NCBI RefSeq assembly: GCF_025463795.1
Contig: NZ_JAODBE010000044.1
Span: forward strand, 1-39,295
DNA: 39,295 nucleotides
Direction: 5' to 3'
Source of the DNA: Amnibacterium sp.
Lineage (GTDB): Bacteria > Actinomycetota > Actinomycetes > Actinomycetales > Microbacteriaceae
Positions within the stretch are counted from its first letter, which is position 1. Each line of letters starts with the position of its first letter. The notes under the pieces were generated by a model that saw only the letters and a program-made list of their open reading frames with translations, was not told the DNA's origin and ran no database searches. Shown here one piece after another: positions 1 through 39,295 of the stretch. A program made the position numbers and the translations under genes.

Positions 1-1
1 C

Positions 2-892
2 GCCGGCGGGGGCGGTCTGCTGGCGCAGATCTGGGAGCAGATCGGCACCGGCCTCCTGCTCGGGCTGCTGCTCGCGCTCGCCTCGATCGGCCTGTCCCTG
101 ATCTACGGCACCACCGGGCTCAGCAACTTCGCCCACGCGGAGCAGGTCACGCTCGGCGGCCTGCTGGCCTACGAGTTCGCGACCGTGCTGAACTGGCCGT
201 TCCTGCTCGCCTGCGTCGTGACGGTGCTCATCTGCGCCGCGACCGGCTACGTGCAGGACCGGCTGATCTGGGGCCCGCTGCGACGCCGGGGCCTCGGCCT
301 CACGCAGCTCATGGTCGTCACCATCGGCCTGTCGCTGGCGCTCGAGTACCTGTACCAGTTCACCGTCGGCGCCGACGTGTACCAGGTCACGAACCAGATC
401 CAGCTGAACACCGGCCCGCTCGGCATCACACCGAACGCGTACCTTTCCATGGGCATCGCGATCGTCGTGCTCGTCGCGGTCGGCCTCGCCCTGCAGCGCA
501 CCCGCGTGGGCCGGGCGACGCGGGCCGTGTCGGACAACCGCGCGCTGGCCGCGGCATCCGGCATCGACGTCGACCGCATCATCCGGCTCGTCTGGACCGT
601 CTCGATGGGCCTCGCGGGTCTCTCCGGCATCCTCTACGCGCTGGTCTACGGCGGCGTCTCCTGGGCGACGGGTCAGGCGCTGCTGCTGCTCATCTTCTCC
701 GCGGTGACGTTGGGCGGTCTGGGCACGGCCTTCGGCGCGCTCGTCGGATCGCTCGTGATCGGGCTCGTCGTGCAGCTGTCGAGCATCGTGCTCTCGAGCG
801 ACCTGCGGTACGCGAGCGCGCTGCTCATCCTCATCCTGGTGCTGGTCTTCCGACCCCAGGGCATCCTCGGCCGCCGCGAACGCGTGGGCTGA
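2..892 (+). CDS. livH: LivH-type branched-chain amino-acid ABC permease (5' partial)
   Basis: The frame is open from the left edge, so the true start lies outside the window. This is an integral membrane permease of the LivH family, which with LivM forms the channel of a branched-chain amino-acid importer. The visible N-terminal part contains the typical LivH segment LALASIGLSLIYGTTGLSNF followed by AHAEQVTLGG. The C-terminus ends in the family-typical FRPQGILGRR. The first ATG-like codons inside (GTG near 185) are not the start, because the conserved region begins upstream of them. livM follows after 16 bp, and livG and livF overlap in turn, so the four genes form one operon. The substrate-binding protein gene is not in view and may lie upstream. 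Substrate specificity cannot be read from the sequence. Confidence 0.93.
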   Translation, partial: AGGGGLLAQIWEQIGTGLLLGLLLALASIGLSLIYGTTGLSNFAHAEQVTLGGLLAYEFATVLNWPFLLACVVTVLICAATGYVQDRLIWGPLRRRGLGLTQLMVVTIGLSLALEYLYQFTVGADVYQVTNQIQLNTGPLGITPNAYLSMGIAIVVLVAVGLALQRTRVGRATRAVSDNRALAAASGIDVDRIIRLVWTVSMGLAGLSGILYALVYGGVSWATGQALLLLIFSAVTLGGLGTAFGALVGSLVIGLVVQLSSIVLSSDLRYASALLILILVLVFRPQGILGRRERVG

Positions 893-908
893 CCGGAAAG
901 GACGGACG

Positions 909-1898
909 ATGGACTTCCTGAACCAGCTCTTCGTCGACTTCGGGCAGCAGATCCTGTCGTCGGTGACGGCGGCGTTCGCGATCGCGGCGATCGGCCTGAA
1001 CATCCACTTCGGCTTCACCGGCCTGCTGAACATCGGCCAGGCCGGGTTCATGCTGCTCGGCGCATACGGATTCGCCATCACGGTGGAGGCCGGGGGCGGC
1101 TTCTGGGTCGGCATCCTCGTCGCGCTCGTCGTCGCCGTGCTCTTCGCCCTGCTGCTCGGCATCCCGACCCTGAAGCTGCGAGGCGACTACCTCGCGATCG
1201 TGACCGTCGCCGCTGCGGAGATCGTGCGCATCGTCGGCGGCAACCAGGGCCTCGCGCCGATCACGGGCGGTGCCGCCGGCATCCTCGGCAGCGTGTACCA
1301 GCCGTCGTTCACGGCGCTGTCGCCGTTCCCGCAGAACGGCAGCTTCCAGGTCGGGCCCTACAACTACCCGCTCACCCAGGGCGACAGCTGGTTCCTCCGC
1401 ATCGTCTGCTGGGTGGTGCTGATCCTCGTCTGCATCCTCGTGCTGCTGCTCACCCGCAGCCCCTGGGGTCGGGCGCTCCGCGGCATCCGTGAGGACGAGG
1501 ACGCCGTGCGCAGCCTCGGCAAGAACGTCTACGCGTACAAGATCCAGGCCCTCGTGCTCGGCGGGGTGCTCGGCGCGATCGGCGGCGTGCTCTACGTGAT
1601 GTCGGCGTCGGTGCAGCCCGACTCCCTCGGCCGCACGACGACGTTCCTGCTGTACACCTGCCTGCTGCTCGGCGGTGCCGCCACAGTTCTCGGGCCGGTG
1701 CTCGGCTCGTTCCTGTACTTCATGGTGATCATCGGGCTGAACGACTTCGTGAGCGCCTTCGTGCCGTCCTCGATCATGAACGAGCAGCAGATCCCGCAGT
1801 TCGGGTGGATCGTGGTCGGGGTGGGGCTGATGCTGCTCGTGATCTTCCGGCCGCAGGGCATCCTGGGCAACAAGAAGGAGCTGACCTTCGGTGACTGA
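909..1898 (+). CDS. livM: LivM-type branched-chain amino-acid ABC permease
   Basis: This is the second membrane subunit of the importer, 329 aa and almost entirely hydrophobic, with about nine membrane segments. The LivM signature region GLNIHFGFTGLLNIGQAGFM lies near residues 30-50. The C-terminus FRPQGILGNKKE matches the end of its partner LivH, as is usual for this pair. The ATG at 909 is preceded by a GGAAAGGACGG ribosome-binding site, which fixes the start. The stop codon lies inside the GTGACTGA that also starts livG, an 8-bp overlap pointing to translational coupling. Length is normal for the family and nothing is missing. Confidence 0.94.
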   Translation: MDFLNQLFVDFGQQILSSVTAAFAIAAIGLNIHFGFTGLLNIGQAGFMLLGAYGFAITVEAGGGFWVGILVALVVAVLFALLLGIPTLKLRGDYLAIVTVAAAEIVRIVGGNQGLAPITGGAAGILGSVYQPSFTALSPFPQNGSFQVGPYNYPLTQGDSWFLRIVCWVVLILVCILVLLLTRSPWGRALRGIREDEDAVRSLGKNVYAYKIQALVLGGVLGAIGGVLYVMSASVQPDSLGRTTTFLLYTCLLLGGAATVLGPVLGSFLYFMVIIGLNDFVSAFVPSSIMNEQQIPQFGWIVVGVGLMLLVIFRPQGILGNKKELTFGD

Positions 1899-2916
1899 AC
1901 CCGCCCCGGCTGTCGCAGCCGACGACTACGACTACGACCGGAAGCGGCTTCGCGCCAAGCTGGCGACGGTGTCGCAGGAGCCGGGCAGCGCCAAGCCCCA
2001 GCCGATCCTGTCCGTCGACCACATCGTTCGGCGGTTCGGCGGCGTGACCGCCTGCGACGTGGACCACCTCGAGGTGCAGCGCGGCGCCATCACGGCGCTC
2101 ATCGGACCGAACGGGGCCGGCAAGACCACCTTCTTCAACCTCATCACCGGGTTCGACCGGCCCAGCTCGGCGAAGCCGCGATTCGCGTCGAGCGGTGGCG
2201 AGCACGCGGAGTGGCGGTTCCAGGACAGGACGCTCACCGCTACCAGCGCGTTCCGTGTCGCGCGGGCCGGCATGGTGCGGACCTTCCAGCTCACCAAGGC
2301 GCTGTCGCGCATGACGGTGATGGACAACATGCTGCTGGGCGCCCAGGACCAGCCGGGGGAGCGGTTCCTCTCCGCGCTCGTCCGCCCCACCTGGACGAAG
2401 CGCGAGCAGGAGATCCGCGGCAAGGCGGAGGAGATCCTGTCCCGCTTCACTCTCGACGAGAAGAAGGACGACTACGCGGGAAGCCTCTCCGGCGGCCAGC
2501 GCAAGCTGCTGGAGATGGCGCGGGCGCTGATGAGCGACCCGGCGATGATCATGCTGGACGAGCCGATGGCCGGCGTGAACCCGGCCCTGACGCAGTCACT
2601 GCTCGGCCACATCGAGTCGCTGCGCGACAACGGCACGACGGTGCTGTTCGTCGAGCACGACATGCACATGGTGCGGCACATCTCCGACTGGGTCGTCGTG
2701 ATGGCGGAGGGACGCATCGTCGCGGAGGGGCCGCCCACGACGGTGATGCGGCACCAGGCCGTCGTCGACGCCTATCTCGGGTCGCACCACGACCAGGATC
2801 TCGGCGACGACGCCGTGCTCGAGGAGGACTTCGGCGCGGCCGTCGCGGCTGAGGAGGCCGAGCGGGCGGAGGAGCCCGAGGCGACGGACGCCGCACCGAC
2901 GGAGGGGGTCCGCTGA
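1891..2916 (+). CDS. livG: LivG-type branched-chain amino-acid ABC ATPase
   Basis: ATP-binding subunit, 341 aa. The Walker A motif GPNGAGKTT is at about residues 72-80. The signature SLSGGQRK and Walker B IMLDEP follow, with the LivG-typical MAGVNP and the switch histidine in FVEHDMHMV. It starts with GTG at 1891, overlapping livM by 8 bp. It is longer than the usual 250-260 aa LivG: there is a charged N-terminal extension of about 36 residues (DDYDYDRKR) and an acidic Ala/Glu-rich tail of about 40 residues after the conserved AYLG. The tail looks disordered and its role is unknown. livF starts in the overlapping TGATG, so the two ATPases are coupled and probably form the heterodimeric motor. 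Confidence 0.94.
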   Translation: MTEPAPAVAADDYDYDRKRLRAKLATVSQEPGSAKPQPILSVDHIVRRFGGVTACDVDHLEVQRGAITALIGPNGAGKTTFFNLITGFDRPSSAKPRFASSGGEHAEWRFQDRTLTATSAFRVARAGMVRTFQLTKALSRMTVMDNMLLGAQDQPGERFLSALVRPTWTKREQEIRGKAEEILSRFTLDEKKDDYAGSLSGGQRKLLEMARALMSDPAMIMLDEPMAGVNPALTQSLLGHIESLRDNGTTVLFVEHDMHMVRHISDWVVVMAEGRIVAEGPPTTVMRHQAVVDAYLGSHHDQDLGDDAVLEEDFGAAVAAEEAERAEEPEATDAAPTEGVR

Positions 2917-3692
2917 TGGTGGTCTACACGGGATCGGCCGCGCCGGTCGTCGACGCCCAGCACCTCACCGCGGGCTACCTGCCGGGCATCAACATCCTGA
3001 ACGACTGCAGCCTCACCGCCTACCCGGGCGAGCTGATCGGCATCATCGGCCCGAACGGCGCGGGCAAGTCGACGCTGCTGAAGGCGCTGTTCGGGCTCGT
3101 GCCGGTGCGCCGGGGCACCGTGCTGCTGAACGGCGAGGACATCACGAACAGCAAGGCGAACAAGCTCGTGCAGGCCGGCGTCGGGTTCGTGCCGCAGACG
3201 AACAACGTGTTCCCGTCGCTCACCATCGAGGAGAACCTGCAGATGGGGCTCTTCCTGCGGCCGAGGAAGCTGAGCGAGCGGCTCGAGGCGATCTACGACC
3301 TCTTCCCGGTGCTCGCCCAGCGGCGGACCCAGCGTGCGGGGGGCCTGTCGGGCGGCGAGCGGCAGTCGGTCGCCATGGCGCGGGCGCTCATGATGGAGCC
3401 GGCGGTGCTGCTGCTCGACGAGCCCTCCGCCGGGCTGTCGCCCGTACGGCAGGACGAGACGTTCATCCGCACCCGCAAGATCAACCGCACCGGGGTGACC
3501 GTGATCATGGTCGAGCAGAACGCGCGACGGTGCCTGCAGATCTGCGACCGCGGCTACGTGCTCGACCAGGGCCGCAACTCGTACACGGGCACCGGCCACG
3601 AGCTCGCGGACGACCCGAAGGTGATCGAGCTGTACCTCGGCACCCTCGCGGAGGACGTCGAGGAGCTCGTCGAGGAGGATCTGCCCGCCTGA
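2916..3692 (+). CDS. livF: LivF-type branched-chain amino-acid ABC ATPase
   Basis: Second ATPase of the importer, 258 aa. Walker A GPNGAGKST lies at about residues 46-54. The signature is GLSGGERQ and Walker B is LLLDEPSAGLSP. The D-loop and switch region include VTVIMVEQNA, where the usual switch His is Gln, as is normal for LivF. ATG 2916 overlaps the livG stop. This is the last gene of the operon: the following 94 bp hold palindromes and a new ribosome-binding site for the APC permease. The segment just after the D-loop (RQDETFIRTRKINRT) is somewhat divergent from common LivF sequences, but the core motifs are intact. Confidence 0.94.
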   Translation: MVVYTGSAAPVVDAQHLTAGYLPGINILNDCSLTAYPGELIGIIGPNGAGKSTLLKALFGLVPVRRGTVLLNGEDITNSKANKLVQAGVGFVPQTNNVFPSLTIEENLQMGLFLRPRKLSERLEAIYDLFPVLAQRRTQRAGGLSGGERQSVAMARALMMEPAVLLLDEPSAGLSPVRQDETFIRTRKINRTGVTVIMVEQNARRCLQICDRGYVLDQGRNSYTGTGHELADDPKVIELYLGTLAEDVEELVEEDLPA

Positions 3693-3719
3693 CCGGGGTC
3701 GGGGGCGACGCGCCGGTAT

Positions 3720-3734
3720 CCGCTTGACAAGCGG
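3720..3734. promoter_or_regulatory. Inverted repeat CCGCTT-GAC-AAGCGG containing TTGACA
   Basis: A perfect 6-bp inverted repeat with a 3-nt centre lies between livF and the APC permease gene. It encloses a perfect TTGACA hexamer at 3724-3729, which could be a -35 element. No convincing TANNNT -10 is found 16-19 bp downstream. It could instead be a small terminator hairpin for livF or an operator half. The palindrome is seen directly; its function is inferred. Confidence 0.4.
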
Positions 3735-3745
3735 CCCGACTCCGC

Positions 3746-3769
3746 TGGACGTTGGTCGACGATCGTCCA
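3746..3769. promoter_or_regulatory. 24-bp imperfect palindrome upstream of APC permease (operator candidate)
   Basis: The half-sites are TGGACGTTGGTC and GACGATCGTCCA, and 10 of 12 positions pair around a central GTCGAC. The palindrome ends just before the ribosome-binding site AGAAGGGTGG, 17 nt before the ATG at 3787. Size and position fit a repressor operator for the permease gene. No regulator gene lies next to it, so the cognate factor is unknown. Confidence 0.45.
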
Positions 3770-3786
3770 GAGAAGGGTGGACTCCA

Positions 3787-5433
3787 ATGACCGCAACTCG
3801 CAGCACCGCGGTCCCGGACACGGGACTCAAGCGGAACATCGGGTTCATCGGGCTGATGTGGGCCTCCGCCGGCTCCATCATCGGGTCCGGGTGGCTCTAC
3901 GGCGCGGACAAGGGCATCATCCAGGCCGGTCCTGCGGCGATCTTCTCCTGGATCATCGGCGGCGGCGCGATCCTCGTACTGGCACTCGTGCACGCCGAGC
4001 TCGGGGGCATGTACCCGATCGCGGGCGGCACGGCCCGTTTCCCGCACCTGGCCTTCGGCGGCGTCGCCGGTGCCTCGTTCGGCTGGTTCTCGTGGTTGCA
4101 GGCCGTCACGGTCTCGCCGATCGAGGTGAGCGCGATGATCGGCTACCTGTCGAGCTACGTGCCGTTCGCGAAGGGGTGGCTGGATGCGAAGAGCGGCGTG
4201 CTGACCGGACCGGGCCTCGTCGCCGCGGTCGTGATCATGCTCGTGTTCGTCGCGATCAACTTCCTGTCCATCCGAGCGCTCGCGAACACGAACAGCGCCG
4301 CCACGTGGTGGAAGATCGGCGTGCCGGTGTTCGCGATCCTCGTGCTCGCGCTCTTCAGCTTCCACGGCAGCAACTTCGGCGGCGGCGACGGGTTCGCGCC
4401 GCAGGGACTGAAGGGCGTCCTCGCGGCCATGCCGAACGCGGGCATCATCTTCGCGCTGCTCGGCTTCGAGCAGGCGGACCAGCTCGCGGGAGAGAGCTCG
4501 AACCCGCGCCGCGACATCCCGCGGGCTGTCATCGGCTCCGTCATCATCGGCCTCGTGATCTACCTGGCCCTTCAGGTCGTCTTCATCGCCGCGATCCCGC
4601 TCGACAAGATGTCGGGCAGCTGGGTGCACATCGGCACGCAGTTCCTGACGGGGCCGTTCGCGCTCGTCGCCACCGCGGCGGGGCTCGGATGGCTCGCCGC
4701 GATCCTCTACATCGACGCGGTCATCTCGCCGGGGGGCACCGGCCTCATCTACTTCACGGCGACGTCGCGGGTCTCGTACGGGCTCAGCAAGAACGGCTAC
4801 TTCCCCCGCCTCTTCGAAGCCACGACGAAGCGCGGCGTGCCCTGGTTCGGGCTGATCGTCGCGTGGGTGTTCGGCTGCATCTGCTTCCTGCCGTTCCCGA
4901 GCTGGCAGTCGCTCGTCGGCCTGATCACGAGCGCATCCGTGCTGATGTACGCAGGCGCGCCGCTCGCCTTCGGCGCCTTCCGCAAGCGCCTGCCCGACGT
5001 CGAGCGGCCCTACCGCCTGCCGGGCGGCGCGGTCCTCGCGCCTGTCGCGTTCATCGTCGCGAACCTGATCATCCTGTGGACGGGATGGACGACCGACTGG
5101 CAGCTCGGCGTCGCGATCATCATCGGCTACGTCGTCATCGTGCTGAACCGCGTGCTCAAGCTGAACTCGACGCCCATCCACCTCGACTGGAAGGCTGCGC
5201 AGTGGCTGCCGGTCTACCTGATCGGGCTCGGCCTCATCGTCCTGTTCAGTGACTGGGGCCCGCTGCCGCACCCGCCGATCACGTTCGGCTGGGACATCCT
5301 CGTCGTCGCCGTCTTCAGCCTGATCATCTACTACTGGGCGATCAACGTGGCGGTCTCGCGCGAGGAGATCGAGGCGATCACCGAGGAGACGGCGGTGCGG
5401 ATGGAGGAGGACGGGCTCCTCAGCGAGGCCTGA
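3787..5433 (+). CDS. APC superfamily amino-acid permease
   Basis: Membrane transporter of 548 aa in the amino acid-polyamine-organocation superfamily, a proton- or gradient-coupled amino-acid carrier in the cytoplasmic membrane. The helix-1 motif [14 protein letters not shown] near residues 20-35 is the unwound substrate-binding helix typical of APC proteins. About 12-14 hydrophobic segments follow. The region [20 protein letters not shown] matches the conserved loop after helix 6. The chosen start is ATG 3787, preceded by AGAAGGGTGG. An in-frame upstream TTG at 3724 is rejected because it lies inside a palindrome. The general type resembles aspartate/glutamate carriers of the YveA kind, but the substrate is not certain. 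It follows the liv operon with its own control region. Confidence 0.88.
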
Positions 5434-5557
5434 GCACGGCCGATCCGCTCGCGCGCCCGGCGACGCGGCCGTGTCCTCCGGCGCTCCTCCGGTCGAGCCG
5501 GCCCGGGGACGTCACGACGCGGCCGGGACCCGTCGGCGGGTCGTCGCTCGGGCCGAC

Positions 5558-7125
<1,568 letters not shown>

Positions 7126-7143
7126 GCCGCACCTCCCCGTCCT

Positions 7144-7162
7144 CGTCGCCCGCCCGGCGACG
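7144..7162 (+). terminator. Hairpin after guaB
   Basis: Stem CGTCGCC/GGCGACG with a 5-nt loop, 18 bp past the guaB stop. There is no U-tract, which is common for actinobacterial terminators. A second hairpin, CGGGCGTC-CGAT-GACGCCCG, follows at 7180-7199 inside the inverted-repeat element. Confidence 0.5.
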
Positions 7163-7198
7163 GGCCGTTTCGGGCAGAACGGGCGTCCGATGACGCCC
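7153..7198 (+). repeat. 46-bp inverted repeat, left copy
   Basis: This 46-bp block matches the reverse complement of 8279-8324 at 39 of 46 positions. Identical parts are CCCGGCGACGGG, TTCGGGC and the 19-mer CGGGCGTCCGATGACGCCC. The two 4-nt spacers differ. Weaker similarity continues inward (CACGC, CCGAA). The 19-mer itself folds into a hairpin. The pair encloses the winged-helix/nuclease-like gene. It may be a mobile-cassette end, a REP-like element, or paired bidirectional terminators. Confidence 0.7.
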
Positions 7199-7223
7199 GC
7201 ACGCGTCCGAAGTGGCCCATCGG

Positions 7224-8153
7224 TCACGCCGAGCGCGGCAGGCCGGCATCGAGCAGGATCGGCCCGAGCCGCTCAGGGATGAGGTCGGGCCAGAGCCACC
7301 TGACGACCCGGGGGCCGGTCGCCCGGAGGCGGTCCTCGCGGCGCTTCTCGTCCGTCACGACCTGCGCCGGCGTGCGCCCGCGCAGCAGCGCGTCGGACCG
7401 GTACTTCGCGAGGCCGTCGAATTCCCCGATCAGCAGCCATCTCCGCCAGTAGAAGTCGGTCAGGCCGATGAGGCCCGTCCGATCGCTGAACCGCGTCTGC
7501 AGCTCGGGTGCAGGGAACCCCATCTCCCGGAAGAGGGCCCTGCTGACCGATTCGCCCGGGGAGCCCGAGCGGGCGTCGCCGAACGCGATCGCCGCGACTG
7601 CCCGCTTGAGCGCCCCCGCCCAGTGGATCGTCATGGCGAGCCGGCTCATCCCCTCGCGATCGATGCCCCGTGCGAGCGCCCAGTCGACCGCGACGACGCC
7701 TTCGCGGAAGGGGAGGGAGGCGGCGAGGTCGACGACCGTGCGTAGCACCGACGTCACTCGCATCCCCTCCAGATCCACCACCTCGATCTCCAGGTCCCGT
7801 GAGGCACGACGATGGAAGCCGCCCTCCCGGCGCGTTCCGTTCGTCGGCGAGCAGAGGACCTCCACGTCGACGGGTGCAGGGCCGACCATCGGCACGCCCC
7901 AGAGGGCGGCGGCGCTGCCGTGACTGACGGTCAAGGCGGGCGCCGCGTCGACGGCGGCGGCCACCGTGAGCCTGTGGCGCTCGATCGGCTGCAGGTTGTG
8001 CCAGCGCGAGGCCGCGACGAACACCCCTCGCCGGACTCGCACCAGCTCGCCGCGCTCGACCGCCCGACGGAAGGTGCGGTCGTGGGAGGTGGACCGGTTC
8101 CCCGCGCCCACGCGCACGAGCTCGAACCGCCCTGGAATGGGGGTGGATGTCAT
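7224..8153 (-). CDS. AbiEi-like winged-helix protein with PD-(D/E)XK/DUF559-like C-terminus
   Basis: A 309-aa protein. Residues 26-48 (RTFRRAVERGELVRVRRGVF) resemble the winged-helix module of AbiEi-type antitoxins. Residues 75-100 (SHGSAAALWGVP) are also typical of these actinobacterial proteins. The C-terminal part has the spacing E201, D233, E244-x-D-G, K250 (GEFDGLAKY), which fits a Vsr/DUF559-type PD-(D/E)XK nuclease fold. Function is inferred: a DNA-binding protein, possibly a nuclease or a defence-related regulator. No partner toxin gene is adjacent. There is no Shine-Dalgarno before ATG 8153; an in-frame ATG at 8165 would add four residues. The gene opposes both neighbours and is bracketed by 46-bp inverted repeats, suggesting acquisition as a cassette. 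Confidence 0.75.
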   Translation of the reverse strand: MTSTPIPGRFELVRVGAGNRSTSHDRTFRRAVERGELVRVRRGVFVAASRWHNLQPIERHRLTVAAAVDAAPALTVSHGSAAALWGVPMVGPAPVDVEVLCSPTNGTRREGGFHRRASRDLEIEVVDLEGMRVTSVLRTVVDLAASLPFREGVVAVDWALARGIDREGMSRLAMTIHWAGALKRAVAAIAFGDARSGSPGESVSRALFREMGFPAPELQTRFSDRTGLIGLTDFYWRRWLLIGEFDGLAKYRSDALLRGRTPAQVVTDEKRREDRLRATGPRVVRWLWPDLIPERLGPILLDAGLPRSA

Positions 8154-8278
8154 GGCCGACACCATGGCGAGATGCGGGGACGGTGTGGAGTCGGCGTGAG
8201 GGGACGGTGGACAACCGGGAGCGGGCACGGGCTGTGGAGGAGTGGACGTCGCGCCGGCGGGCGGATTCGGGCGTGGAT

Positions 8279-8324
8279 GGGCGTCATCGGACGCCCGGAA
8301 CGCCCGAAGTGACCCGTCGCCGGG
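8279..8324 (-). repeat. 46-bp inverted repeat, right copy
   Basis: Reverse-complement partner of 7153-7198 with 39 of 46 identities. It contains the hairpin GGGCGTC-ATCG-GACGCCC. It lies about 125 bp upstream of the nuclease-like gene start and about 60 bp before the lacI promoter. No target-site duplication is evident at the outer edges. The stretch 8166-8278 between gene and repeat holds no gene that I can support. Confidence 0.7.
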
Positions 8325-8372
8325 ACCGGTGGGCAGACGGGGCCCGCGGCGGGGCGGGCGTCGCGGGCCGGC

Positions 8373-8396
8373 GGTCGCGGCGATAGCATCGCGACC
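8373..8396 (+). promoter_or_regulatory. lacI promoter: -10 TAGCAT inside an inverted repeat
   Basis: The arms GGTCGCG (8373-8379) and CGCGACC (8390-8396) pair perfectly around 10 nt that contain the -10 hexamer TAGCAT (8384-8389). A smaller nested repeat, GCGAT-AGC-ATCGC, is also present. The predicted start near 8396 leaves a leader of about 37 nt. Position suggests an operator for autoregulation or for another repressor. Confidence 0.5.
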
Positions 8397-8432
8397 GGCG
8401 GCGGCCCGAGCGCGCCGGGATGCGAGGCGGCA

Positions 8433-9518
8433 TTGGACGAGCGGGATCGCCGGGGCCGTGCGCCCTCGATCCGCGATGTCGCCGAGGCGGCCGGGGTGTC
8501 GTACCAAACGGTCTCGAGGGTGCTGAACGACCACCCGAAGGTGCACCCCGACACCGCGGCCCGCGTGCAGGCCGCGATCGTCGAGCTCGGGTACCGGCCG
8601 AACCGCGCTGCGCGGGCGCTCGTCACGAAGCGCACCCGCACCCTCGGCGTGCTCATCACGGCCCGCCCGCTCTACGGTCCGTTCAGCTCGTTCCTCGCGA
8701 TCGAGCAGGCCGCGCGCGAACGGGGGTACGCGGTGACCGCCACCCCGAACGCGTCGGACGAGGTCGCCGACATCGCGCGGGCCATCGACTCGCTGCTCAT
8801 GCACGGCGTCGAGGGGATCGTCGCGATCGCACCGCAGGACCGGGCCCGCGACGCGATCCACAAGATCGGCGCCCGCGTGCCCGTGCTCACCCTGCAGGGC
8901 GCGCCGGACGAGGTCGACGGCTTCCCGATCGACCAGCGCGGCGGCGCTCGGCTCGCCACCCGTCACCTCGTCGAGCTCGGCCACCGGCGCATCCTGCACA
9001 TCCCGGGTCCGCCCGGCTGGGCGGAGGCCGAGGAGCGGCGCCGCGGCTACCTCGAGGAGATGGCGGCGCACAACCTGGTGCCGCTGCTCGCCGAGCCGGG
9101 GGACTGGACCCCAGAGGCCGGCTACGTGAGCGGCCGCAGCGCCTTCCGCCGGTGGGACGTCACCGCCGTGTTCACCGCGAACGACGAGATGGCGGTGGGG
9201 CTGCTCGCCGCGGCGGTCGAGGCCGGGCTCCGCGTGCCCGACGACCTCAGCGTCGTCGGCTTCGACGACATCCCCTCCGCGCGCTACCTCGCCCCGCCGC
9301 TCACGACCATCGAGCAGGACTTCTGGGAGATCGGGCGCCGCGCCATCGACGCGCTCATCGACGAGATCGAGCACGGCGTGGCGCTGCCCCGGACGCCGCC
9401 CCTGCCCTGGCGGCTCGTCGTGCGCTCGAGCACGGCCGAGGTCACGAATCGAGTGCGGCTCGCCGCAGGCGTTGACGCGGACGGGGCCGTCCGTCGTAGT
9501 ATTCGACCGCCGGTGTGA
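8433..9518 (+). CDS. LacI family transcriptional regulator of the galactoside operon
   Basis: A 361-aa sugar-responsive repressor. The N-terminal helix-turn-helix IRDVAEAAGVSYQTVSRVLN lies at residues 12-31 and is followed by the hinge helix region (RPNRAARALVTKRT). The rest is the periplasmic-binding-like effector domain with TAVFTANDEMAVGLL and VVGFDDIPSARYL. The start is TTG 8433, the first in-frame start ahead of the DNA-binding domain, preceded by GCGAGGCGG. It is the first gene of the galactoside cluster in the same direction. An operator-like palindrome for the downstream genes overlaps its stop codon. The inducer is probably a galactoside or a product of it, inferred from context. Confidence 0.9.
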   Translation: MDERDRRGRAPSIRDVAEAAGVSYQTVSRVLNDHPKVHPDTAARVQAAIVELGYRPNRAARALVTKRTRTLGVLITARPLYGPFSSFLAIEQAARERGYAVTATPNASDEVADIARAIDSLLMHGVEGIVAIAPQDRARDAIHKIGARVPVLTLQGAPDEVDGFPIDQRGGARLATRHLVELGHRRILHIPGPPGWAEAEERRRGYLEEMAAHNLVPLLAEPGDWTPEAGYVSGRSAFRRWDVTAVFTANDEMAVGLLAAAVEAGLRVPDDLSVVGFDDIPSARYLAPPLTTIEQDFWEIGRRAIDALIDEIEHGVALPRTPPLPWRLVVRSSTAEVTNRVRLAAGVDADGAVRRSIRPPV

Positions 9519-9530
9519 ACGTTTCGCACC
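9472..9530 (+). promoter_or_regulatory. Promoter and LacI-type operator of the galactoside transport operon
   Basis: Within the 3' end of lacI there is TTGACG (9472-9477) and, 19 bp later, TAGTAT (9497-9502). Between them is the perfect repeat CGGACGG-GG-CCGTCCG (9478-9493). Directly after the -10, at 9512-9530, is a 19-bp palindrome with arms GGTGTGAA and TTCGCACC (7 of 8 pairs) around CGT. It resembles actinobacterial LacI-family sites of the TGTGAACGTTCACA type and covers about +3 to +21. The 5' leader of about 110 nt also holds the perfect palindrome GCGGTCCGGACCGC (9575-9588). Confidence 0.6.
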
Positions 9531-9622
9531 CGCAGGCGTCCGCAGAGGTGATCCCGCCGCTCCCAGCGAAGGAAGCGGTCCGGACCGCGCGGCGACAGAG
9601 CGATACACACGAAGGAGTGGGC

Positions 9623-10933
9623 ATGGCAGACACGAGCTCGGGGCGGTTCATCATGGATCGCCGAAGCATCGTCAAGGGACTCGGCCTCGGTGCCGTCGGT
9701 CTCATGAGCGCACCGGTCCTCGCCGCGTGCAGCACCGGCGGATCGGGCGGCGGCAGCTCGAGCGGCGGTGGCGGCGGCAGCGTGACGTTCGGCTCCAACG
9801 CATCGGACCCGGTCCCGAAGAAGGCCTACGCCGCCTTCGTGACGGCCTTCCAGAAGAAGTCGAAGGACACCGTCAAGGTCAACACGAGCGACCACAACAG
9901 CTTCCAGGACAAGATCAGCAACTACCTGCAGGGCTCCCCCGACGACGCCTTCACCTGGTTCGCCGGCTACCGGATGCGCTACTACGCCAAGAAGGGCCTC
10001 GTCGCGGACATCAGCGACGTGTGGAGCAAGATCGGCAGCAACTTCTCCGACGGGCTCAAGAAGGCCTCGACGGGCGACGACGGCAAGCAGTACTTCGTGC
10101 CGAACTACAACTACCCCTGGGGCTTCTTCTACCGGAAGTCGTTCTGGCAGCAGAACGGCTGGGCGGTCCCCGGCACCTTCGACGAGCTGGTGACGCTCGC
10201 CAAGAAGATGAAGGCGAAGGGCATCATCCCGATCGCCTTCACCGACAAGGACCAGTGGCCGGCGTGCGGCACGTTCGACTACCTGAACATGCGCATCAAC
10301 GGCTACCAGTTCCACGTCGACCTGTGCGCGCACAAGGAGGGCTGGGACACGCCCAAGGTCCAGGAGGTCTTCACCACCTGGAAAGAGCTGCTGCCGTACT
10401 ACGACCCGAGCGCCGCGGGCCTCACCTGGCAGGAGGGCGCCACCAAGCTCGGCAAGAAGCAGGCGGGCATGATGCTGCTCGGCTCGTTCATCACCCAGCA
10501 GTTCACCGACGCCGCCGTGCTGAACGACATCGACTTCTTCCCGTTCCCCTCCGTCAAGGTCGAGGGCACGGATGCGGTCGAGGCCCCGATCGACGGCCTG
10601 ATGCTGTCGAAGAAGGGCGGCCAGAACCAGGCGGCGAAGGACATGCTGGCGTTCATGGGTTCCGGTGCGGGCCAGGAGGCGTACTACGCCGTCGACAAGT
10701 CGAACATCATGACGGCGAAGGACGCGGACACGTCCGGGTACAGCGCCTTCACCAAGAAGCTGTCCGATGTCATCGCCGGTGCGAAGAACATCAGCCAGTT
10801 CTTCGACCGCGACGCCCTTCCCGCCATGGCGAGCAACGTGCTCGAGCCCGCGATGCTGAACTTCATCAAGGGCGGGGCCGTCAACCTGAAGAACATCGAG
10901 TCGCAGGCCAAGACGCTGTACGCGCAGCAGTAG
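9623..10933 (+). CDS. Carbohydrate ABC transporter substrate-binding lipoprotein
   Basis: Extracellular solute-binding protein of the sugar (CUT1) importer class, 436 aa. The N-terminus is a Tat-type lipoprotein signal: Arg13-Arg14 in DRRSIVKGL, a hydrophobic stretch, and the lipobox LAAC with Cys36. A Gly/Ser-rich linker of about 15 residues precedes the mature domain. The bilobed fold is suggested by PVPKKAYAAFVTAFQKKS, VPNYNYPWGFFYRKSFWQ and PGTFDELVTLAKKMKAKGI. The chosen start is ATG 9623 after GAAGGAGTGG; an in-frame GTG at 9515 lies within the operator and is rejected. Two permease genes follow after 16 bp and then 4 bp. The ligand is likely an alpha- or beta-galactoside, judged from the downstream hydrolases. 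Confidence 0.92.
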   Translation: MADTSSGRFIMDRRSIVKGLGLGAVGLMSAPVLAACSTGGSGGGSSSGGGGGSVTFGSNASDPVPKKAYAAFVTAFQKKSKDTVKVNTSDHNSFQDKISNYLQGSPDDAFTWFAGYRMRYYAKKGLVADISDVWSKIGSNFSDGLKKASTGDDGKQYFVPNYNYPWGFFYRKSFWQQNGWAVPGTFDELVTLAKKMKAKGIIPIAFTDKDQWPACGTFDYLNMRINGYQFHVDLCAHKEGWDTPKVQEVFTTWKELLPYYDPSAAGLTWQEGATKLGKKQAGMMLLGSFITQQFTDAAVLNDIDFFPFPSVKVEGTDAVEAPIDGLMLSKKGGQNQAAKDMLAFMGSGAGQEAYYAVDKSNIMTAKDADTSGYSAFTKKLSDVIAGAKNISQFFDRDALPAMASNVLEPAMLNFIKGGAVNLKNIESQAKTLYAQQ

Positions 10934-10949
10934 GCCCGGACGTCCCACC

Positions 10950-11909
10950 ATGTCCGCTCCGCTCGTCGCACTCGGCGACACCGAGGCCGGGTCGGGGGTT
11001 CGTCCCCCGGCCCGGCGTCGGCGCCTGCGCCAGCTCACGACCCGCGATCGCGTCGTCCTCGGCGTGATGATCGCGATCCCGACGCTCATCCAGGCGGTGT
11101 TCGTCTGGATCCCGACCCTGGCATCGATCGGCCTGTCGTTCGCCAAGTGGGACGGCCTCGCGCTGTCGTCGATCCAGGGCAACGGCATCACGAACTACCG
11201 GTTCGTGTTCGCCGAGTCGCCGCAGTTCTGGCCCGCCGTGCTGCACAACGTCGCGTGGCTCGCGTTCCTCGCGGTGATCGGTACCCCGCTCGGGTTGCTG
11301 CTCGCGGTGCTGCTCGATCAGAAGATCCGCGGCACCCGCATCTACCAGACGATCTTCTTCATGCCGGTGATGCTCTCGCTGGCGCTCATCGGGATCATCT
11401 GGGAGCTCGTCTACTCCCAGGACAACGGCCTGCTCAACTACCTGCTCGGCACCTCGGGCACGTCGCGCGCGGTCGACTGGTTCGGCAACTCGAGCGTGAA
11501 CCTCTGGGCGGCGCTCGTCGCGGCCACCTGGCGGCACGCCGGCTACATCATGATCCTGTACCTGGCGGGACTGAAGGGCGTGGATCCGTCCCTGCGTGAG
11601 GCGGCGTCGCTCGACGGGGCCGGCGCCCGGCAGACCTTCTTCCGCGTCGTCTTCCCGGCGATGGCGCCGACGAACGTGATCATCGTCGTGATCACCGTGA
11701 TCGAGTCGCTGCGCGCGTTCGACATCGTCTACGTCATCAATCACGGCACGAACGGCCTGGAGCTGCTCTCCGTGCTCGTGGTGCAGTACCTCGTCGGCGA
11801 GACGCAGGTCATCGGCATCGGATCCGCGTTCGCGGTGGTGCTGCTCGTGATCTCGCTGGTGCCGATCGTGCTCTACCTGTCTCGCACGTTCAGCACGAAG
11901 GAGCGGTGA
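10950..11909 (+). CDS. Sugar ABC transporter permease (MalF/UgpA type)
   Basis: A 319-aa integral membrane subunit. Six main hydrophobic segments follow a basic N-terminus (PARRRRLRQL). The cytoplasmic EAA loop that contacts the ATPase is REAASLDGAGARQTFFRVVF near residues 215-235. The gene lies 16 bp after the binding protein and 4 bp before the second permease. It pairs with that permease to form the channel. No ATPase gene is present in the operon, so a shared MsiK-like ATPase elsewhere is expected; that is inferred from how actinobacterial CUT1 systems usually work. Confidence 0.93.
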   Translation: MSAPLVALGDTEAGSGVRPPARRRRLRQLTTRDRVVLGVMIAIPTLIQAVFVWIPTLASIGLSFAKWDGLALSSIQGNGITNYRFVFAESPQFWPAVLHNVAWLAFLAVIGTPLGLLLAVLLDQKIRGTRIYQTIFFMPVMLSLALIGIIWELVYSQDNGLLNYLLGTSGTSRAVDWFGNSSVNLWAALVAATWRHAGYIMILYLAGLKGVDPSLREAASLDGAGARQTFFRVVFPAMAPTNVIIVVITVIESLRAFDIVYVINHGTNGLELLSVLVVQYLVGETQVIGIGSAFAVVLLVISLVPIVLYLSRTFSTKER

Positions 11910-11913
11910 GCCC

Positions 11914-12849
11914 ATGACCAGCACCACCTCTACCGCCACCGCCGCGCGGCCGAAGGACGGCGTCCGGGACTCCGCGGTCGCCCGCTCGCGCTCGAAGCGC
12001 GGCGGGAACTTCTGGGCGACCTACCTGTTCCTCACGGTGATGGCGGTCATCTGGCTGATCCCGCTCCTGTGGGCCGTGTACACATCGCTGCGGCCGAAGG
12101 CCGACACCGACAAGTACGGCTACTTCAGCATCGCCGGGCACTTCGACCTCGGGAACTACCTGCAGGCGTGGACCCAGGGCGGGTTCCTCAACTACTTCGG
12201 GAACTCGGTGCTCATCACCATCCCGACGGTGATCCTCACCCTGCTGTTCGCCTCGATGATGGCGTTCGCGGTGAGCCGCTTCTCGTGGCGGTTCAACGTG
12301 ACGCTGCTCATCATGTTCACGGCCGGCAACCTGCTGCCCCCGCAGGTGCTGGCGACGCCGCTGTTCGAGATGTTCAAGCTCGTGCAGCTGCCGTACTGGC
12401 TGTCGGACTCGGGCACGATGCTGAACCAGCTGTTCAGCGTCGTGGCGGCGAACACCGCGTTCCAGATCGGCTTCTGCACGTTCGTGCTGTCGAACTACAT
12501 GAAGGCGATCCCGATCGAGCTCTCCGAGGCGGCGCGGGTCGACGGCGCGGGTGTCTGGACGCAGTACTGGGGAATCATCATGCCGCTGACGCGCCCGGCA
12601 CTCGCCGCGCTCGGCACGCTCGAGGTCATCTTCATCTACAACGACTACTTCTGGCCGCTGATCCTCATCCAGTCCGGCAACCGCCTGCCGATCACGACGG
12701 CGATCAACAACCTGCAGGGCGAGTTCCTCTCGAACTACAACCTGCTCGCGGCGGGGGCGGTCATCACGGTGATCCCCACGCTGGTCATCTATCTGGCGCT
12801 GCAGCGCCAGTTCATCGCGGGGCTCACACTGGGCGCCAACAAGGGGTGA
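11914..12849 (+). CDS. Sugar ABC transporter permease (MalG/UgpE type)
   Basis: Second channel subunit, 311 aa. After a polar N-terminus of about 35 residues there are six hydrophobic segments. The EAA loop is SEAARVDGAGVWTQYWGIIM near residues 205-225, and the C-terminus FIAGLTLGANKG is typical for this family. It starts at ATG 11914, 4 bp after the stop of the first permease. A strong hairpin (12860-12891) separates it from the alpha-galactosidase gene, possibly lowering or adjusting expression of the downstream enzymes relative to the transporter. Confidence 0.93.
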   Translation: MTSTTSTATAARPKDGVRDSAVARSRSKRGGNFWATYLFLTVMAVIWLIPLLWAVYTSLRPKADTDKYGYFSIAGHFDLGNYLQAWTQGGFLNYFGNSVLITIPTVILTLLFASMMAFAVSRFSWRFNVTLLIMFTAGNLLPPQVLATPLFEMFKLVQLPYWLSDSGTMLNQLFSVVAANTAFQIGFCTFVLSNYMKAIPIELSEAARVDGAGVWTQYWGIIMPLTRPALAALGTLEVIFIYNDYFWPLILIQSGNRLPITTAINNLQGEFLSNYNLLAAGAVITVIPTLVIYLALQRQFIAGLTLGANKG

Positions 12850-12859
12850 CCGAGGATGG

Positions 12860-12891
12860 TGCGGCGGGGGACCGGACGGTGCCCCGCCGCA
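12860..12891 (+). promoter_or_regulatory. Intercistronic hairpin between permease and alpha-galactosidase genes
   Basis: The stem TGCGGCGGGG/CCCCGCCGCA has 10 perfect pairs around a 12-nt loop. It lies 10 bp after the permease stop and 38 bp before the next ATG, with no U-tract. It may be a partial terminator or an mRNA-processing or stability element that separates transporter and enzyme expression. Confidence 0.5.
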
Positions 12892-12928
12892 GCCGTGTCC
12901 GCGCGCAACCGCATCCGGGAGGAACCCC

Positions 12929-15028
12929 ATGCCCGCACTGCACCGCATCACCGGCGGCGGCGTCGCACTGCTCGTCGACACGACCGGGGACGACCCGGTC
13001 GTCGTCCACTGGGGGGCGGATCCCGGCGCCGGCGAGGTCGACCCGGCGCTGCTGACGCCCGCCGTCGCGCACTCGATGTTCGACGAGCCGATCCGGCCGA
13101 GCCTCCTGCCGCAGCTCGCCCGCGGCTGGCGCGGCCGCCCGGCGCTGCGGGGGAGCCGGTCGGGCCGCGACTTCTCGCCGCGCCTCGTGCTCACGGGCAG
13201 CGACGGCGACGGGGCGACCATGACCCTCCGGCTCGCGGATCCGGAAGCGGGGCTCGAAGCCCACCTCACCCTCGCGCTCGCCCCGTCCGGGCTGCTCCTC
13301 GTCGACTCGACGGTGCGCAACACCGGCGACTCGCCGTACTCGCTCCAGCAGGCGGACGTCGTGCTGCCGGTGCCGGCGCAGGCGTCGGAGTCCCTCGACA
13401 CGACCGGTCGGTGGATCCGCGAGAAGCATCCGCAGCGCCGGCCCATCCAGCAGGGCACCTGGGTGCGCAGCGGCCGGCACGGCCGCACCGGGCACGACGC
13501 CCCCGTCGTCATCGCCGCCGGGACCGCGGGCTTCGGCTGGCGTCACGGCGAGGTGTGGGCGCTGCACCTCGGCTGGAGCGGCGACCACGAGTCCTACGTC
13601 GAGCGCACCGCGGGCGGTGACACGGTGCTCGGCGCGGGCGAGCTGCTGAAGCCGGGCGAGGTCCTGCTCGCGCCCGGGGAGGAGTACCGCGCCCCGACCG
13701 TCTACGCCGCGTACTCGGCGGCCGGCCTCGACGGCGTCAGCGCCCGGTTCCACGACTGGATGCGGGCCAGGCCGTCCCATCCGTCGACGCCGCGTCCGGT
13801 CGTGCTGAACACGTGGGAGGCGGTGTACTTCGCCCACGACCTCGACACCCTGAAGGAGCTCGCCGACACCGCGGCCGCCGTCGGCGTCGAACGGTTCGTG
13901 CTCGACGACGGGTGGTTCAAGGGCCGCCGCCACGACCGCGCCGGGCTCGGCGACTGGCTCGTCGACGAGACGGTCTGGCCCGGCGGGCTCACGCCGCTGA
14001 TCGATCACGTGAAGGGTCTCGGCATGCAGTTCGGCCTCTGGGTCGAGCCGGAGATGATCAACGAGGACTCCGACCTCGCCCGGGAGCACCCGGACTGGAT
14101 CTCGAAGCCCGGGCGCCGCATGCCCGTCGAGTGGCGGCACCAGCAGGTCGTCGACCTCGCGAACCCCGAAGCGTGGCAGCACATCCTCGACGCGCTCGAC
14201 GCGATCCTCACCGAGAACGCGATCGACTACCTGAAGTGGGACGAGAACCGCGACCAGCTCGAGCTCGGGCACGACGGGGCGGCCTCGACCCATGCGCAGA
14301 CCCTCGCCGTCTACCGCCTCCTCGACGAGCTGCGCCGGCGGCATCCGCAGGTGGAGATCGAGAGCTGCTCATCGGGGGGCGCGCGCGTCGACCTCGGGAT
14401 CCTCGCCCGCACCGACCGGCTCTGGGCGTCGGACACGAACGACGCCCTGGAGCGGCAGACGATCCAGCGGTGGACGGAGCTGCTCGTGCCGCCGGAGCTC
14501 GTCGGCGCCCACGTGGGCCCGACCGAGTCACACAGCACCGGCCGGGTGCACGACCTCGGCTTCCGCGCGATCACGGCGATGTTCGGGCACTTCGGCATCG
14601 AGTGGGACATCCGCCAGGCGTCGGACGACGACCGCGACCGGCTGGCCGCGGCGATCGTGGTCTACAAGGCGCAGCGCGACCTGATCGCGTCGGGCCGGAT
14701 GGTGCGCTCGGACTCTCCCGACCCCGCCGTGCAGGTCACCGGTGTGGTCGCGCAGGACGGTTCCCGGGCCCTCTTCTCGATCGCCGCGCTCGCCACCAGC
14801 GCGAACGAGGTGCCGCTGCCGGTGCGGTTCGACGGCCTGGACCCCGAGCGCGCCTATCGCGTGGTGCTTGCGCTGCCACCCGGCCCGCACGCGTTCAACC
14901 AGCGGGCCGGTGTGGCCTGGACCGGCGCCTCGCCGGTCGTGCCGGGCGGCGTCCTCACCGAGCTCGGCCTGCCGTTGCCGGTCCTGAACCCGGAGCAGGC
15001 GCTCCTCGTGACCCTCACCGCCGTATGA
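12929..15028 (+). CDS. GH36 alpha-galactosidase
   Basis: Hydrolyses terminal alpha-linked galactose from oligosaccharides such as melibiose or raffinose in the cytoplasm (no signal peptide). The 699-aa length fits bacterial GH36. The N-terminal beta-supersandwich (about 1-290) is followed by a TIM barrel with FVLDDGWFKGRR, GLWVEPEMINEDSDL and YLKWDENRD, where Asp438 is the expected nucleophile. Next come SCSSGGARVDLG and WASDTNDALERQ, with Asp502 the expected acid/base. The C-terminal beta domain ends in NPEQALLVTL. ATG 12929 is preceded by GGGAGGAACCCC. The next gene overlaps its stop codon. Residue roles are assigned from family knowledge. Confidence 0.93.
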   Translation: MPALHRITGGGVALLVDTTGDDPVVVHWGADPGAGEVDPALLTPAVAHSMFDEPIRPSLLPQLARGWRGRPALRGSRSGRDFSPRLVLTGSDGDGATMTLRLADPEAGLEAHLTLALAPSGLLLVDSTVRNTGDSPYSLQQADVVLPVPAQASESLDTTGRWIREKHPQRRPIQQGTWVRSGRHGRTGHDAPVVIAAGTAGFGWRHGEVWALHLGWSGDHESYVERTAGGDTVLGAGELLKPGEVLLAPGEEYRAPTVYAAYSAAGLDGVSARFHDWMRARPSHPSTPRPVVLNTWEAVYFAHDLDTLKELADTAAAVGVERFVLDDGWFKGRRHDRAGLGDWLVDETVWPGGLTPLIDHVKGLGMQFGLWVEPEMINEDSDLAREHPDWISKPGRRMPVEWRHQQVVDLANPEAWQHILDALDAILTENAIDYLKWDENRDQLELGHDGAASTHAQTLAVYRLLDELRRRHPQVEIESCSSGGARVDLGILARTDRLWASDTNDALERQTIQRWTELLVPPELVGAHVGPTESHSTGRVHDLGFRAITAMFGHFGIEWDIRQASDDDRDRLAAAIVVYKAQRDLIASGRMVRSDSPDPAVQVTGVVAQDGSRALFSIAALATSANEVPLPVRFDGLDPERAYRVVLALPPGPHAFNQRAGVAWTGASPVVPGGVLTELGLPLPVLNPEQALLVTLTAV

Positions 15029-17910
15029 CCGGAGGAACCGTGCCTGAGACCACCGAGATCGTCGAGACCACCGAGATCGTCGGGACCGGAGCCCTCCCGC
15101 CGCGCGCCCGCTTCACGACCGACGCCCCCGTGCGCTCCCTGAACGGATCGTGGCGGTTCCTGCTGTCGCCGTCCGTCGCCGAGGCCCCGACCGGGATCGA
15201 GGACGTGGGCTTCGACGACAGCGAGTGGGGCTCGATCGCGGTGCCGTCGAGCTGGCCGATGGCCGGCCACGGCGCGCCCGCCTACACGAACACCGTCTTC
15301 CCCTTCCCGGTGGACCCACCGCATCCCCCGGACGAGAACCCGGTCGGGGACTTCCGCCGCCGCTTCGAGTGGGACGGCGGCCCGGCCGTGCTGCGCCTCG
15401 ACGGCGTCGACAACGCCGGCGAGGTGTGGCTGAACGGGACGCGCCTCGGGACGACCCGCGGCAGCCGGCTCGTGCACGAGTTCGACGCGACGGATGCGCT
15501 CGTCGCCGGCGAGAACCTGCTGGTGCTGCGCGTCACGCAGTGGTCGGCGACGAGCTACCTCGAGGACCAGGACATGTGGTGGCTGCCCGGGGTGTTCCGG
15601 GACGTCACGCTGCAGGCCGCGCCCGCCGGCGGCATCCTCGACGTCGTCGTGCACGCCGCCTGGGCCGACGGCGCCGGACTGCTCCGCATCGAGGCCGTCA
15701 CCCGCGACGGTGCGGCGGCCACCGTGTCGGTGCCCTCGCTCGGCCTGGACGGGCTGCCCGTCGGATCGGAGCACCGGCTCGACGGCGTCCCGCCGTGGAC
15801 GGCCGAGACCCCCGGCCTCCTCGACGTCGTCGTGCGCACGTCCGCCGAGACCGCGACCCTGCGGGTCGGCTTCCGCACGATCACGATCGAGGACGCGCAG
15901 CTCAAGGTGAACGGCCGGCGGATCCGCTTCCGCGGCGTGAACCGGCACGAGCACCATCCCGACCTCGGCCGCGTGATCCCGGCGGAGGTCGTGCGGCGCG
16001 AGCTGCTGCTCATGAAGCAGCACAACGTGAACGCGATCCGCACCTCCCACTACCCGCCGCATCCCGACCTGCCCGGCCTCGCCGACGAGCTCGGCTTCTA
16101 CCTGATCGACGAGTGCGACCTCGAGACCCACGGCTTCGTGCACGTCGGCTGGCGCGGGAACCCGAGCGACGACGCCGACTGGGAGCCGGCCTACCTGGAC
16201 CGGATGCGGCGCACCGTCTCGCGCGACCGCAACCATCCGAGCGTGATCCTCTGGTCGCTCGGCAACGAGGCCGGCACGGGCCGGAACCTCGAGGCGTCCG
16301 CGCGGCTCGCCCACGAGCTCGACCCCTCGCGGCCGGTGCACTACGAGGGTGACTGGTCGAGCCGGTACGTCGACGTCTACTCGCGGATGTACGCGCATCA
16401 GGACGAGGTCGACGCGATCGGGCGTCAGGCCGAGGAGCCCCTGCCGGATCCGGCGGCCGACGCCCATCGGCGAGCGCTCCCGTTCCTGCAGTGCGAGTAC
16501 ATCCACGCCATGGGGAACGGACCGGGCGGGATCGACGAGTACGAGGCGAGCTTCCGTCGCCACCCCCGCACCCAGGGCGGATTCGTGTGGGAGTGGCTCG
16601 AGCACGGCATCCGCCGCACGACGCCCGACGGCCGCACCTGGTTCGCCTACGGCGGCGACTTCGGCGAGCCGCTGCACGACGGCAACTTCGTGGCCGACGG
16701 GCTGGTGGACGCCGACCGCAGGCCGCGCCCCGGCCTCGCCGACGTGAAGAAGGCTTACGAACCCGTGTTCCTCACGGTGACGGACGACCGATCGGCGGTG
16801 CGGATCGAGAACGCGTTCGACTTCCGCGGGCTCGACGGCCTCGCCCTCGAGTGGTCGGTGGACGACGGTGCCCGCCGCACGCTGCCGCTGCCCGAGGTGG
16901 CCCCGCACACGACCGCCGAGGTGGCGCTTCCGGCCGACGCCGCCGGCGGCGGGGTGCTCACCGTGCGGCTGCTGCTCGGCGAGGCGACCGCCTGGGCGGA
17001 TGCCGGCCACGAGGTCTCGTGGGCGCAGACCGGCGCGCTCCCCGTGGAGCCTGCTCCGGAGCCGCGCGCCGCGCCCGAGGTGGACGGGCGTCGGCTGACG
17101 CTCGGTCCGGCCGAGTTCGACGCGGTCACGGGACGCCTCGCCGCCATCGGCGGCGTGGCGGTGCCCGGGCCGGAGCTCGCGCTCTGGCGCGCACCGACCG
17201 ACAACGACCGCGGCGTCGCCAAGGAGCGCGAGGGCCTGCTCTCCGACGCCGACGGCTGGCACCGGGAGGGCCTGCACCGGCTGCGTCGCCGCGTCGTCTC
17301 CGTGACGCCGACGGACGCCGGCCTCGAGGTGGTCACCCGGGTCGGCCCCGCTGCGACGGACGCGCACGTGGTCGTCACCGAGCGCTGGACCTCGGACGGG
17401 CAGGCCGTCGGCCTCGACGTCGCGGTGGAGCCGCAGGGGGAATGGCCGTTCGGCTGGGCCCGGGTGGGCCTCGAGTTCGCGCTGCCGTTCCGGCCCGAGG
17501 GGATCGCGTGGGACGGGTACGGGCCCGCGCAGCGCTATCCGGACACGGGCGGCTCGCAGCGCCTGGGGCGCTGGTCGGTCGCGGACGTGGTCGACCTGCA
17601 CACCGACTACGTGCGGCCGCAGGAGAACGGCTCGCGGGCCGGCTGCACGCGGCTGGACGTCGGAGCAGCCGGCGCGGGCTTCACCGTCACCGGTGAGGGA
17701 TTCCGCTTCACGGCCAGCCCGTGGACCTCCGCGGAGCTGGCGGCCGCCACGCATCCGACCGAGCTCCCCGACCCCGGGGACCGCTGCCGCCTCGTGATCG
17801 ATCTCGCCGAGCACGGGATCGGCACGGCCTCGTGCGGCCCCGGCGTGCTGCCCGCCTATCGCCTGGACGCCCGCACGGTGACGGGGAGGATCACGATCCG
17901 GCCCCGCTGA
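15025..17910 (+). CDS. GH2 beta-galactosidase (LacZ type)
   Basis: Cleaves terminal beta-galactosides such as lactose; 961 aa, slightly shorter than E. coli LacZ. Domain order is the N-terminal galactose-binding domain (RSLNGSWRF, DMWWLPGVFRDV), an immunoglobulin-like domain, then the TIM barrel with GVNRHEHHPDLG and IRTSHYPPHP. The acid/base is Glu415 in LWSLGNEAGTG and the nucleophile is Glu491 in QCEYIHAMGN. The C-terminal Bgal_small_N-like domain contains APTDNDRG and the typical GYGPAQRYPDT. ATG 15025 overlaps the alpha-galactosidase stop (ATGA). A GTG at 15040 after GGAGGA is the alternative start. The N-terminus carries a perfect 18-bp tandem duplication, giving ETTEIVETTEIV. The protein is probably cytoplasmic. 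Confidence 0.93.
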   Translation: MTGGTVPETTEIVETTEIVGTGALPPRARFTTDAPVRSLNGSWRFLLSPSVAEAPTGIEDVGFDDSEWGSIAVPSSWPMAGHGAPAYTNTVFPFPVDPPHPPDENPVGDFRRRFEWDGGPAVLRLDGVDNAGEVWLNGTRLGTTRGSRLVHEFDATDALVAGENLLVLRVTQWSATSYLEDQDMWWLPGVFRDVTLQAAPAGGILDVVVHAAWADGAGLLRIEAVTRDGAAATVSVPSLGLDGLPVGSEHRLDGVPPWTAETPGLLDVVVRTSAETATLRVGFRTITIEDAQLKVNGRRIRFRGVNRHEHHPDLGRVIPAEVVRRELLLMKQHNVNAIRTSHYPPHPDLPGLADELGFYLIDECDLETHGFVHVGWRGNPSDDADWEPAYLDRMRRTVSRDRNHPSVILWSLGNEAGTGRNLEASARLAHELDPSRPVHYEGDWSSRYVDVYSRMYAHQDEVDAIGRQAEEPLPDPAADAHRRALPFLQCEYIHAMGNGPGGIDEYEASFRRHPRTQGGFVWEWLEHGIRRTTPDGRTWFAYGGDFGEPLHDGNFVADGLVDADRRPRPGLADVKKAYEPVFLTVTDDRSAVRIENAFDFRGLDGLALEWSVDDGARRTLPLPEVAPHTTAEVALPADAAGGGVLTVRLLLGEATAWADAGHEVSWAQTGALPVEPAPEPRAAPEVDGRRLTLGPAEFDAVTGRLAAIGGVAVPGPELALWRAPTDNDRGVAKEREGLLSDADGWHREGLHRLRRRVVSVTPTDAGLEVVTRVGPAATDAHVVVTERWTSDGQAVGLDVAVEPQGEWPFGWARVGLEFALPFRPEGIAWDGYGPAQRYPDTGGSQRLGRWSVADVVDLHTDYVRPQENGSRAGCTRLDVGAAGAGFTVTGEGFRFTASPWTSAELAAATHPTELPDPGDRCRLVIDLAEHGIGTASCGPGVLPAYRLDARTVTGRITIRPR
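15046..15081 (+). repeat. Perfect 18-bp tandem duplication in the GH2 N-terminus
   Basis: GAGACCACCGAGATCGTC occurs twice in direct tandem (15046-15063 and 15064-15081), encoding ETTEIV twice before the conserved domain. It is in frame, so the protein stays intact. It could be a slippage-prone site that varies between strains. Confidence 0.8.
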
Positions 17911-17964
17911 CCGGGCCCCTGCACGGACGCACGGTGGGCCTCCGGGCCTCCGCGGTCGGGTGCC

Positions 17965-19272
17965 CTAGCGGCAGGGCAGGTCGGCGGGCGCATGGTTCTC
18001 GGCGATCAGCTCGTCGACGAGCGCGAGCAGGTCGCGCACCGGATCCGTCGCGGCGATCGCCGAGGCGATGCGGGTGGCCGCCCGCCGTCGCTCCGGATCC
18101 GCCAGCACGGCGGTGACGGCCTCCCGGATCGCCTCCGGCTGCGGCCGCTGCTGCTTCAGGTTGATGCCGACGCCCGCCCAGGCCACGCGGGCGTTCACCT
18201 CGACCTTGTCCTCCGTCGTGCCGGACACGACGAGCGGGACGCCCCAGCGCAGCGCGTGCTGGACGGTGCCGTAGCCGCCGTTCGTCACGACCACGCTCGA
18301 CGCCGCGAGCAGGTGCTCGTAGGGCAGGAACCGCTCGACGCGGGCGTTCGGCGGGAGCGGCCCGCCGTAGGCGGCCGCCACGGTCTCGGGCTCCGGGCCG
18401 CCGGTCGTCGCGACGACGCGCACCGGGACGTCGGCGAGCGCGCGGATCGTCGGCACGATCAGCTCGGTCGGATCCGCGTTCGCGTAGGTGCCCTGGGTCA
18501 CGTGGACGATCGGGGTGCGGTCGCCATAGTCCCACCACGACGGGAGCTCGCCCATCGGCGGCGGGGGGAGGGGACCGACGAAGCGCACCTTCGGCGAGAG
18601 GTCGCGGTGCGGGAACTCGAACTGCGGCACCGTCGTCTGCGCGAACGCGTCGGGGCTCAGCGCGATGTCGAACAGCGAGCCGCGCACCCTCGCACCGGTG
18701 AGCCGCCGCACCTCGTCCGCGAAGCGGCGGCGCAGGTTCCCGAGCACGGCGAGATCCGTTCCCGCCCGCAGCAGCCCGTTCCGGATGGTGTTCAGCGGCT
18801 CGTCGATCGGCGCGAGGCCCAGCCCGAACGGCGGGGTGTCACGGCTGGAGAACGGCAGCGGGAAGAAGCCGATCGACAGCACCGCCGGACGCTGCCCGCG
18901 CGGCAGCAGGCCGATGATCGACGAGCCGACGAACAGGGGCTCGCTGATGATCGCGTCGATGCCGAGGGACGCGCTGAGGCTGAGCACCGTGCGGTGGTCC
19001 ACCTCGATCGGATCGAGGAACAGGGCCTCCAGCAGCCGTGCTATCTCGCGCACCCCGCTGCGGTTGCGGGCCGGTCGGACAGCCGCGGGCGGCGCGACGT
19101 CGTCGTACGGGAGCCGCGCGAAGCGCGCGCCCACCGCTTCGACGCGCGGCGCGAACTCCGAGCCGGTGAGGACCGTGACCTCGTCGCCCCGCGCGACGAG
19201 CGCCCGCGCGATCTGCAGCAGCGGCAGGACGAACCCCGCCTGCCGTGCGCTCGTGATCAGGATGCGGGCCAC
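17965..19272 (-). CDS. GT1-like glycosyltransferase (UDP-glycosyltransferase/MGT type)
   Basis: A 435-aa GT-B fold enzyme of the family that moves a sugar from a nucleotide donor to small hydrophobic acceptors. The N-terminus ARILITSARQAGFVLPLLQI is the start of the acceptor-binding Rossmann domain. Donor-site elements are IVHVTQGTYANADP, RFLPYEHLLAASSVVV and VTNGGYGTVQHALRWGVPLV. The usual His of the HGG donor motif is Asn here (TNGG). The start is GTG 19272, after GGGGAGAG; ATG 19302 is an alternative with no ribosome-binding site. The gene is convergent with the beta-galactosidase gene and divergent from guaB3. Its acceptor is unknown and no biosynthetic cluster surrounds it. Confidence 0.82.
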   Translation of the reverse strand: MARILITSARQAGFVLPLLQIARALVARGDEVTVLTGSEFAPRVEAVGARFARLPYDDVAPPAAVRPARNRSGVREIARLLEALFLDPIEVDHRTVLSLSASLGIDAIISEPLFVGSSIIGLLPRGQRPAVLSIGFFPLPFSSRDTPPFGLGLAPIDEPLNTIRNGLLRAGTDLAVLGNLRRRFADEVRRLTGARVRGSLFDIALSPDAFAQTTVPQFEFPHRDLSPKVRFVGPLPPPPMGELPSWWDYGDRTPIVHVTQGTYANADPTELIVPTIRALADVPVRVVATTGGPEPETVAAAYGGPLPPNARVERFLPYEHLLAASSVVVTNGGYGTVQHALRWGVPLVVSGTTEDKVEVNARVAWAGVGINLKQQRPQPEAIREAVTAVLADPERRRAATRIASAIAATDPVRDLLALVDELIAENHAPADLPCR

Positions 19273-19416
19273 CTGCCCACTCTCCCCATCCCGACGCGCC
19301 ATGCGGCCGCGCCGCGCCGCAGCGCGTGGTCACCGGGCGTCCGGCGGACTCCCAGCGCGCCGGGTCGGCGTGGCGCTCCGGCGCTGCGACGCCCCGGCCG
19401 CCATCGCCGCCGTCGC

Positions 19417-19431
19417 TAGGCTCGCCGCGTG
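19417..19431 (+). promoter_or_regulatory. Leaderless guaB3 promoter
   Basis: TAGGCT (19417-19422) is followed by exactly 6 nt and then the GTG start of guaB3 at 19429. This is the geometry of a leaderless transcript that begins at or next to the start codon. There is no Shine-Dalgarno. Confidence 0.6.
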
Positions 19432-20547
19432 AGCATGGACTTCGAGATCGGGCGCGCGAAGCGCGGCCGCCGTGTGTACGCGTTCGACGACATCGCCGTC
19501 GTGCCGTCGCGGCGCACCCGCGATCCCGAGGACGTGTCCATCGCCTGGACCATCGACGCCTACCACTTCGCCGTGCCGTTCCTGTCGGCGCCGATGGACT
19601 CCGTCACGTCCCCCGCCACCGCGATCGCCATCGGGCGCGCGGGAGGCCTCGGCGTGCTCGGCCTCGAGGGTGTCTGGACCCGGTACGAGGATCCTGAGCC
19701 GGTGCTCGCCGAGATCCGCGAGCTGCCCGCCGAAGCCGCGACCGCCCGCATGCAGGAGCTGTACCGCGCCCCGATCCGGGCGGACCTCATCACGGCCCGG
19801 ATCGCCGAGATCCGGGCGGCCGGTGTGCCCGTCGCCGCGGCGCTCTCGCCGCAGCGCACCCGGGAGTTCTCGGACACCGTCCTGGAGGCGGGTGTCGACC
19901 TGTTCGTGATCCGCGGCACGACCGTCTCCGCCGAGCACGTCTCGAAGGCGAGCGCGCCCCTCGACCTCAAGCGGTTCATCTACGAGCTCGACGTGCCCGT
20001 CATCGTGGGCGGGGCCGCCACCTACACGGCCGCCCTCCACCTCATGCGCACCGGTGCGGCCGGGGTGCTGGTCGGATTCGGCGGGGGCGCCGCCTCGACC
20101 ACCCGCGCCGCGCTCGGCATCCACGCCCCGATGGCCACCGCCGTCGCCGACGTGGCCGGCGCACGGCGCGACTACCTCGACGAGTCCGGCGGCCGCTACG
20201 TCCACGTCATCGCGGACGGCGGTCTGGGCAACTCCGGCGACATCGTGAAGGCCGTCGCCATGGGGGCGGATGCGGTGATGCTCGGGACGACCCTCGCGCG
20301 CGCCACCGAGGCACCCGGCGGCGGTTGGCACTGGGGCCTCGAGGCGCACCACGACCAGCTGCCGCGCGGCCGCCGGGTGTGGGTCGGCCAGGCCGGCACG
20401 CTCGAGGAGGTGCTGTTCGGCCCGGCACGCGTGCCGGACGGCACGGTGAACCTCGCCGGGGCGCTGCGCCGCGCGATGGCCACCACCGGCTACTCCGATC
20501 TCAAGGAGTTCCAGCGCATCGACGTGGTCGTCGCGCCCTACGGCTGA
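19429..20547 (+). CDS. guaB3: GuaB3 family IMP dehydrogenase-related protein
   Basis: A 372-aa IMPDH/GMP-reductase superfamily barrel without CBS domains, the actinobacterial GuaB3 type. Recognisable parts are YAFDDIAVVPSRRT, FLSAPMDSVTSPATAIA, VHVIADGGLGNSGDI and the C-terminal LKEFQRIDVVV. At the catalytic loop, where IMPDH reads GSICTTR, this protein reads GAASTTR, so the nucleophilic cysteine is Ser223. Classic IMPDH chemistry through a thioimidate is therefore unlikely, and the true reaction of this subfamily is unsettled. It starts with GTG 19429, six nt after a -10 box. It lies upstream of glpD, SURF1 and DUF3817, a common actinobacterial neighbourhood of guaA. Confidence 0.9.
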   Translation: MSMDFEIGRAKRGRRVYAFDDIAVVPSRRTRDPEDVSIAWTIDAYHFAVPFLSAPMDSVTSPATAIAIGRAGGLGVLGLEGVWTRYEDPEPVLAEIRELPAEAATARMQELYRAPIRADLITARIAEIRAAGVPVAAALSPQRTREFSDTVLEAGVDLFVIRGTTVSAEHVSKASAPLDLKRFIYELDVPVIVGGAATYTAALHLMRTGAAGVLVGFGGGAASTTRAALGIHAPMATAVADVAGARRDYLDESGGRYVHVIADGGLGNSGDIVKAVAMGADAVMLGTTLARATEAPGGGWHWGLEAHHDQLPRGRRVWVGQAGTLEEVLFGPARVPDGTVNLAGALRRAMATTGYSDLKEFQRIDVVVAPYG

Positions 20548-20556
20548 CCCGGCCCC

Positions 20557-20571
20557 GCCCGCTGGACGGGC
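20557..20571 (+). terminator. Short hairpin after guaB3
   Basis: Stem GCCCG/CGGGC with a 5-nt loop, 9 bp after the stop, with no U-tract. This is a weak candidate. It lies before the glpD promoter. Confidence 0.3.
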
Positions 20572-20596
20572 TGGAGGAGGCGCCAGGGTGCGCGAG

Positions 20597-20620
20597 TAGA
20601 GTCCGCAACCGGAAGGGACG
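20597..20620 (+). promoter_or_regulatory. glpD -10 box and ribosome-binding site
   Basis: TAGAGT (20597-20602) is a good -10 hexamer, and the predicted transcript starts near 20609. GGAAGGGACG (20611-20620) is the ribosome-binding site, 8 nt before ATG 20629. The 5' leader is about 20 nt. No clear -35 is visible. Confidence 0.5.
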
Positions 20621-20628
20621 ATTCCTCG

Positions 20629-22386
20629 ATGACGACGATTCCGGCACCAGCGGAGCACGCCCGCACGACGATCCCGACCGGGGCCGACGGCCTCGGCCCT
20701 GACCAGCGCGAGGCCGCAATCGCCGCGATGCGCGACCACGAGCTCGACATCCTCGTGGTCGGCGGCGGGATCGTCGGCGTGGGCTCGGCCCTCGACGCCG
20801 TGACCCGCGGACTCTCGGTCGGCCTCGTCGAGGCCCGGGACTGGTCGGCCGGCACCTCGAGCCGGTCCTCGAAGCTCGTGCACGGCGGCATCCGCTACCT
20901 CGAGCAGCTGAACTTCACCCTCGTGCGGGAGGCGCTCATCGAGCGCGGGCTGCTGCTCCAGCGCATCGCGCCGCATCTCGTGAAGCCCGTGCGCTTCCTC
21001 TTCCCGCTCACCCACCACATCTGGGAGCGGGCCTACATCGGTGCCGGCATGGCCGTGTACGACGCCTTCAGCTGGACCGGTGGACGGCCTCCGGGCGTAC
21101 CCCACCACCGGCACCTCACCCGGCGTCAGCTCTACCAGGCGATCCCGTCCCTGAAGAAGGGCGTGATGGTCGGCGGCCTCACCTACTACGACGCCCAGGT
21201 CGACGACGCCCGCTACGGGGCCTCGGTCGCCCGGACCGCCGCCCGGTACGGGGCCCACGTCGCCACCCGCGTGCGCGTGGACGGCTTCCTCAAGGTCGGC
21301 GAGCGGGTCGTCGGAGTGCACGCGCACGACCTCGAGACCGGTGAGCGGTTCGACATCAGGGCGAAGCAGGTCGTCAACGCGACCGGGGTCTGGACGGACG
21401 ACACGCAGGCCCTCGTCGGCGAGCGCGGCCAGTTCCATGTCCGCGCGAGCAAGGGCGTGCACCTCGTCGTGCCGCGCGACCGCATCCAGTCGACGCTCGG
21501 GATGATCCTCCGCACCGAGAAGAGCGTGCTCTTCGTGATCCCCTGGGGCCGGCACTGGATCCTCGGCACGACCGACACCGACTGGCACCTCGACAAGGCG
21601 CACCCCGCCGCGACCGCGGTCGACATCGACTACATCCTCGAGCACATCAACCGCGTGCTCGCGGTGCCGCTCACCCGGGACGACGTCGAGGGGGTCTACG
21701 CCGGGCTGCGGCCGCTGCTCGCCGGCGAGAGCGAGCAGACCAGCCAGCTGTCCCGCGAGCACATCGTCGCCCACTCGGTGCCGGGCCTCGTCGTGATCGC
21801 CGGCGGCAAGTGGACCACGTATCGCGTCATGGCGAAGGACGCGATCGACGCCGCCGTGGCGGCGCTCGACGGGCGGATCCCGAAGTCGGTCACCGAGAAC
21901 ATCGCTCTCGTCGGCGCCGAGGGCTACGAGGCCGCGTGGAACCAGCGCGCCGCCATGGCCGCCCGGCACAAGCTGCACCCGGCGCGGATCGAGCACCTGC
22001 TCAACCGGTTCGGCACGCTCACCGAGGAGGTGCTCGCCCTCGTGGACGAGCGGCCCGAGCTCGGGGCGCCGGTGCCCGGGGCCGACGACTACCTGCAGGC
22101 CGAGATCGTCTACGCCACGACGCGCGAGGGGGCGCTGCACCTCGACGACGTGCTCGCCCGGCGCACACGGATCTCGATCGAGGCGTGGGACCGCGGGGTG
22201 TCCGCGGCGCCGGTCGCCGCCCGGCTCATGGCCGAGGTTCTCGGCTGGGACGAGGAGCACGAGCGGCTCGAGGTGGAGACCTACCTCGAGCGGGTGCGTG
22301 CCGAGCGCGAGAGCCAGACGATGCCGGACGACGAGTCGGCGGACCGCGTGCGACTCGAGGCGCCGGAGATCGTGCAGGCGGTGTGA
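20629..22386 (+). CDS. glpD: Glycerol-3-phosphate dehydrogenase (aerobic, FAD-dependent)
   Basis: Oxidises sn-glycerol 3-phosphate to dihydroxyacetone phosphate and passes electrons to the quinone pool at the inner face of the membrane. The 585-aa length matches actinobacterial GlpD. The dinucleotide-binding motif VVGGGIVGVGSALDA is near residues 44-58, followed by LVEARDWSAGTSSRSSKLVH and GGIRYLEQ. FVIPWGRHWILGTTDTDW and YAGLRPLL belong to the substrate-binding domain. GGKWTTYRVMAKDAID closes the FAD site. A C-terminal helical domain begins near residue 410. ATG 20629 has a good ribosome-binding site. The stop overlaps the GTG of the SURF1 gene. The acidic C-terminal tail is short and not conserved. 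Confidence 0.95.
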   Translation: MTTIPAPAEHARTTIPTGADGLGPDQREAAIAAMRDHELDILVVGGGIVGVGSALDAVTRGLSVGLVEARDWSAGTSSRSSKLVHGGIRYLEQLNFTLVREALIERGLLLQRIAPHLVKPVRFLFPLTHHIWERAYIGAGMAVYDAFSWTGGRPPGVPHHRHLTRRQLYQAIPSLKKGVMVGGLTYYDAQVDDARYGASVARTAARYGAHVATRVRVDGFLKVGERVVGVHAHDLETGERFDIRAKQVVNATGVWTDDTQALVGERGQFHVRASKGVHLVVPRDRIQSTLGMILRTEKSVLFVIPWGRHWILGTTDTDWHLDKAHPAATAVDIDYILEHINRVLAVPLTRDDVEGVYAGLRPLLAGESEQTSQLSREHIVAHSVPGLVVIAGGKWTTYRVMAKDAIDAAVAALDGRIPKSVTENIALVGAEGYEAAWNQRAAMAARHKLHPARIEHLLNRFGTLTEEVLALVDERPELGAPVPGADDYLQAEIVYATTREGALHLDDVLARRTRISIEAWDRGVSAAPVAARLMAEVLGWDEEHERLEVETYLERVRAERESQTMPDDESADRVRLEAPEIVQAV

Positions 22387-23225
22387 CCGGAGGCGTTCCC
22401 GCGGATCCGGCTCGCCGCACCCTCCGGCAGGAGATGCTGCGGCCCCGGTCCCTGGGCTACCTGCTGCTCGCGCTGCTGGTCGCGGCCGTCTTCGCGGCGC
22501 TCGGGCAGTGGCAGCTCGGTCGCGCCGTGCAGGCGGGCACGGTGATCGTGCGGCCGACGGAGACCGTGAAGGCGCTCGCCGCGGTCGCGCGTCCGCAGTC
22601 GCAGCAGACGGACGCGTCGGTCGGGCAGCTCGTGACCACGAGGGGCTCCTGGGTGGCCGGGGACTTCCTCGTGGTCGGCGATCGCCTGAACCGGGGCGAC
22701 CGCGGGTTCTGGGTCGTCGGTCACGCGATCGTCGACGAGCCTGCGCGCACCAGCCTCGCGGTGGGTCTCGGCTGGGCGAAGGACCGCGCCTCGGCCGACC
22801 GCGTGGCCGCAGCGCTGAACATCCATCCGGCGGGCGACGGGACCATCACGGGGCGCTACATCGACAGCGATCCCGCCGAGCCGTCGGTCTCCGGCTCGCC
22901 GACCGTCCTGTCGGCGGTGTCGACGGCGCGACTCATCAACCTCTGGAGCAGCCCGCAGATCCCGGTCTACGAAGGCGTGCTCACGCTGCGCTCCGCGCCC
23001 GCCGGGCTGACGGCCATCTACTCGCCGCGTCCCGAGGAGCAGGTCGAGCTGAACTTCCTCAACCTGTTCTACGCCGCCGAGTGGGCGCTCTTCGCGCTCG
23101 CGGCCTTCTACGTCTGGTACCGCCTGGTGCGTGACCGGTGGGAGCTGGACACCGCGGATCCGGAGGATGCCCGGGAGCTGCACGCCGAGGCGGGGGCGCC
23201 CGGCGGGGGCGCGGGACGCGCGTAG
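22383..23225 (+). CDS. SURF1 family cytochrome oxidase assembly protein
   Basis: A 280-aa membrane protein of the SURF1 family, which helps assemble the haem-copper cytochrome oxidase. The first membrane helix (about 22-41) ends in the family motif ALGQWQLGRA. A periplasmic domain follows with TRGSWVAGDFLVVGDR. The second helix lies near residues 230-250 (EWALFALAAFYVWYRL). The GTG at 22383 overlaps the glpD stop (GTGA), so translation is probably coupled; an internal ATG at 22434 is a less likely alternative. Its TAG stop is also the first half of the TAGCAT that precedes the next gene. Confidence 0.88.
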   Translation: MTGGVPADPARRTLRQEMLRPRSLGYLLLALLVAAVFAALGQWQLGRAVQAGTVIVRPTETVKALAAVARPQSQQTDASVGQLVTTRGSWVAGDFLVVGDRLNRGDRGFWVVGHAIVDEPARTSLAVGLGWAKDRASADRVAAALNIHPAGDGTITGRYIDSDPAEPSVSGSPTVLSAVSTARLINLWSSPQIPVYEGVLTLRSAPAGLTAIYSPRPEEQVELNFLNLFYAAEWALFALAAFYVWYRLVRDRWELDTADPEDARELHAEAGAPGGGAGRA

Positions 23226-23228
23226 CAT
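23223..23228 (+). promoter_or_regulatory. -10 box overlapping the SURF1 stop codon
   Basis: TAGCAT begins with the TAG stop of the SURF1 gene and lies 9 nt before the ATG of the DUF3817 gene. This allows a nearly leaderless transcript for the next gene. Partial dyad symmetry (GGGACG...CGTTCCC) surrounds it. Confidence 0.4.
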
Positions 23229-23237
23229 CGTTCCCCG

Positions 23238-23696
23238 ATGCCCACCAAGCCGCTCCGGGTGCCGCCGACCCGGGACTTCCCGACCATCCGCCGCAGCCTG
23301 CTCTTCTACAGGACCTTCGCCTACGCGACCGGTGTCGCATTGCTCCTGCTCTGCGTCGAGATCATCGCGAAGTACGTCTTCGGCGTCGAGCTGCAGCTGG
23401 GGGGCCCGTACGGGTTCCTCGCGCTGGTGCCCCCGAGCCAGATGCACGGCTTCAACCTGTCCGCGACGATCCAGTACGTGCACGGCTACCTGTACCTGAT
23501 CTACCTCATCAGCGACTTCGTGCTCATCACCGTGATGCGGTACCCGATCACCCGCTTCCTCGTGATCGCGGCCGGCGGTGTCGTGCCGTTCCTCTCCTTC
23601 GTCACCGAGCGTCGCGTGCACGGCGAGATCGCCGGCTATCTGGCCGAGCGCGAGGCCGCCGAGCGGCAGCGCGCGGCCGCGCCGACCGGCGTCTGA
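23238..23696 (+). CDS. DUF3817 membrane protein
   Basis: A 152-aa protein with three hydrophobic segments, matching the DUF3817 family of actinobacterial integral membrane proteins. Recognisable stretches are FYRTFAYATGVALLLLCVEI near residue 22, QMHGFNLSATIQYVHGYLYL near residue 65, and VVPFLSFVTERRVH near residue 115. Function is unknown. The family is often found next to SURF1 and guaA genes. Here guaA lies 4 kb away because a minus-strand operon intervenes. The stop is only 4 bp from the stop of the convergent PfkB gene, leaving no room for a separate terminator. Confidence 0.85.
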   Translation: MPTKPLRVPPTRDFPTIRRSLLFYRTFAYATGVALLLLCVEIIAKYVFGVELQLGGPYGFLALVPPSQMHGFNLSATIQYVHGYLYLIYLISDFVLITVMRYPITRFLVIAAGGVVPFLSFVTERRVHGEIAGYLAEREAAERQRAAAPTGV

Positions 23697-23700
23697 CGGC

Positions 23701-24552
23701 TCAGCCCGCCACGAACGCGGCCGCCGCCTCGTTGGCCCGCACGGCAGCGTCGTGCGGGCCGGCGCCGCTCGCGAGCGCCGCGAGGAACGTGCCGACATGG
23801 GTGTCGCCGGCGCCGTTCGTCGAGCGGGCGACGACCCGTGGCGCGGGCAGCGCGAGGGGGTCGTTCCCGCGGACCGCGAGGACGCAGCCCGCGGATCCGC
23901 GCCGCACCACGGCACCGCGGCGCATCCGGCCGGCGAGCGCGGCCGCGGCCAGCACCGGATCCGTGATCCCGGTGGCGGCCGTCGCCTCGTCCTCGGTGCC
24001 GCTCCACCAGTCGACGCGGGCCAGCAGCGCTCCGGCGTCGCCCTGGAGGCCGAGCGGGCCGGGATCGAGCAGCACCGTCGTGCCGGGCGGCAGCGCCTCG
24101 AGCACGCGCGTGATCGCCGCGGTGCGCTCGGGGTCCTGCAGCCCGTAGCCGGAGACGTGCACGAGGTCGTCGGCCTGGAAGCGCACGTCGGCGAGTGCCG
24201 GGTCGGCGAGCTCGGCGCCCGGCAGCGTGACGAAGGCGCGCTCGCCGTCGGGTTCGACGAGGGTGACCGCGAGGCCGGTGTCGCGGTCCGGCACGGGGGC
24301 GGTGAGGACCGGGATGCGGGCGGTCTCGAGCGCGGTCCCCACCGTGCGACCGAGGGGACCGGTGCCGATGCGGCCCGCGAACGCCGCAGCCCCGCCCGCG
24401 GCTCGGACCGCGAGGACCATCCGCAGGCCGCCGCCCCCCGCGACCGGGCCCCCGTCGCTCGCGACGACGTCGCTGCCGCGGGTGGGCAGCGCCGGAACCG
24501 CGGCGACGAGGTCGACGACCGCGTTGCCGAGCGTGACGACGCGGCCGGTCAC
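23701..24552 (-). CDS. PfkB family carbohydrate/nucleoside kinase
   Basis: A 283-aa ribokinase-fold kinase that transfers phosphate from ATP to a sugar or nucleoside hydroxyl. The N-terminus reads VVTLGNAVVDLVAAVPALPT. The glycine-rich GGPVAGGGGLRMVLAVRAAG is the first family signature. The second signature, STNGAGDTHVGTFLAAL, carries the catalytic base Asp250 and the anion hole. GTG 24552 overlaps the stop of the ADP-ribosylglycohydrolase gene by 4 bp. It is the last gene of a four-gene coupled operon. The substrate is unknown; from context it could be ribose or a nucleoside released or used by the neighbouring glycohydrolase. Confidence 0.87.
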   Translation of the reverse strand: MTGRVVTLGNAVVDLVAAVPALPTRGSDVVASDGGPVAGGGGLRMVLAVRAAGGAAAFAGRIGTGPLGRTVGTALETARIPVLTAPVPDRDTGLAVTLVEPDGERAFVTLPGAELADPALADVRFQADDLVHVSGYGLQDPERTAAITRVLEALPPGTTVLLDPGPLGLQGDAGALLARVDWWSGTEDEATAATGITDPVLAAAALAGRMRRGAVVRRGSAGCVLAVRGNDPLALPAPRVVARSTNGAGDTHVGTFLAALASGAGPHDAAVRANEAAAAFVAG

Positions 24553-25541
24553 CGCAGCGCGAGCAGTGCGTCGGCGCGGCGTTCGAGGTCGAGGGCGTTC
24601 ACGGCGAGCACCGTCGACACCGCGTCCGCGGGGAACGCGGCAGGCCCGTGGACGGCTCCGCCGATCGCGCCCGCCATCGCGGCGATGGTGTCCGTGTCGC
24701 CGCCGAGCCCGGCGGCCTCGCAGCACGCCGCCCACGGGTCGTCCGGATGCAGGGCGAGCATCGCGAACGCGGCCGGCACGGACTCCTGGGTGGCGAGGCT
24801 CGTTCCGACGAGGGCGACGATCTCGGGCACCGTGCTGCCGGGCTCGCCACGGGCGGAACGCTCGAGCACCCACGCGATCCTCGCCCCGACGTCCGCGCCG
24901 GCCACCCAGGTGCCGCGCTGCACGCCCTCCCGCGCAGCGCGGATCGCGAGCGCGACGGCGACGTGCAGCGGCTGCCCTTCGACGCCGGCCGAGACGGCGG
25001 CGGCGACCGCCGCAGCCCCGGCGATGGCGACCGAGGTCGCATGACTGACGAGGCATGCTTCCTCGACCCGGTCGACGAGGGCGGGGAGGTCGTCGCATGC
25101 GGTCGCGATGCCGACAGGCGCGATGCGCATCGCCGCGCCGTTCGTCGTGCCCGTCGTGCCGGCGAGCTCGGGTGGCACGCCCTCGAGCACGGCCTGCACC
25201 GCCTTCCTCGTCGACGGACCGAGCAGGTCGAGGGAGCCGCGCTCGCGCATCCGGTCCTCCCAGTCCGCGAGCCGGACCGCGAACCGGCCCGGGTCGACGC
25301 GGCCGGCGCCCTCGATCAGCAGGTCGGCGAGCAGCAGCGCCTGCTCGGTGTCGTCCGTCACGGATCCGGCCGGCAGGCCGGCGGCGATCGGGTGGTCGGG
25401 GGGTGCGGGCAGGAGGCGGGTGACCGGCCCGACCGTCGACCGGATGCGCTCCCGCGACAGCCCCTGCGTCGGCATGCCGAGGGCGTCGCCCACCGCGAGG
25501 CCGATCAGGGCCCCGAGTGCCCGCTCCCGCCGAGTCGTCAT
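24549..25541 (-). CDS. ADP-ribosylglycohydrolase family protein
   Basis: A 330-aa ARH-fold protein. This family uses two metal ions to cleave the N- or O-glycosidic bond of ADP-ribosyl groups, and some members may act on simpler ribosides. The N-terminal motif ALGALIGLAVGDALGMPTQG is typical. Metal ligands include the TDDT motif at 62-65 (SVTDDTEQALLLADLL) and the C-terminal GGDTDTIAAMAGAIGGA with Asp282 and Asp284. Key residues look intact. ATG 25541 overlaps the stop of the upstream cysteine hydrolase (ATGA). Being coupled to a PfkB kinase and a permease recalls the E. coli yegTUV set, also of unknown function. A role in catabolism of an N-riboside is inference. Confidence 0.88.
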   Translation of the reverse strand: MTTRRERALGALIGLAVGDALGMPTQGLSRERIRSTVGPVTRLLPAPPDHPIAAGLPAGSVTDDTEQALLLADLLIEGAGRVDPGRFAVRLADWEDRMRERGSLDLLGPSTRKAVQAVLEGVPPELAGTTGTTNGAAMRIAPVGIATACDDLPALVDRVEEACLVSHATSVAIAGAAAVAAAVSAGVEGQPLHVAVALAIRAAREGVQRGTWVAGADVGARIAWVLERSARGEPGSTVPEIVALVGTSLATQESVPAAFAMLALHPDDPWAACCEAAGLGGDTDTIAAMAGAIGGAVHGPAAFPADAVSTVLAVNALDLERRADALLALR

Positions 25542-26083
25542 CGGCGCCCCACGACCTCGTCGACGCTCGAGATCGTGATGAGCGGCGTGTAGAGCGCCAT
25601 CGCGGCGAGCGCGCGCTCGTGGTCGGCGGCGCTCGCGCCGGCGCAGGCGTCGGCGGCGACCACCACGGCACGGCCGGCATCCGCGGCGGCGAGTGCCGTC
25701 GACAGCACGCAGCAGTCCGTCGAGACGCCGACGACGACGAGGCGCTCGGCGCCGCCAAGGGCGGACGCGAGCGCGTCCCCCCACTTGCCGAACGTCGGCG
25801 CGCTCACGACGGGGTCTGAGGCGGGGCCGAGTGCCGGATCGATGAGCCAGATCGGGTCCTCGTCCGGCACGAGGGCGAACGGCCACTCGTCGTAGTAGGC
25901 GCGCCAGGCGCCTTCCGGCCGCTCGGGCGCGACGAACCGCGTCCACACCGTCACTCCGGTGAAGGCGGGCAGCAGCCGCCGCACCCCGGCGGCCGCGGCG
26001 GCGTAGTCGGGGGTGTTCCAGGGGCTCGCGGGATCGGCGAAGACGTGCTGCATGTCGACGACGACGAGCGCGTCACCGGTCAT
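25538..26083 (-). CDS. Isochorismatase-like cysteine hydrolase
   Basis: A 181-aa protein of the isochorismatase/nicotinamidase superfamily. The triad appears complete: Asp10 in LVVVDMQHVF, Lys100 in PTFGKWGDA, and Cys125 in GVSTDCCVLST. The metal-binding DxHxxxH motif of true nicotinamidases (PncA type) is absent, so simple nicotinamidase activity is doubtful. N-carbamoyl or ureido amide hydrolysis is an alternative. It starts at ATG 26083, overlapping the permease stop, and its own stop overlaps the next ATG. It probably processes the base or amide imported by the NCS1 permease, which is inferred from the operon only. Confidence 0.87.
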   Translation of the reverse strand: MTGDALVVVDMQHVFADPASPWNTPDYAAAAAGVRRLLPAFTGVTVWTRFVAPERPEGAWRAYYDEWPFALVPDEDPIWLIDPALGPASDPVVSAPTFGKWGDALASALGGAERLVVVGVSTDCCVLSTALAAADAGRAVVVAADACAGASAADHERALAAMALYTPLITISSVDEVVGRR

Positions 26084-27576
26084 GCCGGGGTCCGCTGCGT
26101 CTCCGGCAGCGACTCCTGGCGTCGCACGGCGGCGCGGCCGATCAGCAGGGTGCCGAGGAAGCCGACGAGGAGCGCGACGATCACGCCGAGGTTCGCGTAG
26201 GCCCACGCGCCGCCCCGGCCGCCGAGCCCGAACGGGCCGAGCAGGTAGCCCTGCCAGTCGAGCCACGCCGGCACCCCGTAGGTGTTGATGACGAGACCCC
26301 AGCCGAGCACCGTGCCGATCACGAGGAGCGCGATCGGCAGGACCCGCACGTCGCCGTAGCGGCCGCGCGGGTCCTGCAGGTCGGCGTCGGCGTAGTCGCG
26401 CCTGCGCAGGGCGAAGTCGGCGAGGAAGACCCCGCACCAGGCCGCGATCGGCACGCCGAGCGTCACGAGGAACGCCTCGAAGGGGGCGACGAAGTCGGGG
26501 GCGAAGAACGCGACGTAGATCGCACCGATGATCATCACGACACCGTCGACGCCGGCGGCGACGTACCGCGGGATCGGGATGCCCGCCGACAGGAGGGCGA
26601 GCCCGGAGGAGTAGATGTCGAGGACCGCGCCGCCGACGAGGCCGAGGATCGCGACGATCGCGAACGGGATGAGGAACCAGATCGGCAGGATCGTCGTCAG
26701 CGCGCCGATGGGATCCGCGCCGATCGCCTTGCTCAGCTTCGGCGACGACCCGGCGAGCAGCAGCCCGATCACGACGAGCAGGACGGGCGCGAGCGCGCCG
26801 CCGAGGGTCGTCCAGCCGAACACCCCGCCGCTGCGGGTGGAGCGCGGCAGGTAGCGCGAGTAGTCGGCGGCGGCGTTCACCCAGCCGAGCCCGAAGCCGG
26901 TCATGACGAAGACCAGGGCGCCGATCACGGCCTGCGGCGATCCGGCGGCGACCGCGCCGACGGCGGCGAGGTCGATCTTCGGCGCCGTCAGGACGACGTA
27001 GACGACGGTCAGCACCGCGGTGATCCAGGTGATCCAGACCTGCAGCCGCATGATCAGGTCGAAGCCGGCGATGCCCGCCCCCACGATCAGCGCGGCGACG
27101 ACGATCAGCGCGATGATCTTCGTGACCGCGCCGTTCCCGAGCCCGAGCTCGCCGAAAACGGTCGCCGTCGCGAGGACCGCGAGCGCGGTGAGCGCGGTCT
27201 CCCAGCCGACCGTGAGCACCCACGAGATCACGGCGGGCAGGCGGTTGCCACGCACGCCGAAGGCCGCCCGGCTCAGCACCATCGTCGGTGCGGAGCCCCG
27301 CTTGCCCGACAGGGCGACGAAGCCGCAGAGCGCGAACGAGACGACGATGCCGATGATCGCGACGAGCGTCGCCTGCCAGAAGGAGATGCCGAAGCCGAGG
27401 ATGAAGCTGCCGTACCCGAGTCCGAGCACGGACACGTTGGCGGCGAACCACGGCCAGAACAGGTCGCGGGCCCGGCCGCGGCGTTCGGCCTCCGCGATGG
27501 TGTTCAGACCGTTCACCTCGATGCCGGCGCGGACGCCGTCACCGGATGCGGCGGGGCGAGAGGTCTGGGCGGTCAC
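26080..27576 (-). CDS. NCS1 family purine/cytosine-type permease
   Basis: A 498-aa nucleobase:cation symporter-1 protein with about 12 membrane segments. The family-typical start [16 protein letters not shown] precedes [40 protein letters not shown] is the conserved region of helix 6 to loop, and [17 protein letters not shown] follows. The family carries cytosine, purines, allantoin, hydantoins or related ring compounds. The start is GTG 27576 with GGGAG 6 nt upstream. It is the first gene of the minus-strand operon and is divergent from guaA by 86 bp. The cargo is not determined; the neighbouring cysteine hydrolase and glycohydrolase suggest an amide-bearing base or its riboside. Confidence 0.9.
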
Positions 27577-27597
27577 GGCGCTCCCTGGGGTCGGTGG

Positions 27598-27615
27598 GCA
27601 CCAGGGTATTGGTGC
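27598..27615 (-). promoter_or_regulatory. NCS1 operon promoter: -10 TACCCT within the inverted repeat GCACCA-N6-TGGTGC
   Basis: The perfect arms GCACCA (27598-27603) and TGGTGC (27610-27615) enclose GGGTAT. On the minus strand this gives a -10 hexamer TACCCT (27603-27608), 26 nt before the GTG of the permease, with its ribosome-binding site between. A bound repressor would block the -10. No regulator gene is in the operon. Confidence 0.5.
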
Positions 27616-27649
27616 GGCCGCCCCCGCGGGGTCGCGGATCGCGCCGCCC

Positions 27650-27665
27650 TAGACTTCCTGGGGTG
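27650..27665 (+). promoter_or_regulatory. Leaderless guaA promoter
   Basis: TAGACT (27650-27655) is followed by 7 nt and the GTG at 27663. There is no Shine-Dalgarno, consistent with a leaderless transcript. This decides for GTG 27663 over the ATG at 27675. Confidence 0.55.
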
Positions 27666-29300
27666 ACGGACGCCATGCAGGCCAGCGCGGATCCGGCGAC
27701 GACGGATGCGGATCCGGGCGCCGCGGCCGGAGCGGAGGCCCATCCGGTCCTCGTCGTCGACTTCGGCGCCCAGTACGCGCAGCTCATCGCGCGGCGGGTG
27801 CGCGAGGCGGGCGTGTACTCCGAGATCGTGCCGCACGGCGTGACGGCGGAGGAGGTCGCCCGGCGGAACCCGGCGGGCATCGTGCTCTCCGGCGGCCCGT
27901 CCAGCGTCTACGAGCCGGGGGCCCCGGCGCTCGATCCGGGCATCCTCGAGCTCGGGGTGCCGGTGCTCGGCATCTGCTACGGCTTCCAGGTGATGGCGCA
28001 GCAGCTCGGCGGCACGGTCGCGCACACGGGCGCCAGGGAGTACGGGTCCACGCCGGTGCGGGTCGCGGAGGGTGCGGGCGGCGGCCTCCTCGACGGCGTG
28101 CCGGTCGACCAGACGGTCTGGATGAGCCATGGCGACTCGGTCGCCGAGGCTCCGGACGGCTTCCGGGTGCTGGCGAGCAGCCCGTCGACGCCGGTCGCGG
28201 CGTTCGCGAGCGACGAGCGGCGGCTCTACGGCGTGCAGTGGCATCCGGAGGTGAAGCACTCCGCCTACGGCCAGCAGGTGCTCGAGAACTTCCTGCACGG
28301 GCGGGCGGGGATCGGCCGCGACTGGAACCCCGGCAACGTCATCGCGGAGCAGGTCGAGCGGATCCGCGCCCAGGTCGGCGACGCCCGCGTTCTCTGCGGG
28401 CTGTCGGGCGGCGTCGACTCCGCGGTCGCTGCGGCGCTGGTGCAGCGCGCGGTCGGCGACCGGCTCACCTGCGTCTTCGTCGACCACGGGCTGCTGCGGG
28501 AGGACGAGGCCGAGCAGGTCGAGCGCGACTTCGTGGCCGCGACCGGGGTGCGGCTCGTCACGGTGGACGCGAGCGCGCAGTTCCTCGCCGCGCTGGACGG
28601 GGTGTCGGACCCGGAGACGAAGCGGAAGGCGATCGGCCGCGAGTTCATCCGCACCTTCGAGCGGGCCGCGGCGGAGGTCGTGCGCGAGGCGGCCGAGGTG
28701 GGCGAGACCGTCCGGTTCCTCGTGCAGGGCACGCTCTACCCGGACGTCGTGGAGTCCGGCGGCGGAAGCGGCACCGCGAACATCAAGAGCCACCACAACG
28801 TCGGTGGTCTGCCCGAGGACCTCACCTTCGAGCTGGTCGAGCCGCTGCGCACTCTGTTCAAGGACGAGGTGCGGGCGATCGGACGGCAGCTCGGGCTGCC
28901 CGAGCCGATCGTGGCGCGGCAGCCGTTCCCGGGGCCGGGGCTCGCGATCCGGATCGTCGGGGCGGTCACGCCGGACCGGCTGGCGACCCTGCGCCGCGCG
29001 GACGCGATCGTGCGCGAGGAGCTGACGGCCGCGCGTCTCGACGACGAGATCTGGCAGTGCCCGGTGGTGCTGCTCGCAGACGTGCGGAGCGTGGGCGTGC
29101 AGGGCGACGGGCGCACGTACGGGCATCCGATCGTGCTGCGGCCGGTGTCGAGCGAGGACGCGATGACGGCGGATTGGACGCGCCTGCCCTACGACGTGCT
29201 CGCACGCGTGTCGAACCGCATCACGAACGAGGTCGCCGGCGTGAACCGGGTCGTGCTCGACGTGACGAGCAAGCCCCCCGGCACGATCGAGTGGGAGTGA
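27663..29300 (+). CDS. guaA: GMP synthase (glutamine-hydrolysing)
   Basis: Converts XMP to GMP with glutamine and ATP. The 545-aa bifunctional enzyme is complete. The class I amidotransferase domain occupies about residues 28-215, with Cys105 in [10 protein letters not shown] and the His/Glu pair in [12 protein letters not shown]. The ATP pyrophosphatase domain begins with the P-loop [14 protein letters not shown]. The C-terminal dimerisation domain ends in [11 protein letters not shown], the family-typical terminus. The N-terminal 25 residues are Ala/Asp-rich and not conserved. GTG 27663 is chosen because it lies 7 nt after a -10 box. The stop codon lies in one arm of a long hairpin. Confidence 0.96.
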
Positions 29301-29340
29301 GGTGGTGGGGGGGCACTGCGTGCCTCCTCACCACCTCACT
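29296..29340. terminator. Long bidirectional hairpin at the guaA 3' end
   Basis: The arms AGTGAGGTGGTG (29296-29307) and CACCACCTCACT (29329-29340) pair perfectly over 12 bp. The loop holds a second stem, GGCAC-TGC-GTGCC (29312-29324). The guaA stop TGA lies in the left arm. On the minus strand the right arm contains the stop of the candidate 58-aa peptide. It is likely a terminator for guaA and possibly works in both directions. No U-tract. Confidence 0.65.
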
Positions 29341-29396
29341 GCGCGCGTCCGCAGGATGCGCTGCAACGACGGGAGTAGTACCCGAGCGGCTGGGAG
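29336..29396. repeat. Direct repeat copy 1 (about 61 bp)
   Basis: Copy 1 of an imperfect repeat whose second copy starts exactly 100 bp later. The last 39 bp (29358-29396) are identical to 29460-29498. As plus-strand RNA it folds GCGUCC-GCA-GGAUGC, with one G-U pair, and CGGG-AGUAGUA-CCCG. Confidence 0.9.
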
Positions 29397-29512
29397 GTGA
29401 CGTCCACCCGGTGTGCCTGCACGTCCGCCGCGGCGTCACTGCGCGCGTCCGTCTCGGACGCGCTGCAACGACGGGAGTAGTACCCGAGCGGCTGGGAGAC
29501 GCCACAAACCAT
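29336..29512 (-). CDS. Candidate 58-aa peptide with an internal 13-residue repeat
   Basis: This small reading frame starts at ATG 29512 and ends in TGA inside the guaA hairpin. The predicted peptide contains QPLGYYSRRCSAS twice, about 34 residues apart. Single Cys residues lie near the N-terminus (MVCGV), in each repeat and near the end (SCGRAQ). I do not recognise the family. GC3 is about 82%, higher than in the other frames here but below the neighbouring genes. The only base difference between the 13-codon copies is synonymous (GCG/GCA). There is no clear Shine-Dalgarno or -10, and a strong hairpin (29513-29542) abuts the start. It may instead be a structured RNA on the plus strand. Confidence 0.3.
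   Translation of the reverse strand: MVCGVSQPLGYYSRRCSASETDARSDAAADVQAHRVDVTSQPLGYYSRRCSASCGRAQ
29436..29498. repeat. Direct repeat copy 2 (about 63 bp)
   Basis: Copy 2 of the repeat at 29336. It has a 2-nt indel in the first hairpin, which here is GCGTCCG-TCT-CGGACGC, a fully paired 7-bp stem. The 3' 39 bp are identical to copy 1. Confidence 0.9.
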
Positions 29513-29542
29513 CGCGTCGTTCCGGAGAAATCGGACGACGCG
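29513..29542. terminator. Hairpin after the second repeat
   Basis: The stem CGCGTCGTTCCG/CGGACGACGCG has one bulged T and a 7-nt loop GAGAAAT. On the plus strand it follows the two repeat modules and could end an RNA. On the minus strand it lies directly before the candidate peptide's ATG. The remaining 29543-29613 holds only a weak ACGCC/GGCGT hairpin that may end the SGNH-GAF gene. Confidence 0.4.
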
Positions 29543-29613
29543 CCGACCCGACGCCTCGGGAAGCGGCGTGTCGTTTCGAGAACTCCGGATCCGCGTGATG
29601 GGCCGTGAAGGGG

Positions 29614-30846
29614 TCAGCGCGGCAGCGACTCCCGGACGGATCCGTCGGGACGGGTCCAGAACTCGCGCTGCGCACGGAGGGCGAGGTCGCGAAGCAGGGT
29701 GGTGTCGATGTCGCGGCCCGATCTCGGCTCGGTGTCGAGCACGCAGAGCGCCCCGATCCGGTAGCCGTCGGGCGACTCGATCGGGTAGCCGGCGTAGAAG
29801 CGCCAGCCCGCGGCCAGGAGGTCGGGGTGCACGTGGGGGTCGTTCCGCAGGTCGGGGACGACGAGCGGACGGTCGTGCCGGATCGTGCGGTGGCAGAGCG
29901 CGACCTCGCGGGGGAGCTCGACCGGGCTGTCGTCCGGGCCGGCGACGGCCTTGTGCCACTGCCGCTCCCGGTCCACGAGGGAGATCCCCGCGAACGTCGC
30001 GCCGAACGTCGACTTCGCGGACCGCGCGATCCGGTCGAACCGCTCCTCGGGCACCGTGTCGAGCACGTCGAGGGCGTCGAGGGCCGACTGCCGGGCCACC
30101 TCGGCCGCCGGGGTGTCGCGCACGGCCCGCGCGGAGCGGGTGTCGGCCGCCGCGGCGGCCGCGTCGAGCCCGCCGACGAGCGCCGGCACGATCATCTCGG
30201 CCAGCAGCTGGAAGGCCTGCGCGGAGCGGTACTGCACGCCGCGCACCGCCTCGTCGTCCCGGTCGACGTAGGTGAGGCGGGGATCCTCCGCGCAGAGGGC
30301 CCTGGTCGCCGCATTGAGGCGGCGGGCGTGGCGGTCGACCAGGTCGCCGAGCACGCCGGCGGTCAGCGAGGAGCGGCGCAGGCTGTAGATGCCGAGCACG
30401 ACGATCGGCGTCCCGGGCGACGCCCGACGGGTGATCTCCTCGAGCAGGGCGCGCATGGCCGCGCGCCAGCGGGTCACCGAGAGGAAGGCGGCGGCGTCGG
30501 TCGCGCCGATGATGACGACGATGCCGTCGTAGCGCTCGGGACGGAGGCGGGCGATCAGCGGCGGGGCGATCTCGACCGAGGTGCGCCGCCGGGCGACGAG
30601 GTCGACATCGGCGCCGCGGCCGGTCTGCGCCGCCAGGATCCGGCCGATCTGGCCCGGCAGGGCGAGGTCCTGCGTGCGGACACCGAACCCGGTGGCCGGT
30701 CCGTTCCCGAAGACGAGCACACGGTCGGGGTCGGGCCCGGGCGCGTGGTACTGCGGCGGATCCGTGGGGTGCGCCACGTGATCGAGCTCGGCCTGGACGC
30801 GGGTCAGGAATGCGCGGGCGAAGGGCCGGAGCAGCATCTCGAGCAT
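29614..30846 (-). CDS. Degenerate SGNH-hydrolase-like domain fused to a GAF domain
   Basis: A 410-aa protein. Residues about 50-225 look like an SGNH/GDSL hydrolase fold: DRVLVFGNGPATGFGV aligns with block I, GIVVIIGATDAAAF with block III, and RGVQYRSAQAFQLLAE with block V. The catalytic positions are replaced: GDS is GNG, GxND is GATD, and the block V His appears to be Gln. Residues about 255-400 form a GAF domain with ISLVDRERQWHKA, CHRTIRHDRPLVVPDLRNDP and GYRIGALCVLDTEPRS. No output domain is visible. It could be a sensor in which both domains bind ligands. The start ATG 30846 is tentative, with GAAGGA about 12 nt upstream; ATG 30837 is an alternative. Confidence 0.75.
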   Translation of the reverse strand: MLEMLLRPFARAFLTRVQAELDHVAHPTDPPQYHAPGPDPDRVLVFGNGPATGFGVRTQDLALPGQIGRILAAQTGRGADVDLVARRRTSVEIAPPLIARLRPERYDGIVVIIGATDAAAFLSVTRWRAAMRALLEEITRRASPGTPIVVLGIYSLRRSSLTAGVLGDLVDRHARRLNAATRALCAEDPRLTYVDRDDEAVRGVQYRSAQAFQLLAEMIVPALVGGLDAAAAAADTRSARAVRDTPAAEVARQSALDALDVLDTVPEERFDRIARSAKSTFGATFAGISLVDRERQWHKAVAGPDDSPVELPREVALCHRTIRHDRPLVVPDLRNDPHVHPDLLAAGWRFYAGYPIESPDGYRIGALCVLDTEPRSGRDIDTTLLRDLALRAQREFWTRPDGSVRESLPR

Positions 30847-31144
30847 CGGGAGCGGGGGTCCTTCGGAGGGATCGGCGAACGGGACCGGCTCACGGTAGAC
30901 GGCGGCCCCCGCGAGCCCCCGAATTCCCTGGCACCCGGCGAGTCGCATCGATCCGAGCCGAGCCGATCCGATCGGCTCGGTGCGGCAGGCGCGGTCAGCG
31001 CTCGTGGACGGTGAGGGCGTCACCGTCCCCGGCCTCCGAGCCCAGGGCGACCGGCGCGGGCGCGGATCCCGACGGTCGACGACCGACCTCGGCGCTGCGA
31101 GCTCGCCACGCAGCGGCCGTCGTCGCGGTCGTCCCCCCGGAACG
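30847..31144. other. Intergenic region upstream of the SGNH-GAF gene
   Basis: About 300 bp without a supported gene. It holds a possible minus-strand -10, TACCGT (30892-30897), about 45 bp before the SGNH-GAF start, and a perfect 23-bp palindrome at 30958-30980. I see no RNA gene or small reading frame with convincing signals. Confidence 0.5.
30958..30980. promoter_or_regulatory. Perfect 23-bp inverted repeat (operator or hairpin)
   Basis: The arms CCGAGCCGAT and ATCGGCTCGG pair over 10 bp around CCG. It lies about 110 bp upstream of the SGNH-GAF start codon and about 165 bp past the YccA-like gene's terminator. It may be a regulator-binding site. A partial extra copy of the left arm (CCGAG) precedes it. 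Confidence 0.5.
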
Positions 31145-31183
31145 GCGAAGGGTGCCCGCCCACCGGGGACGGACACCCTTCGC
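31145..31183 (-). terminator. Terminator hairpin of the YccA-like gene
   Basis: GCGAAGGGTG (31145-31154) pairs perfectly with CACCCTTCGC (31174-31183), a 10-bp stem with a 19-nt loop that can form an extra CCG/CGG stem. It lies 13 bp past the TAG stop of the minus-strand gene. Confidence 0.7.
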
Positions 31184-31196
31184 GCGGGTCCTGGGA

Positions 31197-31973
31197 CTAG
31201 CGACGGTTCAGGAGCGCGAAGATCCGCAGGAACTCGACGTACAGCCAGACGATCGTGACCATGAGGCCGAAGGCACCCGTCCAGCCGTACTTCGCGGGGA
31301 GCCCGCGCCGCACGCCCTGCTGGATCTGGTCGAAGTCGAGCACGAGCGAGTAGGCCGCGAGCAGGACGGCGAGCACGCCGACGATGACACCGAGGGGGAT
31401 GCCTCCGATGAGCCGGGTGCTCGAGAGGCCGAACGGCGAGCTCGTGCCGCCGAACAGCATGATGCCGGCCTCGACGAGGCGGAACACGAGGTAGCCGACC
31501 ATCGCGATGAGGAAGATCTTCGTCGCTCGTGCCGATGCGCGCACCTTGCCGCTCGCGAAGAGCGCGAGCGTGACGCCGACGGTCACGAGGGTCGCGAGCA
31601 CGGCCTGGATGGCCACGCCCGGGAAGTTGGCCTCGAAGATCGCGGTGATGCCGCCGATGAAGAGGCCCTCGAAGGCGGCGTAGCCGACGATGAGGGGCAC
31701 CGAGGGCTGCCGCTTGAACGTGTTGACCATGGCCAGCACGAAGCCGACGAGGGCACCGACGATCGCGAGCCCCGGCACGAACCAGCCGACCGCGCCGGTG
31801 GCGAGCAGCACCGCGAAGAGCACGACGGTCTTCACCGCGGTGTCCTCGTAGGTCATCCGGTTCGTCTCGGCCGGGGTCGCCGACGGGCGCTCGTAGAGCT
31901 CCTCGAGCGTGGCCGCGCTGACCGGGGCGTTGTTGCGGAACGCCGGGTTGTTGGAGAGGGCGGGATTCGCCAT
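31197..31973 (-). CDS. Bax inhibitor-1/YccA family membrane protein
   Basis: A 258-aa integral membrane protein with about seven hydrophobic segments after a polar N-terminus of roughly 45 residues (ANPALSNNPAFRNNAPVSA). Conserved stretches include YAAFEGLFIGGITAIFE and the C-terminal LDFDQIQQGVRRGLPAKYGW followed by GLMVTIVWLYVEFLRI, typical of bacterial BI-1-like proteins. The family is thought to act in calcium or proton leak and stress protection. Its role in this genome is unknown. ATG 31973 is preceded by GAGAAGGAACC. A -10 TAAACT (32028-32033 on the minus strand) overlaps the upstream gene's stop. A strong terminator follows. Confidence 0.9.
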   Translation of the reverse strand: MANPALSNNPAFRNNAPVSAATLEELYERPSATPAETNRMTYEDTAVKTVVLFAVLLATGAVGWFVPGLAIVGALVGFVLAMVNTFKRQPSVPLIVGYAAFEGLFIGGITAIFEANFPGVAIQAVLATLVTVGVTLALFASGKVRASARATKIFLIAMVGYLVFRLVEAGIMLFGGTSSPFGLSSTRLIGGIPLGVIVGVLAVLLAAYSLVLDFDQIQQGVRRGLPAKYGWTGAFGLMVTIVWLYVEFLRIFALLNRR

Positions 31974-32027
31974 GGTTCCTTCTCGGTGAGGATGGCCGAC
32001 GGGCGAGCTGCTCGTCGGGAGCCCATC

Positions 32028-32033
32028 AGTTTA
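32028..32033 (-). promoter_or_regulatory. -10 box of the YccA-like gene overlapping an upstream stop codon
   Basis: On the minus strand TAAACT begins with the TAA stop of the upstream membrane-protein gene. The predicted leader is about 48 nt and contains CGAGC-T-GCTCG, a small palindrome. Confidence 0.45.
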
Positions 32034-32585
32034 CGGCGTTCCGGGCCCCGGAGCGGGTGTCGGACCTATGCGATCCGTATGGACGAGCCGCACGCGGAGC
32101 GCGTACTCGCGGGCGAGCCACGCGCCGAGGATCACGCCGACGACGACGGTCCAGAACGTGAGGCCCTTGTCCGCGACGTGCGAGAACGCGGACGCGAGCA
32201 CGAGGCCGAGCCCGAGCGGCAACGCGACCGACCAGTAGGTGATCGGCGGGCGGCGCCGCACCAGCAGCCAGCAGGGCAGCACGAGGGCGAGCAGCCACAT
32301 CGTCTTCGGGCCGGTGATCGTGCACCAGCAGAAGACGAGCGAGGGCAGCGCGACCGCCGCCCGCGCCAGCGGCCGGCCCGGCTGCACGACCCAGCCGGCG
32401 AGGTGAACCGCGGATCCGACCAGGCCGAGGGAGAACGTGACCGCGGTCGTCTCCGAGACGAGGGCCGCGCCCGCGATGAGCAGGGCGACGCCGAGGACGT
32501 AGCGGGTGCGGTAGTCGCCCCAGGCGAGCGGGAGCCGGGAGGTCGGCTCGGGCGCCGGGCGCCCGCGCATCACGAACCGCGGCAT
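32031..32585 (-). CDS. Small conserved-type membrane protein of unknown function
   Basis: A 184-aa protein with about six short hydrophobic segments (roughly residues 28-43, 47-67, 72-90, 95-110, 116-135, 143-160). I do not recognise a named family. The N-terminus is basic and Pro-rich; the C-terminal tail is Pro/Gly-rich (PTPAPGPGTP). A polar Trp/Cys-containing stretch, CWCTITGPKTMW, lies between segments 3 and 4. The ATG at 32585 lies 6 nt after a -10 box and has no ribosome-binding site, suggesting a leaderless mRNA. It is divergent from the phosphodiesterase gene. GC3 and hydrophobic pattern support a real gene. Confidence 0.75.
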   Translation of the reverse strand: MPRFVMRGRPAPEPTSRLPLAWGDYRTRYVLGVALLIAGAALVSETTAVTFSLGLVGSAVHLAGWVVQPGRPLARAAVALPSLVFCWCTITGPKTMWLLALVLPCWLLVRRRPPITYWSVALPLGLGLVLASAFSHVADKGLTFWTVVVGVILGAWLAREYALRVRLVHTDRIGPTPAPGPGTP

Positions 32586-32651
32586 CCGCACACCGTACAA
32601 GCCGTCCCGCGCCTTCCCGGGGAGGCGCGGTGGGGCGCCTACCCTGTGGGG
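32586..32651. promoter_or_regulatory. Divergent pair of leaderless promoters with a central palindrome
   Basis: The 66-bp gap holds two outward -10 boxes. TACCGT-like TACGGT (minus, 32592-32597) lies 6 nt from the ATG at 32585. TACCCT (plus, 32640-32645) lies 6 nt from the ATG at 32652. Between them is a 20-bp near-perfect palindrome (32609-32628; GCGCCTTCCC/GGGGAGGCGC, 9 of 10 pairs), a candidate shared operator. Confidence 0.55.
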
Positions 32652-33614
32652 ATGCCCGCCGCGACGCCGCTCGTCATCGCCCATCGGGGCGCGTCCGGCT
32701 ACCGGCCGGAGCACACGCGAGACGCGTTCCAGCTGGCGATCGAGCAGGGGGCCGACGCGATCGAGGTCGACGTCGTCGCCTCGAAGGACGGCGAGCTCGT
32801 CGTCCGGCACGAGCCGGAGCTCTCCGGGACCACGGACATCGCCGCGCGGCCCGAGTTCGCCTCCCGGCGCCGCGCGAAGGACGTCGACGGCCGCACGATT
32901 CGGGGCTGGTTCGCCGAGGACTTCACCTGGGCGGAGCTCTCGACGCTCACCGCCCGCGAGCGGCTGCCGCGGCTCCGGCCCGCCGGCGCCGCGTTCGACG
33001 GGCGGGACGGGCTGCTGCGGCTGTCGGACGCCCTCGGGGTCACGGCCCGCGCCGGCATCCGGCTCGTGATCGAGTTGAAGCACGCCGTGCGGTCCGCCGC
33101 TCTCGGGCTACCGCTCGACGAGCTGCTCGTCCCCGCGATCGCCGGCGCCGACGCGGTGCCCGAGCTCACGGTCGAGTCGTTCGAGCAGGCCGTGCTGCGG
33201 TCGCTCGCCGACCGGCGCTTCCCCCATCCGCTCGTGCGCCTCCTCGGTGGCCCGAGGGTCGCACCGGACGTCGTCGCGCACTTCGGCCGGCCGGTCACCT
33301 TCCGCGAGGAGCTGCGGGACCTGGCCCGCTTCGAGGGGCTCGCGGGGATCAGCGTGCGCACCGCGCTCGTGCGCTCGTCGCTCGTCGACCGGGCCGCGGC
33401 GCACGGCCTCAGCGTCTGGACCTGGACCCTGCGGCCCGAGAACTGCTTCCTGCCGGCCGGCTACTGGAGCGCGGGCGGCTTCGGCCGATTCGGCCGGTAC
33501 GCGGAGTACTGGCGGCGGCTCGCGGGCACGGGGATCGCCGGCGTCTTCGCGGACCACCCCGACCTCGCCCGCGACGCGCTGGGACGCGCAGAGCCCGTCG
33601 GCGCCCGCGCCTAA
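32652..33614 (+). CDS. Glycerophosphodiester phosphodiesterase
   Basis: Hydrolyses glycerophosphodiesters to an alcohol and glycerol 3-phosphate, which GlpD (also in the window) could oxidise. The 320-aa TIM-barrel protein has the signature IAHRGASGYRPEHT with His11 and Arg12. Metal ligands Glu38 and Asp40 are in AIEVDVVASKDG, and the second catalytic His53 is in VVRHEPELSG. An insert of about 40 residues after residue 60 is common in actinobacterial members. There is no signal peptide, so it is cytoplasmic. ATG 32652 lies 6 nt after TACCCT and has no Shine-Dalgarno. The TAA stop forms the first half of the next gene's -10. Confidence 0.9.
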   Translation: MPAATPLVIAHRGASGYRPEHTRDAFQLAIEQGADAIEVDVVASKDGELVVRHEPELSGTTDIAARPEFASRRRAKDVDGRTIRGWFAEDFTWAELSTLTARERLPRLRPAGAAFDGRDGLLRLSDALGVTARAGIRLVIELKHAVRSAALGLPLDELLVPAIAGADAVPELTVESFEQAVLRSLADRRFPHPLVRLLGGPRVAPDVVAHFGRPVTFREELRDLARFEGLAGISVRTALVRSSLVDRAAAHGLSVWTWTLRPENCFLPAGYWSAGGFGRFGRYAEYWRRLAGTGIAGVFADHPDLARDALGRAEPVGARA

Positions 33615-33617
33615 CAT
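33612..33617 (+). promoter_or_regulatory. pcrA -10 box overlapping the phosphodiesterase stop codon
   Basis: TAACAT starts with the TAA stop of the preceding gene. The ATG at 33626 follows after 8 nt. A leaderless or near-leaderless transcript is likely. Confidence 0.45.
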
Positions 33618-33625
33618 CGATGCCC

Positions 33626-35932
33626 ATGGCGCAGGTGGTGGAACAGTCCTCCGCGCTGCTCGACGGGCTGAACCCGCAGCAGCGCGAGGCCGTGCTCTAC
33701 CGCGGCAGAGCGCTGCTCATCGTCGCGGGCGCCGGATCGGGCAAGACCCGCGTGCTCACGCACCGCATCGCGAGCCTGCTCGAGTCGCGGGAGGCGTGGC
33801 CCAGCCAGATCCTCGCGATCACGTTCACCAACAAGGCGGCGGGCGAGATGCGGGAGCGCGTGCGCGCCCTCGTCGGGCAGCAGGCCTCGGAGGGGATGTG
33901 GATCTCCACGTTCCACTCGGCCTGCGTGCGGATCCTGCGCCGAGAGGCCGAGGTCTTCGGCTACGCCCGCGGCTTCACGATCTACGACTCGGGCGACAGC
34001 CGAGCGCTGATCAAGCGGATCATCAAGGAGCTCGAGGCCGACGTGCTGGGCTTCTCGGTGGCGAACGTGGCCGCGAAGATCTCGAAGCTGAAGAACGAGC
34101 TCGTCGACGTCGACACGTTCGCGCGGCAGGCGAACCTGGCGGATCCGCAGGAGGCCACGTTCCTCGAGATCTTCCGGCAGTACACGCGCACCCTGACGGC
34201 CGCCAACGCGTTCGACTTCGACGACCTCATCGCCCAGACCGTCTACCTGTTCCGGGCGTTCCCGCACAGCGCCGAGCTCTACCAGCGGCGGTTCCGGCAC
34301 ATCATGGTCGACGAGTACCAGGACACGAACCACGCGCAGTACTCGCTCATCCGTGAGCTCACCCGGCCGCCGGCCGTCTCGGGTGGGCAGAGCCTGCCGC
34401 CCGCCTCGCTCACGGTCGTCGGCGACTCCGACCAGTCGATCTACGCGTTCCGCGGCGCGGACATCCGCAACATCGTCGAGTTCGAGCACGACTACCCCGA
34501 GGCGAAGGTGGTGCTGCTCGAGCAGAACTACCGGTCGACGCAGACGATCCTCGACGCCGCGAACGCGGTGATCGCGAACAACTTCGACCGCAAGCCGAAG
34601 AACCTCTTCACCGTCGACGGTGCCGGCGAGAAGATCGTCGGCTTCACCGGCTACTCGGGGCACGACGAGGCGCAGTTCGTCGCGGACGAGATCGAGACGC
34701 TGCACTCCGAGGGGATGGAGTACCGCGACATCGCGGTCTTCTACCGCACCAACGCGCAGACGAGAGCGCTGGAGGAGATCCTCATCCGCTCGGCGGTGCC
34801 GTACCGGATCCTGGGCGGCACGAAGTTCTACGAGCGCGCCGAGATCAAGGACGCCATGGCGTACCTGATCGCGGTCGCCAACCCCGCGGACTCGCTCGCG
34901 GTGCGGCGCATCCTGAACACCCCGAAGCGCGGGATCGGCCCGGCGACGGAGACGCAGCTGGCCGCGTACGCCGAGCGCAACGGCATGGTGTTCCGCGACG
35001 GGCTGCGGCACGCGCGGGAGCTCGGACTCGGGCCGAAGGTGACGAAGGCGATCACCGACCTGTCCGACCTGCTCGACGAGGCCACGTTGCTCACCGTGCC
35101 GCCCGACGAGGGCATGGCGCCGATCCCGGTCTTCGACGTGCTCGCGCTGCTGCTGAAGGGCAGCGGGTACGTCGACGTGCTGCGCGCGAGTCGGGATCCG
35201 CAGGACGAGGCCCGCGTCGAGAACATCGAGGAGCTCCTCGCCGTCACGAAGGAGTTCCAGCGCAACAACCCGGACGGGCTGCTGATCGACTTCCTCACCG
35301 AGGTGTCCCTCGTCGCCGCCGCGGACGAGCTGGACGACTCGAGCGGCACGGTGTCGCTGATGACGCTGCACACCGCGAAGGGCCTCGAGTTCCGGGCCGT
35401 GTTCCTCACCGGCGTGGAGGAGGACCTGCTCCCGCACCGCATGTCCGCGAACGAGCCGGGCGGGCCGGCCGAGGAGCGGCGGCTGTTCTACGTCGGCATC
35501 ACCCGGGCCCGCGAGCGGCTCCACCTGTCGCTCGCGATGACGCGCTCGCAGTACGGCGAGACCTCCGTCTCGTCGCCGAGCCGGTTCCTCGCCGAGATCC
35601 CGGGGGAGCTCATCGAGTGGCGGCAGTCGCCCGGCATGGCGGGCCCGGGAGGCACCCGGGTGGCGGGCAGCCTCGCCTGGTCGGGCAGCAGCGGCGCCGA
35701 GGCGCCGCCCGCGAAGCCGAAGACCGAGTGGACGAACCGGGTCACCGGCAAGGTGCGCGACAACGGCGAGCTCGAGCTGTCGGTGGGGGACCGCATCCGC
35801 CACGACGACTTCGGCGACGGCCGCGTCGTCGGCGTGACGGGCGTGGCGGCGAAGCGCATCGCCGAGGTGCAGTTCGACACGGCCGGCCGCAAGCGCCTGC
35901 TCATCAAGGTCGCCCCGATCACGAAGCTGTAG
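33626..35932 (+). CDS. pcrA: ATP-dependent DNA helicase PcrA/UvrD
   Basis: A superfamily 1A 3'-5' helicase, 768 aa, acting in nucleotide excision repair, replication-fork rescue and displacement of RecA or RNA polymerase. Domain 1A begins LNPQQREAVLYRG (Q motif). Walker A AGAGSGKT is at residues 34-41. Further motifs are FTNKAAGEMRERV (Ia), MVDEYQDTN (II), VVGDSDQSIYAFRGA (III), EQNYRST (IV), LMTLHTAKGLEF (V) and FYVGITRARERL (VI). The C-terminal Tudor-like segment (VGDRIRHDDFGDGRVVGV) is the part that contacts RNA polymerase in related proteins. ATG 33626 is favoured over ATG 33620, which lies too close to the -10. The acetyltransferase gene follows after 2 bp. Confidence 0.95.
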   Translation: MAQVVEQSSALLDGLNPQQREAVLYRGRALLIVAGAGSGKTRVLTHRIASLLESREAWPSQILAITFTNKAAGEMRERVRALVGQQASEGMWISTFHSACVRILRREAEVFGYARGFTIYDSGDSRALIKRIIKELEADVLGFSVANVAAKISKLKNELVDVDTFARQANLADPQEATFLEIFRQYTRTLTAANAFDFDDLIAQTVYLFRAFPHSAELYQRRFRHIMVDEYQDTNHAQYSLIRELTRPPAVSGGQSLPPASLTVVGDSDQSIYAFRGADIRNIVEFEHDYPEAKVVLLEQNYRSTQTILDAANAVIANNFDRKPKNLFTVDGAGEKIVGFTGYSGHDEAQFVADEIETLHSEGMEYRDIAVFYRTNAQTRALEEILIRSAVPYRILGGTKFYERAEIKDAMAYLIAVANPADSLAVRRILNTPKRGIGPATETQLAAYAERNGMVFRDGLRHARELGLGPKVTKAITDLSDLLDEATLLTVPPDEGMAPIPVFDVLALLLKGSGYVDVLRASRDPQDEARVENIEELLAVTKEFQRNNPDGLLIDFLTEVSLVAAADELDDSSGTVSLMTLHTAKGLEFRAVFLTGVEEDLLPHRMSANEPGGPAEERRLFYVGITRARERLHLSLAMTRSQYGETSVSSPSRFLAEIPGELIEWRQSPGMAGPGGTRVAGSLAWSGSSGAEAPPAKPKTEWTNRVTGKVRDNGELELSVGDRIRHDDFGDGRVVGVTGVAAKRIAEVQFDTAGRKRLLIKVAPITKL

Positions 35933-35934
35933 CC

Positions 35935-36360
35935 GTGGCGCAGCGGGTCCGGTCCTTCCTGCGGGAGGACACCGAGCCGGTGGTCGCCCTGTGGCAGCGG
36001 TGCGGGCTGACGCGCCCGTGGAACGACCCCCGGCGCGACATCGAGCGGAAGCTCACGGTGCAGCCGGAGCTGTTCCTCGTCGTCGAGCGTGCCGGCGCCG
36101 TGGTGGCGACCGCGATGGCCGGCTACGACGGGCACCGCGGCTGGGTGTACTACGTGGCGGTCGAGCCCGCGCTGCAGGGCGCCGGCCTCGGCCGCACCCT
36201 GATGACCGAGGTCGAGGCGCGCCTGCTCGCGCTCGGCTGCCCGAAGGTGAACGTGCAGATCCGCGGCGGCAACGAGCCGGTCGCCGCCTTCTACGCCCGC
36301 CTCGGCTACGCCGAGGACGGAGCGACGGGCTTCGGCAAGCGCCTCATCCCCGACGACTGA
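35935..36360 (+). CDS. GNAT family N-acetyltransferase (YpeA-like)
   Basis: A 141-aa acetyltransferase, the same length as E. coli YpeA. The sequence VRSFLREDTEPVVALWQRCG opens the fold. The acetyl-CoA pyrophosphate loop is VEPALQGAGLGRTLMTEVE (R/Q-x-x-G-x-G/A motif). The C-terminal region has VNVQIRGGNEPVAAFYARLG. The substrate is unknown. It starts with GTG 35935, two bp after the pcrA stop, so it is co-transcribed. It lies tail to tail with the MarR gene, with the small hairpin CGAGG-CGGAT-CCTCG (36376-36390) between them. Confidence 0.87.
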   Translation: MAQRVRSFLREDTEPVVALWQRCGLTRPWNDPRRDIERKLTVQPELFLVVERAGAVVATAMAGYDGHRGWVYYVAVEPALQGAGLGRTLMTEVEARLLALGCPKVNVQIRGGNEPVAAFYARLGYAEDGATGFGKRLIPDD

Positions 36361-36375
36361 CCATCGGTGCGACGG

Positions 36376-36390
36376 CGAGGCGGATCCTCG
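36376..36390. terminator. Small hairpin between the acetyltransferase and MarR genes
   Basis: Stem CGAGG/CCTCG with a 5-nt loop in the 50-bp convergent gap. It could serve both genes but is weak. Confidence 0.3.
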
Positions 36391-36410
36391 GTGGCCGGCT
36401 CGGCGGAGCG

Positions 36411-36938
36411 TCAGCCGACGCGGGGGCGCAGCACACGCTGCGGAGCGCTGCCGCTCTTCGCCTGCCCCTTCACCGGCGCCTCCGCCGGCGGCTGGGCGGC
36501 GGCCGCCGCCTCCTCCGCCTGCAGCACGGCGGTGCGCAGCAGCGCCTCCCGCTCATCGCTCGACAGGTGCTCGACGAGCAGGGTGCGCACCGCGGCGACA
36601 TGGGCGAGGCCGGCGAGCTCGAACTTCTGCTGCCCCAGCCGGGTGAGGGTGACGGCATGGATGCGCCCCGCCTTGCGGCGCTCGATCAGCTCGCGGTGCT
36701 CCATCCGCGTGAGCTGGTGGGAGAGCCGGCTCTTGTCCCAGCCGAGCTGAGCGGCGAGCTCGTTCTGCCGCAGCTGCCGCTCGGGGGAGTCCAGCAGGCA
36801 GCGGAGCACGTCGAACTCGGAGGTGGACAGGTCCGCGGCCGCGCGGATCTCGGACTCGACGACACCCTGCGCGAGTTCGGTGAGCTTCTGGATGAAGCGC
36901 CACGTCGACGCCTCACCCTGCGTGAGCTGCTCGGCCAT
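36411..36938 (-). CDS. MarR family transcriptional regulator
   Basis: A 175-aa winged-helix regulator. The DNA-binding part is [20 protein letters not shown], then [20 protein letters not shown] as the recognition helix region, and the wing [18 protein letters not shown]- and C-terminal helices form the dimer interface. A C-terminal extension of about 30 residues is Ala-rich then basic ([21 protein letters not shown]) and may be disordered. The ATG at 36938 lies 6 nt after a -10 box with no ribosome-binding site, so the mRNA is probably leaderless. It is divergent from sucC. Its target and ligand are unknown; autoregulation is likely from family habit. Confidence 0.9.
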
Positions 36939-36944
36939 GCAGGA

Positions 36945-36960
36945 ACACTATTCGGCTGAA
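36945..36960 (-). promoter_or_regulatory. Leaderless marR-type gene promoter with a small palindrome
   Basis: On the minus strand TAGTGT (36945-36950) lies 6 nt before the ATG. Just upstream is the near-palindrome TTCAGCCGAA (36951-36960), which could be an autoregulatory site. Confidence 0.5.
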
Positions 36961-37032
36961 GGTTGACGCGGCAACGCGGGAGGCATCCGTGCAGCCGCTC
37001 GGCACCCGGGCGGGCGCCCCGAAGGCCGGGGG

Positions 37033-37093
37033 TAGGCTCTTCGCCGGTTCCGATCCGGATGGAGCGGTTCCGACCGGATGGAGGACGGCAAGG
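37033..37093 (+). promoter_or_regulatory. sucCD promoter and tandemly repeated 5' leader
   Basis: The -10 TAGGCT (37033-37038) predicts transcription from about 37045. The leader then consists of two tandem copies, CGGTTCCGATCCGGATGGAG (37045-37064) and the same with one T missing (37065-37083). Each copy ends in GGATGGAG. The second copy supplies the ribosome-binding site GGAGGA (37080-37085), 8 nt before GTG 37094. The first would be a duplicate, displaced site. Confidence 0.6.
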
Positions 37094-38254
37094 GTGGACC
37101 TCTTCGAGTACCAGGCGCGCGATCTGTTCGAGCACTACGGGGTTCCCGTGCTCGCCGGGATCGTCGCGGACACCCCTGAGCAGGTGCGCGCAGCAGCCGA
37201 GCGGCTCGGCGGCACGGTCGTCGTCAAGGCGCAGGTGAAGACCGGTGGCCGCGGCAAGGCGGGCGGCGTGAAGGTCGCGCACTCGCCGGAGGAGGCGGAG
37301 CAGGCCGCGACGCGGATCCTCGGCCTCGACATCAAGGGCCACGTCGTGAAGCGGGTGATGGTCGCCGCCGGCGCCCGCATCGATCGCGAGTTCTACATCT
37401 CGATCCTGCTCGACCGGGCGAACCGCTCCTACCTCTCCCTCGCCTCCTACGAAGGCGGCATGGAGATCGAGGAGCTCGCCGTCGAGCGCCCCGAGGCCCT
37501 CGCGAGGGTGGAGGTCGACCCGCTGACGGGCGTCACCGCGGAGCGGGCCGAAGCCATCGCCCGCGCGGCCCGCTTCCCGGACGAGCTGATCGGCAAGGTG
37601 GCGCCCGTCTTCGAGCGCCTCTGGCAGGTGTACCGCGACGAGGACGCCACCCTCGTCGAGGTGAACCCGCTGGTCCTCACCGAGTCGGGCGACGTCATCG
37701 CCCTCGACGGCAAGGTCACCTTCGACGACAACGCGGAGTTCCGGCACCCCGAGCACGCCGCGCTCGCCGACGCCGGCGACGTCGACCCGCTCGAGGCGAA
37801 GGCCAAGGAGCACGACCTCAACTACGTGAAGCTCGACGGCCAGGTCGGCGTGATCGGCAACGGCGCCGGTCTCGTCATGTCCACCCTCGACGTCGTCTCC
37901 TACGCCGGCGAGCGGTACGGCGTGAAGCCGGCCAACTTCCTCGACATCGGCGGCGGCGCCTCGGCCGAGGTCATGGCCGCCGGCCTCGACGTCATCCTGA
38001 ACGACCCGCAGGTGCGCAGCGTCTTCGTGAACGTCTTCGGGGGGATCACCGCCTGCGACGCCGTCGCCAACGGGATCGTCGGGGCCCTCACGACGCTGGG
38101 CGACGAGGCGAACAAGCCGCTCGTGGTCCGGCTCGACGGGAACAACGTCGAGGAGGGGCGGCGGATCCTCGCCGAGGCGGCGCACCCGCTCGTCACCGTC
38201 GTCGACACGATGGATTCAGCGGCCGAGAAGGCCGCCGAGCTGGCTGCGGCCTGA
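37094..38254 (+). CDS. sucC: Succinate-CoA ligase (ADP-forming), beta subunit
   Basis: With SucD it converts succinyl-CoA, ADP (or GDP) and phosphate to succinate and ATP in the TCA cycle. The 386-aa length is standard. The ATP-grasp domain starts with [20 protein letters not shown] and includes [20 protein letters not shown] as the nucleotide-binding lid. Metal ligands lie in [20 protein letters not shown]. The C-terminal CoA-ligase domain has [16 protein letters not shown] and [23 protein letters not shown] 37094 is chosen by the ribosome-binding site GGAGGA and by alignment with the conserved N-terminus. sucD follows after 14 bp. Confidence 0.96.
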
Positions 38255-38268
38255 AGGGACGAGCAGAC

Positions 38269-39153
38269 ATGTCGATCCTGATCGGGACGGACACCAAGAT
38301 CATCGTCCAGGGCCTCACCGGCTCCGAGGGCACCAAGCACGCGACGCGGATGCTCGCGTCCGGCGCGCAGGTCGTCGGGGGCGTCAACCCGCGCAAGGCC
38401 GGCACGACGGTCCAGATCGGCGGCGTCGAGCTGCCGATCTTCGGCACGGTCGCCGAGGCGATCGCCGAGACGGGCGCCGACACGAGCGTCGTCTTCGTGC
38501 CGCCGGCGTTCGCGAAGGCCGCCGTCGTCGAGGCCGTCGAGGCCGGCATCCCGCTCTGCGTCGTCATCACCGAGGGCATCCCGGTGAAGGACTCCGCGGA
38601 GTTCTGGGCGCTCGCCAAGTCGAAGGGCGGGGCCACCCGCATCATCGGCCCGAACTGCCCGGGCGTGATCAGCCCCGGCAAGTCGAACGCAGGCATCATC
38701 CCGGCGACCATCACCGGACCCGGCCCCATCGGCCTCGTCTCGAAGTCGGGCACCCTGACCTACCAGATGATGTTCGAGCTCGCCGACATCGGCATCTCGA
38801 CCGCCGTCGGCATCGGCGGGGACCCGATCATCGGCACCACCCACATCGACGCGCTCGCGGCGTTCGAGGCGGACCCCGAGACGAAGGCGATCGTGATGAT
38901 CGGGGAGATCGGTGGCGACGCCGAGGAGCGGGCGGCCGAGTTCATCCGGCAGAACGTCACCAAGCCGGTCGTCGCCTACGTCGCCGGCTTCACCGCGCCC
39001 GAGGGCAAGACCATGGGCCACGCGGGCGCGATCGTGTCCGGCTCCGCCGGCACGGCGCAGGCCAAGAAGGCGGCGCTCGAGGCGGCGGGCGTCAAGGTCG
39101 GCCGCACCCCGAGCGAGACCGCGGCGCTCATGCGCGAGGTCTTCGCCTCCTGA
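38269..39153 (+). CDS. sucD: Succinate-CoA ligase (ADP-forming), alpha subunit
   Basis: A 294-aa CoA-binding subunit. The Rossmann domain opens with [39 protein letters not shown] is the conserved loop. The active-site histidine phosphorylated during catalysis is His251 in [31 protein letters not shown] belongs to the ligase domain. All key residues are present. It is co-transcribed with sucC. The hairpin GGCGG-TGCA-CCGCC (39160-39173) follows closely. Confidence 0.96.
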
Positions 39154-39159
39154 CCCCTC

Positions 39160-39173
39160 GGCGGTGCACCGCC
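39160..39173 (+). terminator. Hairpin after sucD
   Basis: The perfect palindrome GGCGGTGCACCGCC, 6 bp after the sucD stop. It is short, with no U-tract, and is a plausible terminator before the next gene's promoter. Confidence 0.45.
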
Positions 39174-39193
39174 ACCGGCCCGCCCGGCTCGCC

Positions 39194-39199
39194 TAGCAT
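39194..39199 (+). promoter_or_regulatory. -10 box of the gene at the right edge
   Basis: TAGCAT, the same hexamer as upstream of guaB, lacI and the DUF3817 gene. It is followed by 6 nt and then ATC GAC ATC GAC, the beginning of a high-GC3 frame. Confidence 0.5.
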
Positions 39200-39205
39200 C
39201 CCCGG

Positions 39206-39295
39206 ATCGACATCGACACCCTCCCCGGCGCCGTCGGCGCCGACCCGGCCGGAGGCCGCGGCCGCTGGTCGGCGCGGCTCGTCGGCGCGCTCGAG
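39206..39295 (+). CDS. 5' end of the next gene (possibly DUF6350-type), no canonical start visible
   Basis: From 39206 to the edge one frame has G or C in almost every third position and reads IDIDTLPGAVGADPAGG then WSARLVGALE. The last part resembles the N-terminus of DUF6350-type membrane proteins that often follow sucD in related genomes, but 30 residues are too few to be sure. An in-frame TAG at 39194 forbids extension upstream. No ATG, GTG, TTG or CTG occurs in frame before the edge. Six nt after a -10 box stands ATC, which would be an unusual leaderless start. Alternatively the start lies beyond the window. Confidence 0.4.
   Translation, partial: MDIDTLPGAVGADPAGGRGRWSARLVGALE

Follow-up and report, generated by a model that had tools for sequence, protein, structure and literature searches.

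An operon of Amnibacterium related to yegTUV of Escherichia coli and its probable role in N-riboside salvage

Introduction

Which compound is handled by an operon that places an NCS1 permease, a cysteine hydrolase, an ADP-ribosylglycohydrolase (ARH)-like protein, and a PfkB kinase side by side? The question is raised by a stretch of 39,295 nt from Amnibacterium sp. (assembly GCF_025463795.1, contig NZ_JAODBE010000044.1, positions 1 to 39,295), hereafter termed the window. An earlier sequence-only reading had described a four-gene salvage operon with three exact 4-bp overlaps and had likened it to yegTUV of E. coli. The functions of YegT, YegU, and YegV are stated to be unknown in PMC10819704, the single study of them that was located, and no assay of YegU appears among the titles and abstract openings of the literature on yegTUV. 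The relationship of the operon to yegTUV therefore offers a concrete, testable explanation for that unsolved pathway.

Results

The four open reading frames (ORFs) were confirmed at window positions 23701-27576, all on the minus strand (Table 1), and the earlier description of the operon holds in both its gene content, with Pfam scores far over the cut-offs, and its junctions. Overlaps of 4 bp are frequent among bacteria. All three were also present in 4 of 12 other loci tested (L200, L201, L202, and L190), and they support an operon organization; they do not show that the proteins are made in a fixed ratio. The divergent neighboring gene, with a putative start near 27675, is presumably the GMP synthase gene guaA, as named from its sequence. 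A scan of positions 22000-30000 against Rfam yielded no family reaching its gathering score.

Table 1. Features of the Amnibacterium operon (window positions).
Feature	Position	Strand	Details
NCS1-family permease	26080..27576	-	GTG start, 498 aa, PF02133
Isochorismatase-family cysteine hydrolase	25538..26083	-	ATG start, 181 aa, PF00857
ADP-ribosylglycohydrolase (ARH)-like protein, YegU type	24549..25541	-	ATG start, 330 aa, PF03747
PfkB-family kinase, YegV type	23701..24552	-	GTG start, 283 aa, PF00294
NCS1 / cysteine hydrolase overlap	26080..26083	-	4 bp, ATGA
Cysteine hydrolase / ARH overlap	25538..25541	-	4 bp, ATGA
ARH / PfkB overlap	24549..24552	-	4 bp, GTGA
Presumed promoter region	27577..27674	-	Divergent from neighboring gene starting ~27675 (ORF list)

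The likeness to yegTUV and its regulator YegW/GgaR (b2098-b2101) is supported for the enzyme pair. YegU is 37% identical to the window ARH over 329 aa (E 1e-62), and a profile of the operon PfkB proteins, built without E. coli sequences, scored YegV at 197 bits, RbsK at 129, FruK at 65, PsuK at 41, and YeiI at 38. Both operons include a transporter, and yegT/U and yegU/V overlap by 4 bp as in the window. However, YegT is an MFS carrier instead of an NCS1 protein and gave no significant BLAST match to the window permease (E 0.31), yegTUV lacks a cysteine hydrolase, and YegW is a GntR regulator, as is found in many related loci, whereas the window had no match to a GntR profile that identifies such a regulator in 62 of 80 of them.

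The ARH-like protein (221.2 bits with PF03747) carries the metal-site motifs TDDT and GGD[TS]DT, invariant in 18 of 18 aligned sequences, and its Asp105 aligns with Asp97 of DraG. Its predicted model (pLDDT 94.7) is closest among solved structures to MJ1187 (1t5j), with 1t5j, DraG, and ARH3 among the top fold matches. While fold, metal-site motifs, and the Asp97 equivalent are thus common to the window protein, DraG, and ARH3, the latter two act in protein de-ADP-ribosylation and the window protein is encoded in a metabolic operon. Moreover, the active-site flap Glu (ARH3 Glu41, DraG Glu28), described as needed in ARH3 in PMC7050489 and PMC8319183, is Gln26 in the window ARH. Among 165 distinct ARH sequences from all loci collected, 130 carry Gln and 35 carry Glu at this position, the latter being the residue of YegU. 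An ARH with Gln for Glu could be slow, mechanistically different, or inactive. A second substitution concerns the DraG adenine motif ExxA, which includes Glu121 (PMC7050489, in part) and is replaced by Thr129..Thr132 in the window alignment. As ARH1 and ARH3 are reported in the same source to hold adenine differently than DraG does, this loss would exclude only the DraG mode of adenine binding. Nevertheless, loss of ExxA with retention of the metal motifs and the Asp97 equivalent argues for a substrate without ADP, and the protein is predicted to be an N-ribosyl hydrolase. The NGAAMR segment adjoining the lost motif is kept; it is presumed to serve the phosphate part.

The PfkB kinase (115.9 bits with PF00294) has the GAGD motif and the catalytic Asp (Asp255 equivalent), the latter kept in 99 of 100 operon PfkBs. 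In RbsK, free ribose is gripped by Asn14, Lys43, and Glu143. These residues are kept in 0, 0, and 2 of the 100 operon PfkBs, respectively, and the window protein has Gly at Lys43 and Arg at Asn46. A C-terminal segment present in most other members is missing from the window PfkB, as it is in all six further genomes sampled from the genus.

The cysteine hydrolase (99.6 bits with PF00857) has a predicted triad, Asp10-Lys100-Cys125, that all 41 aligned relatives retain; Cys125 was preferred to the equally conserved Cys124 by alignment with nicotinamidase. The earlier statement that the catalytic residues checked in the three enzymes are intact needs correcting at the ARH flap and in the PfkB, where the positions of RbsK Lys43 and Asn46 are changed and the C-terminal segment is missing. 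The absence of the nicotinamidase metal-binding Asp/His motif from the hydrolase was verified by alignment with 1ilw, in which TRDWHP falls on a TRFVAP segment, and the view that ordinary nicotinamide salvage is not the answer is supported. The predicted model (pLDDT 95.3) is nearest to maleamate amidase, biuret hydrolase, RutB, and N-carbamoylsarcosine amidase, and the best match was maleamate amidase 4l07 (Z 24.7, rmsd 2.4, 177 aligned residues). By fold the protein would group with metal-free amidases of maleamate, biuret, ureidoacrylate, and N-carbamoylsarcosine, with nicotinamidases close behind at Z 21-22 (2-4 units lower).

The permease is an NCS1 protein (PF02133, 123.7 bits versus a cut-off of 23.5) that scores too low for the NCBIfam subfamily TIGR00800 (76 bits, cut-off 353) and had no sequence match among solved structures at E 0.001. 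In a tree of 104 NCS1 proteins it belongs to clade A, the type that usually adjoins a cysteine hydrolase.

Partner genes were counted within 5 kb of the ARH gene in 80 named loci picked by ARH similarity alone. PfkB was found in 76 of these, NCS1 in 63, GntR in 62, and the cysteine hydrolase in 12; in 28 further ARH loci the respective counts were 24, 19, 14, and 10. The families therefore occur together in most loci examined, as the sequence-only reading anticipated. The ARH/PfkB pair is a recurrent unit, and the two are fused naturally in a single ORF in three of the 80 loci (L052, L099, and L121). The unit is patchy: at E 1e-50 it is present in 4 of the 396 phylum genomes, and at E 1e-20 in 16 of the 296 class genomes (both counts include the Amnibacterium genome). 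Its reach is nonetheless wide and spans Actinomycetota, Pseudomonas, Burkholderiales, rhizobia, Ktedonobacter-type genomes, and enterics. ARH, permease, and ribokinase genes also stand in a row in SCCmec of Staphylococcus (PMC3321955, in part), a likeness by family names only and, unlike the window operon, on a mobile element.

The exact order GntR-ARH-NCS1-PfkB was found in 40 of the 80 named loci. Such operons (Pseudomonas, Streptomyces, Curtobacterium, and others) share the ARH and PfkB families and an NCS1 carrier with the window but have a GntR gene, and their carriers form clade B, 35-40% identical to the window permease, beside which the cysteine hydrolase occurs in 0 of 52 cases in the tree. 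In 8 of 80 loci the alternative transporter is of the ABC type and includes a PotD-like binding protein (PotD was the best NCBIfam match, below cut-off, of the single member scanned), and a carrier annotated as nucleoside permease adjoins the unit in Salmonella and in five Pantoea regions examined, out of 15 Pantoea records. These carriers, like NCS1 and YegT, all suit small nitrogen-rich or nucleoside-like solutes.

The view of the four genes as a single fixed set is not supported by these counts. The cysteine hydrolase is optional in ARH loci, its usual partner is NCS1 (25 of 29 loci), and this type of ARH is absent from 28 of the 32 other genomes that carry a hydrolase relative. The window operon is a composite in which the permease is of the type that normally accompanies the cysteine hydrolase, a pairing seen for the most part where this ARH is absent.

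Discussion

We consider it probable, with some reservation, that the operon salvages a nucleoside-like N-riboside to ribose 5-phosphate and a base from which the cysteine hydrolase removes an amide. NCS1 would import the riboside, and the ARH-like enzyme would hydrolyze the bond between ribose and ring nitrogen at its two-metal site, as suggested by its family and residues. PfkB would phosphorylate the 5-position of either the riboside before cleavage or the free ribose after it, and ribose 5-phosphate would then enter central metabolism. Where present, the cysteine hydrolase would strip the riboside or the released base of an amide or ureide group, freeing ammonia. Besides two nucleoside hydrolases of the IunH type, the genome encodes eight PfkB proteins, one of them in the operon; a common nucleoside is therefore a less likely substrate. 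The ARH-PfkB fusions and the close pairing of permease and hydrolase narrow the problem to a few compounds and two reaction orders. If ARH proteins act on small ribosides here, the part played by a family known for the removal of a protein modification extends to nutrition or metabolite repair.

Cleavage followed by phosphorylation of the free sugar was the order assumed in the sequence-only reading; the changed ribose contacts of PfkB also allow the kinase to act first, with ARH splitting a riboside 5'-phosphate into base and ribose 5-phosphate. Pseudouridine is degraded in this manner, by PsuK and then PsuG, and the psuT-psuG-psuK operon supplies a carrier, a PfkB kinase, and a riboside glycosidase as in the pathway proposed here, although PsuG is presumably unrelated to ARH. 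The kinase-first order, which we regard as a serious possibility that falls short of probable, is consistent with the retained NGAAMR segment and with the absence of Lys43 and Glu143 from PsuK, which keeps Asn14. However, by profile the PfkB is closer to RbsK than to PsuK, and loss of the presumed ribose contacts would fit any non-ribose sugar equally.

The salvaged N-riboside might be a pyridine nucleoside, such as the riboside of nicotinamide or nicotinate or a related compound, with ARH freeing the base, PfkB saving the ribose, and the cysteine hydrolase acting on the carboxamide or a ring-opened amide. In Pantoea dispersa and Pantoea sp. At-9b, a nucleoside-permease/ARH/PfkB/GntR unit adjoins a nic-type cluster encoding 2,5-dihydroxypyridine dioxygenase, FAD monooxygenase, alpha/beta hydrolase, Asp/Glu racemase, an isochorismatase-family protein, and an MFS transporter. 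After the unit, Rhodococcus 14-1411-2a (L071) carries a LacI-like gene (assigned by eye) and then genes for formamidase (498.6 bits, cut-off 406), flavin reductase, and NicX-like (38%, 9e-68) and NicC-like (32%, 3e-38) proteins. A gene related to that of the cysteine hydrolase (42%) is grouped on a Paracoccaceae plasmid with those for NtaA-family flavin monooxygenases and for a molybdenum hydroxylase labeled nicA/nicB, and maleamate amidohydrolase, one of the hydrolase's closest folds, is a vitamin B3 enzyme. In addition, ARH1 and ARH3 release nicotinamide from alpha-NAD+ and not from beta-NAD+ (PMC9738213, in part). Yet NicX or NicC was detected in only 3 of 295 loci scanned, two of these, on related Pantoea plasmids, being the source of the query proteins, three of the five Pantoea regions (P. 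soli, BRR-3P, and SO10) hold the unit without nic genes, the nicA/nicB labels have no NCBIfam support above cut-off, and the Amnibacterium genome encodes a separate PncA-like protein (36%, 5e-21). A pyridine nucleoside is thus doubtful as the substrate.

In most genomes that have them, the cysteine hydrolase and permease stand together with no ARH of this type, and they may serve a different compound. Extended to two independent modules on one transcript, in which NCS1 and the hydrolase scavenge the nitrogen of an amide or ureide while an unrelated riboside is handled by ARH and PfkB, this idea is rather unlikely. It agrees with the pairing counts above, with the presence of both modules on different contigs in two genomes (G317 and G271), and with the clade-B NCS1, ABC, or MFS carriers that accompany ARH-PfkB elsewhere. 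Nevertheless, the four-family combination recurs, in more than one gene order, in the window genus, three other genera of its family (L188-L190), Acidimicrobiaceae, Propionicimonas, Kribbella, Streptomyces, Bifidobacterium, Gardnerella, and one further family. In addition, three genomes (L141, L143, and L145) pair a PfkB of this family with just the hydrolase.

A role in the metabolism of ADP-glucose, another ADP-sugar, or glycogen, as proposed for yegTUV/YegW, is very improbable: in PMC10819704, ADP-glucose is reported to release YegW binding, which points to a substrate other than an N-riboside, and loss of yegW to raise glycogen, but the same source calls the yegTUV functions unknown, the DraG adenine motif is lost in the window ARH, and an NCS1 or polyamine-type carrier with a cysteine hydrolase would seem unsuited to ADP-glucose.

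N-riboside salvage could also take a narrower form. Nucleoside hydrolases of the IunH kind are beta-specific and hence unable to attack alpha-ribosides. The ARH-like enzymes of these operons might be catabolic alpha-N-ribosidases that destroy alpha-anomeric nucleosides, after which PfkB and the cysteine hydrolase would recover ribose 5-phosphate and ammonia; this suggestion, which we offer as a long shot, is based on the action of ARH1 and ARH3 on alpha bonds (PMC9738213, in part). Candidate substrates of such an enzyme include alpha-nicotinamide riboside or its phosphate, arising from NAD damage, and alpha-ribosides from cobamides.

Organization of the operon and kinship with yegTUV

The operon in the window is a composite variant of an uncharacterized yegUV-type unit, whose distribution is patchy yet extends far. 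From 5' to 3', it encodes an NCS1 permease, a cysteine hydrolase, an ADP-ribosylglycohydrolase-like protein (ARH), and a PfkB kinase, each of which scored well above the cut-off for its Pfam family and gave only sub-cut-off matches to NCBIfam models. The three 4-bp junctions described in the sequence-only reading were borne out (overlaps ATGA, ATGA, and GTGA, in operon order); such overlaps are rejected here, however, as proof of the fixed protein ratio that had been drawn from them. A divergent gene upstream of the operon is taken, from its sequence, to be guaA, and the convergent gene downstream presumably encodes a DUF3817 protein. A riboswitch was sought that might name the ligand; no Rfam family reached the gathering score in window positions 22000-30000, and a riboswitch search in 7 of the 80 named loci described below returned just three tRNA matches. 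A sequence search with the permease against solved structures gave nothing at E 0.001.

Coordinates of the operon genes in the window and of fused ARH-PfkB reading frames in collected loci (L-numbers)
Feature	Position	Strand	Basis
NCS1 permease	26080-27576	-	ORF; Pfam
Isochorismatase-family cysteine hydrolase	25538-26083	-	ORF; Pfam
ADP-ribosylglycohydrolase-like (ARH)	24549-25541	-	ORF; Pfam
PfkB kinase	23701-24552	-	ORF; Pfam
ARH-PfkB fusion ORF, actinobacterial	L052:10001-12052
ARH-PfkB fusion ORF, actinobacterial	L121:9878-12061
ARH-PfkB fusion ORF, actinobacterial	L099:9112-11079

The likeness to the yegTUV genes of Escherichia coli that had been proposed for the ARH, PfkB, and transporter set proved right for two genes. 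YegU is 37% identical to the window ARH over 329 aa (E 1e-62), and YegV ranked at the top of ten proteins scored with a profile of the operon PfkB (110 rows, E. coli sequences excluded), reaching 197 bits as compared to 129 for RbsK, 65 for FruK, 41 for PsuK, and 38 for YeiI; the genome's own PfkB paralogues scored at most 99 bits. Like the genes of the window operon, yegT, yegU, and yegV overlap by 4 bp, and the GntR gene yegW comes after them on the opposite strand. One report states that the function of yegTUV is unknown and proposes ADP-glucose as the effector of YegW (PMC10819704).

Gene neighborhoods of the ARH

An alignment of 18 ARH sequences (A1) was used to gather the best 80 named loci, out of at least 424 confirmed candidates, picked without regard to neighbors; gene calls within loci were made with simple scripts and are rough. 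The expected co-occurrence of the four families held for the ARH with PfkB (within 5 kb in 76 of the 80 loci) and with NCS1 (63 of 80), but the cysteine hydrolase was found at this distance in just 12. A GntR regulator was present in 62 and a PotD-like binding protein in 8, and the commonest order, GntR-ARH-NCS1-PfkB, was seen in 40. In another 28 loci, most of them from a single other family, 24 included PfkB, 19 NCS1, 14 GntR, and 10 the cysteine hydrolase, with the order NCS1-cysteine hydrolase-GntR-ARH-PfkB in 8. In three of the 80 loci (L052, L099, and L121), ARH and PfkB are fused in a single reading frame that has no internal stop and that matches both profiles at full length. Such natural fusions are strong evidence that ARH and PfkB carry out adjacent steps of one pathway.

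Composite origin of the operon

At E 1e-10, the cysteine hydrolase has a relative in 33 of 394 genomes of the class, including the window's own. Of the 32 others, 4 encode an ARH of this type (E < 1e-80), 7 have distant ARH matches only, and 21 have none at E 1e-5. The permease is the more regular partner: among the 29 other hydrolase loci listed, an NCS1 with 55-72% identity to that of the window adjoins the hydrolase in 25, three have PfkB alone alongside, and one has neither. L141, L143, and L145 pair the hydrolase with a PfkB of the operon's family but have neither ARH nor NCS1 in the surrounding 1.5 kb or so, and no ARH was matched in their genomes at E 1e-5. In a tree with 104 NCS1 proteins, including two as outgroup (made, like the PfkB tree, with FastTree, printed without support values, and including a few pairs from one genome), the hydrolase lies near 45 of the 50 members of the window's clade, one of the five exceptions being at a contig end, and near none of the 52 members of the second clade.

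These counts argue that the hydrolase is an accessory that goes with one type of permease; in the window operon, a composite, this accessory is joined with the ARH-PfkB pair. Later loci soften the rule, as the hydrolase is missing from at least five more ARH loci with an NCS1 at 63-70% identity (L277, L286, L290, L291, and L295). Since the union of hydrolase and ARH-PfkB pair is seen in several orders and lineages, we take it to be functional and not a matter of chance.

Relatives of these genes also occur in other settings. The window's own genome encodes a second NCS1 of 67% identity (L187; G000:C121:51000-66000); an adenosine-deaminase-like gene and a flavin monooxygenase of the NtaA type lie in its vicinity, and it is not flanked by such a cysteine hydrolase. 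On a Paracoccaceae plasmid, a protein related to the cysteine hydrolase at 42% (L227:9995-10552) is clustered with two NtaA-type monooxygenases, a molybdenum hydroxylase, and an ABC transporter of the amino-acid type. A lone relative (L170; G475:C5:222000-236000) lies near radical-SAM and creatininase-like genes that, by eye, resemble the mycofactocin cluster. In two Acidimicrobiaceae loci (L065 and L081), two PfkB copies flank an NCS1 of the window's clade, and a further gene in L065 looks, by eye, like one for a 6-phosphofructokinase.

Distribution of the unit

Any ARH match at E 0.001 was obtained in 28 of 99 relatives; these include all seven sampled genomes of the genus, the window's own among them, where the match is strong (about E 1e-112 or better). 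The four genes are side by side in six of the seven; in the seventh, contigs end inside the set and the pieces agree with the four-gene arrangement. Three other genera of the family encode all four genes (L188-L190) and two encode the ARH with a different NCS1 (L011 and L013). Beyond such groups the unit is patchy: the ARH was matched in 16 of 296 class genomes (E 1e-20) and in 4 of 396 from the phylum (E 1e-50), own genome included in both, and in 27 of 341 from one other family (E 1e-50).

Annotated plasmids of Pantoea, Rhizobium, Paracoccus, Mesorhizobium, Paraburkholderia, and Plesiomonas likewise carry the ARH-PfkB pair. The Plesiomonas plasmid (L233:317-3709) has genes for ARH, a cytosine permease, and PfkB one after another, and its ARH has the YegU-like Glu at the flap position (see below) although the carrier is not of the YegT kind. 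A trio of ARH, cytosine/purine permease, and ribokinase is listed for the staphylococcal SCCmec J3 region in one table (PMC3321955, Table 3), a likeness to the operon in family names.

Features of the three enzymes

Asp10, Lys100, and Cys125 are invariant in all 41 aligned cysteine hydrolases, as are Trp22, Arg49, Trp60, and Tyr63. The structural model (pLDDT 95.3) matched maleamate amidases at rank one (Z 24.7, rmsd 2.4, 177 aligned), followed at Z 22-23 by biuret hydrolase, RutB, triuret hydrolase, and N-carbamoylsarcosine amidase and at Z 21-22 by nicotinamidases; the best sequence-profile match was to nicotinamidase 1ilw (E 4e-11). Because the nicotinamidases fall within about 3 Z of maleamate amidase, the fold does not pick the substrate. 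The lack of a metal site would place the hydrolase with amidases of small amides and ureides.

The ARH model (pLDDT 94.7) has MJ1187, DraG, and ARH3 as its best solved-structure matches, and both the metal motifs and Asp105, which aligns with Asp97 of DraG, are conserved. In DraG, adenine is described as held by an ExxA motif through Glu121 (PMC7050489). In the window ARH, Thr129-x-x-Thr132 aligns with this motif, so that the enzyme probably makes no use of the ADP part of the usual substrate; adenine is, however, held in other ways by ARH1 and ARH3. The flap Glu (Glu41 of ARH3, Glu28 of DraG) is Gln26 in the window ARH. Among 165 distinct ARHs from all loci (E 1e-30 or better, by alignment), this position is Gln in 130 and Glu in 35, the latter comprising about twenty distant ARHs, all fetched enteric ARHs (E. 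coli, Salmonella, Pantoea, and Plesiomonas), and a few actinobacterial ARHs, including L099 and L127, both with the cysteine hydrolase. Judging from these members, the change does not strictly track the carrier. Mutation of Glu41 is reported to abolish ARH3 activity, and the same authors remark that initial nucleophilic activation is unnecessary for N-glycosidic alpha-NAD+ (PMC8319183); ARH1 and ARH3 are described as cutting alpha-linked substrates, including alpha-NAD+ but not beta-NAD+ (PMC9738213). By analogy, we tentatively infer that the operon ARH would prefer alpha-N-ribosides with a good leaving group.

Residues of the PfkB were counted in 100 family members, five distant rows having been left out beforehand, and set against residues of RbsK with presumed functional roles. 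All 100 members retain Asp16 and Gly42 of RbsK, and 99 retain Asp255; no member has Asn14 or Lys43, and just 2 have Glu143. Asn46 occurs in 87 and is Arg in 6, the window among them. Further, the seven PfkBs of the genus end 37-41 residues past the start of GAGD (median 58); the proteins of the window and L003-L009 are missing about 17-21 C-terminal residues present in most other members. Outside the genus, short tails of 42-46 residues occur in L035, L037, and L039. The altered positions and short tail set the operon PfkB apart from an ordinary ribokinase, and it may act on another sugar or on a whole riboside.

Putative substrates

Salvage of an N-riboside, with phosphorylation either before or after cleavage, is the best-supported reading of the operon and one that we consider somewhat probable. 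A common nucleoside would be a redundant substrate, as the genome encodes two IunH-type hydrolases and, counting those of the operon, eight PfkB, four NCS1, and five isochorismatase-family proteins. A pyridine riboside is treated as a lead, if an unlikely one: genes of the pyridine-degradation (nic) type adjoin the unit in two related Pantoea plasmids and lie near it independently in a Rhodococcus, whereas three of the five Pantoea regions fetched have no nic genes and NicX or NicC was matched at E 1e-8 in no other locus of the 295 scanned. This lead excepted, no recurring downstream base-degrading enzymes were seen in loci with listed neighbors, based on rough gene calls and 15 reference proteins. 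Alpha-anomeric ribosides are a bolder guess and a doubtful one. Ordinary nicotinamide salvage is ruled out, given a hydrolase without the metal motif and a separate PncA-like gene in the genome. Within N-riboside salvage, pyridine ribosides and alpha-anomeric ribosides are the guesses worth testing first.
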